This document shows, one piece after another, positions 1 to 57,170 of a DNA stretch of 57,170 nucleotides. The notes beneath the pieces were generated by a model. The model was not told where the DNA came from. It searched no databases and saw only the letters and a program-made list of their open reading frames with translations. A program made the translations under genes and the position numbers. This DNA comes from Deltaproteobacteria bacterium (GTDB lineage Bacteria; Desulfobacterota; Syntrophorhabdia; Syntrophorhabdales; Syntrophorhabdaceae). Location: assembly GCA_029553295.1 (NCBI GenBank), contig JAKPCK010000151.1:1-57170 (forward strand), given 5' to 3'. How positions within the stretch are numbered: the first letter of the stretch is position 1; each line of letters starts with the position of its first letter.

Positions 1-332
1 CGATAAAGCTCTTTTCCAGAGGCATCAAAGAATATCTGGGTCGGCACAGCACGGACATTATATTTTTTGCCCATGGCAGGGTTCTCCCATACATCTATTA
101 CCTCTACCACCAGGCTACCTTCATATTCCTGTCTAAGTTCCCTTAAAATAGGCTTCATAAGCCTGCAGGGCAGGCATCCGCTGGCACCGAGATCCAAAAG
201 CCTTGGCAGGCCTGATGCATATACATCTTTAAAAACAGAAAAGATTAATAAAGCGGCAATCAGACAGACAGTTACCATTCTGAGACCATTGAAAAAGGTC
301 TCTTTAGCTATTCTTTTTGACCTATCACCCAT
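1..332 (-). CDS. thioredoxin-fold protein, membrane-anchored or exported (3' end beyond window)
   Basis: Reading the minus strand from the ATG at 332 gives about 110 residues that run off the left edge. A hydrophobic segment at about residues 19-35 (VTVCLIAALLIFSVF) ends near YASG, which suits a signal peptide or anchor. It is followed by a thioredoxin-type CxxC site, SGCLPCRLM, at about residues 48-56, then the cis-proline region VRAVPTQIFF. The family acts as a periplasmic disulfide reductase or cytochrome/sulfur-pathway helper; which one cannot be told here. AAAGGG lies just upstream of ATG 332. A second possible start is ATG 278 at MVTV, which would begin directly before the hydrophobic stretch. 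It is transcribed divergently from the EF-G gene. Confidence 0.75.
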   Translation of the reverse strand, partial: MGDRSKRIAKETFFNGLRMVTVCLIAALLIFSVFKDVYASGLPRLLDLGASGCLPCRLMKPILRELRQEYEGSLVVEVIDVWENPAMGKKYNVRAVPTQIFFDASGKELY

Positions 333-460
333 AGACCCTTTGTTTTATTCCAACCTCCCATATAAGTCAAGGATAATATCTTTTCTTGTTAACCCATTAT
401 TTTTATTATGGGAATATGCAGATTTTTCTGCAGATACATATAGTTTGCCTTCCTTAATTA

Positions 461-490
461 TTGACTTTCCATATATAAAAGGTCTATATC
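461..490 (+). promoter_or_regulatory. candidate sigma-70 promoter of the EF-G gene, possibly leaderless
   Basis: TTGACT at 461-466 and TATATC at 485-490 are 18 bases apart. The predicted start of transcription, near 497, is only a few bases before the ATG at 500, and no Shine-Dalgarno sequence is visible there. The -10 box is a weak match, so this is tentative. The rest of 333-499 is AT-rich with a small TGCAGA/TCTGCA hairpin at 417-432. Confidence 0.35.
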
Positions 491-499
491 TTTATCGCA

Positions 500-2542
500 A
501 TGAAAAAGGAGATACAGAGACTACAGAAGATAAGGAATATTGGGATTGCAGCCCATATTGATGCAGGCAAGACAACAGTTACAGAACGTATCCTGTATTA
601 TACAGGGAGGACCCACAAGATAGGTGAGGTCCATGAGGGCACTGCTACTATGGATTATCTCCCCCAGGAACAGGAAAGGGGTATTACCATAACATCTGCT
701 GTTACGACATGCTACTGGAACGAACATGAGATACAGATTATAGATACCCCTGGCCATGTGGACTTTACCATAGAGGTAGAGAGGTCGCTGAGGGTCCTTG
801 ACGGCATGGTGGCTGTATTCTGCGGGGTGGGGGGTGTTGAACCCCAGTCAGAGACTGTATGGCACCAGGCAGATAAATACAGGGTCCCCAGGATAGCCTT
901 TGTAAACAAACTGGACAGGATAGGGGCTGATTTCTTCCATGTGGCAGAGATGATAGTCCAGAAGTTCAATGCAAATCCCATCCTCCTCCAGATACCCCTC
1001 GGTGCAGAGGATGGTTTTTTTGGTGTTGTAGACCTTATCAAGATGCAGGCCATTGTCTGGGATGAGGATGATTTAGAGGCGACATACAGGTATATCTCCA
1101 TACCCGGGGCTTACCTGGAAAAGGCCAATGAATACAGGGAAAAACTCTTTGAGAAACTTTCACTCCTCGATGACAGCTTCATGGAGCTATACCTCGAGGG
1201 AGCCCAGTTAGACGAAGACTTTATCCACAAAATAATAAGGGAAAACACCATATCCATGAGGTGCGTGCCTGTGCTGTGCGGGGCAGCCCTGAGGAATAAA
1301 GGTATACAACCTTTACTGGATGCCATTGTCATGTATCTCCCATCCCCCCTTGATGTGCCACCTGTTAAGGGAAAAAACCCTGAGACAGGACAGGAAGAAT
1401 CAAGACAGGTGAGTAATTCAGAGGACTTCTCAGCCCTTGCCTTTAAGGTAGTCATGGATGAAGGTAGAAAACTCGTATACATAAGGGTCTATTCCGGTGA
1501 GATAAAGGTGGGCGAGGATATATATAATGTAAATCTCAAAAAAAAGGAAAAAATCTCAAGGATATATAAAATACATGCCAATCACAGGGAGAGGATGGAT
1601 GAGGCAGGTGCAGGGGCCATAGTGGGCATAGTAGGACTAAAGGAGACCTCCACAGGCCACAGCCTAACAAAAAATAGGCCTATACTCTTAGAACCCATAG
1701 AGATATACCAACCTGTTATATCCATTGCTGTTGAACCCAGAAGAAATGTGGACCAGGATAAGCTCATGCTTGCCCTGCAGAGGATATCAGAGGAAGACCC
1801 CACATTTGTTCTAAAGACAGACGAGGATTCATATCAGACCGTTGTCTCCGGTATGGGTGAACTACACCTCGATGTTATCACAAGGAGGATCAAAGAGGAA
1901 TTCGGCATAGACCTCCTTGTAGGAAAACCCCAGGTTGTTTACAAGGAGACTATAGAAAAATCTGTCCATGTAGACCATAGTTTTGAAAAAGCAATAAACA
2001 ACATAAATCATAAAGGCACTGTGTCCATGGATATATCACCCAATGCAAGGGGCGAAGGTATAAGCTTTACAACCAACATAACGGAGGAATACCCTGTCCG
2101 ACCTTATATGACTGCCATAGAAGAGGGTATTATCGAGGCATCCAGCATAGGGATACTCAAGGGCTTCCCCCTTACAGATATAGTTGTTATCCTGCAGGAT
2201 GCATCTTTTAATAACCCTGATTTTGCCCGACTGACCCTTAAGATGGCGGCATATGAGGCATTCAGAAAAGGTTGTGCAGATGCAGGCCCTGTGCTCCTCG
2301 TCCCCATAATGTCCCTTACAGTAACTACACCCAATGAATTTTTAGGCGACATCATAAGTGACCTCAATGCAAGGAGGTGTCAGATATTAAGCCTCATAAC
2401 AAAGGAAAAGATTACTGTAATAAATGCCCACTCACCCCTTACCAATATGTTCGGATATTCTACTGATGTCCGTTCCCTCTCCCAGGGCAGGGCATCCTTT
2501 ACCATGTTTTTCTCCCATTATGACAGGATAGAGCATGGATAG
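500..2542 (+). CDS. fusA: translation elongation factor G (secondary EF-G type)
   Basis: Ribosomal translocase GTPase of 680 residues, slightly shorter than the usual 690-705. All GTPase motifs are present: AHIDAGKTT (about residue 18), RGITI (about 58), DTPGH (about 83), NKLD (about 137) and CGAAL (about 260), followed by domains II-V. It lies outside a str operon (no rpsL, rpsG or tuf nearby), so it is probably a second EF-G paralogue rather than the main one; that is an inference. The start is fixed by the conserved [13 protein letters not shown] opening. Its last 8 bases overlap the start of birA, so EF-G, birA and coaX look like one transcript. Confidence 0.93.
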
Positions 2543-3503
2543 GATAGGTGAGATACTAAAGCTGTTAAGAGAAAAAGATGATTATGTATCCGGCGATTCC
2601 ATGGCAGAGGCCCTGGGCATATCAAGGACTGCTGTCTGGAAATACATCAAAGCCCTTGAAAAGACAGGCTATATTATAGATTCCATAAAAGGAAGGGGGT
2701 ATAGGCTTACCAGCACCCCGGGTCATCTGCTGCCCTGGGAGATAGAGAGATTCATTGAATCTCAAATCATCGGTAAGGATATAATATATAAAGACATAGT
2801 TGATTCCACCAATGCCTACGCCTTCAACCTTGCCCTCTCCGGCAGACCTGAGGGCACATGCGTTGTAGCAGAGGCCCAGAGGGCAGGGAGGGGGAGGCTC
2901 GGCAGGGTATGGTTCTCCCCAAGAAACAAAAATATATACATATCAGTTATACTCAGGCCGTCAGAACATCCATCTCGCATATATCCCATAACCTTTCTTT
3001 CATGCCTTGCTGTATATGACACCATCAAAAAGGTAACAGGACAGGCACCGTCCCTTAAGTGGCCCAATGATGTATTGATGAACGGAAAAAAGGTCTGCGG
3101 GACACTCCTTGAGATATCAGCAGAGACCGATGCCATTAAGTTTGTTGTGATAGGCATAGGTTTTAACATAAATATGGATATCTCTGACCTTGATGAGTAT
3201 CTTAGGGACAAGGCAACCTCGCTTTATATAGAGACAAAAAAAATATACGAAAGACCATATATCTGTGGTATTCTACTGTCTTATATGGACAAATACTATA
3301 AGATTTTTTTAGAATCATCAGGAGATGAGATATGCAGGCTCTGGGAATCAAAGGCAGGTATCAAGGGTAGGTATATGGAGGTAAATCAGATGGGAGAGAT
3401 AAATAAGGGTATTGCCCTGGGCATAGATATCACAGGTGCACTCCTTTTGGATGTAGATGGCAATATAAGACGTATCATTGCAGGGGATACGGAATTTCAA
3501 TGA
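2535..3503 (+). CDS. birA: bifunctional biotin operon repressor / biotin-protein ligase
   Basis: A 322-residue BirA with two parts. Residues 1-65 form a winged helix ([18 protein letters not shown]), which in BirA binds the bio operator. The ligase core follows, with biotinyl-AMP loop [12 protein letters not shown] at about residues 117-128, KWPNDV at about 175-180 and a short C-terminal SH3-like domain. It makes biotinyl-5'-AMP and attaches biotin to carboxylase carrier proteins. Having the N-terminal DNA-binding domain implies it also regulates biotin genes, although none lie in this window. It overlaps the EF-G gene by 8 bases and is followed after 13 bases by coaX, a pairing common in bacteria. 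Confidence 0.93.
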
Positions 3504-3516
3504 GATTGGGGGTATT

Positions 3517-4299
3517 ATGCTTCTTGTAATCGATATAGGGAATACAAACATAGTATTCGGTGTCTACAATGACGGCGAGCTTGTCAACCACTGGAGATTG
3601 AGCACATCACTCCAGAAGACCGTAGACGAATATGCCATACTTCTCAACAGTCTTTTATATATCGAAAAGATAAAACTAAAGGAGATAGACAGCGCAATTA
3701 TATCCTGTGTTGTCCCACCACTACTCATACCCTTCGAGATAGTGTGCAGAAAATATATAGGGATTATGCCGATTATTGTAGAGCCAGGGATAAAAACAGG
3801 TATGCCCATACTCTATGAAAATCCTACAGAACTCGGTGCAGACAGGATTGTCAATGCAGTGGCAGGATATGATAAACACAAAAAATCCCTTATCATAGTA
3901 GATTTCGGCACTGCAACAACCTTTGATTATATTACAGAAAAAGGTGAATATAAAGGTGGCGCCATAGTCCCTGGTATAATGATATCCCTGGAGGCACTCT
4001 TTGAGAGGGCCTCTAAACTCCCAAGGGTAGAGTTAATAAAACCAAAGAGCATAATCGGGAAGCACACTGTCCATGCCATGCAGGCAGGGATTATCTATGG
4101 ATACTCCAGTCTCGTGGATGGTGTCGTCAAGAAGATGAAACAGGAGGTCAAGACAGACCCTTATGTAATAGCTACAGGTGGACTTTCGAGCCTGATTTAC
4201 AAGAATTCAGAGACCATAGACGAGGTAGACGAATTCCTGACCCTGAGGGGATTAAAGATACTCTACGAAAAAAACAAGGATTATCATAAATTCAGATAA
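3517..4299 (+). CDS. coaX: type III pantothenate kinase
   Basis: Phosphorylates pantothenate in the first step of coenzyme A synthesis. The 260-residue product opens with the ASKHA phosphate-1 motif [15 protein letters not shown] and also has [12 protein letters not shown] (about residue 107) and [12 protein letters not shown] (about 128), the markers of the CoaX family. I chose the ATG at 3517 because the phosphate-binding strand must be at the N-terminus; an in-frame upstream ATG at 3478 lies inside birA. CoA supply fits the acyl-CoA genes elsewhere in the window. Confidence 0.92.
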
Positions 4300-4349
4300 T
4301 CATACTGAGAATCCTTAACCACCTGGCTTTAAAAGATTGAATCTTTTAT

Positions 4350-4772
4350 CTAAGAGATAGACTTCTCCCAGCCCTGTCCAAAGTCAGCAAGGGGTTTTAT
4401 CTCGTATATCTCAAAGGTTACAGCCGCATATATCATCTTCGCCCCTGCCTCACCGGCTACCTTGGCTATCTGTGCCTTCATTTCATCGAGCCTTGGCCCA
4501 GATGTCTGACAGTCTATCATCTTTACATAGAGCCTTACACCCCTCCACTCTGTGAGCGTCTTCCCTGGTTCCATAATCATAAATACAGCATAGGGGTTCT
4601 CCTGGAGATAGGCAAAGGTCCTGTTTTTTCCGAGCCCCATGGTGATAGTCTTTTCATCTATCATCCTGGGAGAGCCGAAGTATGCAACATTCACCTTCCC
4701 CTCTTTGTTGGATGTGCTAAGACACCCAAGCCGAGGCTGCTTATTAAAATACTCCATTAATTTCTGTGACAT
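4350..4772 (-). CDS. pyridoxamine 5'-phosphate oxidase-family flavin split-barrel protein
   Basis: A 140-residue protein with the compact split-barrel pattern of the PNPOx-like FMN or F420/heme-binding family. It opens with MEYFNKQPRLGCLSTSNKEG and continues with NVAYFGSPRMI, NPYAVFMIM and GVRLYVKMI. The family contains flavin reductases and general FMN-binding proteins; this one is far too short and different to be PdxH, and its substrate cannot be read from sequence. The start is set by an excellent AAGGAGGTG site about six bases upstream. It is convergent with coaX. A small perfect inverted repeat, TAAAAGATT/AATCTTTTA (4330-4348), lies between the two stops and may help end transcription. 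Confidence 0.8.
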   Translation of the reverse strand: MSQKLMEYFNKQPRLGCLSTSNKEGKVNVAYFGSPRMIDEKTITMGLGKNRTFAYLQENPYAVFMIMEPGKTLTEWRGVRLYVKMIDCQTSGPRLDEMKAQIAKVAGEAGAKMIYAAVTFEIYEIKPLADFGQGWEKSIS

Positions 4773-4902
4773 ATGACACCTCCTTCATAAAATATCGAGA
4801 CACGACAATAGATTTAGACCTACCATATCATAGCTAATCTTTCACAATATGCCAAGATGATTTTTTATAAATCTATAGACTTTAGTCTACAACTATCTAC
4901 AG

Positions 4903-5607
4903 TCAGATAAAAGGATTGAACTCTGTTGATGGTCTTTCTCTTGTTAATAAATCCCTGTGCAATATACTGCCTAATTTATCCTCTGTCAGACATCTCTCCA
5001 GGTCAAGGGCTATATTCTTCCATAAACCCTCCGGGAGACCCTCCATTATATCTACCGGTATGAAGACAGTCTTTGTATCTTCTGTAACCTTATCTTTATT
5101 GCATTGCCTCCATACCCATCTCCTTGTGAGGACCTCTTTATCGTCCTTGTAGACCACCTCTGACTTATCCACTATCTCTTTCTCCCCGGTCTCCATGGAA
5201 AAAAACGGCTCACTTCCATGGGCAAAACCAAGATATATATTACCCTCAATGGGCTCTATGGCATGACCGCCCATTGGGACAAGATATTTTATGGAGATGG
5301 AGTTATAAAGGTCTACGACAGGGTTAATCCTGGGGAAATCACCTGCCTTCAATATTCTTCGGACAATAGCCTCTATGGAACTATAGTATTTTGACGCAGA
5401 TATACCGAGCCTCTTGTATGCATCCCTCCATACTTTTATATGGGGGTGTTCCTGGGGCCTTTCAAAGGGGAATGATGATTTGAGCTTGTCTACAACAGGG
5501 CCAAGCCTGTCCTCGCCATAGCATGTATTATCTACCCTGCAGACAAGGACACCTATCTTAAGCCCGGGAAATATACTAAAAAGCCTGTCCTCTACTGAGA
5601 ACCGCAT
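4903..5607 (-). CDS. B3/B4 tRNA-binding domain protein (PheT-like, COG3382 type)
   Basis: A 234-residue stand-alone relative of the B3/B4 domain of phenylalanyl-tRNA synthetase beta chain. Recognisable stretches are NPVVDLYNSISIKYLVPMGG at about residues 95-114, GHAIEPI and a late TRRWVWRQCNKDKVTEDT. In PheT this fold takes part in tRNA handling or editing; free-standing copies are thought to act in trans on mischarged tRNA, but the role of this one is unproven. Its ATG shares a base with the atpC stop (TGATG), so it is probably translated as the last gene of the ATP synthase operon. The 130 bases between it and the preceding small gene hold a palindrome (TAGACT-TT-AGTCTA) near 4877-4890. Confidence 0.78.
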   Translation of the reverse strand: MRFSVEDRLFSIFPGLKIGVLVCRVDNTCYGEDRLGPVVDKLKSSFPFERPQEHPHIKVWRDAYKRLGISASKYYSSIEAIVRRILKAGDFPRINPVVDLYNSISIKYLVPMGGHAIEPIEGNIYLGFAHGSEPFFSMETGEKEIVDKSEVVYKDDKEVLTRRWVWRQCNKDKVTEDTKTVFIPVDIMEGLPEGLWKNIALDLERCLTEDKLGSILHRDLLTRERPSTEFNPFI

Positions 5608-6014
5608 CAGATTTTCTTGGATGCCGTTGTTATCCTGGTTATTGCCCTAAGTAATGCCAGCTCATACATCCTGTATTCTGCCGTATCAATACTTATCTCT
5701 TTGAGTGCTGCCTCTGCCCTTTCTTTTGCCACCTGGGCACGTTCAACATCTATCTCATGGGCAAGCTCAGCCGTCTCAAGGAGCATAAGTATCTTGTCAT
5801 TCACTACCTCGGCAAATCCACCGCTTGTGGCGATATAGTAAGTCTTTCCGTCTTTTATATACCTTACCTCACCTATATCAACGGTGGTTAAGAACTGGAT
5901 ATGTCCAGGGAGCACCCCGAATTCGCCGAGTTCTCCCTTTGCCTCAAGGACATCTACCTTCTCTCGGACCAGAACCCTTTCAGGTGTAATTATTTCAAGG
6001 TCAAGCTGGCTCAC
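5607..6014 (-). CDS. atpC: ATP synthase F1 subunit epsilon
   Basis: A 135-residue epsilon subunit: N-terminal beta-sandwich (LDLEIITPERVLVREKVD, GEFGVLPGH at about residues 33-41) followed by a C-terminal helical hairpin (about residues 88-135). It belongs to the central rotor stalk and its C-terminal helices restrain ATP hydrolysis in related enzymes. It is two bases downstream of atpD and overlaps the B3/B4-domain gene by one base. Confidence 0.95.
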   Translation of the reverse strand: MSQLDLEIITPERVLVREKVDVLEAKGELGEFGVLPGHIQFLTTVDIGEVRYIKDGKTYYIATSGGFAEVVNDKILMLLETAELAHEIDVERAQVAKERAEAALKEISIDTAEYRMYELALLRAITRITTASKKI

Positions 6015-6016
6015 TT

Positions 6017-8309
<2,293 letters not shown>

Positions 8310-8318
8310 TTATTATCC

Positions 8319-9827
8319 CTAATATGTAAATATTTCTTTGAACTTCTTGAGTGCCGCATGGAGTTTATCACTTATGGATGCGTCTATCTCCTTCTTGTCC
8401 CTTATCTCATTGAGGAGGTCTTTATGTTTTTCCTCCATGTAATTGAGCATGTCATTCTCATATTTCTTAAGGGCACTTTCAGGATATGCATCAATATATC
8501 CATTGGCACTTGCAAAGAGCAGTGCAATCTGTTTTTCAACAGGCATGGGGACATACTGTCCCTGTTTCAATATCTCGGTTAGCCTTGAACCCCTTGCAAG
8601 GAGTGCCTGGGTAACCTTATCAAGGTCACTCCCGAATTTTGCAAATGCAGCAAGCTCTCTGTACTGGGCAAGCTCAAGTCTCAACCTACCTGCTACCTGT
8701 TTCATTGCCTTTATCTGGGCGTTACCACCAACCCTTGATACAGAGATACCAACGTTGATGGCAGGTCTTATACCAGCATAAAATAGCTCTGGCTCAAGGT
8801 ATATCTGACCATCAGTAATGGATATAACATTTGTGGGGATGTATGCAGAGACGTCTCCTGCCTGTGTCTCAATTATTGGTAATGCAGTGAGTGAGCCACC
8901 TCCGTGTGCATCATCCCATTTGGAAGCACGCTCAAGGAGTCTTGAATGGAGATAGAAAATGTCACCAGGATATGCCTCACGTCCTGGTGGTCTTCTCAGT
9001 AGAAGGGATAACTGTCTGTAAGCAACTGCATGTTTTGAGAGGTCGTCATAGACCACAAGGGCGTGTCTGCCTGTATCCCTGAAATACTCACCCATTGAGC
9101 ATCCTGCAAAGGGTGCTATATACTGGAGTGGTGCTGCATCGCTTGCTGTTGCTGCAACCACTGTTGTATACTCCATTGCCCCGTACTGGGTGAGAAGGTC
9201 AACTGTCCTGGCTACAGATGACCTTTTCTGGCCAATAGCTACATATATACAGAAGACATTGCTACCTTTCTGGTTAATTATAGTATCTAATGCTATAGCG
9301 GTCTTTCCTGTGCCCCTGTCACCGATTATCAACTCCCTCTGTCCACGGCCAATAGGTATCATGGCATCAATGGCCTTTATACCGGTCTGGAGGGGCTCTT
9401 TAACAGGCTGACGGACTACAACACCCGGTGCTATCTGTTCTATATTTCTGTATTCCTTTGCCTCTATTGGGCCTTTACCGTCAATGGGATTACCGAGGGC
9501 ATCCACTACCCTGCCAATGAGCGCCTCACCCACTGGCACCTGGGCAATCCTGTTTGTCCTTTTTGCTATCTCGCCCTCTTTTATCTTATAATCCTCACCG
9601 AATACAACAGCACCTATGTTATCCTCTTCAAGGTTCAGGACCATACCGGCAATACCATATGGAAACTCGAGCAACTCCCCTGCCATTGCATTTTCAAGGC
9701 CATATATCCTTGCAATACCATCACCGATTGAGATTATAACCCCTGTCTCTTTGAGGTCTATCTCTCTCTCAAACCCTGAAATCTTCTGTTCGATAATCCT
9801 GCTTATCTCGTCTGCCTTGATCTCCAT
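8319..9827 (-). CDS. atpA: ATP synthase F1 subunit alpha
   Basis: Non-catalytic nucleotide-binding subunit of 502 residues. Walker [10 protein letters not shown] is at about residues 169-177. [20 protein letters not shown] and the [11 protein letters not shown] signature follow (about residues 265-295), and the C-terminal helical region begins around residue 380. The N-terminal helix (about 1-25) contacts delta. It is five bases downstream of atpH in the standard order. Confidence 0.98.
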
Positions 9828-9832
9828 ATATC

Positions 9833-10375
9833 TTACTCCTTCAAAATATTTTCCTTCAGTGTTTCAAGCTGCCTCTTTACGCTGCCATCTATTATAGTGC
9901 CTTTGAGCGATACCTTTACACCGCCTATGAGGGATCTATCCTCTATGGCATCCAGTATAACGTCTTTTTTGAGCTTTTCTTTTAGGGCACCTTCTATGCG
10001 TCCCTTTGTCTCTGCATCAAGGGCATATGCAGACCAAACAGTCCCGCGCACCCTTCCCTCTTTTTCATCTACAAGTTCGCTGTAGACATCCCTTATAACC
10101 GTTATATAACCCATCCTGTTTCTCTCCAGTAGCATCATAAACATATTGGAAAGGGGGACAGATACCTTAAATGCCTTGAGGACCTCTGCCAGAATATCCT
10201 TCCTTTTGCTCATCTCCAGTATGGGGAGTATAAGGGGTCTACTCAGCCTCTGCTCTTTTGTGAAAAAATCCAGGATTGCGTTGAGTTCTTCAAGATACTG
10301 TTTATATTTGCCATCTTTTTCACCAACGGCAAATAAACCTCTTGCATATCTTTTGGCTATGGAACGGCTTATCAA
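9833..10375 (-). CDS. atpH: ATP synthase F1 subunit delta
   Basis: Peripheral-stalk subunit of 180 residues. The N-terminal six-helix domain starts [14 protein letters not shown], and the conserved C-terminal stretch [20 protein letters not shown] (about residues 148-167) is typical of OSCP/delta. Its start overlaps the atpF stop by four bases, which implies translational coupling. Confidence 0.95.
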
Positions 10376-10866
10376 TTCATACTCCTCAATTTTTCTATAA
10401 ATTCATCTACCATCTTTGCATGGTCAGCCTTGCTGAATTTCTCTTTAAGAATGCCTTCTGTCCTCTCCATGGTGAGCCTTGCTATCTCTTCTTTTATCTT
10501 GGCCATAATCTCTCTTTTTTCCTGCTCATATGTCAGTCTCGCCTGCTCTCTTATCCTTGCAGCGAACTGATTTGCCTCATCGAGTATCCTCTTCTTCTCC
10601 TTTTCTGTCTCTTCCAGGATAGACTTCTTAAATTTTTCTATCTCGTCGCTGAGGCCGGAGAGTTTTTTCTCATATTCTGCCTTTAATGCCTCTGCCTCAG
10701 CCAATGCCTTATTGGCATCCTCCACCTTTTGCTTGATTGTCTTGTGTCTACCTGCAAAATATTCCTTTAGGGGCTTTCCTGCAAACTTCACAAGTATCCC
10801 TACAAGGACTGCAAAGTTTATAAATTTGAATACCCAGTCTAACCAGGATTCATGCCCGCCTGACAT
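10372..10866 (-). CDS. atpF: ATP synthase F0 subunit b
   Basis: A 164-residue b subunit with one N-terminal membrane segment (about residues 10-28, WVFKFINFAVLVGILVKFA), then KPLKEYF and a long charged coiled coil rich in Glu and Lys. Two b-type genes in tandem indicate a b/b' heterodimeric peripheral stalk. It overlaps b' by one base and delta by four. Confidence 0.94.
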   Translation of the reverse strand: MSGGHESWLDWVFKFINFAVLVGILVKFAGKPLKEYFAGRHKTIKQKVEDANKALAEAEALKAEYEKKLSGLSDEIEKFKKSILEETEKEKKRILDEANQFAARIREQARLTYEQEKREIMAKIKEEIARLTMERTEGILKEKFSKADHAKMVDEFIEKLRSMN

Positions 10867-11291
10867 TATATGCTCCTTTTCATTATTTTCTCTGCTGCCT
10901 CAGATGAAAGCCTCTCTACCTCCATCTTTAGGGAGTCAAAAACCTGTTTCTGCTCTTTTTCTATCTCAACCTTAAGTCTGGAGAGTTCTTCAGCCAGCTC
11001 TTCCCTTGCCTTTTCTATTATGCGCATGGATGTTGTATGGGCCTCTGCTATTGTAGAGTCCTTTAGCTGCAATAAAGGTCTTTTCTGCTCCATGCTCTTT
11101 TCATCGTATTGCCTTTCCAAGTCTTCTACATCTTTCTTCAGGGATTTTGCCCTGTCAAGGGCTCCCCCAATAGCACCATCTCTTTTGTTCATGACCCTTA
11201 AGACAGGCTTGAATAAAAAGATATTTAGAAGAATTAATAAAATCAGGAGATTTACAAACTGAATCAAGAGGGTATAATTGAAATCTATCAT
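10866..11291 (-). CDS. ATP synthase F0 subunit b'
   Basis: A 141-residue b-type subunit with an N-terminal membrane helix (LLIQFVNLLILLILLNIF, about residues 8-25), the FKPVLRVM elbow and a coiled coil. It comes first in the run b'-b-delta-alpha-gamma-beta-epsilon. Subunits a and c are not in this window and must be encoded elsewhere, as in other Deltaproteobacteria. The 111 bases before it (11292-11402) are almost pure A/T with no clear promoter, so the operon may start here or continue from the bactofilin gene. Confidence 0.92.
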   Translation of the reverse strand: MIDFNYTLLIQFVNLLILLILLNIFLFKPVLRVMNKRDGAIGGALDRAKSLKKDVEDLERQYDEKSMEQKRPLLQLKDSTIAEAHTTSMRIIEKAREELAEELSRLKVEIEKEQKQVFDSLKMEVERLSSEAAEKIMKRSI

Positions 11292-11402
11292 TTTTTTAAC
11301 CCCATTTTTACAAAAGAATTATTTCACATAGTGTTTGTATCATAAAAAAAAATTTTTTTCAATTTTTTTATTATCAAAATTTTGTTTTTTTAATTTTTAT
11401 CC

Positions 11403-11777
11403 TCAATTTTCCTTTGACTGGAGTTCAACTACCTTTGAGGCAGCCTTCTCCATTGTTATCCTTCCATTATATACCCCGCCCTCTATGATGGATATCTTCC
11501 CAGTATGTATATCTCCATTTACGAGGGCCTTGGCATCGATCTCAACATACTCTTCAGCCCTTATATTCCCATGGACCTCTCCTCCTATGTTTGCAACCTT
11601 TACAGATACATCCCCTTTTATTTCACCTTTCTCCCCCAAGACAAGGGAATCTGCCTCGATATTGCCCTCCAGGACACCATCAATCCTCAACATCCCCTTG
11701 ACAGATATATCTCCCTTGAACACTGAACCAGGACCTATAAATGATGCCATCCTGTCTTTTTCTCTTTTACGGAACAC
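11403..11777 (-). CDS. bactofilin family cytoskeletal protein
   Basis: A 124-residue protein made of repeating beta-helix turns: GSVFKGDISVKGMLRIDGVL, then VLGEKGEIKGDVSV, then EVHGNIRAEEYVEI, then VNGDIHTGKISI. This is the DUF583/bactofilin fold, which polymerises without nucleotide into filaments that position cell-wall enzymes. The start shown is a GTG whose G is shared with the stop codon of the M23 peptidase gene. An ATG nine codons in (MASFIGPGS) is an alternative. Coupling to an M23 endopeptidase is typical of bactofilins involved in cell shape. Confidence 0.9.
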   Translation of the reverse strand: MFRKREKDRMASFIGPGSVFKGDISVKGMLRIDGVLEGNIEADSLVLGEKGEIKGDVSVKVANIGGEVHGNIRAEEYVEIDAKALVNGDIHTGKISIIEGGVYNGRITMEKAASKVVELQSKEN

Positions 11778-12619
11778 TATCTTTCCCCTCTAAAGATCTT
11801 CATTGGGTTTAATGGTTTGCCATCTTTGAAAACACTGTAGTGAACATGGGGGGCCTGGGCATTTCCTGTTGACCCCACATAGGCTATTGTATCACCCCTT
11901 TTTACCTTCTGTCCCACTGTAACAACATTTTTTGAATTATGGGAGTAGAGTGTTGAAAAACCAAGCCCATGCTCTATAACCACCACATTACCATACGCCC
12001 CATACCAGCCAGAAAAAGATACAAAACCATCGGCAGTGGCCTTTATGGGTACACCTGGCTTGGCAGTGACATCTATGCCGTTATGCATATGCTCTTTTCC
12101 GTCTATGGGGTGTATCCTCATCCCAAATTGGGATGTAACGTTGCCTGATACAGGGAGACCTTTTGGCGTAGACCTGTAGACATCCTTTTGACTGGCCAGG
12201 TATTTTTTTATACCCTCTAAGGATTCCATGGATCTGGCAATCTGCTTCTTTAAATCAATAAAGTCTACATCACCATCATTATTATAGTTAAAGTTCTCTA
12301 TTATCTCTTCCTTGGATTTAAAGGCCAGCAGTCTTTTGAGCTCAGCCTCGCTGTCCTTGAGTTTATTGATGGTGCCCTCCAGATCCTTAAACTCCTGATT
12401 ATAGGCATGGAGTCTCTTCTTGAGTCTCCCATACTCCAGATAATCAACAGTCCTCGTAAAGATATATGATGTCCCTGCACCCAAAAGGAATATCAACAAG
12501 ATAACTGTAAGATAGGGCATCTTTATATTGATAGGTTTTTTGCTGTTGTGGGGGATAACCATTATGGTTATGGATTGAAGGGTCTTCTTGAGTATATTCT
12601 TACAGGTCTTTTTAGACAA
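11777..12619 (-). CDS. M23 family (LytM-type) peptidoglycan endopeptidase, membrane-anchored
   Basis: A 280-residue protein with a short cytoplasmic N-terminus, one membrane helix at about residues 32-50 (LTVILLIFLLGAGTSYIF), a periplasmic coiled coil (about 60-140) and a C-terminal M23 domain. Zinc ligands and catalytic residues are visible: H and D of HMHNGIDVT (about residue 180) and HxH in APHVHYSVF (about 262). It should cut peptide cross-links in peptidoglycan. Within the coiled coil, NYNNDGDVDFID (about residues 105-116) has the spacing of an EF-hand/dockerin calcium loop. It forms a two-gene unit with the bactofilin. The 173 bases upstream, shared with a divergent gene, are AT-rich without a convincing promoter. 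Confidence 0.9.
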   Translation of the reverse strand: MSKKTCKNILKKTLQSITIMVIPHNSKKPINIKMPYLTVILLIFLLGAGTSYIFTRTVDYLEYGRLKKRLHAYNQEFKDLEGTINKLKDSEAELKRLLAFKSKEEIIENFNYNNDGDVDFIDLKKQIARSMESLEGIKKYLASQKDVYRSTPKGLPVSGNVTSQFGMRIHPIDGKEHMHNGIDVTAKPGVPIKATADGFVSFSGWYGAYGNVVVIEHGLGFSTLYSHNSKNVVTVGQKVKRGDTIAYVGSTGNAQAPHVHYSVFKDGKPLNPMKIFRGER

Positions 12620-12792
12620 TTATAACCTCTTAAACAAAAAAACAATTGCAGCATTAAAGGATTTATCTGAATCTGATAATGTTAAATTGAAAAAAGGTAT
12701 TTGTAAAGAAAAAAATTAAGGCCTCTATAAATTTTCAAATGACATTGAAATGGGATGGCGGTTTTATCTTATAGATGTTAGAATAAATTTAA

Positions 12793-13926
12793 ATGGCTAT
12801 CTATTCCATATGTGCTGTTACATCCTTTGGCATGGAATCTATTACTGCCCAGGAACTAAAGGCCTTGGGCTTTGATGGGCTAAGAATCGATAACGGTAAA
12901 GTCATTTTTTCAGGAGATGAAGAGGCTATTGTCCGTTGCAACATATGGCTCAGGACAGCAGACAGGATACTAATTCGGGTCAAGGAGTTCATGGCAACTG
13001 ACTTTGAGGAGCTCTTTCAGGGTATTTTGTCCATAGACTGGGGGGATATACTCCCCCATGACAGCATTATGCATGTAACAGGAAAGTCAGTCCGCTCAAG
13101 GCTATTCAGTATAAAGGACTGCCAGTCTGTTGCGAAAAAGGCAATAGTTGAGGCCATGAAAAGAAGGTATCATAGTTCTATCTTTCCTGAGACAGGTCCT
13201 CTATACAAGATTGAGGTGGCCTTATATAAGGATATGGCAACCATAAATATTGATACCTCAGGCCCTGGGCTCCACAAGAGGGGCTACAGGCAGGATAAGG
13301 GCGAGGCACCTTTAAGGGAGACCCTTGCTGCCGGCATTGTGATGCTGAGCAGGTGGTCGCCTGCCCATGTTTTGTCAGACCCCTTCTGTGGCTCAGGGAC
13401 CATCCCCATTGAGGCTGCCCTCATAGGTAAAAATATGGCCCCAGGGCTTAAAAGATCATTTGTATCTGAAAGGTGGTGGCAGATTAACAGAAAAATCTGG
13501 AAAGAGGCCAGAGAGGATGCACAATCAAAGATTAACAACAATAACTTCAGGATACTGGCATCTGATATTGATGAAAGGGTTCTTAAGACAGCAAGACAGA
13601 ATGCTTTAAGGGCAGGTGTTTCAGATTTTATATCATTTCAGAGGCTGGATTTTCATTCATTCCAACCAAAAAAAGATTCAGGATATATAATATGCAACCC
13701 CCCTTATGGGGAGCGCATGGGCGATATTAAACAAATAGAGGAGATATACAAAAGATTGGGCGCTCTTTATTCAAGACTTGAAAACTGGTCTCTGTTTGTC
13801 TTGTCTCCGCACCCGGATTTTCAACGTCTGTTCGGCAGGCAGGCAGATAGAAATAGAAAGATATACAACGGCAAGATAAAGTGCTACCTTTACCAGTATC
13901 TTAAAAAACAAAGAGAAAATGGATAG
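12793..13926 (+). CDS. THUMP-domain class I RNA methyltransferase (RlmL/YpsC-like, 23S rRNA m2G)
   Basis: A 377-residue SAM-dependent methyltransferase. Residues 1-155 form the N-terminal ferredoxin-like plus THUMP RNA-binding region, with KSVRSRLFSIKDCQSVAKKA. The catalytic domain has the UPF0020 marks LSDPFCGSGTIPIEAA (about residue 195) and NPPYGERMGD (about 304), the NPPY motif being typical of base N-methylation. In E. coli the same domain pair in RlmL methylates G2445 of 23S rRNA; assignment to that exact base is by analogy. There is no good ribosome-binding site ahead of the ATG, but the conserved N-terminus begins right here. Confidence 0.86.
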   Translation: MAIYSICAVTSFGMESITAQELKALGFDGLRIDNGKVIFSGDEEAIVRCNIWLRTADRILIRVKEFMATDFEELFQGILSIDWGDILPHDSIMHVTGKSVRSRLFSIKDCQSVAKKAIVEAMKRRYHSSIFPETGPLYKIEVALYKDMATINIDTSGPGLHKRGYRQDKGEAPLRETLAAGIVMLSRWSPAHVLSDPFCGSGTIPIEAALIGKNMAPGLKRSFVSERWWQINRKIWKEAREDAQSKINNNNFRILASDIDERVLKTARQNALRAGVSDFISFQRLDFHSFQPKKDSGYIICNPPYGERMGDIKQIEEIYKRLGALYSRLENWSLFVLSPHPDFQRLFGRQADRNRKIYNGKIKCYLYQYLKKQRENG

Positions 13927-13983
13927 GTAAAAAATAGAGGACAGGGAAAACTGAATATGGTAGATGGCTATGTCAGCATGTTA

Positions 13984-14003
13984 AGAGACCTTTGAAAGAG
14001 GCC
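13984..14003 (+). repeat. dispersed short repeat, partial copy (5' hairpin half)
   Basis: AGAGACCTTTGAAAGAGGCC matches the first half of a repeat family seen elsewhere in the window (GAGACC, short spacer, GGTCTC). It lies directly before the next gene, and its AAAGAGG may double as that gene's ribosome-binding site. Confidence 0.45.
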
Positions 14004-14012
14004 TTTATATCT

Positions 14013-14807
14013 ATGGACAAGGTCTTTCTTATAAAGCTGTTTCTTTCTTTTATCATAGGTAGTGTATGGGTTACAGGGAGCACTGTCCTTGCTGAGCGAT
14101 ATGGGACAAAGATAGGGGGCATCGTAACAGGTCTGCCTTCAACGATCCTTTTTGGCCTTTTTTTTATTGCCTGGACCCAGTCAGTAAGGGTTGCTGTAGA
14201 GGCTACAGAGATAGTGCCATTTGTAGGTGGGATAAACTCACTTTTTTTAGTGGTATACATACTCCTTGTCCGATATAACTTCTGGCTTGCCCTGGCAGGC
14301 GCAATCCTTGTTTGGTTTTTATTGTCTTTTGTGCTTGTTTTTTTTGGCATAAACGATTTTAAGATCTCTATCTTCACATATATTTTGCTTTTTTCCATTT
14401 CATACTATATAGTTGAAAAAAAACTGAAAATAAAATCAGAAATGGGTAAGGACATATCTTTTACATTTTCCATGTTCCTCGTCAGGGGTGTTATCAGTGG
14501 TTTTATAATAGCCCTTACAGTCTTTTTAACAAAGATAGGTGGGCCATTGATAGGTGGCCTGTTTACCATGTTTCCCGCCATGTTTTTAGGGACACTGCTT
14601 ATAACATACTTTTCCCATGGCCCTTCTTTTTCATCGGCAGTCATGAAGTCATCCATGATAGGGGCAATCAGTGTTGTTGTTTATGGCATTACGGCAAGAT
14701 TTGTATTTATCCCCTTTGGCCTGTGGTTAGGGACTATAATATCCTTAGTGGTATCATACCTCTTTGCCTTTTTAATCCATAAAACTGCCATGGGTAAGAT
14801 AGCATGA
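14013..14807 (+). CDS. multi-pass membrane protein with internal duplication (possible DUF3147/GlpM-like)
   Basis: About 264 residues and eight predicted hydrophobic segments. Two similar glycine/proline-rich blocks, GTKIGGIVTGLPSTILFG (about residues 32-49) and TKIGGPLIGGLFTMFPAMFL (about 170-190), each follow a hydrophobic helix. The protein therefore looks like a duplicated half-transporter. I cannot assign a substrate. I chose ATG 14013, which has AAAGAGG upstream, over a TTG seven codons earlier. It precedes corA by 28 bases and may be co-transcribed with it. Confidence 0.65.
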   Translation: MDKVFLIKLFLSFIIGSVWVTGSTVLAERYGTKIGGIVTGLPSTILFGLFFIAWTQSVRVAVEATEIVPFVGGINSLFLVVYILLVRYNFWLALAGAILVWFLLSFVLVFFGINDFKISIFTYILLFSISYYIVEKKLKIKSEMGKDISFTFSMFLVRGVISGFIIALTVFLTKIGGPLIGGLFTMFPAMFLGTLLITYFSHGPSFSSAVMKSSMIGAISVVVYGITARFVFIPFGLWLGTIISLVVSYLFAFLIHKTAMGKIA

Positions 14808-14835
14808 GCTATAATAAATGCAAGGCAGGGCAGAT

Positions 14836-15900
14836 ATGAAGAGGATAAGCCTAAAAAAAATCTCAAAGAAAGCAGGGCTACCGCCTGGCAGCCTAATCCA
14901 TATAGGTGAGCAAAAAACAGAAAAAGCTGAGATATCAATCCTTCAATATGACGGGTCAGCGATTCATGAAAAAAAGATTAAAAATATAAGGGAATACATA
15001 CCCCTCAAGGAGATGCCTGCTGTCACATGGATAGATATATGCGGAATAGATAAGGCCGATACAATAAACGACATAGGGACTATATTTGAACTGCATCCAT
15101 TGGTCCTTGAGGATATTATGAATACAGAACAGCGCACCAAGATTGATTTCTATGGGGAATATATATTTATTGTAATGAAGGTGCTGTCATATAATGCAAA
15201 AAAAGAGATTGTATCGGAGCAGATAAGTCTAATTCTGGGAGAAGATTACCTTATCTCTTTTCAGGAAAAGGAATCGAATCTTTTTAAACCTATAAAAGAG
15301 CGCCTCAAAAGTAAAGACTGCTACCTTAAAAATATAAGCGCCGATTATATTGCATATTCCCTTATTGATGCCATTGTGGACAGCTATTTCACAATCCTGG
15401 AACAGACAGGGGATGAGATAAGTGTCATTGAGAATGAGGTGGTTTCAGACCCGGGGCCATCATCTCTTGATAAAATACACAAACTTAAAAGGGAGACCCT
15501 CTTTTTAAGGAAGTCAATCTGGCCTTTACGGGATGTGGTTTACAACCTTGAAAAAGAGGAGACAACCTTGATAAAAAAGACTACCATACTCTACCTGAGA
15601 GATGTATATGACCATACTATAAGGATAATAGAGCATATAGAAATGATAAGGGACATGCTCACAGGCCTTCTCGATGTCTACCTCTCCAGCGTCAGTATAA
15701 AAATGAATAATATAATGAAGGTACTGACAATAATAGCTACCATATTCATGCCACTTACGTTCATGGCAGGGGTATATGGCATGAACTTTAAGTATATGCC
15801 AGAGCTTGAGCATCCCTTTGGCTACCCTATTGCACTAATAGCTATGGGTATAGTAGGTGTTTCTATGATACTTTATTTCAAGTTAAAAAAGTGGTTTTGA
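14836..15900 (+). CDS. corA: magnesium/cobalt transporter CorA
   Basis: Inner-membrane channel for Mg2+ (and Co2+/Ni2+) of 354 residues. A large cytoplasmic N-terminal domain includes HPLVLEDIMNTEQRTKID. Two C-terminal membrane helices follow, with the diagnostic loop VYGMNFKYMPEL (GMN motif) between them, and the tail ends YFKLKKWF. The ATG at 14836 is chosen over one six codons upstream because it follows AGGCAGGG and gives the usual MKRISLKK...GLPPGSLIHIG opening. Its stop codon abuts the stop of the convergent DUF362 gene with no base between. Confidence 0.93.
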   Translation: MKRISLKKISKKAGLPPGSLIHIGEQKTEKAEISILQYDGSAIHEKKIKNIREYIPLKEMPAVTWIDICGIDKADTINDIGTIFELHPLVLEDIMNTEQRTKIDFYGEYIFIVMKVLSYNAKKEIVSEQISLILGEDYLISFQEKESNLFKPIKERLKSKDCYLKNISADYIAYSLIDAIVDSYFTILEQTGDEISVIENEVVSDPGPSSLDKIHKLKRETLFLRKSIWPLRDVVYNLEKEETTLIKKTTILYLRDVYDHTIRIIEHIEMIRDMLTGLLDVYLSSVSIKMNNIMKVLTIIATIFMPLTFMAGVYGMNFKYMPELEHPFGYPIALIAMGIVGVSMILYFKLKKWF

Positions 15901-17004
15901 TCACACTTTTATTAAATTATACATCCTCTCACCAAGCCCCATCTTTTCTGCGTGTTCGAGCTGCGTCCTCCATTCTATGGATGGATACAGTGCCCGCCAT
16001 TTATCCTCACCCTTTTTAAGCACGTTCTTTATTGCCGTATTCGGTAAAGATTCCTCATTATTTACAAGGTCGCAGGCCGCAGCATCGATAGATACAGGGT
16101 CAATGGATGCAAGAATGCCAATATCACGGACAATGGGGGCATCATTATTGGGATAGCAGTCGCAGGCAGGGCTTATCTGCATGAGGAAGCTTATAAATAC
16201 AGCTTTCTTTTCCTTTCCCTTTAATGCCCCTGCTGCATATTCCACCATCTTTTTCTGAAACATATCCGGGGATTCGTTCCACTGGATCTCAATGGCCTTA
16301 AAAGGGCATATGATTATGCACTCACCGCAACCTATACACCTTTCAGGGTCGATAAATGCCTTTTTTTCCATAACGGATATGGCACTTACAGAGCAATAAT
16401 TTGTGCACAGACCGCATCCCTTACAGTTTTCTGCATTTATCTTAGGGGCTACAGTGCTGTGCTGTATGAGCTTACCCTCCCTTGATGAACAACCCATCCC
16501 AAGATTTTTTAGGGCACCGCCAAACCCTGAGAGCTCATGGGCCTTAAAATGGGTGACAACCACAAGGCAGTCTGCATTGACTATATCAGATGCAATACTT
16601 ACCTCTCTGAGGACCTCTCCGTCTACCTTGACCTTTATCCCGTTGGCTCCCCTTAAACCATCTGCTATGACAATAGGGCATCCTATGGATGCATAATCAA
16701 AGCCATTGTATATGGCAGTATTCATATGGTTTATTGCATCGCTACGGGAGCCTGAATACAGTGTATTTGTATCTGTCAGAAAGGGCCTACCCCCTATTTT
16801 TTTTATATAATCAACTATAGTCCTGACAAAGACAGGTCTCAGATATGCTGTATTACCCTTTTCTCCAAAGTGTAACTTTACAGCCACAAGGTCTGTCTTT
16901 TTAATCCTTTCTTTTGTCTTTATCCTGTCTAATAGGTCCTCAACCTTATCAAGGAGGCTCCTTTTAGGGTTTGTCCTAAGATCAGTAAAGTATACCCTCG
17001 ACAT
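15901..17004 (-). CDS. DUF362 domain protein with two [4Fe-4S] ferredoxin motifs
   Basis: A 367-residue cytoplasmic iron-sulfur protein. The N-terminal DUF362 part has VKLHFGEKGNTAYLRP and FLTDTNTLYSGSR. Two ferredoxin clusters follow: CKGCGLCTNYCSVSAI (about residue 193) and CIGCGECIIICPFKAIE (about 221). The C-terminus returns to DUF362 (DIGILASIDPVSIDAAACDL). Such proteins are frequent in anaerobes and are presumed electron carriers or Fe-S-dependent enzymes; the function is unknown. The ATG at 17004 has AAAGGAGAG upstream. Confidence 0.85.
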   Translation of the reverse strand: MSRVYFTDLRTNPKRSLLDKVEDLLDRIKTKERIKKTDLVAVKLHFGEKGNTAYLRPVFVRTIVDYIKKIGGRPFLTDTNTLYSGSRSDAINHMNTAIYNGFDYASIGCPIVIADGLRGANGIKVKVDGEVLREVSIASDIVNADCLVVVTHFKAHELSGFGGALKNLGMGCSSREGKLIQHSTVAPKINAENCKGCGLCTNYCSVSAISVMEKKAFIDPERCIGCGECIIICPFKAIEIQWNESPDMFQKKMVEYAAGALKGKEKKAVFISFLMQISPACDCYPNNDAPIVRDIGILASIDPVSIDAAACDLVNNEESLPNTAIKNVLKKGEDKWRALYPSIEWRTQLEHAEKMGLGERMYNLIKV

Positions 17005-17085
17005 GTCGTCTCTCCTTTTTTATTTAATTTATGGAAAAATTATGTTAAAAGAGAGGGAATTTGTCAATAAAAAGGAGGCACTGGG

Positions 17086-18264
17086 ATGTTAAATCTTTCT
17101 GAAAAACACAGCATGATTCGTATGATAGCAGAGAAATTAGCAAAAGAAAGGGTTGCGCCCCGGGCAAAGGAGATAGATGCCACAGGCGCATTCCCCTGGG
17201 ACCTTGTGGATATATATAAAAAACACGGTTTTCTCTATCTTATGTTGCCCGAGAGGTTTGGCGGGTTAGACGGTGATATAACCTCACTCTGTCTTGTAAT
17301 AGAAGAGCTTGCAAAGGTATCAGGTGCATCCTCCCTAATACCCCTTGCCCACAATGTGGGTCTTATGCCTGTAATGGTGGCTGCCAATGAGGAACAGAAG
17401 GAATATATCTACAATAAGATTACAGAGCCGGATAAGCTTTATCTATTTGCATTTGCCCTCACCGAGCCCGATGCAGGCTCTGATGCATCCCACATGAGGA
17501 CCATGGCTATAAAGGATGGTGAATATTACTATCTCAACGGCAAGAAATCCATGATAACAAACGGTGCAAACGCCCAGTTCTATTCTGTCTTTGCCAATAC
17601 AAATCCTAAACTAAGGACAAATGGTATATCTGCCTTCTATGTGGAAAGGGACTACCCAGGTGTAATAATAGGAAAGAGCGAGGACAAGATGGGCATGAGG
17701 GGCTCTGACATTACTGAAATTATATTTGATAATGTGAGGCTAACAAAGGAAAATCTTCTGGGTAAAGAGGGTGATGGCTGGGATATTGCCATGTCTACCC
17801 TTAATCTCTCAAGACCTGCTGTTGGGGCACAGGCAGTTGGTATAGCCCAGGGTGCACTGGACTTTGCTGTTGAGTACGCATGGAAGAGGGTCCAGTTTGG
17901 ACAGAAACTTGCTGATTTTGAGGGTATCCAGTTTATGGTGGCAGATATGGCAACAGGCGTTGAGGCAGCAAGGGCACTTGTTTACGATGCAGCACACCTC
18001 CTTGATATGAAGGTCTATGAAAGAGACAAGATGAGTGCCATTGGTGTTGATAAGATGTCTGCCATGGCAAAGGTCTACTCTGCAGATGTGGCCATGAAGG
18101 TCACAACAGATGCCGTACAGATACTGGGCGGCTATGGGTATACAAAAGAATATCCTGTTGAGAGGATGATGAGGGATGCCAAGGCAACCCAGATATACGA
18201 AGGGACAAATCAGATACAGAGGATTGTCATAGCAAGGGATATATTCAGGAAATTTATGCCGTAA
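17086..18264 (+). CDS. acyl-CoA dehydrogenase (short/branched-chain type)
   Basis: FAD flavoprotein of 392 residues that introduces an alpha,beta double bond into an acyl-CoA. It has the family marks FALTEPDAGSDASHM (about residues 125-139), the FAD/substrate region NGKKSMITNGANA, GAQAVGIAQGALD and QILGGYGYTKEYPVERMMRD. The catalytic base Glu lies in IYEGTNQIQRIVIARDI (about residue 372), the position used by short-chain and cyclic acyl-CoA dehydrogenases. The start has a strong AAAGGAGG. No ETF or CoA transferase genes are next to it, so the substrate is open. Confidence 0.93.
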   Translation: MLNLSEKHSMIRMIAEKLAKERVAPRAKEIDATGAFPWDLVDIYKKHGFLYLMLPERFGGLDGDITSLCLVIEELAKVSGASSLIPLAHNVGLMPVMVAANEEQKEYIYNKITEPDKLYLFAFALTEPDAGSDASHMRTMAIKDGEYYYLNGKKSMITNGANAQFYSVFANTNPKLRTNGISAFYVERDYPGVIIGKSEDKMGMRGSDITEIIFDNVRLTKENLLGKEGDGWDIAMSTLNLSRPAVGAQAVGIAQGALDFAVEYAWKRVQFGQKLADFEGIQFMVADMATGVEAARALVYDAAHLLDMKVYERDKMSAIGVDKMSAMAKVYSADVAMKVTTDAVQILGGYGYTKEYPVERMMRDAKATQIYEGTNQIQRIVIARDIFRKFMP

Positions 18265-18268
18265 GGGG

Positions 18269-18310
18269 TTAAAAGGTCTCTTACTCTGGGGCACATCCCT
18301 GTTGACAATT
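18269..18310 (+). repeat. dispersed short repeat, copy with TTACTCTGGGGCACATCCC
   Basis: TTAAAAGGTCTC (18269-18280) followed by TTACTCTGGGGCACATCCC (18281-18299) and TTGACAATT. The first 12 bases recur at 22347 and the next 19 recur at 29226 with one change. The GGG/CCC arms can pair. Confidence 0.6.
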
Positions 18311-18345
18311 TAGTCTGTAGTCTTTAGTCTCCAGATACTCGAAAG

Positions 18346-19227
18346 ATGGCAGGGCAGAGATTTACTGGCCTTATTGATATTATAAAGAGGCTTTTTAAGA
18401 AGTATCAGAGGGACAATGCAAACATCATTGTCTCCTCCATATCCTTCTACATACTCCTTACCTTTATCCCCTTCACCCTTCTATCTATATACATCCTCGG
18501 TTTTGTTATAGATATAAGCCAGCCCTCTATCCAGATTGAAAGGTTTATAAAAAACATAGTCCCTGACCCATACAACACCATAATAGTGAAGAGGGTAATC
18601 AGGGAATTAAACATCATATCCATCTCCAAGAGGCTCTCAGGCCCCTTGGGCATGATATTCCTCTTTCTGTTTACCATGAAGCTCTTTTCTGTCATGAGAC
18701 CAGCATTCCTCATTATATTCGGCAGGGGTCCAGAAGGTTTTCTAAAAGGAAAGGGTAAGGAGCTACTTCTTACCATAGTGTTTTCCATAGGCCAGACCAT
18801 CATGTTCTTCAGCTTTATATTTTCCCTGATTATACAATCGAAGGTAACCAAGATAATCCCCCATGCCCTGGCAAAGACATATTTTATCTATCTATTCTCC
18901 CTCATAGATATGTCTGTTACCTTCTTTATCCTTTCTCTTCTTTATTTTTTCCTCACGCCGAAAAAGAAAAAGAGTATCCTCATCTTATCTACACTGATAG
19001 GCACTATATTGTGGCATCTGGGAAAATTTCTCTTTAAATACTATATTCTCCATGTTATGAGGTTTACTGCCCTTCTCGGTACATACGGCATCTTTGTGGC
19101 CTTCCTATTCTGGATATACTTCTCTGTCTTTGTCTTTATTGTATGCGCAGAGCTGCAGGCAGTCCTTATGAATATACCTACCCGTGAGCCAAGGCCCAAT
19201 TCTTGCCCATCCCCAGCGAGACCTTAA
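18346..19227 (+). CDS. YihY/BrkB-family inner-membrane protein
   Basis: A 293-residue integral membrane protein with about six hydrophobic segments and the family's opening pattern NANIIVSSISFYILLTFIPF (about residues 24-43). The later region (FVAFLFWIYFSVFVFIVCAE) carries the typical aromatic-rich last helices and ELQA. The family is named for BrkB and YihY, but no transport activity is established. Its last 50 bases overlap, tail to tail, the end of polA, so the C-terminal PTREPRPNSCPSPARP is read antisense to polA. Confidence 0.82.
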   Translation: MAGQRFTGLIDIIKRLFKKYQRDNANIIVSSISFYILLTFIPFTLLSIYILGFVIDISQPSIQIERFIKNIVPDPYNTIIVKRVIRELNIISISKRLSGPLGMIFLFLFTMKLFSVMRPAFLIIFGRGPEGFLKGKGKELLLTIVFSIGQTIMFFSFIFSLIIQSKVTKIIPHALAKTYFIYLFSLIDMSVTFFILSLLYFFLTPKKKKSILILSTLIGTILWHLGKFLFKYYILHVMRFTALLGTYGIFVAFLFWIYFSVFVFIVCAELQAVLMNIPTREPRPNSCPSPARP

Positions 19228-21742
19228 GGGGGACTAAAAGTTCTGTAGCTGTCTCCATCTCATGTCTCACAATCTGCTCCATTATATCTGACTCTTCCTC
19301 TTTTACCTCAAGGACCAGTTCATCATGAATCTGCATGATAAGCCTTGAAGAGAGATCCTCTTCTTTAATCCTCTTTGAGATCTTTACCATTGCTATCTTT
19401 ATTATATCTGCTGCCGTGCCCTGGATGGGTGTATTCATGGCAGCCCTCTCACCAAGCTGCCTTATATTCGTATCAGGGTTATTGAGTTCTGGTATATATC
19501 TTATCCTGCCAAATAAGGTCCTTACAAAGCCGTTTTTCCTTGCCTCATCTACCACCCCCTCCATATACTCCCTGACATATCTATATCGTGCAAAATAGGC
19601 ATCTATATAGTCCTGGGCCTCCCTTGGGGGTATGCCAAGCTCCTTTGAGAGACCATATCCGCTCATACCATAGATTATGCCAAAGTTTATCACCTTTGCT
19701 GTCCTTCTCATCTCAGGGGTCACAGACTCAGGGGCAACACCAAAGACCTCCACAGCCACCTTTGTGTGTATATCCTCATCCCTAAGGAATGTCTCAATGA
19801 GCATGGGGTCTTTAGATATGTGGGCAAGGACCCTTAATTCTATCTGGGAGTAATCTGATGAGAGGAGGACGAAACCATCTGCAGGGACAAAGGCCTCCCT
19901 TATCCTCTTTCCCTCTTCCCCCCGTATGGGTATATTCTGGAGATTGGGGTCGCTACTGCTTAGCCTCCCTGTTGCCACCACCATCTGATTAAAAGATGCA
20001 TGGATCCTCCCTGTGGAAGGGTTTATAAGTGATGGCAGGACATCTATATAAGTGCTTTTAAGCTTGCTTAGTGTCCTGTATTCAAGGATTTTAGATGGTA
20101 TGGGATGGAGGGCAGATAAGACCTCAAGGACCTCTATATCTGTTGAATATCCAGTCTTTGTCTTTTTCTGGGGAGGGAGTTTCAGGACATCAAAAAGGAT
20201 TTTTGACAGCTGCTGGGGTGAGTTTATATTGAACGGCTCACCGGAGAGGCTGTATATATCTTTTACAATGGCATTGATACGACCGTCTAAGGCCCTGGAT
20301 AACTCATTGAGCATCCTCCTGTCCACCCTTACACCGTAGAACTCCATCTCCGCCAAGACCTCAATAAGGGGCATCTCTATGTTGTAAAATAGGTCAATAA
20401 GGCCTAATTCCTCCATATTCCTCTTCATTGCCTCTTTTAGATCAGGGAGACAGGATACAGTAGTGCGGCCATGACCTAAGTATTCACCGGATATTGTGGC
20501 CAGGTTATAGTCCTTTCTCAATGGATTTATTAGATATGCGGCAAGCATGGTGTCAAAAAATCTCCATATGGGGTATTTAGGAGCCCCTTCAGGCTTGCCT
20601 GAAGAGATGAGGTAACCTAAAAAAGGCTTTAAGTTATGGATGACTATCTCTTCTGAAGAATCTAAGATACTGTAAAGCTCGTCCCTTGAGGATGAGGAAT
20701 ATACACCCATACCATCAGAGGCATAAAACCTCTCTATGTCCATATCTACAGGCATCCTCCCCCTGTATTCTATGGTCAGGCCTATGACCTTTTTATCCAA
20801 TTCGCTAAGGCATACAGCTTTATCTTTTATGTCATGGGATGGGTCTCTCTTAAGCTCATTATAAAAGGATGTGAACTCCAATTCCCTGTAAATATCCCTC
20901 AATCCATCGGTGTCTTCTTTCCCTGCCTTTATCTGGCCCTCACCTATTTCAATGGGACAGTCCATCTTTATAGTGGCAAGGGCCTTGCTCATATAGGCAT
21001 TGTCTCTCCCCAAAATAAGCTTCTCTCTGATAGAGGGCTTTTTTATTTTCTCTATGTTCTTGTATATATCCTCAATAGGGCCGAACTCCTGGATGAGCTG
21101 CCTTGCTGTCTTCTCCCCTATCCCTGCCACCCCTGGTATATTATCCGATGAATCGCCACAGAGGGCCAGAAAGTCAACAATAAGGGATGGATTAACGCCG
21201 AAACGCCCCTCTACCTCTTTGGCACCAATAAGGATGTTTTTCATTGTATCGAATATATATACCCTGTCTGAGATGAGCTGCATCATGTCCTTATCGCTTG
21301 TGACAATGTAGATTAATGCCGGTCTATCCTGTAGTCTCTTTACAAGGGTGCCTATAATGTCATCTGCCTCATATCCATCCTGCTCAAGGATAGGGAATCC
21401 CATGGCCTGGACAATCCTTTTTACATATGGTATCTGGATAGATAAATTATCCGGCATGGCTGGCCTCTGGGACTTATACTCTTTGAATATCTCCTCCCTG
21501 AAAGAAGGCACCCTGGAGTCAAAGGCTATGGCAAGGACATCAGGGTTTTGGGTCTTTATAAGCCTCCTTAACATCCCCAGGAATGCGTATATTGCATTTG
21601 TTGGAAGACCCTTTGAGTTGGACAGGTGAGGCGTGGCATAAAATGCCCTGTAGAGATATGAGTGGCCATCTATCAGGAATATCCTCTCTTGTCCTGAAGG
21701 AATATCTGCCTGTAGTCTGGTGTTTAATCGTCCGTTGTCCAT
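19178..21742 (-). CDS. polA: DNA polymerase I, 3'-5' exonuclease domain degenerate
   Basis: Repair and lagging-strand polymerase of 854 residues. The N-terminal 5'-nuclease is intact (FLIDGHSYLYRAFYA, EQDGYEADDIIG, TSDKDMMQLIS, GDSSDNIPGVAGIGEKTA). The polymerase domain has motif A SSDYSQIELRVLAHIS (about residue 637), motif B RRTAKVINFGIIYGMSGYG (about 690) and motif C QIHDELVLEV (about 812). The middle domain lacks the DxE of exonuclease motif I. It has NLKPF where motif II has NLKYD, and shows no YxxxD of motif III. It should therefore not proofread, like the Bacillus and Thermus enzymes. The N-terminus is about 18 residues longer than usual, so a later start is possible. Confidence 0.95.
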   Translation of the reverse strand: MDNGRLNTRLQADIPSGQERIFLIDGHSYLYRAFYATPHLSNSKGLPTNAIYAFLGMLRRLIKTQNPDVLAIAFDSRVPSFREEIFKEYKSQRPAMPDNLSIQIPYVKRIVQAMGFPILEQDGYEADDIIGTLVKRLQDRPALIYIVTSDKDMMQLISDRVYIFDTMKNILIGAKEVEGRFGVNPSLIVDFLALCGDSSDNIPGVAGIGEKTARQLIQEFGPIEDIYKNIEKIKKPSIREKLILGRDNAYMSKALATIKMDCPIEIGEGQIKAGKEDTDGLRDIYRELEFTSFYNELKRDPSHDIKDKAVCLSELDKKVIGLTIEYRGRMPVDMDIERFYASDGMGVYSSSSRDELYSILDSSEEIVIHNLKPFLGYLISSGKPEGAPKYPIWRFFDTMLAAYLINPLRKDYNLATISGEYLGHGRTTVSCLPDLKEAMKRNMEELGLIDLFYNIEMPLIEVLAEMEFYGVRVDRRMLNELSRALDGRINAIVKDIYSLSGEPFNINSPQQLSKILFDVLKLPPQKKTKTGYSTDIEVLEVLSALHPIPSKILEYRTLSKLKSTYIDVLPSLINPSTGRIHASFNQMVVATGRLSSSDPNLQNIPIRGEEGKRIREAFVPADGFVLLSSDYSQIELRVLAHISKDPMLIETFLRDEDIHTKVAVEVFGVAPESVTPEMRRTAKVINFGIIYGMSGYGLSKELGIPPREAQDYIDAYFARYRYVREYMEGVVDEARKNGFVRTLFGRIRYIPELNNPDTNIRQLGERAAMNTPIQGTAADIIKIAMVKISKRIKEEDLSSRLIMQIHDELVLEVKEEESDIMEQIVRHEMETATELLVPLKVSLGMGKNWALAHG

Positions 21743-21755
21743 TTTTATCTCTATA

Positions 21756-22199
21756 TTACACCGGGAAATATGTCTTTATCTTAAACATCCTTTTTTCTGG
21801 AAACCTGTATATCCTGATGGAAAATCTCCTCTCCACATCTGCAAGAAATGTGTCTATCTCCTTTTTTGTCTTAGCGGTTATGGTAAACCATAGGTTTAGC
21901 TCCCCATCCCTCTCATAGTTGTGGGTAACCCCGCTATGCCTGTTAATGGCCTTTGCTATCTCCACAATCTTATCTTCCTCTACATGGAGCCCGCACAATA
22001 CACTCTCATAGCCCAGCCTTTTTCTCTCCAGTATGGGCCCTATACGCCTTATGACTCCTTTTTCCTTAAGGGCCTTTATCCTGTTGAGGACCATTTCTTC
22101 ATTGAGCCCCACCATCTCACCGATAATCCTAAAGGGCCTTCTATCAACAGGGAACCCCTCCTGGATCATATTCAGTATCTTCCTGTCTATGTCATCCAT
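21756..22199 (-). CDS. Lrp/AsnC-family siroheme decarboxylase subunit (AhbA/AhbB-like)
   Basis: A 147-residue protein with an N-terminal AsnC-type HTH (DRPFRIIGEMVGL... reads as RRPFRIIGEMVGLNEEMVLNR here) and a C-terminal ferredoxin-like domain. The signature GVTHNYERDGELNLWFTI (about residues 90-107) and the final RMFKIKTYF match siroheme decarboxylases of the alternative heme pathway and NirDLGH relatives. Those proteins convert siroheme to didecarboxysiroheme rather than regulate genes. Normally two such subunits act together; only one is here. It sits 13 bases upstream of polA. Confidence 0.82.
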   Translation of the reverse strand: MDDIDRKILNMIQEGFPVDRRPFRIIGEMVGLNEEMVLNRIKALKEKGVIRRIGPILERKRLGYESVLCGLHVEEDKIVEIAKAINRHSGVTHNYERDGELNLWFTITAKTKKEIDTFLADVERRFSIRIYRFPEKRMFKIKTYFPV

Positions 22200-22346
22200 A
22201 GCCTATGCCTTATCTGCAACCCCATTAATCTAAACAATTATGAATGGATACAGGGCTTTTATGCACTATATTAAAACACTTTGTCCGTGTTTGTAAAATC
22301 AATTTGTCCTGCCATAGTGATTTTGTATTGAGATGATAAGAAACCC

Positions 22347-22380
22347 TTAAAAGGTCTCATGTTCTGGTGTATATCTGTGA
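22347..22380 (+). repeat. dispersed short repeat, diverged copy
   Basis: TTAAAAGGTCTC at 22347-22358 is identical to the copy at 18269. It is followed by the diverged TCTGGTGTATATC. It lies in the 262-base gap between the ligase gene and the siroheme-decarboxylase gene. Apart from this and a terminator, I see nothing else in that gap. Confidence 0.5.
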
Positions 22381-22417
22381 GGCCCTTATTGATAAAAAGT
22401 GGTATTCATAAGGAACT

Positions 22418-22446
22418 TCAAAAAACAACCCGCAGCATGCCACGGG
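22418..22446 (-). terminator. rho-independent terminator of the liv/ligase operon
   Basis: On the minus strand, CCCGTGG-CATG-CTGCGGG (22446-22429) forms a seven-pair stem with two G-T pairs and is followed by TTGTTTTTTG. It lies 15 bases after the acyl-CoA ligase stop codon. Confidence 0.75.
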
Positions 22447-22461
22447 ATATCCATTAAAGCC

Positions 22462-24120
22462 CTATCTCTTTTTCTTTTCCTTTTCCAGCTTCCTCTTTTC
22501 CTCGTCCCTTATCTCACGCCTGAGGAGTTTTCCCACCTTTGATTTGGGCAGCATGTCCCTGAACTCTATATATTGGGGGACCTTATATGGTGCAAGTCTA
22601 TCCCTGCACCACCTTATAAGCTCTGTGCTTCCAACACCTTTGGCATCCTCCTTAAGGACAACAATGGCCTTTATACGCTCCCCCACCTTAGGGTCGGGTA
22701 TACCAACCACACATGCGCCTATCACTGTTGGGTGGTCCTGAAGGGCTGCCTCCACCTCTGATGCAGAGACCCTGTAGGCCTTATACTTTATGACATCTGC
22801 TGTCCTCTCCATGAACTGAAGCTGTCCATCCTCTGTCATAGAGACAAAGTCACCCATACGATAATACACAGCACCGTCAATGTTTACAAAAGAGCGCTCT
22901 GTCTCTTCGGGCTTTTTCCAGTACTGTTTTATGGTATAGGGTGAAGTGATGAGGAGCTCACCGACTTCACCCTGGGGGAGTGGTTGAAGGGTCTCTTGAT
23001 CCGCTACAATGCACTTCCTTGTCTTCAAAGGTGTTCCTATTGTCTTTGGCCCTGGCTCACGGTCAAGGAGGCTGTATGTTACATGGCCTATCTCTGTGGA
23101 GCCATAGACCTGATATAAGGGTATATGATAACGCTCTTTCCAGCTCTTGAATACCTCTACAGGCAGTGCATCTCCACCACAGTAACAGTATCTCAGGGAG
23201 CTGAGGTTATACTGGTCAAGTCTGTCGTTTTCGAGGATCATCCTGTATAGTGCAGGGACTCCAAGCATCCACCTTATCTTATACCTCTCTATGGCAGAGA
23301 GTACTGCATCCACCTCAGGCGTGGGCATCAATACCACTTTATTTCCGAAATTGAAACCAAAGGCTATTGCAAAACCCTTTGCCATTATATGGAAGAGGGG
23401 GTTTATCATCAAAACGCTATCATTACCCTCATCTACATGGTCTCTTATAACATCGTCCATGATATCCCTTATATACGAAACCTCTCCTGCATGGTTTCCA
23501 GGGACTCCCTTGGGAAAACCTGTTGTTCCTCCTGTATACATGATGTATGCGAGGTCATTATAGGGGTCTATGTCTACCCGAGGAGGTTTTAAAATGCTTT
23601 TGTAGAGTATGTGATTGAAAGGGATTACCTTATCACTTTTTTCAACAACCCCTCTTGGTATCTTATCAAACATATACCCGATGAATTTTTTCCATGGTGG
23701 CAAAAGGTCAACGAGGTTTGTCACTATGACCTTTTCAAGACCTGTCTCCTTCATTACCTCCTTTACATAACCGAAGTTTGTATCAAGACATATAATGGCC
23801 TTAACATCTGCATCCCTAACCATATAAGCTATCTCATAGGCAGTATATATGGGAGATACAGGCACCAAAACAGCACCTATCTTATTGATGGCAAAATTGG
23901 CAATAATCCACTGGGGGCAGTTGGGTATATACAAAAGGACCTTATCCTGTTTTTTTATGCCCACCATATTCATAAGCCCATATGCAAACTTATCAATGTA
24001 TGTGGACAGCCTTCCATAGGTAAATCGTTCCCCGAGGTATACCAGTGCAGTATGGTCAGAGTATTTAGCTGCCATCTCTTCAAAACGGGTAAATGTATAT
24101 TCGTTCTCAAATTCTCTCAT
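22462..24120 (-). CDS. acyl-CoA synthetase (AMP-forming, class I adenylate-forming)
   Basis: Activates a carboxylic acid to its CoA ester through an acyl-adenylate. The 552-residue product shows the P-loop YIMYTGGTTGFPKGVP (about residues 192-207), VYGSTEIGHVTY (about 340), YRMGDFVSM (about 424) and the C-terminal catalytic lysine region PKSKVGKLLRREIRDEE (about 525-541). An AGAGG sits upstream of the ATG. It lies 11 bases behind livF in the same operon. That links it to import by the LivKHMGF system and suggests the transported solute is an organic acid, possibly aromatic, rather than an amino acid. The substrate is inferred only from this context. Confidence 0.93.
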   Translation of the reverse strand: MREFENEYTFTRFEEMAAKYSDHTALVYLGERFTYGRLSTYIDKFAYGLMNMVGIKKQDKVLLYIPNCPQWIIANFAINKIGAVLVPVSPIYTAYEIAYMVRDADVKAIICLDTNFGYVKEVMKETGLEKVIVTNLVDLLPPWKKFIGYMFDKIPRGVVEKSDKVIPFNHILYKSILKPPRVDIDPYNDLAYIMYTGGTTGFPKGVPGNHAGEVSYIRDIMDDVIRDHVDEGNDSVLMINPLFHIMAKGFAIAFGFNFGNKVVLMPTPEVDAVLSAIERYKIRWMLGVPALYRMILENDRLDQYNLSSLRYCYCGGDALPVEVFKSWKERYHIPLYQVYGSTEIGHVTYSLLDREPGPKTIGTPLKTRKCIVADQETLQPLPQGEVGELLITSPYTIKQYWKKPEETERSFVNIDGAVYYRMGDFVSMTEDGQLQFMERTADVIKYKAYRVSASEVEAALQDHPTVIGACVVGIPDPKVGERIKAIVVLKEDAKGVGSTELIRWCRDRLAPYKVPQYIEFRDMLPKSKVGKLLRREIRDEEKRKLEKEKKKR

Positions 24121-24131
24121 ATTTAGACCTC

Positions 24132-24878
24132 TTATACACCAAAGTATGCTGACTTCACGTCTGGATTATCCATCAATTCCTCTTTTGTCCCGGATAAGAC
24201 ACTGGAGCCGTTTTCCATTATATACCCGTAATCAATGATAGGGAGGACAGGTCTTGCATACTGCTCGGTTATGATAATACTTATGCCCTTTGTATCCCTT
24301 ATCTCCTTTGTGCCATCTATTACTATCTTCTGATATGCAGGGCTAAGACCAAGGAGTGGTTCATCAAGGAGCAGTATCTTTGGATTTGCCATAAGGGCCC
24401 TACCAATGGCAAGCATCTGCTGCTCCCCTCCACTTAAAAAACCACCCTGTCTGTTTAGGTGGTCCTTTAACCTGGGAAACAGATTCAACACATAATCTAT
24501 GTTCTCTTTTGTCTGTCTCCTTGTTGAGAGGTATGCCCCTATCTTCAGGTTTTCAAGGACAGAGCTTTCAGGGAATATCCTCCTCCTCTCAGGACACAGT
24601 ATAATGCCTTTTTTTGCCCTTTTATGGGGCTTTAGTTCTGTCATGTTCTCGCCATCAAGAAAGATACTGCCAAACACAGTAATACGCTCTCCACCCTTCA
24701 TCTCCTCTTTTTTCTTTATATCAAGGATGATGCCTGACAGGGTATACATGAGGGTGCTCTTGCCTGCACTGTTGGAACCAAAAATCCCTATAATCTTACC
24801 ATCTTCACACTGTAGACTCACATTGTTTAATGCAAGCATGTTTTCATAAAAAACCATCATCTCCCGAGCTTCGAACAT
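24132..24878 (-). CDS. livF: branched-chain amino-acid-type ABC transporter ATPase LivF
   Basis: A 248-residue ABC ATPase of the LivF branch. It has Walker A GSNSAGKST (about residues 34-42), the Q-loop region IILCPERRRIFPESSVLENL typical of LivF, signature FLSGGEQQMLAIGRALM (about 145) and Walker B ILLLDEP. The start follows GAGGTG at good spacing. It pairs with LivG on the cytoplasmic side of the LivHM permease. Confidence 0.93.
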   Translation of the reverse strand: MFEAREMMVFYENMLALNNVSLQCEDGKIIGIFGSNSAGKSTLMYTLSGIILDIKKKEEMKGGERITVFGSIFLDGENMTELKPHKRAKKGIILCPERRRIFPESSVLENLKIGAYLSTRRQTKENIDYVLNLFPRLKDHLNRQGGFLSGGEQQMLAIGRALMANPKILLLDEPLLGLSPAYQKIVIDGTKEIRDTKGISIIITEQYARPVLPIIDYGYIMENGSSVLSGTKEELMDNPDVKSAYFGV

Positions 24879-24882
24879 GGCA

Positions 24883-25650
24883 TTACACCTCTTCGCTCCC
24901 TAAATAGGCCTCTTTGACCCTTTTGTCCTCTATGACCTCACTGTAGTAACCCTCGGCAATCTTTTCACCAAAATTCAGCGCCATGACCCTGTCTGCCACC
25001 CTGAATAGTTCCCTTAAACGGTGCTCTACCATTATAAGTGTTATACCGTCCATCTTAAGCTTCTCTATAAGGGGGAGCATGCTTGCAATCTCACTCATGC
25101 TGAGTCCAGAAAAGACCTCATCGCAGAAGATAATCTCTGGTCTCAAGGCAATGCAGCGGGCAAGCTCCAACCTCTTCTGGTATCCTGTCGGCAGCGTGGA
25201 TGCGAGTTTATAGGGTACCCTGGAGTCCCTCTCAAAACCTATCTCTTCCAGTATATCTACTGCCACTGTATCCCTGTCACCGTGTTTGCCCCCGCCTCGC
25301 CACCCCCCTGTCTTCCTTGCCCTGGGTGACCAAAGGGGCACAATGAGGTTTTTAAATGCTGGCAAGGAATAATAGGGCCTCATTATCTGGAATGTCCTTG
25401 TAATACCCATGTGGGCTATCCTGTGCGGTGGCATATGGGTTATATCATGTCCTCTAAAGGATACATGACCTGAATCAGGCCTTATAAACCCTGTGATGCA
25501 GTTGATAAGCGTTGTCTTTCCTGAGCCATTAGGCCCTATAATACCGTATATCTCACCCTCATAGACATCAAAACTCACATCCATCAGGGCCTTTAACCCC
25601 CCGAAAGACTTGGTAATCCCTTTAATAGATATAATAATGTTATCCTTCAT
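24883..25650 (-). CDS. livG: branched-chain amino-acid-type ABC transporter ATPase LivG
   Basis: About 255 residues. Walker A GPNGSGKTT, the LivG loop GITRTFQIMRPYYSLPAFKN and Walker B IIFCDEVFSGLS are present. The signature is unusual, LPTGYQKRLELARCIAL instead of LSYGQQRRLE, which may weaken or change the ATPase. I start it at ATG 25650, which overlaps the livM stop as ATGA; another ATG is four codons upstream. Confidence 0.92.
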   Translation of the reverse strand: MKDNIIISIKGITKSFGGLKALMDVSFDVYEGEIYGIIGPNGSGKTTLINCITGFIRPDSGHVSFRGHDITHMPPHRIAHMGITRTFQIMRPYYSLPAFKNLIVPLWSPRARKTGGWRGGGKHGDRDTVAVDILEEIGFERDSRVPYKLASTLPTGYQKRLELARCIALRPEIIFCDEVFSGLSMSEIASMLPLIEKLKMDGITLIMVEHRLRELFRVADRVMALNFGEKIAEGYYSEVIEDKRVKEAYLGSEEV

Positions 25651-26657
25651 ACCCTTACCCATCTTTCAAACTGATGATACTTTCGCTGGAGATAGACCAT
25701 GAGGCCCTCGCTCTTCAATACAATAAATCCCGTGAGGGCAGCACAGTAAATAACAATCCTGAATGTCCCGAAGAACCTTAAAAACTCCGAAAGGGGCACA
25801 AGTATAAAACTACCTATGACTGCCCCAACAAGGGTGCCGCCGCCTCCAATAACAACAGAGGCAATGGGTATTATGGAGAAATCAAGGGCAAATAAGGATA
25901 AACCTGCCCACATATAAAGGTGTGCAATATATGCACCTCCGAAACAGCACATAAAGGATGCAATGAATACAGCAAGGGTCTTCATATATGTTACGCTTAT
26001 GCCTGATGCCCTGACTGCCTGGTCATTGTCTTTCACGCCCCTTATGACAAGCCCTATATCCTGATTGACAAACCTCCTCATACCAAAGAGAAACAATAGC
26101 ATAAATACTATTATTGCATAATGCTCCACATATTCATGGGGAAAACTGTCTACGCCTGTTATACCGTTGGTGCCACCGAGGATATTGAGTGCCTCTATAA
26201 CACGGGTGGCAAGGAGGGGATACATGAGTGTTACAATGGCAAAATATACACCTCTTAGAGGCAGGCACGGCATCACTGTCAAGGTGCAGAAAAATGCCCC
26301 TAAAATGGTGGCAAGGGGTATGGATAGATATATGGGCAGATGGAGATAGACATTAAATATTGCCGATAGATAGCCTCCTACACCCACAAAAAATGCACCG
26401 CCGAGGCAAACAAGACCCACATAGTTGGCAAGGAAGTCAAAGGCAAGGGCAAGGAGGGAATAGACGAACATAATATTCACAACCCTTTTCCAGTATGGTG
26501 CGAGCTCGAGGAATAAAGGCAAGACAAGGACGCCCACTATAAGGAGCAACCTGGGCCCCATAAGATACAGTATCTCCCTGTACGAGGAGATGGCATAGAT
26601 ACCCTCTGTCCTGACCTTTATACCCCTGTCAATCCTTTCTTTGCGCATCATCTCCAT
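25647..26657 (-). CDS. livM: branched-chain amino-acid-type ABC transporter permease LivM
   Basis: A 336-residue permease with about nine or ten hydrophobic segments and the family marks NYVGLVCLGGAFFVGVGGYL, VLPCLPLRGVYFAIVTL-like MPCLPLRGVYFAIVTLMYP (about residue 127), and GGGGTLVGAVIGSFILVPL. A charged N-terminus of about 25 residues precedes the first helix. It follows livH after three bases and overlaps livG by four. Confidence 0.92.
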   Translation of the reverse strand: MEMMRKERIDRGIKVRTEGIYAISSYREILYLMGPRLLLIVGVLVLPLFLELAPYWKRVVNIMFVYSLLALAFDFLANYVGLVCLGGAFFVGVGGYLSAIFNVYLHLPIYLSIPLATILGAFFCTLTVMPCLPLRGVYFAIVTLMYPLLATRVIEALNILGGTNGITGVDSFPHEYVEHYAIIVFMLLFLFGMRRFVNQDIGLVIRGVKDNDQAVRASGISVTYMKTLAVFIASFMCCFGGAYIAHLYMWAGLSLFALDFSIIPIASVVIGGGGTLVGAVIGSFILVPLSEFLRFFGTFRIVIYCAALTGFIVLKSEGLMVYLQRKYHQFERWVRV

Positions 26658-26660
26658 TGT

Positions 26661-27530
26661 CTATACCCTCTCTTCCAGTTCTTTCTGTTTTCCGAATATC
26701 CCTGAAGGCTTGATGAGAAGTGTAATAATTATAGCCAGGAGGGCAACAACCATCTGATAATGGGATGACAAAAATGCCTCTGTCAGTATCTGGGCAAAGC
26801 CGATTATAAATGAGGCGAGTATGGTACCTCCCCAGCTACCCAACCCCCCTATTACACATACAGCTATGGCAAAGATAAGGACGTTATATCCTGCCTCAAC
26901 AATGATATTCCCAAGGGGTAAAAGGACAACCGCAGCAAACCCGGCGAGCCCGGAACCTATGGCAAGGGATATGATAGCTGTGGTATCAGAGTCGATACCC
27001 AACATCATAGCAGCCCTCTCGTCCTGGGCTATACCCCTTAAGGCAAGACCGATCTTATTAAAGTGGGTAAAAAGATATAGCAGTATAAAAGTGCATATAC
27101 CAACACCGACTACAATGAGCCTCTGATGGTCTATGTTTGTCCCCAGGATGTTAACAGAGCCGGCAGAGAATGTCGGGAGCGTGAATGTCATACCCCTCAG
27201 ACCCCCCCACCTTAACCCCTCAAGGATTGCAAGGCCTATGGCATATGTGGCTATAATCTCTGATATCTCCATACCCCTTATCCTTATGAGGATAAAGCGG
27301 TATATCAATGCGCCTATGATACATGTTATGGCAATGGCTATAAATATGGCAAAAGGATATGGAAAACCCTCAAACTTGTTCATAAATAGCCATGCAATAT
27401 ACCCTGTAGTTATATACAGGGCACCGTGGGCAAAATTAGGCAACCTGCTTATGCTGTATACCAAGGTAAAACCCAGTGATATGAGGGAGAGGGTTATACT
27501 GTTTATAATGCCATAAACTATTATTTCCAC
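26661..27530 (-). CDS. livH: branched-chain amino-acid-type ABC transporter permease LivH
   Basis: A 289-residue permease with about eight hydrophobic segments. Typical LivH stretches are INSITLSLISLGFTLVYSIS at the N-terminus, LPNFAHGALYITTGYIAW, the cytoplasmic EAA-like loop GIAQDERAAMMLGID (about residue 172) and GGLGSWGGTILASFIIG (about 227). It lies 14 bases downstream of the binding-protein gene. Confidence 0.92.
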   Translation of the reverse strand: MEIIVYGIINSITLSLISLGFTLVYSISRLPNFAHGALYITTGYIAWLFMNKFEGFPYPFAIFIAIAITCIIGALIYRFILIRIRGMEISEIIATYAIGLAILEGLRWGGLRGMTFTLPTFSAGSVNILGTNIDHQRLIVVGVGICTFILLYLFTHFNKIGLALRGIAQDERAAMMLGIDSDTTAIISLAIGSGLAGFAAVVLLPLGNIIVEAGYNVLIFAIAVCVIGGLGSWGGTILASFIIGFAQILTEAFLSSHYQMVVALLAIIITLLIKPSGIFGKQKELEERV

Positions 27531-27544
27531 GGTGCCCCCTTATA

Positions 27545-28801
27545 TTATTTCATCCATGGCGGAAGCATGGCTTTGCCTTCAGCTACCTTAGGAGGGAAGA
27601 CCTGGACCCTCTTGCCTGCCTGCCACTGGAATATACATGTTACTGCCCCTTCTTTGGGGTCATAGGAGGGTATAATCTGATGGGATTTATCAAACCTCAT
27701 CCTCCCGTATACACCCATCAAATCCTGTGTTTCAAGTGCCTTGATTACTTTTTCAGGGTCTATACTCCCTGCCCTCTCTATGGCATCTTTTAATTGATAC
27801 ACTGCCATATAGCTCGAAGATGTGCCGTAGCCTTCAGGTTCAAGACCCCACCTCTTTTTATATGCCTCTACAAACTTCATTGTCCAGGGTGTTATCTTTG
27901 CAGGTGCATTGCCGCCGTTACATAGATTGACAATAAGATATTCACCCTTCCCGCCTGTTGCCTTCCAGAAACCGGGCTGCTCAGCAGCACAGACAAAGCC
28001 CACCGGTATAGCCTTGATCTTCATATCACTCCACTGTTTAAGCAAAACCGCACTCTCAGGCATATCCATCCATATGAAAAGTATCTGTGCACCTTTGTTT
28101 TTTGCATCGGTTAAGCCAAGGGAATAGTCTGTGTTTCCCGTTGGGTATATCTTCATGTCTATTACCTGCCATCCCTTATCAGTAAGCCCCTTTTTCATAA
28201 ATTCCCCGCCCTTACGGGCATGCTCCACATCCTGCACCATTATATATGCCTTGTTAAAACCATAAGACTTTTTCATATCCTCTAAAAACGTGATAAACTC
28301 GTTCATCATATTAAGGGAGCTGTTGGAGTTTCTGAAGCAGTATTTGTATTTATTATAATTATCTGCAACCCTTTTATTATAGAGAGGTGTAAGCGTTCCA
28401 GTAGTAACTATGCTAACCTTCTTATGCTTTGACAGGAGGTCCATTGCTGCAAGGGCTGCCTCAGAACGCACGGGTCCACCTATAATAAAATCTGCCTTCT
28501 TTTCAAGGATGAGTTTTTCTACTGCCAGGAGGGCCTCACTTACAGGCACCCCTGGTTCCAGGTCCCTTGTATCGATGACCTCTACCTTAAAAGGCCTCTT
28601 TGCGCCAGCCACATTAACCCCGCCTTTTGCATTTATCTCTTCTACAGCAAGCTTTATACCCCTTTCTGCATCCCAGCCGTACAGGAATGCGGTTGCAAGT
28701 GGTGCTCCTATGACAATTGGCTTTTCAGCAGACAGAACAGGACCTGGTATGGTAATCAGGACAAAAAATAGACATAGAAAAAAATAGACTAACCTCTTCA
28801 T
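27545..28801 (-). CDS. livK: ABC transporter periplasmic substrate-binding protein (LivK-type)
   Basis: A 418-residue Peripla_BP_6 protein. The signal peptide is clear: MKRLVYFFLCLFFVLITIPG, cut after VLSA, with mature sequence starting EKPIVIGAPLA. The body carries GIKLAVEEINAKGGVNVAGA, the usual first-lobe pattern, and ADFIIGGPVRSEAALA. I start at ATG 28801, which has AAGGGGGG upstream, instead of an in-frame ATG 13 codons earlier. It is the first gene of the liv-ligase operon and lies about 60 bases downstream of a sigma-54 promoter. Its ligand is unknown; an organic acid is more likely than leucine given the attached acyl-CoA ligase. Confidence 0.92.
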   Translation of the reverse strand: MKRLVYFFLCLFFVLITIPGPVLSAEKPIVIGAPLATAFLYGWDAERGIKLAVEEINAKGGVNVAGAKRPFKVEVIDTRDLEPGVPVSEALLAVEKLILEKKADFIIGGPVRSEAALAAMDLLSKHKKVSIVTTGTLTPLYNKRVADNYNKYKYCFRNSNSSLNMMNEFITFLEDMKKSYGFNKAYIMVQDVEHARKGGEFMKKGLTDKGWQVIDMKIYPTGNTDYSLGLTDAKNKGAQILFIWMDMPESAVLLKQWSDMKIKAIPVGFVCAAEQPGFWKATGGKGEYLIVNLCNGGNAPAKITPWTMKFVEAYKKRWGLEPEGYGTSSSYMAVYQLKDAIERAGSIDPEKVIKALETQDLMGVYGRMRFDKSHQIIPSYDPKEGAVTCIFQWQAGKRVQVFPPKVAEGKAMLPPWMK

Positions 28802-28858
28802 AATACCCCCCTTTTTTATGCTTGAAATAGAATCAAGCAAATTTTATTACTTTGATTA

Positions 28859-28874
28859 AGCAATTATTGTGCCA
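28859..28874 (-). promoter_or_regulatory. sigma-54 (-24/-12) promoter of the liv/ligase operon
   Basis: On the minus strand the sequence is TGGCACAATAATTGCT, a full match to TGGCACRNNNNTTGCW. The -24 GG and -12 GC are in place and livK starts about 60 bases downstream. An imperfect dyad, AAGCATAC/GTATTTGCTT (28896-28914), lies upstream and could be an activator site. The sigma-54 regulator genes sit immediately upstream of the operon. Confidence 0.88.
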
Positions 28875-28980
28875 ACTCATCCATCAAGAAATAACAAGCA
28901 AATACTGTATGCTTTTGTTTACAATCATAGAACGTTATTTTCAGTCATTGAATCTCTCTTTTAAAAATTGAAACTTTTTT

Positions 28981-29193
28981 TCAATCTGTGCCATGCTGTT
29001 TCTTTGTGATTGTCTTTTTGCTTTTCCCAAGATTTTTTGTCTCTTTTAGGCTCCTTAGCTCTTTTTTGAGATAAGAGACAGACACATTTAATATAGAACT
29101 GGCTTTATTAAAATCCCAGCCCGATGCATCAAGGACCTTTAGGATATGCTCTCTTTTTATCTCATCGAGGGTCTTGGTATTTCTATCTCTCAC
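28981..29193 (-). CDS. small stand-alone Fis-type helix-turn-helix protein
   Basis: A 70-residue protein that is almost only a Fis/NtrC-type DNA-binding domain: LDEIKREHILKVLDASGWDF, then NKASSILNVSVSYLKKELRS, then a lysine-rich tail (KSKKTITKK). The start is GTG at 29193, with no clear ribosome-binding site. It resembles the C-terminus of sigma-54 activators without receiver or AAA+ parts. It lies between such an activator and the sigma-54 promoter of the liv operon. It could be an accessory DNA-binding protein or a leftover from a duplicated regulator. Confidence 0.65.
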   Translation of the reverse strand: MRDRNTKTLDEIKREHILKVLDASGWDFNKASSILNVSVSYLKKELRSLKETKNLGKSKKTITKKQHGTD

Positions 29194-29225
29194 AATAGAT
29201 TTTTTTGCAAATTGAATGCCAGTAG

Positions 29226-29250
29226 TTACTCTGGGGCATATCCCCGGTTA
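29226..29250 (+). repeat. dispersed short repeat, copy with TTACTCTGGGGCATATCCCC
   Basis: The 19 bases at 29226-29244 differ by one transition from 18281-18299. GGGG-CATAT-CCCC can form a hairpin. It occupies the 87-base gap between the sigma-54 regulator and the small Fis-type gene. Confidence 0.6.
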
Positions 29251-29280
29251 AGGTGGGATGGTTATTGGAATTAAAAAAGT

Positions 29281-30661
29281 CTATAGTCTATTTTTGCTTA
29301 TATCTGCAATACCGTATTCCCTTATCTTCTGTCTGAGTGTAGGTCTTGAGATGCCGAGGATCTCACAAGCCTTCCCGAGATGCCAGTGTGTACTCTCCAA
29401 TATCCTGAGGATATAGCTCCTTTCAATCTCCTGAAGGGTAAGTTCACCCTTGATTTCAGCCCTGCTCTCTTGTTCCCTGCTCTGGGGTTTCTTTCCAAGA
29501 AGGGGTACTATAAGGTCCCCTGGGATTACATCACCCCTCGTATTTACAAATGCATGGGTCAGTATATTTTCCAGCTCCCTTACATTTCCAGGCCAGTTAT
29601 GGTCCATCATGCTCGATACAGCATGATCCTCCAGTCTTTTTGGTGTGCTTTTCAGTTCATAGGCTATCTTCTTTAAGAGATAATCTGCAATGAGAGGGAT
29701 GTCTGATTTTCTATCCCTTAATGGCGGGACTTTTATAGTGGTAACGCTTAGCCTGTAAAAAAGGTCTTCCCTGAATAGCCCCTCCTGAACCATCCCCCAG
29801 AGGTCTCTGTTGGTGGCGGCGATTATCCTTGCTTTTGAGTGAATCTGTCTATCTCCGCCTATCCTTTCAAACTCCTTTTCCTGTAAGAACCTCAATAGCT
29901 TTGGTTGGAGCTCAAGGGATATCTCACCTACCTCATCGAGAAATATAGTCCCTTCACCGGCAAGTTCAAATTTACCTTTTTTTTGTGTAGACGGCCCCGG
30001 TAAAAGAGCCTTTCTCGTGGCCGAAGAGCTCGCTTTCCAGAAGTGTCCCTACTATGGCAGAACAATTGATGATGCGAAATGGTTCATTCTTATATTGGCT
30101 GTGGGTATGTATAGCCCTTGCTATCAATTCCTTGCCAGTCCCTGTCTCCCCTTCTATGAGGACAGTGACCCTGTTTTCAGAGAGTATCCCTATAGCCTTA
30201 AAAACCTCCTTCATTATCCTGCTCTTACCAATTATCCTACCCTGTTCATAATCACATATGGCCATACCCTGGTTATCTTCATGGGGTTCTGTCTCAGAGA
30301 CACGGGATTTAAATGCCCTTATTATAGCCTTGTCCAGTTCCTCTACGTCTATAGGCTTGGGTATATATTCAAAAGCCCCTGATTTTACAGCCTTTATAGT
30401 AGTCTCCATGTCATGGAAGGCAGTTATTGTAATGATTTTCCTATTTTTTGATTTTATCCTTTCAATGAGGTCAATCCCATTCATGTCAGGCAGTCTTACA
30501 TCCAGGATTACCAGATCTGGATTAAAGGATTTGTTTTTATAAATGCCTTCTGCGGCATCAGCGGCGCACTCCACTGTATAGCCTTTTTCAGTAAGGAACA
30601 TCTCCAGGGATTCAAGGAGGGCTCGCTCATCGTCTACAATAAGGATCTTGCCTTTTTTCAT
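29281..30661 (-). pseudogene. NtrC-family sigma-54 response regulator, interrupted by a +1 frameshift in an A8 run
   Basis: Two reading frames together encode one 459-residue regulator. The first (30661 to 29972) holds the receiver domain (phosphoacceptor Asp54 in VILDVRLPD, KPIDVEE at about 104) and the first half of the AAA+ domain (GETGTGKELIARAI, then GSFTGA, the sigma-54 contact loop). It ends soon after YTKK. The second (from about 29970 to 29281) continues with KFELAGEGTIFLDEVGEISL, RIIAATNRDL, WPGNVRELENIL and a Fis-type HTH. The break is in eight A residues (29977-29984); seven would restore the frame. It follows the kinase gene with an ATGA overlap and probably drives the liv operon. 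Sequencing error, slippage or real loss cannot be told apart here. Confidence 0.85.
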
Positions 30662-32175
30662 AAATTCCTCGCCCTTACAGGCATGGTAATGGTAAACACT
30701 ACACCCTTTGGTCTTCTTAAACCGACCTCTACAGAACCTCCATGGGCCTCTACAATCCTCTTGACATTCGTAAGGCCTAACCCTGTCCCTTTCTTTTTAA
30801 TACTAAAAAAAGGGTCAAATATGTAAGGGAGGTTCTCCTGGCTTATACCCGGGCCATTATCACCTATATTGATTTTTATATTTTTGCCTCTTGAATCCAT
30901 TTTTGTCTCTATTTCTATTAGCCCTTTTTTAGGCAGTGCCTCTATGGAGTTGAGGAATATATTTATTATGGCCTGTTCCATCCTCTCATAATCCATAGAT
31001 ATTGAAGGTATGGATTTTGAATATCTCTTCTTTATCTCTATGGACTTTTCCCTGATTTTTACATCCAGGACATCAAGGCACGAATCAATAATCTGATTGA
31101 CCGATACCATGGCAAGATTCAATTTTATTGGTTTTGCAAAATCAAGCATCTCATCGAGGATACGTTCAAGGCGAGAAAGCTCCTGGATTATAATCTCCAT
31201 ACGCCTCTTGTCATTCCCATCAAAATCTGTCTTTTTGGTTATAATCTGTATGTTCATCTTTACCGAAGATAGGGGGTTTCTTATCTCATGGGCCAGGGAT
31301 GTGGTGAGCTTTCCCACATGTGCCAAACGCTCTGATTCCCTTATGCGTCTCTCTGCCTCCATACGCTCTGTTATATCCCTGCATATCCCGGCGACAGCAA
31401 AACTACCCTGATAGATAATCCCCTTTACCTTATTCTCTGTAGGGTAGATATTGCCGTCTCTGTGTCTTCTGAAATACATATAAAGGTCTTTAGAGTCCTT
31501 GCCCTCAAGCCTTCTTTCATAGAGCCTCTTTACCATGGGCAGGGACCTGGCCGCCACAAAGTCAGAATAAGGTTTACCTATTACCTCATTGAGGCTATAT
31601 CCGTGAAGGTCGCAGAATGCCTTGTTGGCAAATACAATAGTTTCATTTTGATTCACAAAATAACCATCATTTATATCCTCTACAAGGACACGATATTTTG
31701 CCTCTGATTCAACAAGCTCTTTTGTCCTCTTTTCTATCTCCAGTTCCAGATTCTGGGCATGTTCTCTTATGTGTTTTTCATGGAGGGATTGGAAATAATC
31801 ACTAAATCTCGTAATGGTATAAAAAAGGCATATATTTAATCTCTCTATGGCCTCTTTTAGCGCCCTACCCTTGAGTTCTCTGATGAGGTGTGGCACAAGG
31901 ATTACCCTGTATAATTCATATGCATTTTGAACCTCTGAAAGGCTGAACCCACCCTCAAGCCTTATCTTTGTTATCCACTGGATATGGTCATCTATCTTTG
32001 AAAAATCGTTCTCCACGAGGACAGCACTGCTGGCATCAAAGGCCCTTGAAACCGTTATCTTAAGCTCATCTATGGGTCTTCCTCTGTATCTCTCGCTTAC
32101 CTTTTCATGGAGATATTGTATCCATTCGTTGATCATCTGGTCTCGATAGTTTTTAATGATACCGGCTAAATCCAT
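30658..32175 (-). CDS. sensor histidine kinase, RsbRD_N-like plus PAS plus HisKA/HATPase
   Basis: A 505-residue cytoplasmic kinase without membrane segments. Residues 1-150 form an all-helical region resembling the RsbRD N-terminal sensor domain. A PAS domain follows at about 160-280 (VNQNETIVFANKAFCDLHGY). The dimerisation domain carries the phosphoacceptor His in TTSLAHEIRNPLSSVK. The ATPase domain has N, G1 and G2 boxes (NIFLNSIEALP, GDNGPGIS, KGTGLGLTNVKRIV). Its stop overlaps the start of the sigma-54 response regulator, so the two are partners. A soluble sensor suggests an internal signal, such as an acyl-CoA or redox state. Confidence 0.9.
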   Translation of the reverse strand: MDLAGIIKNYRDQMINEWIQYLHEKVSERYRGRPIDELKITVSRAFDASSAVLVENDFSKIDDHIQWITKIRLEGGFSLSEVQNAYELYRVILVPHLIRELKGRALKEAIERLNICLFYTITRFSDYFQSLHEKHIREHAQNLELEIEKRTKELVESEAKYRVLVEDINDGYFVNQNETIVFANKAFCDLHGYSLNEVIGKPYSDFVAARSLPMVKRLYERRLEGKDSKDLYMYFRRHRDGNIYPTENKVKGIIYQGSFAVAGICRDITERMEAERRIRESERLAHVGKLTTSLAHEIRNPLSSVKMNIQIITKKTDFDGNDKRRMEIIIQELSRLERILDEMLDFAKPIKLNLAMVSVNQIIDSCLDVLDVKIREKSIEIKKRYSKSIPSISMDYERMEQAIINIFLNSIEALPKKGLIEIETKMDSRGKNIKINIGDNGPGISQENLPYIFDPFFSIKKKGTGLGLTNVKRIVEAHGGSVEVGLRRPKGVVFTITMPVRARNL

Positions 32176-32352
32176 GGTATAAAGATTTTACCTTTATGAA
32201 AAACTTTTAGTCAAGTATGAGGGTATCAACCCTTATTCATCCACCTATGGCAAAAAAACTATTACATGATTCTGCAAAGGTTTCAAATTTCATTAGACTT
32301 TTTTTCTTTTTATGGTAGAATTGGGTGTTTAAGACAGAAAAGGGATAAAGTG

Positions 32353-32691
32353 ATGGATAAAAAAGAGGCTCAAAAGATAGAATGGCTTGATGAGTATAAA
32401 ACCCTGACTCTTGATGCCCTTGAGGCAGATGAATTGGATGCCTTCATGGAGATACTCTTAAAAAGAGATGCGTTGATAGGAAAGATAATAAAACAGGAAA
32501 TAAATCTCGAACCAGACGAGTTATCATATCTTATGGGCCTGGAGGGAAGGATACTGGAGAGGCTTGAGGAAGAAAGAAGGGAGATAATACACGATATGGC
32601 AGATGTAGGGGAGAAAAAGAGGGCCATAAAGAGATATACCCCAAAATTTCCATTTCCACCCATGCCTGCTTTTTTTGATAAAAAAGGATAA
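32353..32691 (+). CDS. FliT-like flagellar chaperone candidate
   Basis: A 112-residue, mostly helical acidic protein: WLDEYKTLTLDALEADELDA, RDALIGKII, LEGRILERLEEERREIIHD, and a C-terminal AIKRYTPKF. This size and pattern (RdaLI and a terminal K-x-x-Y) resemble small FliT/FlgN-type export chaperones, and the next genes belong to motility. The similarity is low, so the name is tentative. I chose ATG 32353, which has AGGGATAAAG upstream. An ORF extending to 32266 lacks a matching start signal. Confidence 0.55.
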   Translation: MDKKEAQKIEWLDEYKTLTLDALEADELDAFMEILLKRDALIGKIIKQEINLEPDELSYLMGLEGRILERLEEERREIIHDMADVGEKKRAIKRYTPKFPFPPMPAFFDKKG

Positions 32692-32699
32692 AATTTTAC

Positions 32700-32726
32700 T
32701 TAAGTTTTAAAAAATATATCCGATAA
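32700..32726 (+). promoter_or_regulatory. sigma-28 (FliA) promoter of the motA/motB operon
   Basis: TTAAGTTT, 11 bases, TCCGATAA: seven of eight bases match each half of the TAAAGTTT-N11-GCCGATAA consensus with exact spacing. It lies just after the FliT-like gene and before the small gene at 32744. It should start a late flagellar transcript through motB. Confidence 0.88.
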
Positions 32727-32743
32727 AGTCTACAGGTGAAGAT

Positions 32744-32983
32744 ATGACTATATCGGATTTTCAGATAAACAGTGTTATTAAAAGCTATACAAAAAATATG
32801 AAGTTTAGGGTCAAGGCCTTTGACTCAGACAAAAATGCAAATAACATTGTTCATGAAGACAGGGTTTTGATATCTGATGATGGAAAAAAGATGCTGCTGG
32901 AAAGGATTGGTGAAAAGACTGCGGAGAGGCTGAGAAGGCATGACAAAGAAGGATATGTTAATTCGGATTCTTATAGTAGATGA
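32744..32983 (+). CDS. small FlgM-associated-type protein (DVU0524-like)
   Basis: A 79-residue protein that opens MTISDFQINSVIKSYTKNM and contains EDRVLISDDGKKMLLERIGE. This pattern (short N-terminal helix, then a DRVxIS segment as in FlgM N-termini) resembles small proteins encoded with flagellar genes in sulfate reducers. Function is unknown; an anti-sigma-28 or export-related role is a guess from context. It is the first gene after the sigma-28 promoter and overlaps the following response regulator by about 44 bases. Confidence 0.6.
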   Translation: MTISDFQINSVIKSYTKNMKFRVKAFDSDKNANNIVHEDRVLISDDGKKMLLERIGEKTAERLRRHDKEGYVNSDSYSR

Positions 32984-33509
32984 TAATGCAGAGATTAGAG
33001 AAATTGTTAAGGAATACCTCACTGATGAAGATTGTCTGATTGAAGGCGCACAAAACGGTAAAGAGGCATTAGAGAAATACAACAAAAACCCCTACGATAT
33101 TATCATCACAGACCTGAAGATGCCAGAGTTATCAGGCATCGAACTTATAAAGCTGATAAAACAAAAAACAGATGCAACGGAATTTATTATCATCACCGGA
33201 TATGCATCCCTTGACACTGCTATGGAGGCAATAAAGATAGGCGCCTTTGATTATATTGTAAAGCCCTTCAGGATGGAGGAACTAAAGGTAGCGGTAAAGA
33301 ATGTAAAAGAGAAGATTGTTCTTAAAAAGACAAATCAGGTATTACTGGAAAAATTAAAGAACTTTTACAGTGAATTAGAGAGATACAGACAGACAGAAAA
33401 GGAGATAGCAGAACAAAAAAACGAGGGACAGAGATACGGGACAGAGAGACTTGTTAATGAGATAAAGCATCTTGAGAGATTGATAAAATCTCGTTTGATG
33501 ATTGAATAA
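32940..33509 (+). CDS. response regulator: receiver domain with C-terminal coiled coil
   Basis: A 189-residue protein with no output enzyme or DNA-binding domain. The receiver covers about residues 8-125: acidic pocket LIVDDNAE, phosphoacceptor Asp in DIIITDLKMPELSG, the conserved Thr region IITGYAS and Lys in YIVKPFRMEE. A charged coiled coil (about 135-189) follows. Such proteins usually work by protein-protein contact. The start is uncertain: ATG 32940 overlaps the upstream gene by 44 bases, while ATG 32955 follows AAGAAGG closely. It is in the motility operon. Confidence 0.85.
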   Translation: MTKKDMLIRILIVDDNAEIREIVKEYLTDEDCLIEGAQNGKEALEKYNKNPYDIIITDLKMPELSGIELIKLIKQKTDATEFIIITGYASLDTAMEAIKIGAFDYIVKPFRMEELKVAVKNVKEKIVLKKTNQVLLEKLKNFYSELERYRQTEKEIAEQKNEGQRYGTERLVNEIKHLERLIKSRLMIE

Positions 33510-33527
33510 AAATAAAGAGCGTGAGAT

Positions 33528-35009
33528 ATGCTTGAAGGTAAACATGTCCTTGTAGTTGATGACAACCTTGACATCATTGTTGCCCTGTCTGATTTCCTTG
33601 AATTAAACGGCTGCAAGGTCATATCTGCCACAACAGGCAAAGAGGCCATAGAACTCGTAAAAAACGAAAAAATCGAGATAGCCATACTCGATGTAAGACT
33701 CCCTGATATAAATGGCGTAACCCTCCTGGATATCATAAAAAAAGAAAACCCCACCATTGCCGTTATCATGATGACAGGATACAGCAGCCACAAGGATATA
33801 ATAGATGCCATGAAGAAGGGTGCATCTGACTTTCTCCTAAAACCTTTTGAATACGATAACCTGATTATGGTGATGATAAGGGCATTAAGGGAAAGGTCTC
33901 TTTTGATAGAAAAAGAAAGCCTATTTAAAAACCTGGAAGATAAGAAAAAAATAGAGCTTCTAAACAGAGAACTCCAGTCCAAGATCAAAGAACTGACAAC
34001 CATGTATAACATCTCTAACCAGTTCAATACATTAAATATCTACGATGATGTATACGATAAGATGGTCAATATTGCCTATGATGTGATTGGTGCAAGCCTA
34101 TGCAGGTTCTATATATATGACAGCAGCAGCGGAGAACCCATACTGTTTAAAGAAAAAAGAGATGCCAACGAGGACCTTGCAGAAGATAAGATATTTTTTA
34201 CCGGTGAACTGTCTGAATGGATCCGTAACCCAAAGAGGTATTTCCTTAAAGATGATATCATGGTCCTCCCCATTATGATAAAGGGAGAACTCATAGGATT
34301 CCTCACAGTCAAGAAGAAGAGAAACGGTTTAGAGGTAATAAGCACCCACCAGGATAGTGATTTATTCTTCCTAAAACTCATAGGAGAAAAGGCTTCCTCC
34401 CAGATTGAAAACAGGATCCTCTATGAAAGCCTCTTTGACAATGTATTCAAGACCCATATGTCGCTAATTACAGCCATAAACAAAAGGGACTCTTATACAG
34501 AAAACCACTGTAAGAGGGTAAATGATATGGCCCTCTCTTTAGCAGAAAAGGTTGGGCTAAACAATATAGAAAAGGATATCTTAAGGGTGGTTGCCCCTGT
34601 CCATGACCTGGGTAAGATCGGGGTGCCCGATGAAATACTCCTTAAGCCTGACAAATTGACAGATGTAGAGTATGAAATAATGAAAAACCACTCCATATTA
34701 GGCCAGGAGATATTAAGCCAGTTTGAGATACTATCAAGGGAGTCGGTAATCATAAGAAACCATCATGAGAGGTTTGATGGGAGAGGCTATCCTGACGGTA
34801 TATCCGGGGAGGCCATACCTGCCTGCGCCCGTATCATAGCCATATGTGACACCTTCGATGCCATGACAACAAACAGACCCTATAGGAGGGCGGTCAGCAT
34901 AGAGGATGCATTAAAAGAGATTCAAATGTGCTCTGGGAGCCAGTTCGACCCTATTATGGTAGAGGCATTTGTAAAGATGATATTAAATGGTAACCATGGA
35001 AACAAATGA
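33528..35009 (+). CDS. response regulator with HD-GYP c-di-GMP phosphodiesterase domain
   Basis: A 493-residue protein in three parts. The receiver (about residues 5-125) has the phosphoacceptor in AILDVRLPDINGV and KPFEYDN. A middle region of about 170 residues resembles a GAF sensor. The C-terminal HD-GYP domain has the metal-binding HD in VHDLGKIGVPDEI (about residue 362), HHERFDGRGYPDG (about 415) and the intact GYP signature. HD-GYP enzymes break down cyclic di-GMP, lowering it and favouring swimming. It lies between a second response regulator and a PilZ protein in the same operon, so c-di-GMP removal and sensing are placed beside the motor genes. Confidence 0.93.
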   Translation: MLEGKHVLVVDDNLDIIVALSDFLELNGCKVISATTGKEAIELVKNEKIEIAILDVRLPDINGVTLLDIIKKENPTIAVIMMTGYSSHKDIIDAMKKGASDFLLKPFEYDNLIMVMIRALRERSLLIEKESLFKNLEDKKKIELLNRELQSKIKELTTMYNISNQFNTLNIYDDVYDKMVNIAYDVIGASLCRFYIYDSSSGEPILFKEKRDANEDLAEDKIFFTGELSEWIRNPKRYFLKDDIMVLPIMIKGELIGFLTVKKKRNGLEVISTHQDSDLFFLKLIGEKASSQIENRILYESLFDNVFKTHMSLITAINKRDSYTENHCKRVNDMALSLAEKVGLNNIEKDILRVVAPVHDLGKIGVPDEILLKPDKLTDVEYEIMKNHSILGQEILSQFEILSRESVIIRNHHERFDGRGYPDGISGEAIPACARIIAICDTFDAMTTNRPYRRAVSIEDALKEIQMCSGSQFDPIMVEAFVKMILNGNHGNK

Positions 35010-35577
35010 GAGAAGAGACTACTTCAGGGTTGAGGACAGGCTTAAATTAAAATTCCGTATATTAAGCAAAGACGAGTTCAATGCCCTTGAACATACTGTA
35101 AGATATAGCCCAATCAGCAGCTTTAGCAGGCTGGATGAGGTCCAGGCATTGAAGGTTATAGAGATAGATGAGGAAAAAAAGAAGGACCCTCTCTATACAT
35201 ACCTTAATATTATAGATAGAAAGCTCGATCTGGTTCTGGACTACCTGATGGAAAATGCTGATGACAAAAGGCACTATATTACCCAGTACATACAGGCAAA
35301 CATAAGCGGTTCAGGTATAAGGTTTTTCACAGATGCTGATATAAAAGAAGGTGATTATGTGGAGCTCATCCTCATATTGCCAATCTATCCCCATACAAGA
35401 ATACCGATTTTATGTAATGTCTTACGATGTATCAAGCAGATAAAAGATGGAAATACTGTTAATGATGTGGCCATGCAATACCTTGTAATAAACGAAAACG
35501 ACAGGGATATGCTGATACAGTATATATTTATGAAGGAAAGGGAGATGCTCCGCAATAGAAGTGAATCCACTGGATGA
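34987..35577 (+). CDS. PilZ-domain cyclic di-GMP receptor
   Basis: A 196-residue protein with the two c-di-GMP-binding motifs of PilZ split by a helical insertion. RxxxR is in ERRDYFRVE at the N-terminus (about residues 9-14) and the (D/N)xSxxG motif is NISGSG (about 109-114). The insert at about 45-100 and the long N-terminal part recall YcgR-like flagellar brake proteins. It overlaps the HD-GYP gene by 23 bases and precedes motA by six, fitting a role in linking c-di-GMP to motor function. ATG 34996 (METNERRDYF) is an equally good start. Confidence 0.82.
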   Translation: MVTMETNERRDYFRVEDRLKLKFRILSKDEFNALEHTVRYSPISSFSRLDEVQALKVIEIDEEKKKDPLYTYLNIIDRKLDLVLDYLMENADDKRHYITQYIQANISGSGIRFFTDADIKEGDYVELILILPIYPHTRIPILCNVLRCIKQIKDGNTVNDVAMQYLVINENDRDMLIQYIFMKEREMLRNRSESTG

Positions 35578-35583
35578 TGACCT

Positions 35584-36351
35584 ATGGATATAACAACTAT
35601 ATTCGGCCTGATAATTGGTATAGGTGCTGTGTTGGTAGCCTTTATAATGGAGGGAGGCCATCTATCGTCCCTAATCCAGGCCCCTGCCATGATATTGGTT
35701 ATATTTGGAACAATAGGGGCAACCATCATAACAACCCCCTTCAACCAGCTAAAGGCCCTGCCAAAGCTGTTGAGCGTTGTCCTTGTTGATAAAAAGCTTG
35801 ATTTCCACAGACTTATTGATTTGATATGTGACCTTGCCCTAAAGTCAAGAAAAAACGGGCTTTTGAGTCTTGAAGATGAACTCCCCAAGATTAAGGATAA
35901 TTTCCTAAAAAAGGCTGTTCAACTATCCATAGATGGTTTTGAGACGAATAAGATAAGGGAGATTCTGGAGATAGAGATGTCATACATAGAGGAGAGACAC
36001 AGGGTAGGGGCTATGTTTTTTCAGAAACTCGGTGGGTTCTCACCAACACTGGGTATAATCGGCACTGTCCTTGGCTTGATACACGCCTTAGGCAGTATGG
36101 AAAACAGCGCAAACATGGCATCATCTATAGCCACTGCCTTTATTGCCACCCTGTGGGGTGTTGCCCTTGCAAACCTTATATACCTCCCCATATCTGATAA
36201 ACTAAGGGCAAAACACCAGGATGAGGCCCTTTATCTCGATATGATATGTGAGGGTGTAATCTCCCTTACCATGGGTGAAAACCCCAGGATAATAAGGATG
36301 AAACTCATGTCCTTTTTGCTCCCAAATAAGAGAAGCGGTGATATAAAATGA
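35584..36351 (+). CDS. motA: flagellar motor stator protein MotA
   Basis: A 255-residue protein with four membrane segments, two near the N-terminus (ITTIFGLIIGIGAVLVAFIM and IQAPAMILVIFGTIGATIIT) and two late. The conserved proline is in SPTLGIIGTVLGLIHALG (about residue 155) and the last helix is in TAFIATLWGVALANLIYLPI. The cytoplasmic loop between helices 2 and 3 carries the charged residues that touch FliG. Together with MotB it forms the proton or sodium channel that turns the flagellum. It overlaps motB by four bases. Confidence 0.95.
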   Translation: MDITTIFGLIIGIGAVLVAFIMEGGHLSSLIQAPAMILVIFGTIGATIITTPFNQLKALPKLLSVVLVDKKLDFHRLIDLICDLALKSRKNGLLSLEDELPKIKDNFLKKAVQLSIDGFETNKIREILEIEMSYIEERHRVGAMFFQKLGGFSPTLGIIGTVLGLIHALGSMENSANMASSIATAFIATLWGVALANLIYLPISDKLRAKHQDEALYLDMICEGVISLTMGENPRIIRMKLMSFLLPNKRSGDIK

Positions 36352-37058
36352 GAAAAAGAAACAACAACAATAATGAACATGAAAACCTTGAGAGGTGGCT
36401 CCTTACATACGCAGACTTGATAACGCTACTTCTGGCATTCTTTATAATGATGTATACATTCTCAAAACAGGATTCACAGAGATACGAAGAGGTGTCGTCA
36501 TACCTTAAGGCTATATTTTCAGGAGGAACAGGTGTGCTCCAGAAGGGTAATGTTAGTGGGGCACCCCCCATTGAACTGCTTTCAGGCAAGGCTCTATCAG
36601 AGGGGTTGAGAGAAAAGCTCGATGCTGAACTAAAAGCTATAACAGGGGAAAGCGACCTTAAAAATAGCATATTTATTTTTACAGATGAGAGGGGTGTTGT
36701 TATAAGGATTATGGATAAGGCATTCTTTGATGAGGGAAAGGCAGAACTAAAACAAGGTGCAAAAAATGCCCTCGACAAGATTGCATATATTATTAAGGAT
36801 ATAAAAAATCATATCAGGATAGAGGGCCACACAGACAACACACCTATAAGTAAAGGTGAGTTTAAATCCAACTGGGAGCTATCTGTAAGAAGGGCAACAG
36901 AGGTTGTAAGGTATCTTATAGAAAAAGGCCCTATACCCCCAGATAGGATTTCTGCTACAGGCTATGCAGAATATAGACCTATTGTGGATAATGATACCCC
37001 TGAGAACAAGGCATTAAACAGAAGGGTAGAGATTATTATAGAAAAAACAGGTATATAA
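36348..37058 (+). CDS. motB: flagellar motor stator protein MotB (OmpA-like C-terminus)
   Basis: A 236-residue protein. The N-terminal membrane helix holds the essential channel aspartate in RWLLTYADLITLLLAFFIMM (about residue 22). A linker follows, then the OmpA/MotB peptidoglycan-binding domain with IRIEGHTDNTPIS (about 160) and LSVRRATEVVRYLI, ending NRRVEIIIEK. It anchors the stator to the cell wall. It is the last gene of the operon. The 129 bases after it hold a small hairpin (ATATCC-TAAT-GGATAT) and a copy of the dispersed repeat. Confidence 0.94.
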   Translation: MRKRNNNNNEHENLERWLLTYADLITLLLAFFIMMYTFSKQDSQRYEEVSSYLKAIFSGGTGVLQKGNVSGAPPIELLSGKALSEGLREKLDAELKAITGESDLKNSIFIFTDERGVVIRIMDKAFFDEGKAELKQGAKNALDKIAYIIKDIKNHIRIEGHTDNTPISKGEFKSNWELSVRRATEVVRYLIEKGPIPPDRISATGYAEYRPIVDNDTPENKALNRRVEIIIEKTGI

Positions 37059-37150
37059 AAACCCTGTAAATGCCTTGAAATTCAAAGACGATGAATCTCT
37101 ATATCCTAATGGATATTACTGATTATCAATAATGATATAAGGCTATCAAG

Positions 37151-37188
37151 GATATGCCCGAGAGCATGAGCCCTTTTTCAAAGGTCTC
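37151..37188 (-). repeat. dispersed short repeat, copy carrying both halves
   Basis: On the minus strand, GAGACCTTTGAAAAAGGGCTC is followed by ATGCTCTCGGGCATATCC. This joins in one copy the hairpin half seen at 282-302 and 13984 with the CTCTGGGGCATATCC half seen at 18281 and 29226. It ends at the stop codon of the hybrid kinase. Confidence 0.55.
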
Positions 37189-39131
37189 TATTTCTCCGAA
37201 CACACCATGTTTATGGTGTTGATTAATGCCCGGCCTGTATAAGGCTTGTCAAGAAAGCCATTGACATGATGTTCCTTGAATGATTGCTTCTGTGTCTCAT
37301 TCATATAACCGCTGGATACAATAATCTTTACATCTTTATCCATAGCCCTTATCTCTTTTAAGACCTCATCCCCTTTTTTACCGGGCATTATCATATCGAG
37401 TATTATCACATCTATCTTGTCTCTGGTGTTCTTAAACATATCAACAGCCTCATATCCGTCCTTTGCCTCTATAACATGGGCACCTGATGCCTTTAATATG
37501 CCCCTTAAAAAATCCCTTATAAATTCTTCATCATCCACAACAAGGATTTTTAGACCAGGCTTAAGGTTTACGTCCTTCTCTTCCTTTTTGTCTGATGAGG
37601 TATCCCCTGTACCTCCCGTATATAAAAGAGGTAGATATATGATGAACCTTGTCCCCTCCTGGGGTCTGCTATCTATCTCAATGGATCCTCCGTGATTTCC
37701 TATTATTTGTTTTGCAATATAAAGGCCCATACCCAACCTGTTATCCACCCTCTTTGTTGTAAAATAAGGTTCAAAGACCTTTTTCATAATATCCTTTGTC
37801 ATGCCAGGTCCATTATCCCCTATCTCGATAACTACAAACCCCTTTTTATTCTTCAGATATTTAATGTTCGTTGATATGCTTATAATACCCTTCCCATCCA
37901 TTGCATCCTTGGCATTTACAAGGATATTCAGGAGGACATTCTGTATATCTGTCTCATCCCCTTTGATGGGAGGTAGCATATCAGAGAAGTTCTTCTTGAC
38001 CTCTATGTCCCTGTAACTCTCTCTGAATATAAAGGCCAGGTCTTCAATGATGGCGTTGACATTTACAATACCGTCTCTTTTTGTCCTCCTCCTGGAAAAA
38101 TTCAACAGGTGATGGGCAAGTTTTGTTGCCCTCTGGGCAGCATTCTCAATGGCCACTGTATATTTCAACAGCCTGCCTTCTTCCTTCAGAAAGCTCTTCA
38201 TAAGGGATGTGTATCCGACTATCCCTGTGAGCAGGTTATTGAAATCATGGGCAAGACCACCGGCAAGGAGGCTTAAGCTCTCCATATTTTTTATCTGATG
38301 GTGGTATTCATCTTCAATCTTCTCCTGGGAGGTATCATTCAGTATAAGACACCTCATACTACCTATTCCATTATTTTTCTCACCAAGGGGGTAGCATTTA
38401 AGCCTGAATACCCTGTAATCGTCTCCTAAAAGATACTCAACCCTGCCCTCAACAGGAGACGGGCTCTCAAAGATATAATCACTGACATCAAAGATATTAT
38501 TAAATCTCTCGCCAATCAGAAACCGATTCTCCACAGAGAATTCTTCCTCTGCCTTTTTATTTATATAATGGATATAGCCCATATTATCTATTAAAAAGAC
38601 AGGCTCAGGAAATAGGTCTAATGACCTCTTGTAGACCAATATATCAGATTTTTTTTCGTATTCATGAGAGGGTATGGGGTTAACAAAGATCAACTTGTTG
38701 AATATATTGCACAACATCCTGAGTTCCCTCATAAAGGACTCTGTCATGACCTTTTTCTGTTCTGACCCTAAAATAATATAGCCAATCCTCTCTGTCTCAT
38801 TATATATCAATGGATATACATAAAGGATGTTGTAATTGAAGCAGTTGCTTAAGATAAAGGGGGAAAAGGCATGGGCGTAGTCTTTTTTTATAACCTCCAG
38901 GTCAATATTATCGACTGCACCATCAATACTAAAAAAACCATATTCCCTGTTTTTTTCATCCTCTATGGTAATCTTGCATACCTCAAAGGGCAGCTCCTCA
39001 ACGAAAATAACAGGGGCCTCATGAAAAAGATTTTTTTTGTTGTCTTTGATACTTAAGAGTCGGAGGATAACTGAATAATTCTTTATAGCCCTTTCATAAA
39101 AATCCCACTGATAGTTTACGGGTTCTGACAT
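37188..39131 (-). CDS. hybrid sensor histidine kinase (GAF-like, PAS, HisKA, HATPase, receiver)
   Basis: A 647-residue soluble kinase. The N-terminal 175 residues look like a divergent GAF domain. A PAS domain follows (FLIDNMGYIHYINKKAEEEF), then the phosphoacceptor His in LAGGLAHDFNNLLTGIVGY. The ATPase boxes are NILVNAKDAMDG, GDNGPGMT and RLGMGLYIAKQI. A C-terminal receiver carries Asp in VIILDMIMPGKKG and the KPYTGR lysine. I chose ATG 39131, preceded by AGGATAGGGAT, over one six codons upstream. It starts just before the HDOD gene ends, so the two form an operon behind a sigma-28 promoter, which suggests a role in motility or chemotaxis control. Confidence 0.9.
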   Translation of the reverse strand: MSEPVNYQWDFYERAIKNYSVILRLLSIKDNKKNLFHEAPVIFVEELPFEVCKITIEDEKNREYGFFSIDGAVDNIDLEVIKKDYAHAFSPFILSNCFNYNILYVYPLIYNETERIGYIILGSEQKKVMTESFMRELRMLCNIFNKLIFVNPIPSHEYEKKSDILVYKRSLDLFPEPVFLIDNMGYIHYINKKAEEEFSVENRFLIGERFNNIFDVSDYIFESPSPVEGRVEYLLGDDYRVFRLKCYPLGEKNNGIGSMRCLILNDTSQEKIEDEYHHQIKNMESLSLLAGGLAHDFNNLLTGIVGYTSLMKSFLKEEGRLLKYTVAIENAAQRATKLAHHLLNFSRRRTKRDGIVNVNAIIEDLAFIFRESYRDIEVKKNFSDMLPPIKGDETDIQNVLLNILVNAKDAMDGKGIISISTNIKYLKNKKGFVVIEIGDNGPGMTKDIMKKVFEPYFTTKRVDNRLGMGLYIAKQIIGNHGGSIEIDSRPQEGTRFIIYLPLLYTGGTGDTSSDKKEEKDVNLKPGLKILVVDDEEFIRDFLRGILKASGAHVIEAKDGYEAVDMFKNTRDKIDVIILDMIMPGKKGDEVLKEIRAMDKDVKIIVSSGYMNETQKQSFKEHHVNGFLDKPYTGRALINTINMVCSEK

Positions 39132-39138
39132 AATATCC

Positions 39139-39972
39139 CTATCCTGCATGGGAATTTATATTTATTATCGCCATATTCTTTTTTACCTCCATTCTGATAT
39201 TGTTCTTTTCTTTAAGAAGTATCAGTTTTTCAGGGCTGCCGTTTGTATCCTGACAGTAAAAAAACCCATCGACCAACCTCGTGATCTTAAGAAGGTTTCT
39301 GTTGTTATTCTCACTGTTACATGTGTTATGATGATTGCCTATGACAGAGCAGACCGTCTCAGGTAACCTCCATTTTTTCGCAATTATATATCCTATCTCC
39401 TGGTGGTCTATGCCAAAACACTCCCTCTCTGTCTCCCATATAGGTCTTTCTCTTACATCAACCCCATGGGTTATTTTACTGTAGTCATCTATCTCAGAAT
39501 AAAAAACCATCTTTCCAATGTCATGGAGAAGGGATACAATATAGGCCTTCTGTGGTTCATAATCAAGGGTCTTCTCTGCCAATATCTTTGCTGAATGGGC
39601 AACATAGATAGAATGCCTCCAGAATTCAAGGAGGTCGCTAAACCTTATCTTTAATTCCTTCAGTAGATTATCCACTATAAGAAGGCATAGTATAACATTT
39701 TTTAATTCATTAAGCCCTATCTTTATCAATGCATGATGCAGGTCACAGGTATTGGTCCCGCGGTTATAATATGCAGAATTGGCTATACCGAGGATCTTGG
39801 CAGATATGGATGGGTCTATCTCAATAATCTTGAGTATATCAGTTATCGATGATGCTGGGTTTGTTACAGTCTCAATTGTCCTGTCTATTATACACTGCAT
39901 TGATGGTGCGAGTTTAAGTTCATAGGTCTTAGAAAGCAGTCTTTGTCTTATCACAATCACCTCAGGATACAT
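39139..39972 (-). CDS. HDOD-domain signalling protein
   Basis: A 277-residue protein in which residues about 15-215 match the HDOD fold: ILKIIEIDPSISAKILGIAN, ALIKIGLNELKNVILCLLIV and SLLHDIGKMVFYSEI, with HHxTC-like HHNTCN near residue 225. HDOD proteins are relatives of HD-GYP domains, generally without phosphodiesterase activity, and act as regulators in motility, stress and c-di-GMP networks. It is first in a two-gene unit with the hybrid kinase. A sigma-28 promoter sits about 140 bases upstream. Confidence 0.9.
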   Translation of the reverse strand: MYPEVIVIRQRLLSKTYELKLAPSMQCIIDRTIETVTNPASSITDILKIIEIDPSISAKILGIANSAYYNRGTNTCDLHHALIKIGLNELKNVILCLLIVDNLLKELKIRFSDLLEFWRHSIYVAHSAKILAEKTLDYEPQKAYIVSLLHDIGKMVFYSEIDDYSKITHGVDVRERPIWETERECFGIDHQEIGYIIAKKWRLPETVCSVIGNHHNTCNSENNNRNLLKITRLVDGFFYCQDTNGSPEKLILLKEKNNIRMEVKKNMAIININSHAG

Positions 39973-40110
39973 CTAATAAATTCTTTACGAAACAAGGCTC
40001 TTTCAATAGTCACTGTCAAGGGGGCAAAAGTCTTGAAATCTACCATAATATAACCATCAAATTCTAAGTTGACAAAATAATATTCAGTACCTTTTTAGAG
40101 GTCTATTATT

Positions 40111-40137
40111 TTATCGGAAAAAGAAAATTATTCTTAA
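40111..40137 (-). promoter_or_regulatory. sigma-28 (FliA) promoter of the HDOD/hybrid kinase operon
   Basis: On the minus strand: TTAAGAAT, 11 bases, TCCGATAA. The -10 matches seven of eight bases and the spacing is exact; the -35 is weaker. It reads toward the HDOD gene. Confidence 0.72.
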
Positions 40138-40241
40138 GTTTTTTTAATAGAAATTAATTTTATTATTCTTGTGGCACACCTCTAATAAACGTAACTCAGA
40201 AATAGGGGATTCAAGGGTCACTATTGACAATTCATGGGCTT

Positions 40242-41042
40242 ATGGATAAGATGAAGAATATGAAATATATAAAACCAAAGGATTTTAGGTCTCTGGTAAG
40301 GGAGGGAAAGTGGCAAAGGCCTACAGCGGGTATTGCTTTGGGTTATGCCCAGATGAACCTTGTGATCCTCCCTGAGATATATGCCTTTGACTTCCTCCTT
40401 TTCTGTCAGAGAAATCCAAAACCCTGCCCTGTTATAGAGGTCATGGAAAAAGGTCAATATATCACATCTTTTTCAGCCCGAGATACAGACATAAGGACAG
40501 ACATCCCGGGCTATAACATATACATAAATGGCAGCCTTCAGGACACAAGATGGGATATTACAGATATCTGGAGGGCAGATTTTGTGACATTTCTAATCGG
40601 GTGTAGTTTTTCTTTTGAAGATGCCCTGATGAGGGCAGGCATACCTATAAGACATATAGATGAGGGCAAAAACGTCCCCATGTATATAACAAACATAGAT
40701 TGCATACCAGCAGGTATATTCCGTGGGCCTTATGTTGTAACCATGCGGCCCATACCAAAAGATAGATTATTTAAGGTCATCCAGATTACCTCACGCTATG
40801 CCTCTGTCCATGGCGGTCCTGTTCACATCGGTGAACCTAACCTAATTGGCATAAAGGACCTAAATAGACCTGATTTTGGTGAACCTGTGACCATAAAGGA
40901 TGGCGAGATACCTGTGTTCTGGGCATGCGGCGTCACCCCCCAATCTGCTGTTATGAATGCAAGGCCTCATATCTGTATCACCCATAAGCCAGGTCATATG
41001 TTTGTCTCTGACCTTCTCAATGAAGAACTCTCCACATTCTAA
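40242..41042 (+). CDS. DUF1445 / D-glutamate cyclase-like putative hydro-lyase
   Basis: About 266 residues, collinear with the UPF0317/DUF1445 family: GIALGYAQMNLVILPEIYAF, DFLLFCQRNPKPCPV, VTFLIGCSFSFEDAL, GIPIRHIDEGKNVPMY, VTMRPIPKDRL, HGGPVHIGEP and VFWACGVTPQSAV. One mammalian relative converts D-glutamate to 5-oxo-D-proline. The bacterial substrate is unknown, and annotation as a hydro-lyase rests on family only. The start is uncertain: ATG 40242, 40251 and 40260 are all possible, and none has a strong ribosome-binding site. The 269 bases upstream hold the sigma-28 promoter for the divergent operon and a possible diverged repeat at about 40186-40230. Confidence 0.88.
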   Translation: MDKMKNMKYIKPKDFRSLVREGKWQRPTAGIALGYAQMNLVILPEIYAFDFLLFCQRNPKPCPVIEVMEKGQYITSFSARDTDIRTDIPGYNIYINGSLQDTRWDITDIWRADFVTFLIGCSFSFEDALMRAGIPIRHIDEGKNVPMYITNIDCIPAGIFRGPYVVTMRPIPKDRLFKVIQITSRYASVHGGPVHIGEPNLIGIKDLNRPDFGEPVTIKDGEIPVFWACGVTPQSAVMNARPHICITHKPGHMFVSDLLNEELSTF

Positions 41043-41181
41043 TAAAATCATCTCAATCCTTGACAACCTCCCTATCACTGCTATACTTGAATAAGAAAAG
41101 GGTGAATAACAGTTTTTTATGTTTTCTTTGGTATACAGGATTAATTTGTTGGCCAAATACCCTATTTAAAGGAGGTTAGTT

Positions 41182-41625
41182 ATGGATGCAGTAGAACCTG
41201 TGAAATTAAGGATCCTCACCATCAGAGACCTTGATGCAGTAACAGAGATTGACTATTCACTCCTTGGCAAAAGAAGGAGGGAATATTGGGCTACAAGGCT
41301 TGAATATGCAGAGACATCCGGGATCCCCTCTCTCGCAGCAGAGGTCAATGGAAACCTGATAGGCTTTATACTGGGGAGCGCCAGCGGCTGGGAATATGGG
41401 ATACCAGAGAATGTGGCGTGGATAGATACCCTGGGTGTCAAAAAAGAGTATCAGAGAAAAGGCATTGCGAGGATGTTATTTGTGGAGATGCTCTCCATGT
41501 TCAAGAAGGTAGGTGTTGACACAGTCTATGTATTTGTTAACTGGAAAGACCAGGACCTGCTACAATTTTTCGAGAAGATGGGCTTTAAAAAAGGTGATAT
41601 GATAAATTTGGAGCTAAAGATATAA
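41182..41625 (+). CDS. GNAT-family N-acetyltransferase (paralogue of the one at 51.4-51.8 kb)
   Basis: A 147-residue GNAT domain. The acetyl-CoA pyrophosphate loop is EYQRKGIARML (about residues 92-102), preceded by the beta4 strand WIDTLGVKK, and the C-terminus is LLQFFEKMGFKKGDMINLEL. The start has a strong AAAGGAGG. It shares layout and motifs (Q/KRR near residue 30, IDTLGV, YQRKGI, FF.KMGF, INLE) with the GNAT at the end of the Hdr operon. The acceptor could be a small molecule or protein lysines; this cannot be decided here. Confidence 0.87.
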   Translation: MDAVEPVKLRILTIRDLDAVTEIDYSLLGKRRREYWATRLEYAETSGIPSLAAEVNGNLIGFILGSASGWEYGIPENVAWIDTLGVKKEYQRKGIARMLFVEMLSMFKKVGVDTVYVFVNWKDQDLLQFFEKMGFKKGDMINLELKI

Positions 41626-41757
41626 ATTATCAGACTCCATTATCATGGTCTCATTCATAAGTTTTTTATGTATAAGAGACTTGGGGACAAGGTTGAATAA
41701 ATTTCCTCTACCACTTAATTATCATGTTTGTTAATAACAAATCTTTTAGAGGTGTCT

Positions 41758-42555
41758 ATGATAGATTTTGAACAAGGCACAAAACAGATGGACATACCGG
41801 AGATACTATACCGCCTTTTCTATCCCCGTCGAGAATTCATAGGAGATAGTGAATCCCCGAAGGCAATGAACCATTTTATAGCTGTAGATGATGGGATTAA
41901 GATTGGTTGCCGCTTCTATCCATCCCAAGAAAATGGACCCAATATACTGTATTTTCACGGTAATGGAGAGACTGCCTTTGATTATGACTACGTTGCACCC
42001 CTATACCAGAAAAGGGGCATAAACCTATTTGTTGCAGACTACAGGGGCTATGGTGCCAGCGACGGCCACCCAACATGCACCCACATAATAAAAGACAGCC
42101 AACCTATATTCCATGGCTTTAAGGCATTTATAAGAGAACAAGGGTATTCAGGCAGGCTCTTTGTCATGGGCAGGTCTTTAGGGAGTGCCCCTGCCATAGA
42201 TGTGGCATATCACAATCAAAAAGACCTGACAGGCCTCATAATAGAGAGCGGCTTTGCCATTGCAAGGAACCAGTTAGGTCGTCTCGGTGTGGCTCATCTA
42301 TTTCAGGGCATTGAAAACCCCCTGGGGTTTGGAAATGACATTAAAATAAGGGAGATAACCATACCAACCCTAATCATCCATGGTGAGGATGACTATATAA
42401 TACCGGCCAGTGAGGGGAGGGCCCTATATGCCCTTTCAGGCTCGAAAGAGAAATATTCCCTTTTTATCCCTGATGCAGGACACAATGACCTAATGGCCCT
42501 GGGCATGCACGAATACATGAAGGCAGTGGAGGATTTTACAAAGAGACAGGGCTAA
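41758..42555 (+). CDS. alpha/beta hydrolase
   Basis: A 265-residue serine hydrolase-fold protein. The oxyanion region is YFHGNGETAFDYD (about residues 63-75). The nucleophile Ser is in VMGRSLGSAPA (about 140), the acid Asp in HGEDDYIIP (about 210) and the His in DAGHNDLM (about 241). It resembles the BEM46/YqkD group of cytoplasmic esterases or peptidase-like hydrolases. The substrate is unknown. I start at ATG 41758, six bases after GAGGTG, instead of an upstream ATG. It meets malQ tail to tail with a four-base overlap. Confidence 0.85.
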   Translation: MIDFEQGTKQMDIPEILYRLFYPRREFIGDSESPKAMNHFIAVDDGIKIGCRFYPSQENGPNILYFHGNGETAFDYDYVAPLYQKRGINLFVADYRGYGASDGHPTCTHIIKDSQPIFHGFKAFIREQGYSGRLFVMGRSLGSAPAIDVAYHNQKDLTGLIIESGFAIARNQLGRLGVAHLFQGIENPLGFGNDIKIREITIPTLIIHGEDDYIIPASEGRALYALSGSKEKYSLFIPDAGHNDLMALGMHEYMKAVEDFTKRQG

Positions 42556-45293
42556 TCTTTCTCTGTCCTGCCTGACCTGATAAGCATCTCTTTCATCATC
42601 TCTGTAAATTTAAGATTGGCTAACAAATCCTCAAGGTTTATATGCATACGGTATCTCCAGCGATGATATGGGTCTGCAGGGTTGTTTATCTGCTCTAAAC
42701 AAGGGTCTTTGGACCCCCTCAAGGCAGGACTCATACAAAGCAGGTCCTGGATGGGGAATATGGCAAACATGGATGGTGATTCAAGGTGCTGCATAATAAT
42801 CTCCTGGCATATCTCTGGCGTGCACTCCTTCGGGGCATGGCCATTATGACCGAGGATAGACCTGTAGTAACGGCTGGTCCTTTCCGGGTTTTCCTGCCAC
42901 CACCCCCTTAATGTTGACATATCATGGCTTGAGGTGGTGCATACCGTAAGATAATGATAATCCCAGGGATAACCGAACTCCCTGTCAGGCTCTTTTGGCA
43001 TCCTCTGTATACGTAGACCAAGTATGCACAGCTCCTCCATGACAGGGGGGACACAGTCCGGTATCATACCCAGGTCTTCGCCGCATATAAGCATTGGTGA
43101 TGCTGCCTTTAACACAGGGAGTTTTTTCATTGCACTGCTACGCCATAGTCCATCCTGGCGATGATAGAAATAGTCATTATAAAGGTGGATAAGCCTTTCT
43201 TTAATCCTGTCTTCGAGGCATGTAAATGATACGGTGTGCATCATATTTATCCTGAAATGAAACCCATTGCCATCTTTCTCCCTTATCATGATAATATTGG
43301 ATATAAGCCTAAAAAGGCCATCTCTTAAAATAGCCTTTTTTCTTCTATCCTCATCCTGGTTCTCATGGAGGGATGCAAGATATGCCTCAACCCTGGCCTG
43401 AGTGGAAAACTCTGGTCTTAATTTGAAAAAACCCTGGCCTTTCTCCTCAAGGAATACATCTAAGGCATATCCTCCATATTCGCCAAATACCTCATCTATA
43501 TACCATAAAGGTATATAAGGCTCGCAGAGTCGGTCTATATCTGTTATACCTTCTCTTTCCAGCTCTTCCTTTGTTATGGGTATGGCAGGGTTGAATCTGC
43601 CCATCAACCCGGAAAACATCTCCTTTGGTATCTCCCATATCCTGAAAAAACCCAGGATATGGTCAATGCGGACCATCTGGAAATAATGGGACATCTTCTC
43701 GAGGCGGCTCCGCCACCATTTATAATCATCCTTTTCCATAAACCCCCAGTTATAAGTGGGGAAGCCCCAGTTCTGACCATGGTCAGAAAATGGGTCTGGT
43801 GGGGCACCGCTTGAACTGTCCATATGGAATATCTCAGGCATAACCCAGCAATCATGGCTCTCAGGGTGAACGCCGATAGGGATATCCCCCTTTAATGCAA
43901 TACCCCTATCCTTGGCATATAAAGAGGCATCTATAAGCTGCAGATGGAGGTGATACTGGATAAAGTAATAAAAACATATATCTTCAAAATACTCGCTCCC
44001 TGGTGCCACAAGGGCATCTATATCCTCTTTTCTTACCCTCTTTAATCTACCCCATTTATTGAAATCACCTGTCTTGTTCCTATCCCTTAAGGCACAAAAA
44101 AGGGAATAGGATTTGAGCCAGAATGCATTTTCATGGAAAAAGTCTTGAAAAGACTTTGATTTCAGAAAATCATCCCTCTGTTTATTAAAGATCCTCCTGG
44201 CAAGGTCAAGCTTAGCCCTCATCACATCTTCATACTCTAAGGACTCAGCACTGTTAAGTCTGTCCCTTAAGTAATCGAGCTCCCTTTTTATATCCTCTGG
44301 GATACCCCCTATGGCATCTAAGTTTAGATACAATGGATGGAGCGCAAAAACAGAGATACACGAATAGGGATATGCATCCATCCAGCTATGTTGCCTTGTT
44401 GTATCGTTTACTGGCAGTATCTGGATAACCTTGAGGCCTGCTTTTGATGCCCAGTCTGCAAGAAGTTTTAGGTCGGTAAACTCACCGGTGCCGAGGCTGT
44501 TTTTGCTCCTCAATGAAAACACAGGTACGGCAACCCCTGCACCCCTCCAGAATACCTTGCATCGGAATAGATTGTCATTTACAAAAATATAATCCCCCTT
44601 TAATGGGGATATACGCCTGTTTTCGCCCTCCTCCCAGAGGACCTTGCCCTCTCCTCCATCCTTTATTATATATTTATACTCTATCAACCCTATGTCCCTG
44701 TCTATGGATAACCCTATTGACCATGTGCCGCCAGAGTCTCTCTCCATCTCCTTTGCCTTAGAGATATCCCAGTTCCCAAGCTCGGGGGTATTGCCTGAAA
44801 TAAATACACCTTTGTTTTGTGATACCCATGGTGCAGAGACCTTAAGTCTTATAAGCACCTTTGCATCCCCTGCCTCCATGTATATGTCTTCTGTCTTATT
44901 TTCTTCCTTCACATTATCTCTAAAGATAATTTGGGTAAAAAATGATGTAAAAAACAGGGTTGATGGGTCAGAGAGGTCAAGCCATGTATCGCTTATAGTA
45001 ATCTCTCCCCCATTGCCTCTCGCTAAGGGATCTATTGAGATCCTCCTCTTGCCTGCACCGTCCTGTATTGTTAAATCGTTGTTGTTATCTTTTATGGCAT
45101 ATGAATAGACAATTTCTTCTCCCTTATGACCGTCAAACTCTATATCCTTTGTCCAGATATAGCCCTCTGTGTATCCCATCTTTATCATGATGGGCTGGTT
45201 GTATCCTGAACTATTTACTTCCATATTGGGGAGGACAAGATAGGCATCCTGACCCCATTTGGTTTTACATAAAAGGTTGAATACTATCTTCAT
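42552..45293 (-). CDS. malQ: 4-alpha-glucanotransferase, DPE2-type with N-terminal starch-binding domains
   Basis: A 913-residue GH77 enzyme. The first 250 residues hold two CBM20-like modules (LLCKTKWGQDAYLV; FISGNTPELGNWDISKAKEM). GH77 then starts with VFSLRSKNSLGTGEFTDLKL. Catalytic groups are the nucleophile Asp in VRIDHILGFFRIWE (about 545), the acid/base Glu in ICGEDLGMIP (about 738) and Asp in SSHDMSTLRGWW (about 791). About 190 residues separate the first two, against about 50 in short MalQ, so the domain carries the insertion typical of plant DPE2. It should transfer glucosyl or maltosyl units to glycogen-like acceptors. Its start overlaps the upstream kinase gene as ATGA. Confidence 0.93.
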   Translation of the reverse strand: MKIVFNLLCKTKWGQDAYLVLPNMEVNSSGYNQPIMIKMGYTEGYIWTKDIEFDGHKGEEIVYSYAIKDNNNDLTIQDGAGKRRISIDPLARGNGGEITISDTWLDLSDPSTLFFTSFFTQIIFRDNVKEENKTEDIYMEAGDAKVLIRLKVSAPWVSQNKGVFISGNTPELGNWDISKAKEMERDSGGTWSIGLSIDRDIGLIEYKYIIKDGGEGKVLWEEGENRRISPLKGDYIFVNDNLFRCKVFWRGAGVAVPVFSLRSKNSLGTGEFTDLKLLADWASKAGLKVIQILPVNDTTRQHSWMDAYPYSCISVFALHPLYLNLDAIGGIPEDIKRELDYLRDRLNSAESLEYEDVMRAKLDLARRIFNKQRDDFLKSKSFQDFFHENAFWLKSYSLFCALRDRNKTGDFNKWGRLKRVRKEDIDALVAPGSEYFEDICFYYFIQYHLHLQLIDASLYAKDRGIALKGDIPIGVHPESHDCWVMPEIFHMDSSSGAPPDPFSDHGQNWGFPTYNWGFMEKDDYKWWRSRLEKMSHYFQMVRIDHILGFFRIWEIPKEMFSGLMGRFNPAIPITKEELEREGITDIDRLCEPYIPLWYIDEVFGEYGGYALDVFLEEKGQGFFKLRPEFSTQARVEAYLASLHENQDEDRRKKAILRDGLFRLISNIIMIREKDGNGFHFRINMMHTVSFTCLEDRIKERLIHLYNDYFYHRQDGLWRSSAMKKLPVLKAASPMLICGEDLGMIPDCVPPVMEELCILGLRIQRMPKEPDREFGYPWDYHYLTVCTTSSHDMSTLRGWWQENPERTSRYYRSILGHNGHAPKECTPEICQEIIMQHLESPSMFAIFPIQDLLCMSPALRGSKDPCLEQINNPADPYHRWRYRMHINLEDLLANLKFTEMMKEMLIRSGRTEKD

Positions 45294-46282
45294 TTTTTAT
45301 CCTTATTCTCCACAATAAGTCTCCTCCTTACCTCCCTCCTTCTCTCCCTGGGCAGGGTAATAGTTACCTCTGTCCCCTGGTCTGGTATTGAATAAACATC
45401 TATTGAGCCTTTATGCTCGTTTACAATCCTCCTTGCCATGGTTAAGCCCAGACCGAGGCTATTGAACTTTGTGGTAAAAAATGGGTCAAAGATAAAGGGA
45501 AGGGATTCGGGCCCAATACCACAGCCATCATCCTTTACCTTTATTATTATACGATCTCCTTCTATTTTACTTGACAGAAATACCTTACCATTATCCTTTA
45601 TTGCCTCCAGGCTGTTTTTAACTATACATGATATGGCAAGGGCGACAAGTTCAGGGTCACAATAAAATTCCTCCACTGGTAGGGTTTTAGCATCAGGAAA
45701 TATGATTTTTGGCATATCTCCCTTATTTTGCCTTTCCAGGAGATACATTAATCTCTCAAATATATTGCCCAGTGTGGCACTGGAAAAACGACCATGATGG
45801 ACCTTTGCCAGCTCCACAAGCCTGTCAATGAGATACTCGAGCCTCTTTGCCTCGTTATGGATTATCTCAATATATCTGGCATATTCCTTTGGGGATACCT
45901 GTGCCTTGGCGAGTCTCAAGGCAAATCCGCCTATAGAGACAATCGGGTTTCTTATCTGATGGGATATCTGGTCAGTTATTATCTCAAGACCCATTGCCCT
46001 TTCAGGTCTCTGACACTCCTTCTCCATCTTTTTCAGGAGGGATATATCCTGTATTGCAAATATTAAAAGGTCATACCCCATCTCATTGTCGCTATATAAT
46101 GATGTGGAGATATGGACAAATATGGTGGCACCACTTCCTTTTCTCAAGAGCGCCTCACCCTCAAATCCATTTCCCTTGAGGGTAAGGTTTAGTATGTTGG
46201 GATAAAAGATCTCTATATCATCAGGGAGAAAAAGGGACTCCATATTTTGACCTATAAGGGGCATATCCTCGTATTCAAGCAT
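45290..46282 (-). CDS. PAS-domain sensor histidine kinase (true start probably upstream, to about 46402)
   Basis: From ATG 46282 the product is 330 residues: the back half of a PAS domain, HisKA with the phosphoacceptor His in ISHQIRNPIVSIGG, and HATPase with NSLEAIKD, DDGCGIG and SLGLGLTMARRIV. The frame stays open upstream of this ATG for another 40 codons (FIKTGIILTDRRGTILFTNR), which supply the missing first half of the PAS domain, so translation must begin earlier. The only start-like site there is an ATT at 46402 behind AAGGTGAT; an ATG at 46409 is followed by a stop two codons later unless one T is dropped. It is translationally coupled to malQ. No response regulator is next to it. Confidence 0.83.
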   Translation of the reverse strand: MLEYEDMPLIGQNMESLFLPDDIEIFYPNILNLTLKGNGFEGEALLRKGSGATIFVHISTSLYSDNEMGYDLLIFAIQDISLLKKMEKECQRPERAMGLEIITDQISHQIRNPIVSIGGFALRLAKAQVSPKEYARYIEIIHNEAKRLEYLIDRLVELAKVHHGRFSSATLGNIFERLMYLLERQNKGDMPKIIFPDAKTLPVEEFYCDPELVALAISCIVKNSLEAIKDNGKVFLSSKIEGDRIIIKVKDDGCGIGPESLPFIFDPFFTTKFNSLGLGLTMARRIVNEHKGSIDVYSIPDQGTEVTITLPRERRREVRRRLIVENKDKK

Positions 46283-46402
46283 CCTTACGGCGAGCCTGTT
46301 GGTGAAAAGTATGGTCCCTCGCCTGTCTGTAAGAATTATGCCTGTCTTTATAAAATCAATGAGTTTTTGGCTTAGACCCTCTGATATCTCTACAGTTTTA
46401 AT

Positions 46403-46560
46403 TTTCCATCACCTTATTATAGATTTTATCCATCCACCCATGATACCTAAACAGGTTCAATGGATTGTTTAAACCTGTCATATATTCTAATATAGGTGAC
46501 GGATTTTTTCAGCAGATTTATTTTTGTTGTAAATTTTTTTTAAATATGAAAGGATTGTAT
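46403..46560. other. gap between divergent kinase and rpoD regions, first part
   Basis: The 430 bases between the kinase gene and rpoD contain no conventional gene. This first part is AT-rich and presumably holds the kinase promoter, which I could not identify. The rest holds a possible 18-codon lipopeptide ORF, a consensus-like promoter and a terminator hairpin, listed separately. Confidence 0.5.
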
Positions 46561-46617
46561 ATGACAAAGATAATAATACTGAGCCTCATGGTCCTGATAA
46601 CCATATTGGGGTGCTGA
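46561..46617 (+). CDS. possible 18-residue lipoprotein-signal peptide (mini-lipoprotein)
   Basis: An ORF preceded by AAAGGA at seven to eight bases encodes MTKIIILSLMVLITILGC followed at once by TGA. The product is a complete type II signal peptide: Lys near the N-terminus, a hydrophobic core and an ILGC lipobox, with the stop immediately after the cysteine. Processing would leave a single lipidated cysteine. It may be a broken entericidin-like gene or a real tiny lipopeptide. Nothing recognisable continues in frame after the stop. Confidence 0.4.
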   Translation: MTKIIILSLMVLITILGC

Positions 46618-46730
46618 CCTTTAAGATAAAAGGGCAGTTGCCTCTGATTGATAAACCCTTTGCACAACTCTTGGGTTTTTCTGCTAATAAAAAATTTCAC
46701 AAGCAAACAAGGTTATACCCAAAATCCTGC

Positions 46731-46760
46731 TTGACAAAAAACTAAGTGAATTGCTATATT
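46731..46760 (+). promoter_or_regulatory. sigma-70 promoter of rpoD
   Basis: A perfect TTGACA (46731-46736), an 18-base spacer and TATATT (46755-46760) with an extended TGC before it. Transcription should start near 46767, about 65 bases before the rpoD ATG and 20 bases before a terminator-type hairpin. Confidence 0.75.
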
Positions 46761-46786
46761 TAAACAAGGATGCAGAAAAAACTCAT

Positions 46787-46816
46787 GCCCTTTTAAAATT
46801 TAAAAAGGGCTTTTTT
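46787..46816 (+). terminator. intrinsic terminator or attenuator in the rpoD leader
   Basis: GCCCTTTT (46787-46794) pairs with AAAAGGGC (46803-46810) across a short A/T loop and is followed by six T (46811-46816). It lies between the predicted rpoD promoter and the ribosome-binding site (CTGGAG), so it may attenuate rpoD or simply end an upstream transcript. Confidence 0.7.
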
Positions 46817-46832
46817 ATATTCTGGAGATAAC

Positions 46833-48347
46833 ATGAGCATAAAAAATTATAGTGAAATTAAACACTTAATAGATATGGGCATGGAAAAGGGTTATCTCAC
46901 ACCAGATGAGATAAACGATGTCCTGCCCCAAAACATATTCTCACCGGAAGACATAGAGGATATCTTTGATTTTCTTTCAGAATCCAATATCGATATAGTA
47001 GAAACAATAAAAGAAAAGGTAGAGGTGCCAGAGGAGACTACCCATGAATGGACAGAGACCGAAAAGTTTCCCTCCGAGAGGACAGACAACATCATATGGT
47101 CATATCTTAAGGATATTGGTAAGGTCTCTCTCTTGACATCTGATGAGGAATATACAATAGCAAAAAAGATAGAGGAAGGTGAAAGGAGTATAAGAAAACT
47201 ACTCTTTGACCTCCCCCAGGCTATAAAAGAATTACAGGAGATAGGCGCACAGTTAAAAAAAGAAAATCTGAATATCATAGATATACTCAAGAATATAGAC
47301 GAGATGAACTATACAAAAAAGGATGAGGAGAAATACAAAAAAAGGACCATTACATTAATCAACAACGTCAAAAACCTCTTTGAAAAAAAAGAGGAACTCA
47401 AAAAGGCCATATCTAAATCTGAGGCTGGGCAGAAGAAACAATATGAAAAGAAATTAAAGGCGCTGGAGGCCAAGATTGATGAGAACCTGCTGAATTTGAG
47501 CCTCAACAAAAAAGTCCTTGAGGAGATAATAAAAAAGGTATCCAGGCAGATTGATTTCCTTGATGAACAAGAGGCAGATACTGTAAGGAAAAAATTGAAA
47601 GAGATAGCAGCCATAGAGAACGGGCTCAAGGCTGTAAAGAATAGGCTCATACAGGCAAACCTGAGGCTCGTTATAAATATAGCCAAGAAATATCTCAACA
47701 GAGGCCTCTCATTCCTTGACCTTATACAGGAAGGTAATATGGGGCTTATGAAGGCTGCAGAGAAATACGACTATCAGAAGGGTTATAAATTCTCCACATA
47801 CTCTACATGGTGGATCAGGCAGGCAATAACAAGGGCAATAGCAGATTATGCAAGGACAATCAGGGTCCCTGTCCATGTCCTTGAGACCATGAACAAGATA
47901 ACAAAGGTTACCATCTCCCTATTTCAGGAACTGGGGAGGGAGCCAAGCCTGGAGGAGATATCAGTAAAGGCAGGACTTCCTGTAGAGAAGGTCCGCAAGA
48001 TCATGAAGGTATCCAATGAGCCTATATCCATAGAGACACCCATAGGGGATGACGAATCAAAGCTCGGTGACTTCATAGCAGACCCCAAGTCACCTTCACC
48101 CTTTACAGAGCTTGTTACAATCTCTTTGAAAGAGGAGATATCAAAGGTCCTCTCCACACTTACCCCAAGAGAGGAAAAGGTGATTAGGATGAGGCTGGGT
48201 ATAGGTGAAAAGACAGATTATACCCTTGAAGAGGTAGGAGAGGTATTCGGGCTCACAAGGGAGAGGATAAGGCAGATAGAGGCCAAGGCCTTAAGAAAGC
48301 TTAAACACCCCTCAAGGCGCAAGAGACTTGAAAGCTTCCTTGAATAG
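46833..48347 (+). CDS. rpoD: RNA polymerase primary sigma factor RpoD (sigma-70 group 1)
   Basis: A 504-residue primary sigma factor. Region 1.1 is at the N-terminus (about residues 1-60, [20 protein letters not shown]) and region 1.2 has [18 protein letters not shown] rather short non-conserved region separates it from region 2 ([40 protein letters not shown]). Region 3 has [13 protein letters not shown], and region 4.2 ends [19 protein letters not shown]. Complete group 1 features mark it as the housekeeping sigma. No dnaG lies upstream, unlike the usual macromolecular-synthesis operon. A strong promoter and a terminator-like hairpin lie directly upstream. Confidence 0.96.
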
Positions 48348-48395
48348 TAGATAGTCATTTTTAATTTTTTCCGTTAAAACGAATAAATAGAAAAC

Positions 48396-48430
48396 GGGGC
48401 AGCATGTTTTTAGCATGCTTGCCCCTTTGT
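48396..48430 (+). terminator. rho-independent terminator of rpoD
   Basis: GGGGCA-GCATG (48396-48406) pairs with CATGC-T-TGCCCC (48413-48425) with one bulged T, and is followed by TTTGTTGTTTTT. It separates rpoD from the convergent chemoreceptor gene. Confidence 0.88.
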
Positions 48431-48435
48431 TGTTT

Positions 48436-50070
48436 TTATGAAAGCCTGAAGAATCTAACGGTCTCGTCGAGTTTGGTTGCTATCCTTGATAGACCCACTG
48501 CTGCCTGGGCTGTCTCCTGGGAGCTTGCAGTGGTATCCCTTGATGCATTGGCAATATCAACTATCTCTTTGCTTATCTGTTCAGATGTTGCCGACATCTC
48601 TTCTGTTGCAGAGGCAATCTGCTGCACCATAAGCTGGAGTTCATCTGAACTCTTGACAATTGCCTTTAATGCATCCCCTGCCTGGGTCGTGAGCTCCACA
48701 CCTGACTGGACCTTTGTTGTTGCGCTGTCCATGATATCAACAGCCTTTGTGACCTCATTCTGTATGGCCTTTATCATATCCTCTATCTCAGAGGTTGCCT
48801 GTGCTGTCCTCTCTGCAAGCTTGCGGACCTCATCGGCAACAACAGCAAAGCCCCTCCCCTGTTCACCGGCACGGGCTGCCTCTATTGCAGCATTCAGGGC
48901 AAGGAGGTTTGTCTGGTCTGCAATATCATTTATAACGCTTACAATCTCGCCGATATGGACTGACCTCTCACCGAGAGACTTGACAAATTTTGCAGATTCA
49001 TTGACTGTTTCATCTATCTCTCTAACCTCGCTTACAGACTTTTCTACTATGCTGTTACCATGCTGGGCAGTGTCTACGGCCCTCTTTGCAGATTCCGCTA
49101 TACTTGCCGTGTTCTTTGCCACATCTACAACGGTCTGCGACATCTCCTCGCTTGCTGTGGCCACAGAATTGGCCCTGGACGAGGAACTCTCTGCTGTCCT
49201 GGACATCTCCTCGGCAATGGATGACAGTTGTGTTGCCGAGGATGTAAGGGAGTGGACGCTGGTTATAATCTCATTGAAGACGTTTTTGAGATTTGTATTT
49301 AAGGCATCCATGGCCCTGGCAATAACACCGAGTTCATCACCCCTATTTATGGCATTCTGGGATATGGAGAATGTAAAGTCCCCCTTTGACATAAGCTCGA
49401 GTTGCTCTGCTGCCTTCTCAACAGGTGCCTTTATGCTTTTAGTGGTCTTCATGGACATAAATATACCTATAATTATGGACACAGCACCTACAATAAGGAT
49501 TATTATGAGGAGCTTATTGCTATATGAGACCAGTCTCTTCACCTTTTCCTCGAGGAGTTTCTGTTGGTTTCTGATGATATTGTTTGCAGCCTCAACAAGT
49601 AGAGTTGTTGTCTGCCTGGTCTCGTTCATATAGAGCACCTGTGCCTCCTGCTTTTTCCCCTCGTTTACAAGCTGTATAATCTTATTGTTTATCTCAGCAC
49701 CCTGGGTGACCGCATCCTTAAACCTCTTGAGAAGGTCTTTCTCCTCCTGGGTCTCCAGGAGCTTTTCGAGCTTTTCTACTGCCTCTTTATATTTTGGTCT
49801 TAATATGAGGATGCTATTTTTTTCCTCCTCCACTATCTCCGGTGTGGCAAAGGGCATAACAGCCACTGACCTCGTTATGCTGTCTATAGCATCCTTCATG
49901 TCATTTGCATACTTTATCTTTGGTTCATCAACGGTGATAAGTCTCGTAAGCATTGAATTGGTCATCGTGGAGTTGACAATAAAAAGCGCACATAGGATAA
50001 TCATAAGAAAGATCAGCATCCCGAATCCAATACCCAATTTCTTACCAATTTTGACATTATCTAACTTCAT
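48436..50070 (-). CDS. methyl-accepting chemotaxis protein
   Basis: A 544-residue membrane chemoreceptor. Membrane helix 1 is at about residues 11-33 ([20 protein letters not shown]), followed by a roughly 150-residue periplasmic four-helix-bundle sensor. Helix 2 is at about 188-208 ([19 protein letters not shown]), then a HAMP domain ([17 protein letters not shown]) and the signalling hairpin with tip [20 protein letters not shown] and [15 protein letters not shown]. The ligand is unknown. I chose ATG 50070, behind GGAGGAG, not an ATG five codons upstream. It lacks a CheR-binding C-terminal pentapeptide. A sigma-28 promoter lies about 70 bases upstream. Confidence 0.95.
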
Positions 50071-50139
50071 AGCTCCTCCAGACAAAAAATTTTAGAGTAT
50101 TTTCTGCAAAATGGTCCATCTTTATATTGCTTATATTTA

Positions 50140-50166
50140 TTATCGAAAAAACTCGACAAGACTTAA
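50140..50166 (-). promoter_or_regulatory. sigma-28 (FliA) promoter of the chemoreceptor gene
   Basis: On the minus strand: TTAAGTCT, 11 bases, TTCGATAA; six of eight bases match in each half and the spacing is exact. It reads toward the chemoreceptor. Confidence 0.82.
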
Positions 50167-50248
50167 GGCAAATGTGAGTAAATGAACAATAAAAATTTGA
50201 AAATGCTTTATTCAGTAAGTATATCACAACTCTGTTGAAGTTTAACCC

Positions 50249-51312
50249 TTGACAAGCTTTAGGGTTATCTGTAAAGATAACGAAAAAAGGTTAAATGGGA
50301 TAGTGGATAGATCATCAGATAGGTTAAAAGAAAACCCAAGGGAACAGATAGGCTTTGCAGATATCATCCTTGACGAATCCCCTGTCTTTTTTGTGGCCAT
50401 AGGAAGGGACGGAAAGACTATACGGATGAACACCACCATGCTAAAGGCCCTTGAATATACACCTGATGAGGTTGAAGATGTTGATTATCTTACAACCTTT
50501 GTCCCTGAGGAAGACCGTGAAGGTCTTATGAGGGTGTTTAAAAAGATAGTAGAACATGGTGAACAGACATTAAACGAGAACAGGGTTATAAGTAAGACCG
50601 GAAAGGTCTATTTTATTGAATGGCACGGAAAGCCTGTGTTTGGCCCTGATGGGTCATTTGATTTTTTTGTTGGGGTTGGTATCGACATCACAAAACGTAA
50701 GGACATGGAAAAGTCATTAACCCAGAGCCTTGAGAGGCTCCGCAGGTCTATAAGTGGTATAGTAGATGCCATAAGCATGACAGTGGAGATAAGGGACCCA
50801 TATACTGCAGGCCACCAGAGACGGGTTGCCTGGCTCGCAAGGGCAATTGCCCAGGAGATGGGGCTTTCCAGTGAGATGGTAGAGGGTGTACGTACAGCAG
50901 ACAGATCCATGACATAGATAAGATAGCTGTCCCGGCAGAGATATTGACGATGCCGAGAAAATTAACACCCATTGAGTTCAGTATAATAAAGACCCACCCG
51001 GAAATGGGCTATAATATCTTAAAAGATATAGATTTTCCGTATCCACTGGCAGATATAGTGTTACAGCATCATGAACGTCTTGATGGTTCAGGTTATCCAA
51101 AGGGGATAAAGGGGGATGAGATAATAATCGAGTCACGTATCTTAGCTGTGGCAGATGTGGTGGAGGCTATAGCATCCCACCGTCCTTATAGACCCGCCCA
51201 GGGTATAGACATTGCACTGGGGGAGATTGAGATAAATAAAGGCATATTATACGACGAAAAGGCAGTAGATGCATGTATAAGGCTGTTTAAAGAAAAGGGA
51301 TTCAATTTTTGA
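50249..51312 (+). pseudogene. decayed PAS plus HD-GYP phosphodiesterase gene
   Basis: Two frames encode one protein. The first (to 50917) has a PAS domain (ILDESPVFFVAIGRDGKTIR; VGVGIDITKRKDMEK) and the start of an HD-GYP domain (VEIRDPYTAGHQRRVAWLA). One missing base near 50900-50905 shifts the frame. The rest (IHDIDKIAVPAEILTMPRKL, then HHERLDGSGYPKGI) is read to 51312. The metal-site motif reads HDIDK instead of HDxGK, a separate change of Gly to Asp. The 5' end has only TTG or GTG as starts (50249, 50303). Two independent defects point to a true pseudogene, not a sequencing slip. Confidence 0.85.
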
Positions 51313-51314
51313 TA

Positions 51315-51347
51315 AAAAAAGCCAACCCGGTTAAGGGTTGGCTTTTT
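51315..51347. terminator. bidirectional rho-independent terminator
   Basis: AAAAAGCCAACCC-GGTTAA-GGGTTGGCTTTTT is a perfect 13-pair stem flanked by A and T runs, so it works on both strands. It ends the HD-GYP pseudogene and, on the other strand, the Hdr/Mvh/GNAT operon. Confidence 0.93.
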
Positions 51348-51367
51348 CATAGTCAAATCTATCCGTT

Positions 51368-51817
51368 TTAGAGGACCCTCTCCAGGTTAATGAGCTTTGA
51401 AGGGCTGAATTTATTGGCGCTGAAAAAGTGTATGAGCTTGGCATCGTCCCAGTCTACAAGGGTGTTTACCTTTTCAACCCCGAGCTTTTTAAGATGGGCC
51501 ATATACTCGTTTATGAGTAGCTCACCTATGCCTTTCCTCTGATAATCCGGGTCAACACCTATTGTATCAAGGGTCGCCTTTTCCTGGGATATACCGAATT
51601 CACCTATGTAAAGCTCACCCATGACAAAGCCTACCACTGTCCCATCATCTGTCTCTGCAACTAAAGATGTGGGGACATAGTCCTTTGATTGGACAAACCT
51701 CTCAAACTTCAGCTTATAGTATTCAGGCCTTCTTTGTCCGAGGACTTTATGGTCAATCCTTACAATTGCATCAAAGTCTTCTGCCCTCATAAGCCTAATC
51801 TTAATGTTTGTCTCCAT
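51368..51817 (-). CDS. GNAT-family N-acetyltransferase, last gene of the Hdr/Mvh operon
   Basis: A 149-residue GNAT domain with the acetyl-CoA loop DYQRKGIGELLINEY (about residues 95-109), the preceding strand LDTIGVDP and the ending HFFSANKFSPSKLINLERVL. Its ribosome-binding site, AAAGGAGGGGG, is strong. It follows the mvhD gene by 50 bases and is followed by a terminator, so it is probably co-transcribed with the electron-transfer genes. It is a paralogue of the GNAT at 41.2 kb. A role in acylating lysines of neighbouring enzymes is conceivable but unproven. Confidence 0.87.
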   Translation of the reverse strand: METNIKIRLMRAEDFDAIVRIDHKVLGQRRPEYYKLKFERFVQSKDYVPTSLVAETDDGTVVGFVMGELYIGEFGISQEKATLDTIGVDPDYQRKGIGELLINEYMAHLKKLGVEKVNTLVDWDDAKLIHFFSANKFSPSKLINLERVL

Positions 51818-51867
51818 GGCACCCCCTCCTTTTATGTTTTATAGGAAGTGTAGCATCAGGGGCGTGT

Positions 51868-52725
51868 TTATGCAACCTCTTTTTCTTTTCCCTTCCTCAC
51901 TATTGCCCTTTTGTCCTCAGGTATAGGAGGCGGGACAGGCTGACCAACAATCTTTGTCACAGCACCAAATCTCGGAGGGCATGCCTCAAGACATGTCCCA
52001 CATTTAATGCACTTGTCCTGATTGATGATATGGACCATATTCTTTTTGCTGTCTATGGCCTCCACAGGACACCTTCTTGCACAGGTCATACATGCCTGAC
52101 ACTTTTCAGGGTCTATCCAGTATGATGGTATCTCGGCAAAGAGCCTCTCTATCTCCTCTTTGGTAAAGTAGTCCTTATGGATACTCATATCTTCATGGGG
52201 CGTATCGAGTCTCTTGGCAAGCTTTTCATTCATGGCCACCTTTATATAAGGGACAAGCCTGATTACCTCGGCAAGCCTTGCCTTCATCTGCGCCTCATCT
52301 ATACCCTCTGCCTTACCCAGTGGGCCTACTTCCCTTATCTTCTTTGTAAAGTCATTCACATGCTCGACAAAGAGGTTTGCCTCAGCACCGGACATATACC
52401 TCATTCTCAATCTCTCAGGGTTAATCCCTATATATTCCAGGAGCCTTTTGCACAGGAGGACCATATTCTGGGTATGATAGTTACCGTGAGTAATATAGTT
52501 ACACTCATTTAGATGACATGCACCGATGAAGACCCCATCCAGTCCGTTGGAGAAGGCCCTGAGCACAAAGGCGAGGTCCACTCTACCGGAACACATGACG
52601 CGTATAAGCCTTATTTCATTTGAATATTGCAGTCTGGAAACTCCAGCCAGGTCAGCTGCGCCGTAAGCTCACCAGTTGCATGCAAAGCCGAGTATTCTTG
52701 GTTTAAATTTAATGGCTGCGCTCAT
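51868..52725 (-). CDS. mvhD: MvhD-type electron-transfer selenoprotein with two [4Fe-4S] ferredoxin motifs (BamF-like)
   Basis: A 285-residue product if the in-frame TGA at 52669-52671 is read as selenocysteine (Sec19). From ATG 52725, behind AAGGAGATGAG, the protein reads MSAAIKFKPRILGFACNW, then Sec, then AYGAADLAGVSRLQY. Canonical MvhD has CNWCxYxxAD here, so Sec replaces a cluster cysteine. The MvhD core continues with MCSGRVDLAFVLRAF and GVFIGACHLNECNY. A C-terminal extension has CQACMTCARRCPVEAID (from about 209) and CIKCGTCLEACPP (from about 239). MvhD passes electrons to HdrA, which is encoded just upstream. An initiator at 52596 would give a truncated 242-residue protein without the cluster site. 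Confidence 0.92.
52629..52659 (-). promoter_or_regulatory. candidate bacterial SECIS element in mvhD
   Basis: Downstream of the TGA on the minus strand, CTGGA-GTT-TCCAG (52646-52634) forms a five-pair stem whose loop begins 28 bases after the TGA. Outer GCAG/CTGC arms (52659-52656 and 52632-52629) can also pair. Position and size fit a bacterial SelB-binding hairpin. Confidence 0.6.
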
Positions 52726-52769
52726 ACCTTCTCATCTCCTTTTTTAAATTCTTGTTTTTAAATGTTTTT

Positions 52770-55700
52770 TTATGCATTTTGTGCCACCGCATCTATCTGT
52801 TTCATAATCTGTTCATCAGAGATAACTGCATCTACTTGAGCAATTAGTTCATCATCTGTATAGTGTTTCAGTTTTATGGCACCTGTTGGGCACTTGGAGT
52901 TGCAAAGTCCATCACCCTTACAGAGGACAGGGTTTACAACAGCCTTTTTACCGAGCCTTGTCTCTCTGAGCTCCAAAGCACCGTATGTACAGACCGCAAC
53001 ACATGCACCACATCCCATACACCTCTTCTCATCTACCTCGCAGACAGAACCCGATGCAGTTACCACATCATTTGATAAGAGGGTCAGGACCCTGCCTGCA
53101 GCACCATATGACTGGTTGATGGTCTCCTGCATGAATTTGGGGTAATGGGCAAGTCCACATAGAAATACGCCGTCTGTGGCAAACTCAACAGGTCTCAATT
53201 TCACATGGGCCTCTTTAAAGAAGCCATCAAGGCTCAATACTACCTTGAACTGATTTGCAATCTCCTTTGTGGATTCTGACGGGATAATGGCAGCAGCAAG
53301 GGAGACAATGTCTGCATCGAGCTCAAGTTTTTTATTGAGTATGTAGTCTGTTGCTGTGACCTTAAGGACAGACCTTCCGTCTTCTGCCTCGCCAGGCTCA
53401 ACTGTAGGTTTGTCTTCAGGCTCATAGCGGATGAATCTTACATCCTTAGATGCTGCCTCACGATAGTAGTCCTCATTGAATCCATATGTCCTCATATCCC
53501 TGAACAGGATATAAACGTCTGCCTCAGGGTTTTTCTCCTTGAGCATGAGGGCATTCTTTATAGAGCCACTACAGCATATCCTGCTACAGTAGTTTCTGTC
53601 CTCATTCCTGCAACCCACGCACTGAATCATTACAATGCTCTGGGCGTTCATAACCAAATCATCCTCTTTTACTATCTTTTCTTCAAGCTCAAGGTTTGTA
53701 ACAACCCTCTCGTCCTCGCCGTATAGGTATTCTGTTGGTTTGTATATATCTGCACCTATGGCAATGACAGTTGCACCGTGTTTTATCTCTACAGGCCCTC
53801 TGCTTGAATTGATCTTTGTCACGAAATTTCCAATATACCCTGTGGCTTCTGTAATTGTAGCCTCGGTGTATATATGGATTAACGGATGGCTATAAACTTT
53901 GCCAGTTAACTCTTTAAGGTATGCCTGGACATCTAAACCCTGGAGTGTTCTATAAACCTTTCTCGCATTACCACCGAGCTCTTTCTCTTTTTCTACAATA
54001 AAGACCTCATGCCCCTGATTGGCAATGGATAGGGCACAGTTCATTCCTGCCACACCGCCTCCTACAATAAGACAACGCTTATCAACAGGCAGGTCAAACT
54101 CCTGGAGCGGCTCGAGATGACATGCACGGGCTACAGACATCCTTATTAAATCATGGGCCTTCTTTGTTGCCTCTTCTTTTTCCTTTGAGTGGACCCATGA
54201 GTTATGCTCCCTGATATTGGCCATCTCATAATAATACTGGTTTATCCCTGCCTCCCTCAGTGTATCACGGAATAAAGGTTCCAGAGTCCTCGGTGAACAT
54301 GCAGCCACAACAACCCTGTTGAGCCCTTTCTCCTTTATCATATCTGTTATCTCTTTAGCAGAGTTGGTGGCGCAGGAGAAGAGCTGCTCCTGGGCATATA
54401 CAACATTGGGGAGGGTCTTACAGTATTCCACGGTCTCCGGGACATTGACTACCCTACCGATATTGGCTCCACAGTGACATACAAAAACACCTACCCTTGG
54501 TTCCTCTGAAGAGAGGTCCTGCTCTGGTGGATAAACCCTCTCCTTTGCCAGGTTGCCCCTTCTGTATTTTAATAGTTCCCCGACCTGAGAGCCTGCACCG
54601 CTTGCGCTAAAGACAGATTCTGGTATGTCAATGGGGCCCTGAAGTGCACCGCTTACAAAGATACCGGGGATATTGGTCTCCATAGGATTTGTAGGGTTTA
54701 GTTTACAAAAATTATGCTCATTGAGTTCTATGCCAAATTTTTTCACTATATCCTGGACATCAACAGGCGGGTTCATACCTACAGAGAGGACCACCATGTC
54801 GAACTCTTCCTCTTTTACACCCTCATCGGGGGTGGAATAACGGATCGTTACATTCTTTGTTACAGGGTCCTCTTTGACTATAGATACATAGCTCCTGAAG
54901 AAACGGATGCCAGGTAGCGCCTCTGTCCTCTGGAAATATCGCTCAAAGTCCTTTCCATATGACCTTATATCATTATGGAATATAGTACATTTTGCATCTG
55001 CATCGTGGTCTTTGGTAAGGATTACCTGTTTCTGTGTATATGTGCAGCAGACTGCCGAACAATAGCTGTTGCCACCCTCTATTACCTGCCTTGAACCGAC
55101 ACACTGGATCCAGGCAATATTGTGGGGGTGTTTTTTATCAGATGCCCTTAATATCTCACCTTGGTAGGGACCTGTAGAGCATAGGAGACGCTCATAGTCC
55201 ATACTGGTTACCACATTCTTGAATTCCCCATAACGATATTCCTTCATAACCTTTGGGTCAAAGGGTTCAAACCCAGGGGATAGTATGATAGCCCCTACCC
55301 TTATGTTCATCTTCTGGGGTTTCTGTGTAAAGTCTATGGCATTGTTCTTACAGACTGCCTCACATATCCTGCATTTATCTTCCTTGAGATATAGACAGCT
55401 CTCATCTATGTATGCAATAAGGGGTATTGCCTGGGCAAAATAGATGTGCACTGCCTTGTTAAGGGATATCTCCTGATTATACTGGTCTGGATACTGGACA
55501 GGACAGTATTCAACACATGTTGTACAGCCTGTGCATTTATCCTCTTTTATATATCTCGGTTTTTTAATGAGTGTTACAAGAAAATCACCTACCTCACCCT
55601 CTACCTCATGGACCTCAGTATAGGTGAGAACCTCTATATTTGGATGCCGGCCGACCTCGACCAGTTTAGGTGCGAGAATTCACATTGAGCAGTCATTGGT

Positions 55701-55910
55701 GGGGAAGGTCTTATCAAGCTGGGCCATATGGCCACCTATACTCGGGGCCTTTTCAATCAGGTATACCTTGAAACCAGCTGCAGCAAGGTCCAAGGATGCC
55801 TGAATGCCGCTGATACCTCCACCAACAACCATGACATCCCCAAAATTGTCTTTGCCGAGTCTCTGTCTTAATTGTTGAATGTTCTCTTTGAGCGATATTA
55901 CGTTTTCCAC
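52770..55910 (-). CDS. hdrA: HdrA-type iron-sulfur flavoprotein, tandem form, selenoprotein (BamE-like)
   Basis: 1046 residues if the TGA at 55680-55682 is read as selenocysteine (Sec77). The start is GTG 55910 behind GAGGTGAT. The first half has FAD motif [15 protein letters not shown] (about 28-42), TFPTNDCSM-Sec-ILAPKL where HdrA has Cys, ferredoxin-type [15 protein letters not shown] (about 118) and [13 protein letters not shown] (about 290). The second half has the HdrA N-terminal domain ([31 protein letters not shown]), a second FAD motif [14 protein letters not shown] (about 617), a second CVGC/CSRICC site, and two C-terminal clusters, [11 protein letters not shown] (about 965) and [12 protein letters not shown] (about 1000). 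HdrA is the flavin site of electron bifurcation. Confidence 0.93.
55647..55664 (-). promoter_or_regulatory. candidate bacterial SECIS element in hdrA
   Basis: Fifteen bases after the TGA, CTGGTCG-AGGT-CGGCCGG forms a seven-pair stem (two G-T pairs) with an AGGT loop. The loop matches the AGGU of the E. coli fdhF SECIS that SelB recognises, at nearly the same distance. Confidence 0.75.
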
Positions 55911-55963
55911 TTTCTATCACCTCATTATTTTTTTTGTGCCTGTCTCCATATGAAAAGGCCTTT

Positions 55964-56761
55964 TCAATTCTGATTATAGCCAAGCCTCTCAGGGTGGGAA
56001 TACACAGACAGGCGATTACCGCGCACCCTCCCTACGAGGGCAATGCCCAGCTCATTGGCAAGGTTTACTGCACTACCTGTTGGCGAGTGTCGCGAGACTA
56101 TAACAGGGACCCCCATCCTGGCTGCCTTGAGAAGCATCTCTGAAGAGATACGGCCTGTGCTTAATAGCACACAGTCATTTGATGAGAACCCTTTAAACAG
56201 GCATTCACCCTGAATTTTGTCTATGGTATTATGTCTCCCAATATCCTCCGCCACTATGAGTACCTTGTTTCTATCGGCAAGGGCAGATGCATGGACGCCA
56301 CCACTGGTCCGGTAGAGGTCCATATGTTCCTGGAGTTGCTTCATAAGTGAGATTATCTCCAGTGGTGTTGTCTCAAAGTCTGATTCTACCCTCTGACCAT
56401 AGGTTGTAAAGGATGGACCGCCACCACAGCCTGATGTAAGCCTCTTGCGTGTGGGCAACTTAAAATCTTGGACTTTCAGTCTCACATCAACCTCTGTCTC
56501 TGCATCGCAGACCCTCATCATCATTACATCATCCATCCCTGATATAATCCCTTCTGAATAGAGAAAACCAATAACAAGAAAATTCAGTTTACTCGGTGTG
56601 CACAGGATTGTTACAAACTCCTGCTGATTTATATATATGGTCAACTCTCTCTCAATGGGGACACGGGCATCTACTGTTGCCCATCCCTCTTCAGAAAAAC
56701 GGCTACATTTTATCTCAAAAGAGACGTCTCTCGGGGATGTTTCACCAGCAGTTCCCTGCAT
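55964..56761 (-). CDS. fdhD: FdhD sulfur-carrier protein for formate dehydrogenase
   Basis: A 265-residue FdhD. It shows TPSKLNFLVIGFLYSEGII (about residues 55-73), the cysteine loop LTSGCGGGPSF (about 109-119), GGVHASALADRN, VAEDIGRHNTIDKI (about 170) and LSTGRISSEMLLKAA. In E. coli, FdhD passes sulfur from IscS to the molybdenum cofactor of formate dehydrogenase through a CxxC loop; here only one of those cysteines is kept, as in many anaerobes. AGGTAGGAT precedes the ATG. It sits between an HdrD-like gene and hdrA in one operon, which links this electron-transfer set to a Mo/W formate enzyme encoded elsewhere. Confidence 0.92.
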   Translation of the reverse strand: MQGTAGETSPRDVSFEIKCSRFSEEGWATVDARVPIERELTIYINQQEFVTILCTPSKLNFLVIGFLYSEGIISGMDDVMMMRVCDAETEVDVRLKVQDFKLPTRKRLTSGCGGGPSFTTYGQRVESDFETTPLEIISLMKQLQEHMDLYRTSGGVHASALADRNKVLIVAEDIGRHNTIDKIQGECLFKGFSSNDCVLLSTGRISSEMLLKAARMGVPVIVSRHSPTGSAVNLANELGIALVGRVRGNRLSVYSHPERLGYNQN

Positions 56762-56772
56762 ATATCCTACCT

Positions 56773-57170
56773 TTATGTAACTTCCTGGAATATCTCCGTG
56801 ATATCCTTAACCTCTATATCGTCTGCATGGTTCAAAACAAGCCTGCTATCCTCAAGGGCTGTTATGCAGTATGGACATGCCGTGGCCAAGACCCGGGCTC
56901 CAAGTTCTATTGCCTGTTCCACCCTTATATTTGAGAATCTCTCATGCTTTTCTGTCTCTGCCCAGACCCTGCCTCCTCCCATACCACAGCAGAGGCTATC
57001 CTCTCTTGCCTCTGGCAGTTCTTTCAGCTCCACCCCTGGTATATTTTTCAGCGTCTCCCTTGGCTCATCGTATACCTTGTTGTGTCTACCCAGGTAACAT
57101 GGGTCATGGTATGCTATCTTCTGGCTGTATTCTTTGGAGACCTCAATCCTGCCTTCCTTCACAAGCTCAA
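56773..57170 (-). CDS. HdrD/GlpC-like CCG-domain iron-sulfur protein (5' end beyond window; BamD-like)
   Basis: The C-terminal 130 or so residues of a heterodisulfide-reductase D-type protein. One CCG repeat is complete: AYHDPCYLGRHNKVYDEPR, then DSLCCGMGGGRVWAE and ATACPYCITALEDS. CCG domains bind a non-cubane [4Fe-4S] cluster at the disulfide or quinone site of HdrB/HdrD proteins. The frame is open through the right edge (GAG CTT GTG AAG), so a start at 57162 would be internal. It is the upstream partner of fdhD, hdrA and mvhD. Confidence 0.87.
   Translation of the reverse strand, partial: ELVKEGRIEVSKEYSQKIAYHDPCYLGRHNKVYDEPRETLKNIPGVELKELPEAREDSLCCGMGGGRVWAETEKHERFSNIRVEQAIELGARVLATACPYCITALEDSRLVLNHADDIEVKDITEIFQEVT

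Follow-up and report, generated by a model that had tools for sequence, protein, structure and literature searches.

A conserved late-flagellar-type operon of the Syntrophorhabdales class that groups a predicted c-di-GMP phosphodiesterase and a helix-inserted PilZ protein with stator genes

Both PilZ-type brakes on the flagellar motor and PilZ proteins that form tetramers have been described before. MotI/DgrA (YpfA; 5vx6) of Bacillus subtilis acts on MotA and carries a YcgR-like N-terminal domain, the gene for the bare PilZ protein MotL of Shewanella putrefaciens adjoins motAB, and FlgZ of Pseudomonas binds MotC; no neighbouring HD-GYP regulator is mentioned for MotL or FlgZ in the cited part of that account (PMC8203827). 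In XCC6012 of Xanthomonas (3ph1, 3rqa), long helices interrupt the PilZ barrel after its first strand, and a three-turn heptad runs along the second of them; the protein is without complete RxxxR and D/NxSxxG motifs, and no reliable binding of c-di-GMP was seen; the sections of the report used here mention no motor (PMC3131395). One tetrameric PilZ protein, described as acting on the stator ring of the complex motor of Campylobacter jejuni, reportedly keeps stators in position, and deletion of flgX halves the cage units, as deletion of motA does (PMC11870540). From one sentence of that source, we read the tetrameric PilZ of the stator-ring title as FlgX. A complex of RpfG, a GGDEF protein, and PilZ in Xanthomonas joins a receiver-HD-GYP protein and a PilZ protein on a motility motor, but its target is PilT/PilU of the type IV pilus rather than a flagellar stator (PMC3749722). 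Among HD-GYP enzymes, PmGH (4mcw) has a GAF-HD-GYP layout with Glu185 as a metal ligand, and the subgroup with Tyr or Phe at that position is predicted to be binuclear (PMC4159591, in the part cited). No title describing an operon like the one reported here was found in the open-licence PMC literature.

The window, a stretch of 57,170 nucleotides, contains seven genes between positions 32353 and 37058 (Table 1), for which an earlier note had proposed that c-di-GMP turnover, sensing, and stator genes are fused in one operon. The grouping itself is borne out: the genes overlap or nearly touch, the arrangement is conserved, the motifs are intact, and the context is flagellar. The word "fused" does not apply because there are seven distinct open reading frames with no fusion at the protein level, and gene fusion is ruled out. 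From gene 1 to gene 7, the junctions measure +52, -44, +18, -23, +6, and -4 bases; overlaps or gaps of less than 30 bases, as had been claimed, are therefore found at five of the six junctions but not at the first. Pfam domains above their cut-offs in these genes are Response_reg, HD_5, PilZ, MotA_ExbB/MotA_N, and MotB_plug/OmpA, and no tRNA or Rfam matches were found in the window.

Table 1. Features of the operon and its surroundings (positions in the window)
Feature	Position	Strand	Remarks
FliT-like small helical protein, 112 aa	32353..32691	+	conserved proline-rich C-terminal tail
sigma28 (FliA)-type promoter-like site	32700..32726	+	TTAAGTTT-N11-TCCGATAA, motif
DVU0524-family (FlgM-associated) small protein, 79 aa	32744..32983	+	NF041863 21.9 bits, cut-off 40
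Response regulator, receiver and C-terminal coiled coil, 189 aa	32940..33509	+	Response_reg 8e-33
Receiver-GAF-like-HD-GYP, predicted c-di-GMP phosphodiesterase, 493 aa	33528..35009	+	HD_5 6e-35, Response_reg 5e-28
PilZ protein, 196 aa	34987..35577	+	PF07238 5.5e-9
MotA-type stator subunit, 255 aa	35584..36351	+	MotA_ExbB 4e-29; MotA_N also above cut-off
MotB-type stator subunit, 236 aa	36348..37058	+	MotB_plug 4e-20, OmpA 1e-23
Hybrid histidine kinase, PAS-HisKA-HATPase-receiver	37188..39149	-	Pfam; convergent to operon

The FlgM-associated protein of the earlier note is present at 32744; if the open reading frame at 32353 was meant, the assignment was mistaken, that frame encoding a separate FliT-like protein. 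Although the window protein at 32744 scores below the cut-off of NF041863 ("DVU0524 family FlgM-associated"), every one of the 26 members in the alignment matches the model at E ≤ 0.01, the strongest at 3.8e-10. At E ≤ 0.1, the Pfam FliT model matches 13 of the first gene's 26 family members, with a best value of 3e-4; it reaches the window protein at E 0.13, and a Foldseek search reached FliT (3a7m) weakly, at E 4.5. The alternative of FlgN was rejected because the genus has a separate FlgN adjoining FlgM, and a FliT-like identity is tentatively preferred for that reason. Profile matches of the first gene in the PDB, mostly to helical protein A constructs, were taken as chance for a helical bundle.

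Within the 52-base gap lies a sigma28-type site that has two mismatches to TAAAGTTT-N11-GCCGATAA and ends 17 nt before the open reading frame at 32744. It is the only site in the window with three or fewer mismatches to the sigma28 consensus (chance mean, 0.49). Among 26 sequences, comprising 25 class loci and the window, a site with at most two mismatches is found in 13 and with at most four in 24, as compared with 3 and 15, respectively, of 1033 control stretches from the same loci. The count is limited to 26 because DVU0524 went unmatched in 8 of the 34 class loci (the contig stops short in L035, L036, L043, L049, and L054, and L060, L062, and L064 are without a match) and because upstream sequence is missing for L044. 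The same genus also has a one-mismatch sigma28 site at FlgM; a generic scan of the window for promoters and terminators gave nothing above shuffles worth using. Because of the conserved site in the gap, the DVU0524-family gene at 32744 is probably the first of the operon proper, and the gene at 32353 would belong to another, upstream transcript. A single transcript from 32353 is less likely than a start at this site, although read-through from the first gene may also occur.

The HD-GYP, PilZ, and MotA genes occur in the same order in all 34 fetched loci of the Syntrophorhabdales class, a group of syntrophic bacteria, with a median HD-GYP-PilZ overlap of 17 nt and a median PilZ-MotA gap of 6 nt. 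These loci derive from the 36 class genomes in which PilZ was matched; no locus was fetched from the window's own genome or from G043, where the match is split. All seven genes are present in 21 of the 34, and several of the other 13 lie on short contigs that break off within the operon. A scan of genome contigs for PilZ gave a single locus, L033, which is on the same contig as G005:C1 and was excluded as a duplicate of L034. In outgroups, matches were obtained in 193 of 394 genomes, some of them covering only part of the length; among 40 loci chosen from the matches listed, PilZ adjoins HD-GYP in 18, motAB in 10, and both in 1, so that the full pairing is largely class-specific. Across the class, Flagellin_N and PilZ are both present in 33 genomes, PilZ alone in 3, Flagellin_N alone in 3, and neither in 7 (Fisher p 2e-4), and in 17 of the 36 PilZ-bearing genomes the two genes lie on one contig, 5–33 kb apart. 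One locus (L063) has the order flagellin-FlbT-FlaF-DVU0524-operon.

The receptor named in the earlier note proved not to be a plain PilZ protein: its c-di-GMP motifs are intact, but it is helix-inserted and probably oligomeric, with a fold closest to those of XCC6012 and MotI. The PF07238 domain (36.7 bits; curated cut-off, 22.5) has RxxxR at residues 10–14 and NISGSG at residues 105–110, separated by about 90 residues that form a largely helical insert. Among 34 aligned members, from which the L064 protein was excluded because its open reading frame runs into unknown bases, Arg10, Arg14, Ser107, and Gly110 are invariant, and Asp or Asn105 is present in 25 and replaced in 9. A single-chain AF2 model has strands at residues 14–26 and 98–107 and helices at residues 28–40 and 68–92, with residues 44–61 below pLDDT 50. 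Together with the alignment, it places two long helices after strand 1, as in XCC6012, the second bearing a heptad (Leu69, Leu73, Ile76, Leu80, Val83, and Leu87) whose positions are hydrophobic in 88–100% of members. The best Foldseek match is tetrameric XCC6012 over the whole chain (E 2e-5), followed by MotI/DgrA (E 2e-4), whereas VIA places MotI first (Z 14.0 over 109 residues) and gives XCC6012 Z 12.0 over 164 residues. Identity to XCC6012, for which the tetramer is known, is 13–20%, and the operon protein differs from it in keeping the c-di-GMP motifs. In the Pfam scan only PF07238 matched at E ≤ 1, with no match to the sequence family of XCC6012 itself, presumably tPilZ in Pfam, and the protein was therefore not filed as a member of the XCC6012 type. 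Nor did that scan find an N-terminal domain of the type in the YcgR, MotI, and FlgZ brakes: RxxxR starts at residue 10 of 196, and the insert stands where MotI has its YcgR-like domain.

In the HD-GYP protein, His327, His359, Asp360, Lys363, His388, His412, His413, Gly420-Tyr421-Pro422, and Asp441 are present in all 35 sequences above the chosen score limit, so that the HD dyad, the HHExxDGxGYP motif, and seven of the eight metal ligands of PmGH are retained throughout. The closest solved relative is PmGH (E 3e-45) and the second a cGAMP phosphodiesterase (5z7c). The protein shares the layout of PmGH with an extra receiver, but its GAF domain is only below the Pfam cut-off (E 0.044; 14.8 versus 22.4 bits), and Tyr323 occupies the position of Glu185 in 35 of 35 sequences, where the trinuclear subgroup has Glu or Asp. 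This residue puts the enzyme in the Y/F subfamily, for which a binuclear site is predicted. The genome has nine GGDEF matches, and these proteins could be the source of the ligand.

Both receivers of the operon retain their Asp; in the coiled-coil protein, which has no recognised output domain, Asp58, Thr86, and Lys108 are found in 31 of 31 sequences above the score limit for this family. There is no kinase gene within the operon, and the "phosphorelay-driven" control that had been suggested is unproven. The adjacent hybrid histidine kinase is a candidate partner, likewise unproven; such a gene also lies beside the operon in L034, L035, and L038, that is, in only some of the genomes. MotA scores 252.4 bits with NF006583 (cut-off, 237), and its closest NCBIfam model is PRK09109 "flagellar motor protein," which we take to represent the MotC group. 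The best NCBIfam model for MotB is MotD, although below its cut-off, and Asp23 is present in all 33 MotB sequences above the score limit (35 for MotA). By these models, the stator pair appears to be a MotC/MotD-like MotA and MotB, which recalls the binding of FlgZ to MotC, and the PilZ gene adjoins it as that of MotL does motAB.

These features suggest a local brake or clutch on the motor, and "local control," as the earlier note put it, is our inference also. In the reading that we favour, to which we give slightly better than an even chance, a late flagellar operon encodes a PilZ oligomer that acts on the co-encoded MotCD-like stator under c-di-GMP and is relieved by the HD-GYP enzyme. A sigma28-type operon would thus co-produce the stator pair with its own c-di-GMP control unit, and the FliA-type promoter would place its expression late, after hook completion. 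The PilZ protein, oligomerised through the inserted heptad helix, would bind c-di-GMP with RxxxR and NxSxxG and act on the cytoplasmic side of MotA; at high c-di-GMP it would slow or disengage the stator, the sign of this effect being a prediction. The receiver-GAF-HD-GYP protein, gated by phosphorylation of its own receiver, would hydrolyse c-di-GMP and so relieve PilZ, and the second receiver, with only a coiled coil, may share or modulate the phosphoryl input. Weighing against this reading are the missing kinase, the replacement of Asp/Asn105 in 9 of 34 members, the rarity of the full pairing in outgroups (1/40), the fast evolution of PilZ, and the lack of flagellar markers in the window's MAG. 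Here gene order links a helix-inserted PilZ protein with intact motifs to both a stator and a phosphodiesterase, throughout the class and, in parts, across the phylum. If the proposal is true, the setting of stator loading by c-di-GMP in such motors becomes directly testable.

The oligomer might alternatively be a structural part, a constitutive clamp that holds or loads stators in a wide ring and is essential for motility, as the title of the Campylobacter paper has it, with c-di-GMP tuning or releasing it; loss of PilZ would then abolish swimming rather than speed it. The whole-chain match to a tetrameric PilZ protein, the conserved heptad, the nearly fixed 6-nt coupling of PilZ to motA, and the Campylobacter title and flgX phenotype (PMC11870540, as cited) are all consistent with such a clamp. 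We nevertheless consider it unlikely, because no motor role is known for XCC6012 and most members keep the c-di-GMP motifs, for which a purely structural part would have no need. A combined form is possible and is advanced only tentatively: a PilZ tetramer of the stator-ring type, differing from XCC6012 in its retained motifs, would be produced under sigma28 along with its stator and a dedicated receiver-HD-GYP enzyme, so that a phosphorylation input sets the loading or release of stators at the motor. Second-messenger control would then extend to the structural PilZ tetramers of complex motors.

Three further readings have less probability. The HD-GYP protein may be a scaffold that contacts PilZ directly in the manner of RpfG, possibly with a GGDEF protein, its enzyme activity being secondary. 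The overlap of the two genes in the class, their adjacency in 18 of 40 outgroup loci, and the HD-GYP/GGDEF/PilZ complex described for PilT/PilU (PMC3749722, as cited) would fit, but a scaffold would not need the core catalytic residues that are kept in 35 of 35 sequences, and this reading is improbable. A grouping of convenience, in which late flagellar co-expression brings together genes whose PilZ and HD-GYP products act on targets other than the stator, could be explained by the sigma28 site alone and agrees with outgroup PilZ genes often being without motAB; the tight PilZ-motA spacing in all 34 class loci, and the occurrence of outgroup PilZ genes of the same family beside motAB in either order, make it quite unlikely. 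The second messenger could instead be 3',3'-cGAMP, alone or alongside c-di-GMP, with the HD-GYP protein turning over cGAMP from promiscuous GGDEF enzymes; this draws on the second solved relative, 5z7c, but the best, PmGH, is a c-di-GMP enzyme, and we regard this as very improbable indeed.

The window's own MAG (96.8% complete) gave no match to flagellin, FlhA, FliG_C, or Flg_bb_rod (rod/hook), and none to FliA above the level of RpoD. Its contig C154 ends inside an insertion sequence (IS) with a DDE transposase and 19-nt perfect terminal inverted repeats; this IS sits in a receiver-HD gene, which in G005 flanks the flagellar cluster, and the last 140 bases of the contig are the end of an IS copy also found on contig C58. 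Because the contig end is an IS end, loss of the flagellum through the IS is conceivable besides a plain gap at the contig end, and the operon of this organism would then be a relic. We give that little credence, since assemblies ordinarily break at IS copies and the window's branch shows no relaxed selection relative to the flagellated G006. The operon genes are under purifying selection on this branch, with nonsynonymous to synonymous counts of 1:34 for MotA, 0:22 for MotB, 5:39 for HD-GYP, and 6:12 for PilZ, which argue against an old flagellar loss; PilZ is the fastest evolving of the four genes compared.

The genes listed in the earlier note were correctly identified, and seven ORFs lie consecutively on the window, contig C95 (57,170 bases, in a genome of 2.25 Mb and 157 contigs), in the order FliT-like, DVU0524-family, receiver with coiled coil, receiver-GAF-like-HD-GYP, PilZ, MotA, and MotB. 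They are separate ORFs rather than fused, as had been stated, and their successive junctions are +52, -44, +18, -23, +6, and -4 bases, so that the spacing described previously (overlaps or gaps under 30 bases) applies to every junction except the first. The best-supported account is that the operon belongs to the late flagellar genes: its PilZ protein, as a c-di-GMP-responsive oligomer, would act on the stator made alongside it, and the HD-GYP regulator would set the local c-di-GMP signal. A proline-rich C-terminal tail is conserved in the FliT-like family (alignment A3).

Coordinates of the operon, its neighbors, and the second motAB pairs of two relatives
Feature	Sequence	Positions	Strand
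Seven-gene cluster	window	32353-37058	+
FliT-like gene	window	32353-32691	+
FliA-type site	window	32700-32726	
NtrC-type regulator gene, in two ORFs	window	29281-30661	-
Hybrid kinase and HDOD protein	window	37188-39972	-
Second motAB pair with receiver-HD gene	L151	13703-16571	
Second motAB pair with receiver-HD gene	L163	6432-9318	

A search with the window PilZ sequence identified the protein in 36 of 46 genomes of the class Syntrophorhabdia. In all 34 class loci fetched, with up to 8 kb per side, HD-GYP, PilZ, and MotA have the same order and strand, with a median PilZ-MotA gap of 6 nt; 21 of these loci contain the complete seven-gene set, and in the remainder a contig end truncates the locus or no match to FliT-like or DVU0524 proteins is present. 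PilZ co-occurs with Flagellin_N (33 genomes with both, 3 with PilZ only, 3 with flagellin only, 7 with neither; p 2e-4) and with FlhA (32, 4, 3, and 7, respectively; p 6e-4). The same contig carries PilZ and a Flagellin_N gene, 5-33 kb apart, in 17 of the 36 genomes, and in L063 flagellin, FlbT, and FlaF are immediately upstream of the operon. Large genes upstream of the operon in L040, L045, L060, and L066, which by eye resemble glycosyltransferases or cobalamin/radical enzymes, possibly serve flagellin modification.

The 52-base gap contains TTAAGTTT-N11-TCCGATAA, with two mismatches to the FliA consensus, and this is the sole site in the window with three or fewer. The start region of the DVU0524 gene was compared in 25 class loci and the window: the best match there has one mismatch in 1 of these 26 sequences, two in 12, three in 3, four in 8, five in 1, and six in 1, as compared with two mismatches in 3 and four or fewer in 15 of 1033 control stretches. 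The site usually ends 16-19 nt 5' of the ORF, except where the ORF start is an upstream alternative. FlgM of the same genus (L152, L153) has a FliA-type site with one mismatch, and a site with two or fewer is present in 9 of the 13 outgroup loci (same phylum, outside the class) in which DVU0524 was matched. A 4-mismatch site is found 5' of the FliT-like gene in four class loci (L038, L041, L045, and L051), and no comparable site in most class loci. The recurrence of the site in relatives suggests that the operon proper probably begins at the DVU0524 gene.

The MAG containing the window (G000, 96.8% complete) gave no match to Flagellin_N, FlhA, Flg_bb_rod, or FliG_C, and no FliA match beyond the RpoD level. 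Its genus-mates G005 and G006 have the structural flagellar markers, with FliA in G006; the genome G038 (locus L051) resembles G000, in that it has the operon, on a contig that stops inside motA, but gave no match to flagellin, FlhA, rod, or FliG. The flagellar cluster of G005 adjoins a second motAB pair and a gene for a receiver-HD protein that lacks GYP and has HE in place of HD. The matching receiver-HD gene of G000 is interrupted by an IS copy that leaves approximately the last 70-80 codons, and contig C154 ends within this copy; the IS (contigs C154 and C58; L161 and L166) encodes a DDE transposase and has 19-nt perfect inverted repeats. The missing markers may mean that the flagellum was lost or that the assembly has a gap at the repeat. 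On the window branch, polarized with G005, the nonsynonymous:synonymous counts are 1:34 for MotA, 0:22 for MotB, 5:39 for HD-GYP, and 6:12 for PilZ, similar to the 11:89 of a control gene except for the faster PilZ, and the corresponding counts for the flagellated G006 are 5:35, 6:23, 6:57, and 9:12. The window branch is thus no more relaxed than that of G006, suggesting that the flagellum, if lost, probably went recently.

The best solved relative of the HD-GYP protein is PmGH. Residues matching seven of the eight PmGH metal ligands, the GYP motif, and a Tyr at the position of PmGH E185 are present in all 35 sequences; this Tyr is described as marking an HD-GYP subgroup predicted to be binuclear (PMC4159591). 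The Asp, Thr, and Lys of both operon receivers are kept almost throughout, with Ser replacing Thr in two HD-GYP receivers, in an alignment that has two fragmentary rows. Three receiver-HD-GYP proteins of Desulfovibrio vulgaris are reported to convert c-di-GMP to pGpG, the isolated domains being more active than the full-length proteins (PMC4114195). The genome of the window has nine GGDEF matches and two PilZ matches.

R10, R14, S107, and G110 are present in every one of the 34 aligned PilZ members (alignment A1), 25 of which have D or N at position 105. The second Arg is 87-95 residues from the D/N position; in classical PilZ domains this interval is a few tens of residues. In the structure model (mean pLDDT 78, below 50 at residues 1-11 and 44-61), strand 14-26 is followed by helices 28-40 and 68-92. 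The second inserted helix has hydrophobic residues at positions 69, 73, 76, 80, 83, and 87 in 88-100% of the aligned proteins, and its K79 is invariant (34/34), with an adjoining Leu and Asp each kept in 32/34; the K79 region of this heptad helix is a candidate contact site. The tetrameric PilZ protein XCC6012 is the top Foldseek match and aligns along the entire chain (E 2e-5, TM ~0.5, rmsd ~7), these values indicating that parts are placed differently in the two proteins, and the next is MotI/DgrA. VIA scores MotI at Z 14.0 (109 residues aligned) and XCC6012 at Z 12.0 (164 residues aligned); many other PilZ domains have Z 9-12, so that the barrel match is a match to the fold, and among the VIA matches listed the alignment extends far beyond the barrel for XCC6012 alone.

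XCC6012 is described as having 57 inserted residues and a heptad helix that mediates self-assembly, and as lacking complete c-di-GMP motifs, reliable binding not having been obtained in that report (PMC3131395). The PilZ protein of the operon is similar to XCC6012 in body plan, and its proposed working is like that of MotI, FlgZ, or MotL; it is filed as a PilZ protein and not as a member of any of these subfamilies. A tetrameric PilZ protein reportedly stabilizes the stator ring of C. jejuni, according to the title of a 2025 paper. The PilZ protein of the operon may be a brake, slowing or disengaging the stator at high c-di-GMP, or a clamp, its oligomer holding or loading stators, and phosphorylation may be the driver.

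Across the phylum, the PilZ profile has matches in 193 of 394 genomes. Among 40 outgroup loci of our own selection, 18 have HD-GYP immediately upstream of PilZ, 15 have a receiver upstream of the HD-GYP-PilZ pair, and 10 have motAB adjoining PilZ (4 downstream, 6 upstream). Only one (L126) has both beside PilZ; thus the class unites two pairings that are mostly separate elsewhere. A single PilZ family thus occurs with one partner or the other, which is indirect evidence that it may connect HD-GYP and the stator.

Genes encoding an HDOD protein and a hybrid kinase are convergent to the operon, here and in L034, L035, and L038, a possible partner of the two orphan receivers. The NtrC-type gene is split at a run of A and its counterpart in L034 is a single 434-aa ORF reaching the contig end; the split either stems from a sequencing error or means that the gene is broken. 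Directly 3' of the second motAB pair in L151 and L163 is a receiver-HD gene, the product of which is probably inactive because it has HE for HD and no GYP; both stator operons of these two relatives carry a receiver-HD gene.

What the first reader, a model, noticed from the sequence alone, without database searches (positions are those of the whole stretch)
46731..46832. Terminator hairpin inside the rpoD leader, about 20 bases after the promoter
A near-consensus extended promoter is followed by an intrinsic terminator and then the rpoD ribosome-binding site. A tiny ORF, MQKKLMPF (46770-46796), ends inside the rising arm of the hairpin, so translation could open it. This looks like attenuation of the housekeeping sigma factor, or a source of a roughly 50-base RNA.
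Basis: partly seen in the sequence, partly recalled or inferred. Interest (0 to 1): 0.6.

Follow-up and report, generated by a model that had tools for sequence, protein, structure and literature searches.

The report
Conserved stop signal before sigma-factor gene
In an order of uncultured anaerobic bacteria, the gene for a main-type RNA polymerase sigma factor has a strong promoter followed at once by a transcription stop signal, kept in every close relative examined, so many starts probably abort and those that read through set how much sigma factor is made.

Summary
A near-consensus promoter (46731-46760) is followed, about 20 nt after the predicted start, by an intrinsic-terminator hairpin (46787-46810 plus T6), then the ribosome-binding site and an rpoD-type gene (46833-48347). 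In this one sequence it is no better than chance. Conservation decides it: 39 of 39 orthologous leaders in Syntrophorhabdales have a terminator at the same place, against 5.8% of shuffled leaders and about 1% of genes in the genome. Loop and upper stem vary with compensating changes, so what is kept is a hairpin with a T-tract.

The mini-ORF is not conserved (its nearest relative reads ATG-TAG) and has no usable ribosome-binding site. The gene is not the dnaG-linked rpoD, which lies elsewhere without such a hairpin; it is a second, standalone RpoD. That copy nevertheless keeps sigma region 1.1 and is the better conserved of the two, so it may still be the primary sigma.

Best reading: a promoter-proximal attenuator that discards part of all transcripts as ~50-60 nt RNAs, working like the E. 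coli greA/GraL leader. What modulates readthrough, if anything, is unknown.

The parts
46731..46760 (+). sigma-70-type extended promoter: TTGACA-18-TATATT with TG
   Evidence: 11/12 match; -35, -10 and TG recur in nearly all orthologs
46767..46786 (+). short A-rich leader before the hairpin (start site predicted from promoter spacing, not mapped)
   Evidence: no conserved sequence, structure or ORF; 14-52 nt in orthologs, mostly 20-30
46770..46796 (+). mini-ORF MQKKLMPF, judged not functional
   Evidence: not conserved; no spaced ribosome-binding site
46787..46810 (+). intrinsic-terminator hairpin
   Evidence: 39/39 orthologs; compensating changes in the upper stem and outer pairs
46811..46816 (+). 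T-tract of the terminator
   Evidence: kept as T6-T7 in most orthologs, TTCTTT in some
46824..46827 (+). GGAG ribosome-binding site of the sigma gene
   Evidence: GG is kept at the same place in the alignment
46833..48347 (+). standalone RpoD-type sigma factor gene (called RpoD2 here), 504 aa with regions 1.1, 1.2, 2, 3, 4
   Evidence: Pfam and NCBIfam; separate from the dnaG-linked rpoD on contig C143

Best explanation
The element is a promoter-proximal transcription attenuator of a standalone RpoD-type sigma gene. RNA polymerase starts often from the strong promoter, makes 20-30 nt of largely unstructured leader, and at the hairpin and U-tract part of the complexes stop and release a ~50-60 nt RNA; the rest read through into the ribosome-binding site and the gene. 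The terminator thus caps, and probably tunes, sigma synthesis at the elongation step, by a property of RNA polymerase or its factors and not by a competing RNA structure or a translating ribosome. Shown here: anatomy, conservation, absence of a conserved alternative fold or ORF. Inferred: that termination occurs, its efficiency, and that readthrough is regulated (feedback through RNA polymerase/sigma state, as with GreA at greA/GraL, is the favoured form).
For: 39/39 orthologs have the terminator 14-30 nt before the ATG, directly downstream of the conserved promoter. The hairpin is kept with changing loop length (about 8 to 18 nt between CCC and GGG) and compensating pairs: 93.5% of cells paired, covariation score 0.253 against 0.167 in shuffles, 0/500. 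Variable spacing argues against a rigid DNA operator. In the window the upstream neighbour is divergent, as in many relatives, so the terminator cannot belong to it. A more divergent paralog group (L036-L038, L165, L166, L169) has the same order, promoter then hairpin, with an unrelated hairpin sequence. A model of the hairpin and ribosome-binding site finds sigma genes of this family as its strong hits in 46 genomes; the weak hits inspected were mostly ordinary gene-end terminators or spurious matches. dnaG-linked and other-lineage RpoD genes lack it at this place.
Against: No RNA data: neither the start site nor the 3' end is mapped. Fast-evolving paralogs have lost the hairpin, so it is not needed by every copy. 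The G-C core hardly varies, so covariation support is confined to the upper stem and outermost pairs. No signal, ligand or factor has been identified, and constitutive partial termination would give the same sequence pattern.
Confidence: 0.55

Rival explanations
1. Passive set-point: a constitutive leaky terminator that lowers output from a strong promoter, without regulation.
For: No conserved antiterminator, ORF or sigma-pause motif in the leader; core hairpin energy stays between -7 and -13.4 kcal/mol.
Against: A weaker promoter would do the same at less cost; both strong promoter and terminator are kept across an order and in close paralogs.
Confidence: 0.25
2. The product that matters is the released ~50-60 nt RNA, acting in trans.
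For: Strong promoter and terminator form a small-RNA unit, and GraL of greA does act in trans (PMC6829880).
Against: The part outside the hairpin is not conserved between clades, so there is no conserved target-pairing sequence.
Confidence: 0.08
3. The palindrome is a DNA operator downstream of the promoter (roadblock repressor).
For: ATGCCCT / AGGGCAT arms are nearly constant.
Against: Half-site spacing varies from about 8 to 18 nt and a T-tract always follows on the sense side.
Confidence: 0.05
4. Ribosome-controlled attenuation: translation of the mini-ORF MQKKLMPF opens the hairpin.
For: The ORF ends at the edge of the 5' arm; one relative has MKLKTLPF in the same place.
Against: The 96%-identical relative reads ATG-TAG; most other leaders have no comparable ATG ORF; no spaced ribosome-binding site; no regulatory codon run.
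Confidence: 0.04
5. PyrG-type attenuation: reiterative transcription adds bases at the 5' end, which pair with the pyrimidine-rich 5' arm (GCCCTTTT).
For: Sub-threshold match to Rfam PyrG_leader, 27.3 bits, over the whole element; 5' arm CCCTTTT is pyrimidine-rich.
Against: Gathering score is 65; the alignment lays the model's G-run on the -10 region; no G-run at the predicted start in the leaders listed.
Confidence: 0.03

Closest known systems
greA leader / GraL of Escherichia coli
   Same: Gene for an RNA-polymerase-binding factor; strong promoter; about 19 nt of leader, then an intrinsic terminator in the 5' UTR; short RNAs of 37-59 nt; about 1/3 read through; feedback by GreA in cis (PMC6829880). 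The MG1655 leader shows the same layout with my caller.
   Different: No sequence relation; the GraL hairpin ends about 100 nt before the ATG, here 16-25 nt; the gene is a sigma factor; feedback is untested here.
PyrG_leader (RF02371)
   Same: Promoter, short leader, pyrimidine-rich 5' arm, terminator, ribosome-binding site.
   Different: Score far below gathering, no G-run at the start, gene is not pyrG.
Ribosome-mediated attenuators (trp/his/ilv leaders, pyrBI)
   Same: Terminator in the leader of a protein gene.
   Different: No conserved leader peptide and no competing structure.
rpsU-dnaG-rpoD macromolecular synthesis operon
   Same: RpoD gene under termination control elsewhere in the operon (established knowledge of E. 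coli).
   Different: The window gene is not in that operon; its dnaG-linked paralog has only a 16-bp gap and no hairpin.

Membership tests
Intrinsic-terminator leader attenuator (general kind) | promoter, terminator hairpin with U-tract, then ribosome-binding site and gene | tested here: met
Intrinsic-terminator leader attenuator (general kind) | termination in vivo with regulated readthrough | not testable with these tools
   needs RNA ends or reporters
Intrinsic-terminator leader attenuator (general kind) | conserved competing antiterminator structure (classical form) | tested here: not met
   no common fold before the hairpin; energies near those of shuffles in most orthologs
Ribosome-mediated attenuation | conserved, translatable leader peptide | tested here: not met
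PyrG_leader (RF02371) | Rfam gathering score | tested here: not met
   27.3 against 65 bits
PyrG_leader (RF02371) | G-run at the start site for slippage | tested here: not met
GraL-like (works like, not member) | short leader, terminator and ~50-nt RNA on a gene for an RNA-polymerase factor | tested here: met
   layout only
GraL-like (works like, not member) | autogenous control through the terminator | not testable with these tools
   needs sigma overexpression with a leader reporter
Group 1 (primary) sigma factor | region 1.1 and RpoD C-terminal domain | tested here: met
   PF03979 E=4e-18; TIGR02393 357.4 against cut-off 354
Group 1 (primary) sigma factor | is the only or the dnaG-linked RpoD of the genome | tested here: not met
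   second RpoD beside dnaG on C143
Group 1 (primary) sigma factor | essential for growth | not testable with these tools
   uncultured MAG

The most novel reading that the evidence does not exclude
An order-wide sigma homeostat: the primary-type sigma with region 1.1 lies outside the dnaG operon and is controlled at elongation by a promoter-proximal terminator whose readthrough responds to RNA polymerase or sigma state, while the dnaG-linked RpoD has lost region 1.1 and become the accessory one.
Probability: 0.2. Interest if true: 0.75.

Novelty: new variant of a known kind. Interest (0 to 1): 0.5.

Why it matters
Control of primary-type sigma genes is usually described at initiation, by anti-sigma factors or by proteolysis (general knowledge). 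A terminator conserved for a whole order directly after the promoter of such a gene would mean that sigma supply is set during early elongation. It also gives a ready set of about 40 natural variants for testing what tunes readthrough of a very short leader. The finding that these genomes hold two RpoD types, with region 1.1 on the copy outside the dnaG operon, bears on how the housekeeping role can shift between paralogs.

Tried and rejected
Mini-ORF translation. PyrG-type slippage, from a weak Rfam hit whose alignment puts the G-run on the -10 region. Sigma-dependent pause motif in the early transcribed region: 22 of 31 leaders against 19.5 expected, no signal. Shared leader on other genes, a regulon: weak model hits inspected were mostly gene-end terminators. 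Trade-off between hairpin strength and T-tract as a sign of a tuned set-point: no correlation. Comparison with gene-end terminator strength in the same genome: inconclusive, the set was noisy. Literature: no paper found on a leader terminator of an rpoD gene or on Syntrophorhabdus sigma genes in the held library.

Full report
What is there. The window belongs to a 2.25-Mb genome (contig C95) whose nearest named relatives are Syntrophorhabdaceae. Upstream of an rpoD-type gene (46833-48347) lies TTGACA-18-TATATT with an extended TG (46731-46760), then the hairpin GCCCTTTT/AAAAGGGC (46787-46810) with TTTTTT, then GGAG (46824-46827). In this single sequence the hairpin is not exceptional: the 12-kb scan finds 10 terminator-like sites with 10.0 expected, and the leader folds with z = -1.43.

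Conservation. Leaders of relatives from two collections show the same order: promoter, hairpin, T-tract, ribosome-binding site. With one fixed caller, 39 of 39 orthologous leaders (about 75% protein identity or more; families f1, f2 and f58 of the order) have a terminator ending 14-30 nt before the ATG; shuffled leaders give 45 of 780. Of 238 genes in about 300 kb of the same genome, with a somewhat stricter energy cut-off, 3 do, one being this gene. Of the other two, one is a P-type cation ATPase with a long leader that may itself be riboswitch-controlled, though Rfam does not match it.

It is the hairpin that is kept. The core ATGCCC/GGGCAT is nearly constant, but the upper stem and outer pairs change with compensation and the loop side varies so that CCC and GGG lie about 8 to 18 nt apart. 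A T-tract always follows on the sense side. This fits an intrinsic terminator and not a DNA operator of fixed spacing. A divergent paralog group has an unrelated hairpin in the same position after its promoter. In the window the upstream gene is divergent, as it is in many relatives, so the terminator does not end an upstream transcript there.

What it is not. The mini-ORF is MQKKLMPF here, ATG-TAG in the 96%-identical relative, MKLKTLPF in another, and absent or unrelated in most; it has no spaced ribosome-binding site. The leader before the hairpin (mostly 20-30 nt) has no conserved structure, and a -10-like pause motif is not enriched. The weak PyrG_leader match (27.3 bits, gathering 65) puts the model's G-run on the -10 region. 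A covariance model of the element finds family sigma genes as its strong hits in 46 genomes of the order; the weak hits inspected were mostly ordinary gene-end terminators or spurious. One exception, a leader of the same layout before a very short reading frame in G143 (L242, L243), was not resolved.

Which sigma factor. The genome has another RpoD directly after dnaG on contig C143, with a 16-bp gap and no hairpin. At E <= 1e-90, 43 of 46 genomes of the order have at least one RpoD of the window's type; three MAGs showed only a copy of the dnaG-linked type. In a tree of regions 2-4 the window's type forms one fully supported group (26 rows), apart from the four dnaG-linked copies and 26 RpoDs of other lineages of the phylum. 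The dnaG-linked copy lacks a Pfam match to region 1.1 in all four genomes tested, while the standalone copy has it. Between the same genome pairs the standalone copy is 92-98% identical in regions 2-4 against 74-91% for the dnaG-linked one.

Mechanism. The simplest account is partial termination a few tens of nucleotides after a strong promoter, giving ~50-60 nt RNAs and limited readthrough. The best-studied parallel found is greA of E. coli: about 19 nt of leader, an intrinsic terminator, 37-59 nt GraL RNAs, about one third readthrough, and feedback by GreA in cis (PMC6829880; layout checked). Feedback here is inference. A passive set-point remains the main rival. That the element terminates transcription at all (regulated or passive, with or without a role for the RNA) I hold at about 0.88; that its readthrough is regulated, at about 0.55.

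Limits. All evidence is sequence-based; start and end of the RNA are predicted; orthologs are not independent; most genomes are MAGs.

Noticed in passing
window 46561-46617 (+): Short ORF MTKIIILSLMVLITILGC*, with AAAGGA before it: a signal peptide that ends at a lipobox cysteine followed at once by a stop. L005 (MIKIIILAIITLISLMGC*) and L006 (MIKRIIFYFPLFLTLAGC*) have diverged equivalents upstream of the same gene, and L039 one ending in SSC*; possibly a minimal lipopeptide.
   Followed up: partly
G000 contig C143 (L110 3879-5414) and L114-L116: The dnaG-linked RpoD of Syntrophorhabdales lacks a Pfam match to sigma region 1.1 and evolves faster than the standalone RpoD, which keeps it.
   Followed up: partly
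L111-L113 (G097) and L148-L177: Several standalone RpoD paralogs per genome (four in G097); the fast-evolving ones have lost the leader hairpin or moved it.
   Followed up: partly
L183 7960-8200 (-): P-type cation ATPase with a long leader and a terminator 26 nt before the ATG; it resembles a manganese-type riboswitch by eye but has no Rfam match.
   Followed up: partly
L242 and L243 (G143 contig ends): A promoter-like stretch, the same hairpin type and a ribosome-binding site stand before a reading frame of only 8 codons (MANKRSEM), on two contig ends, so probably a repeat or a decayed copy.
   Followed up: no
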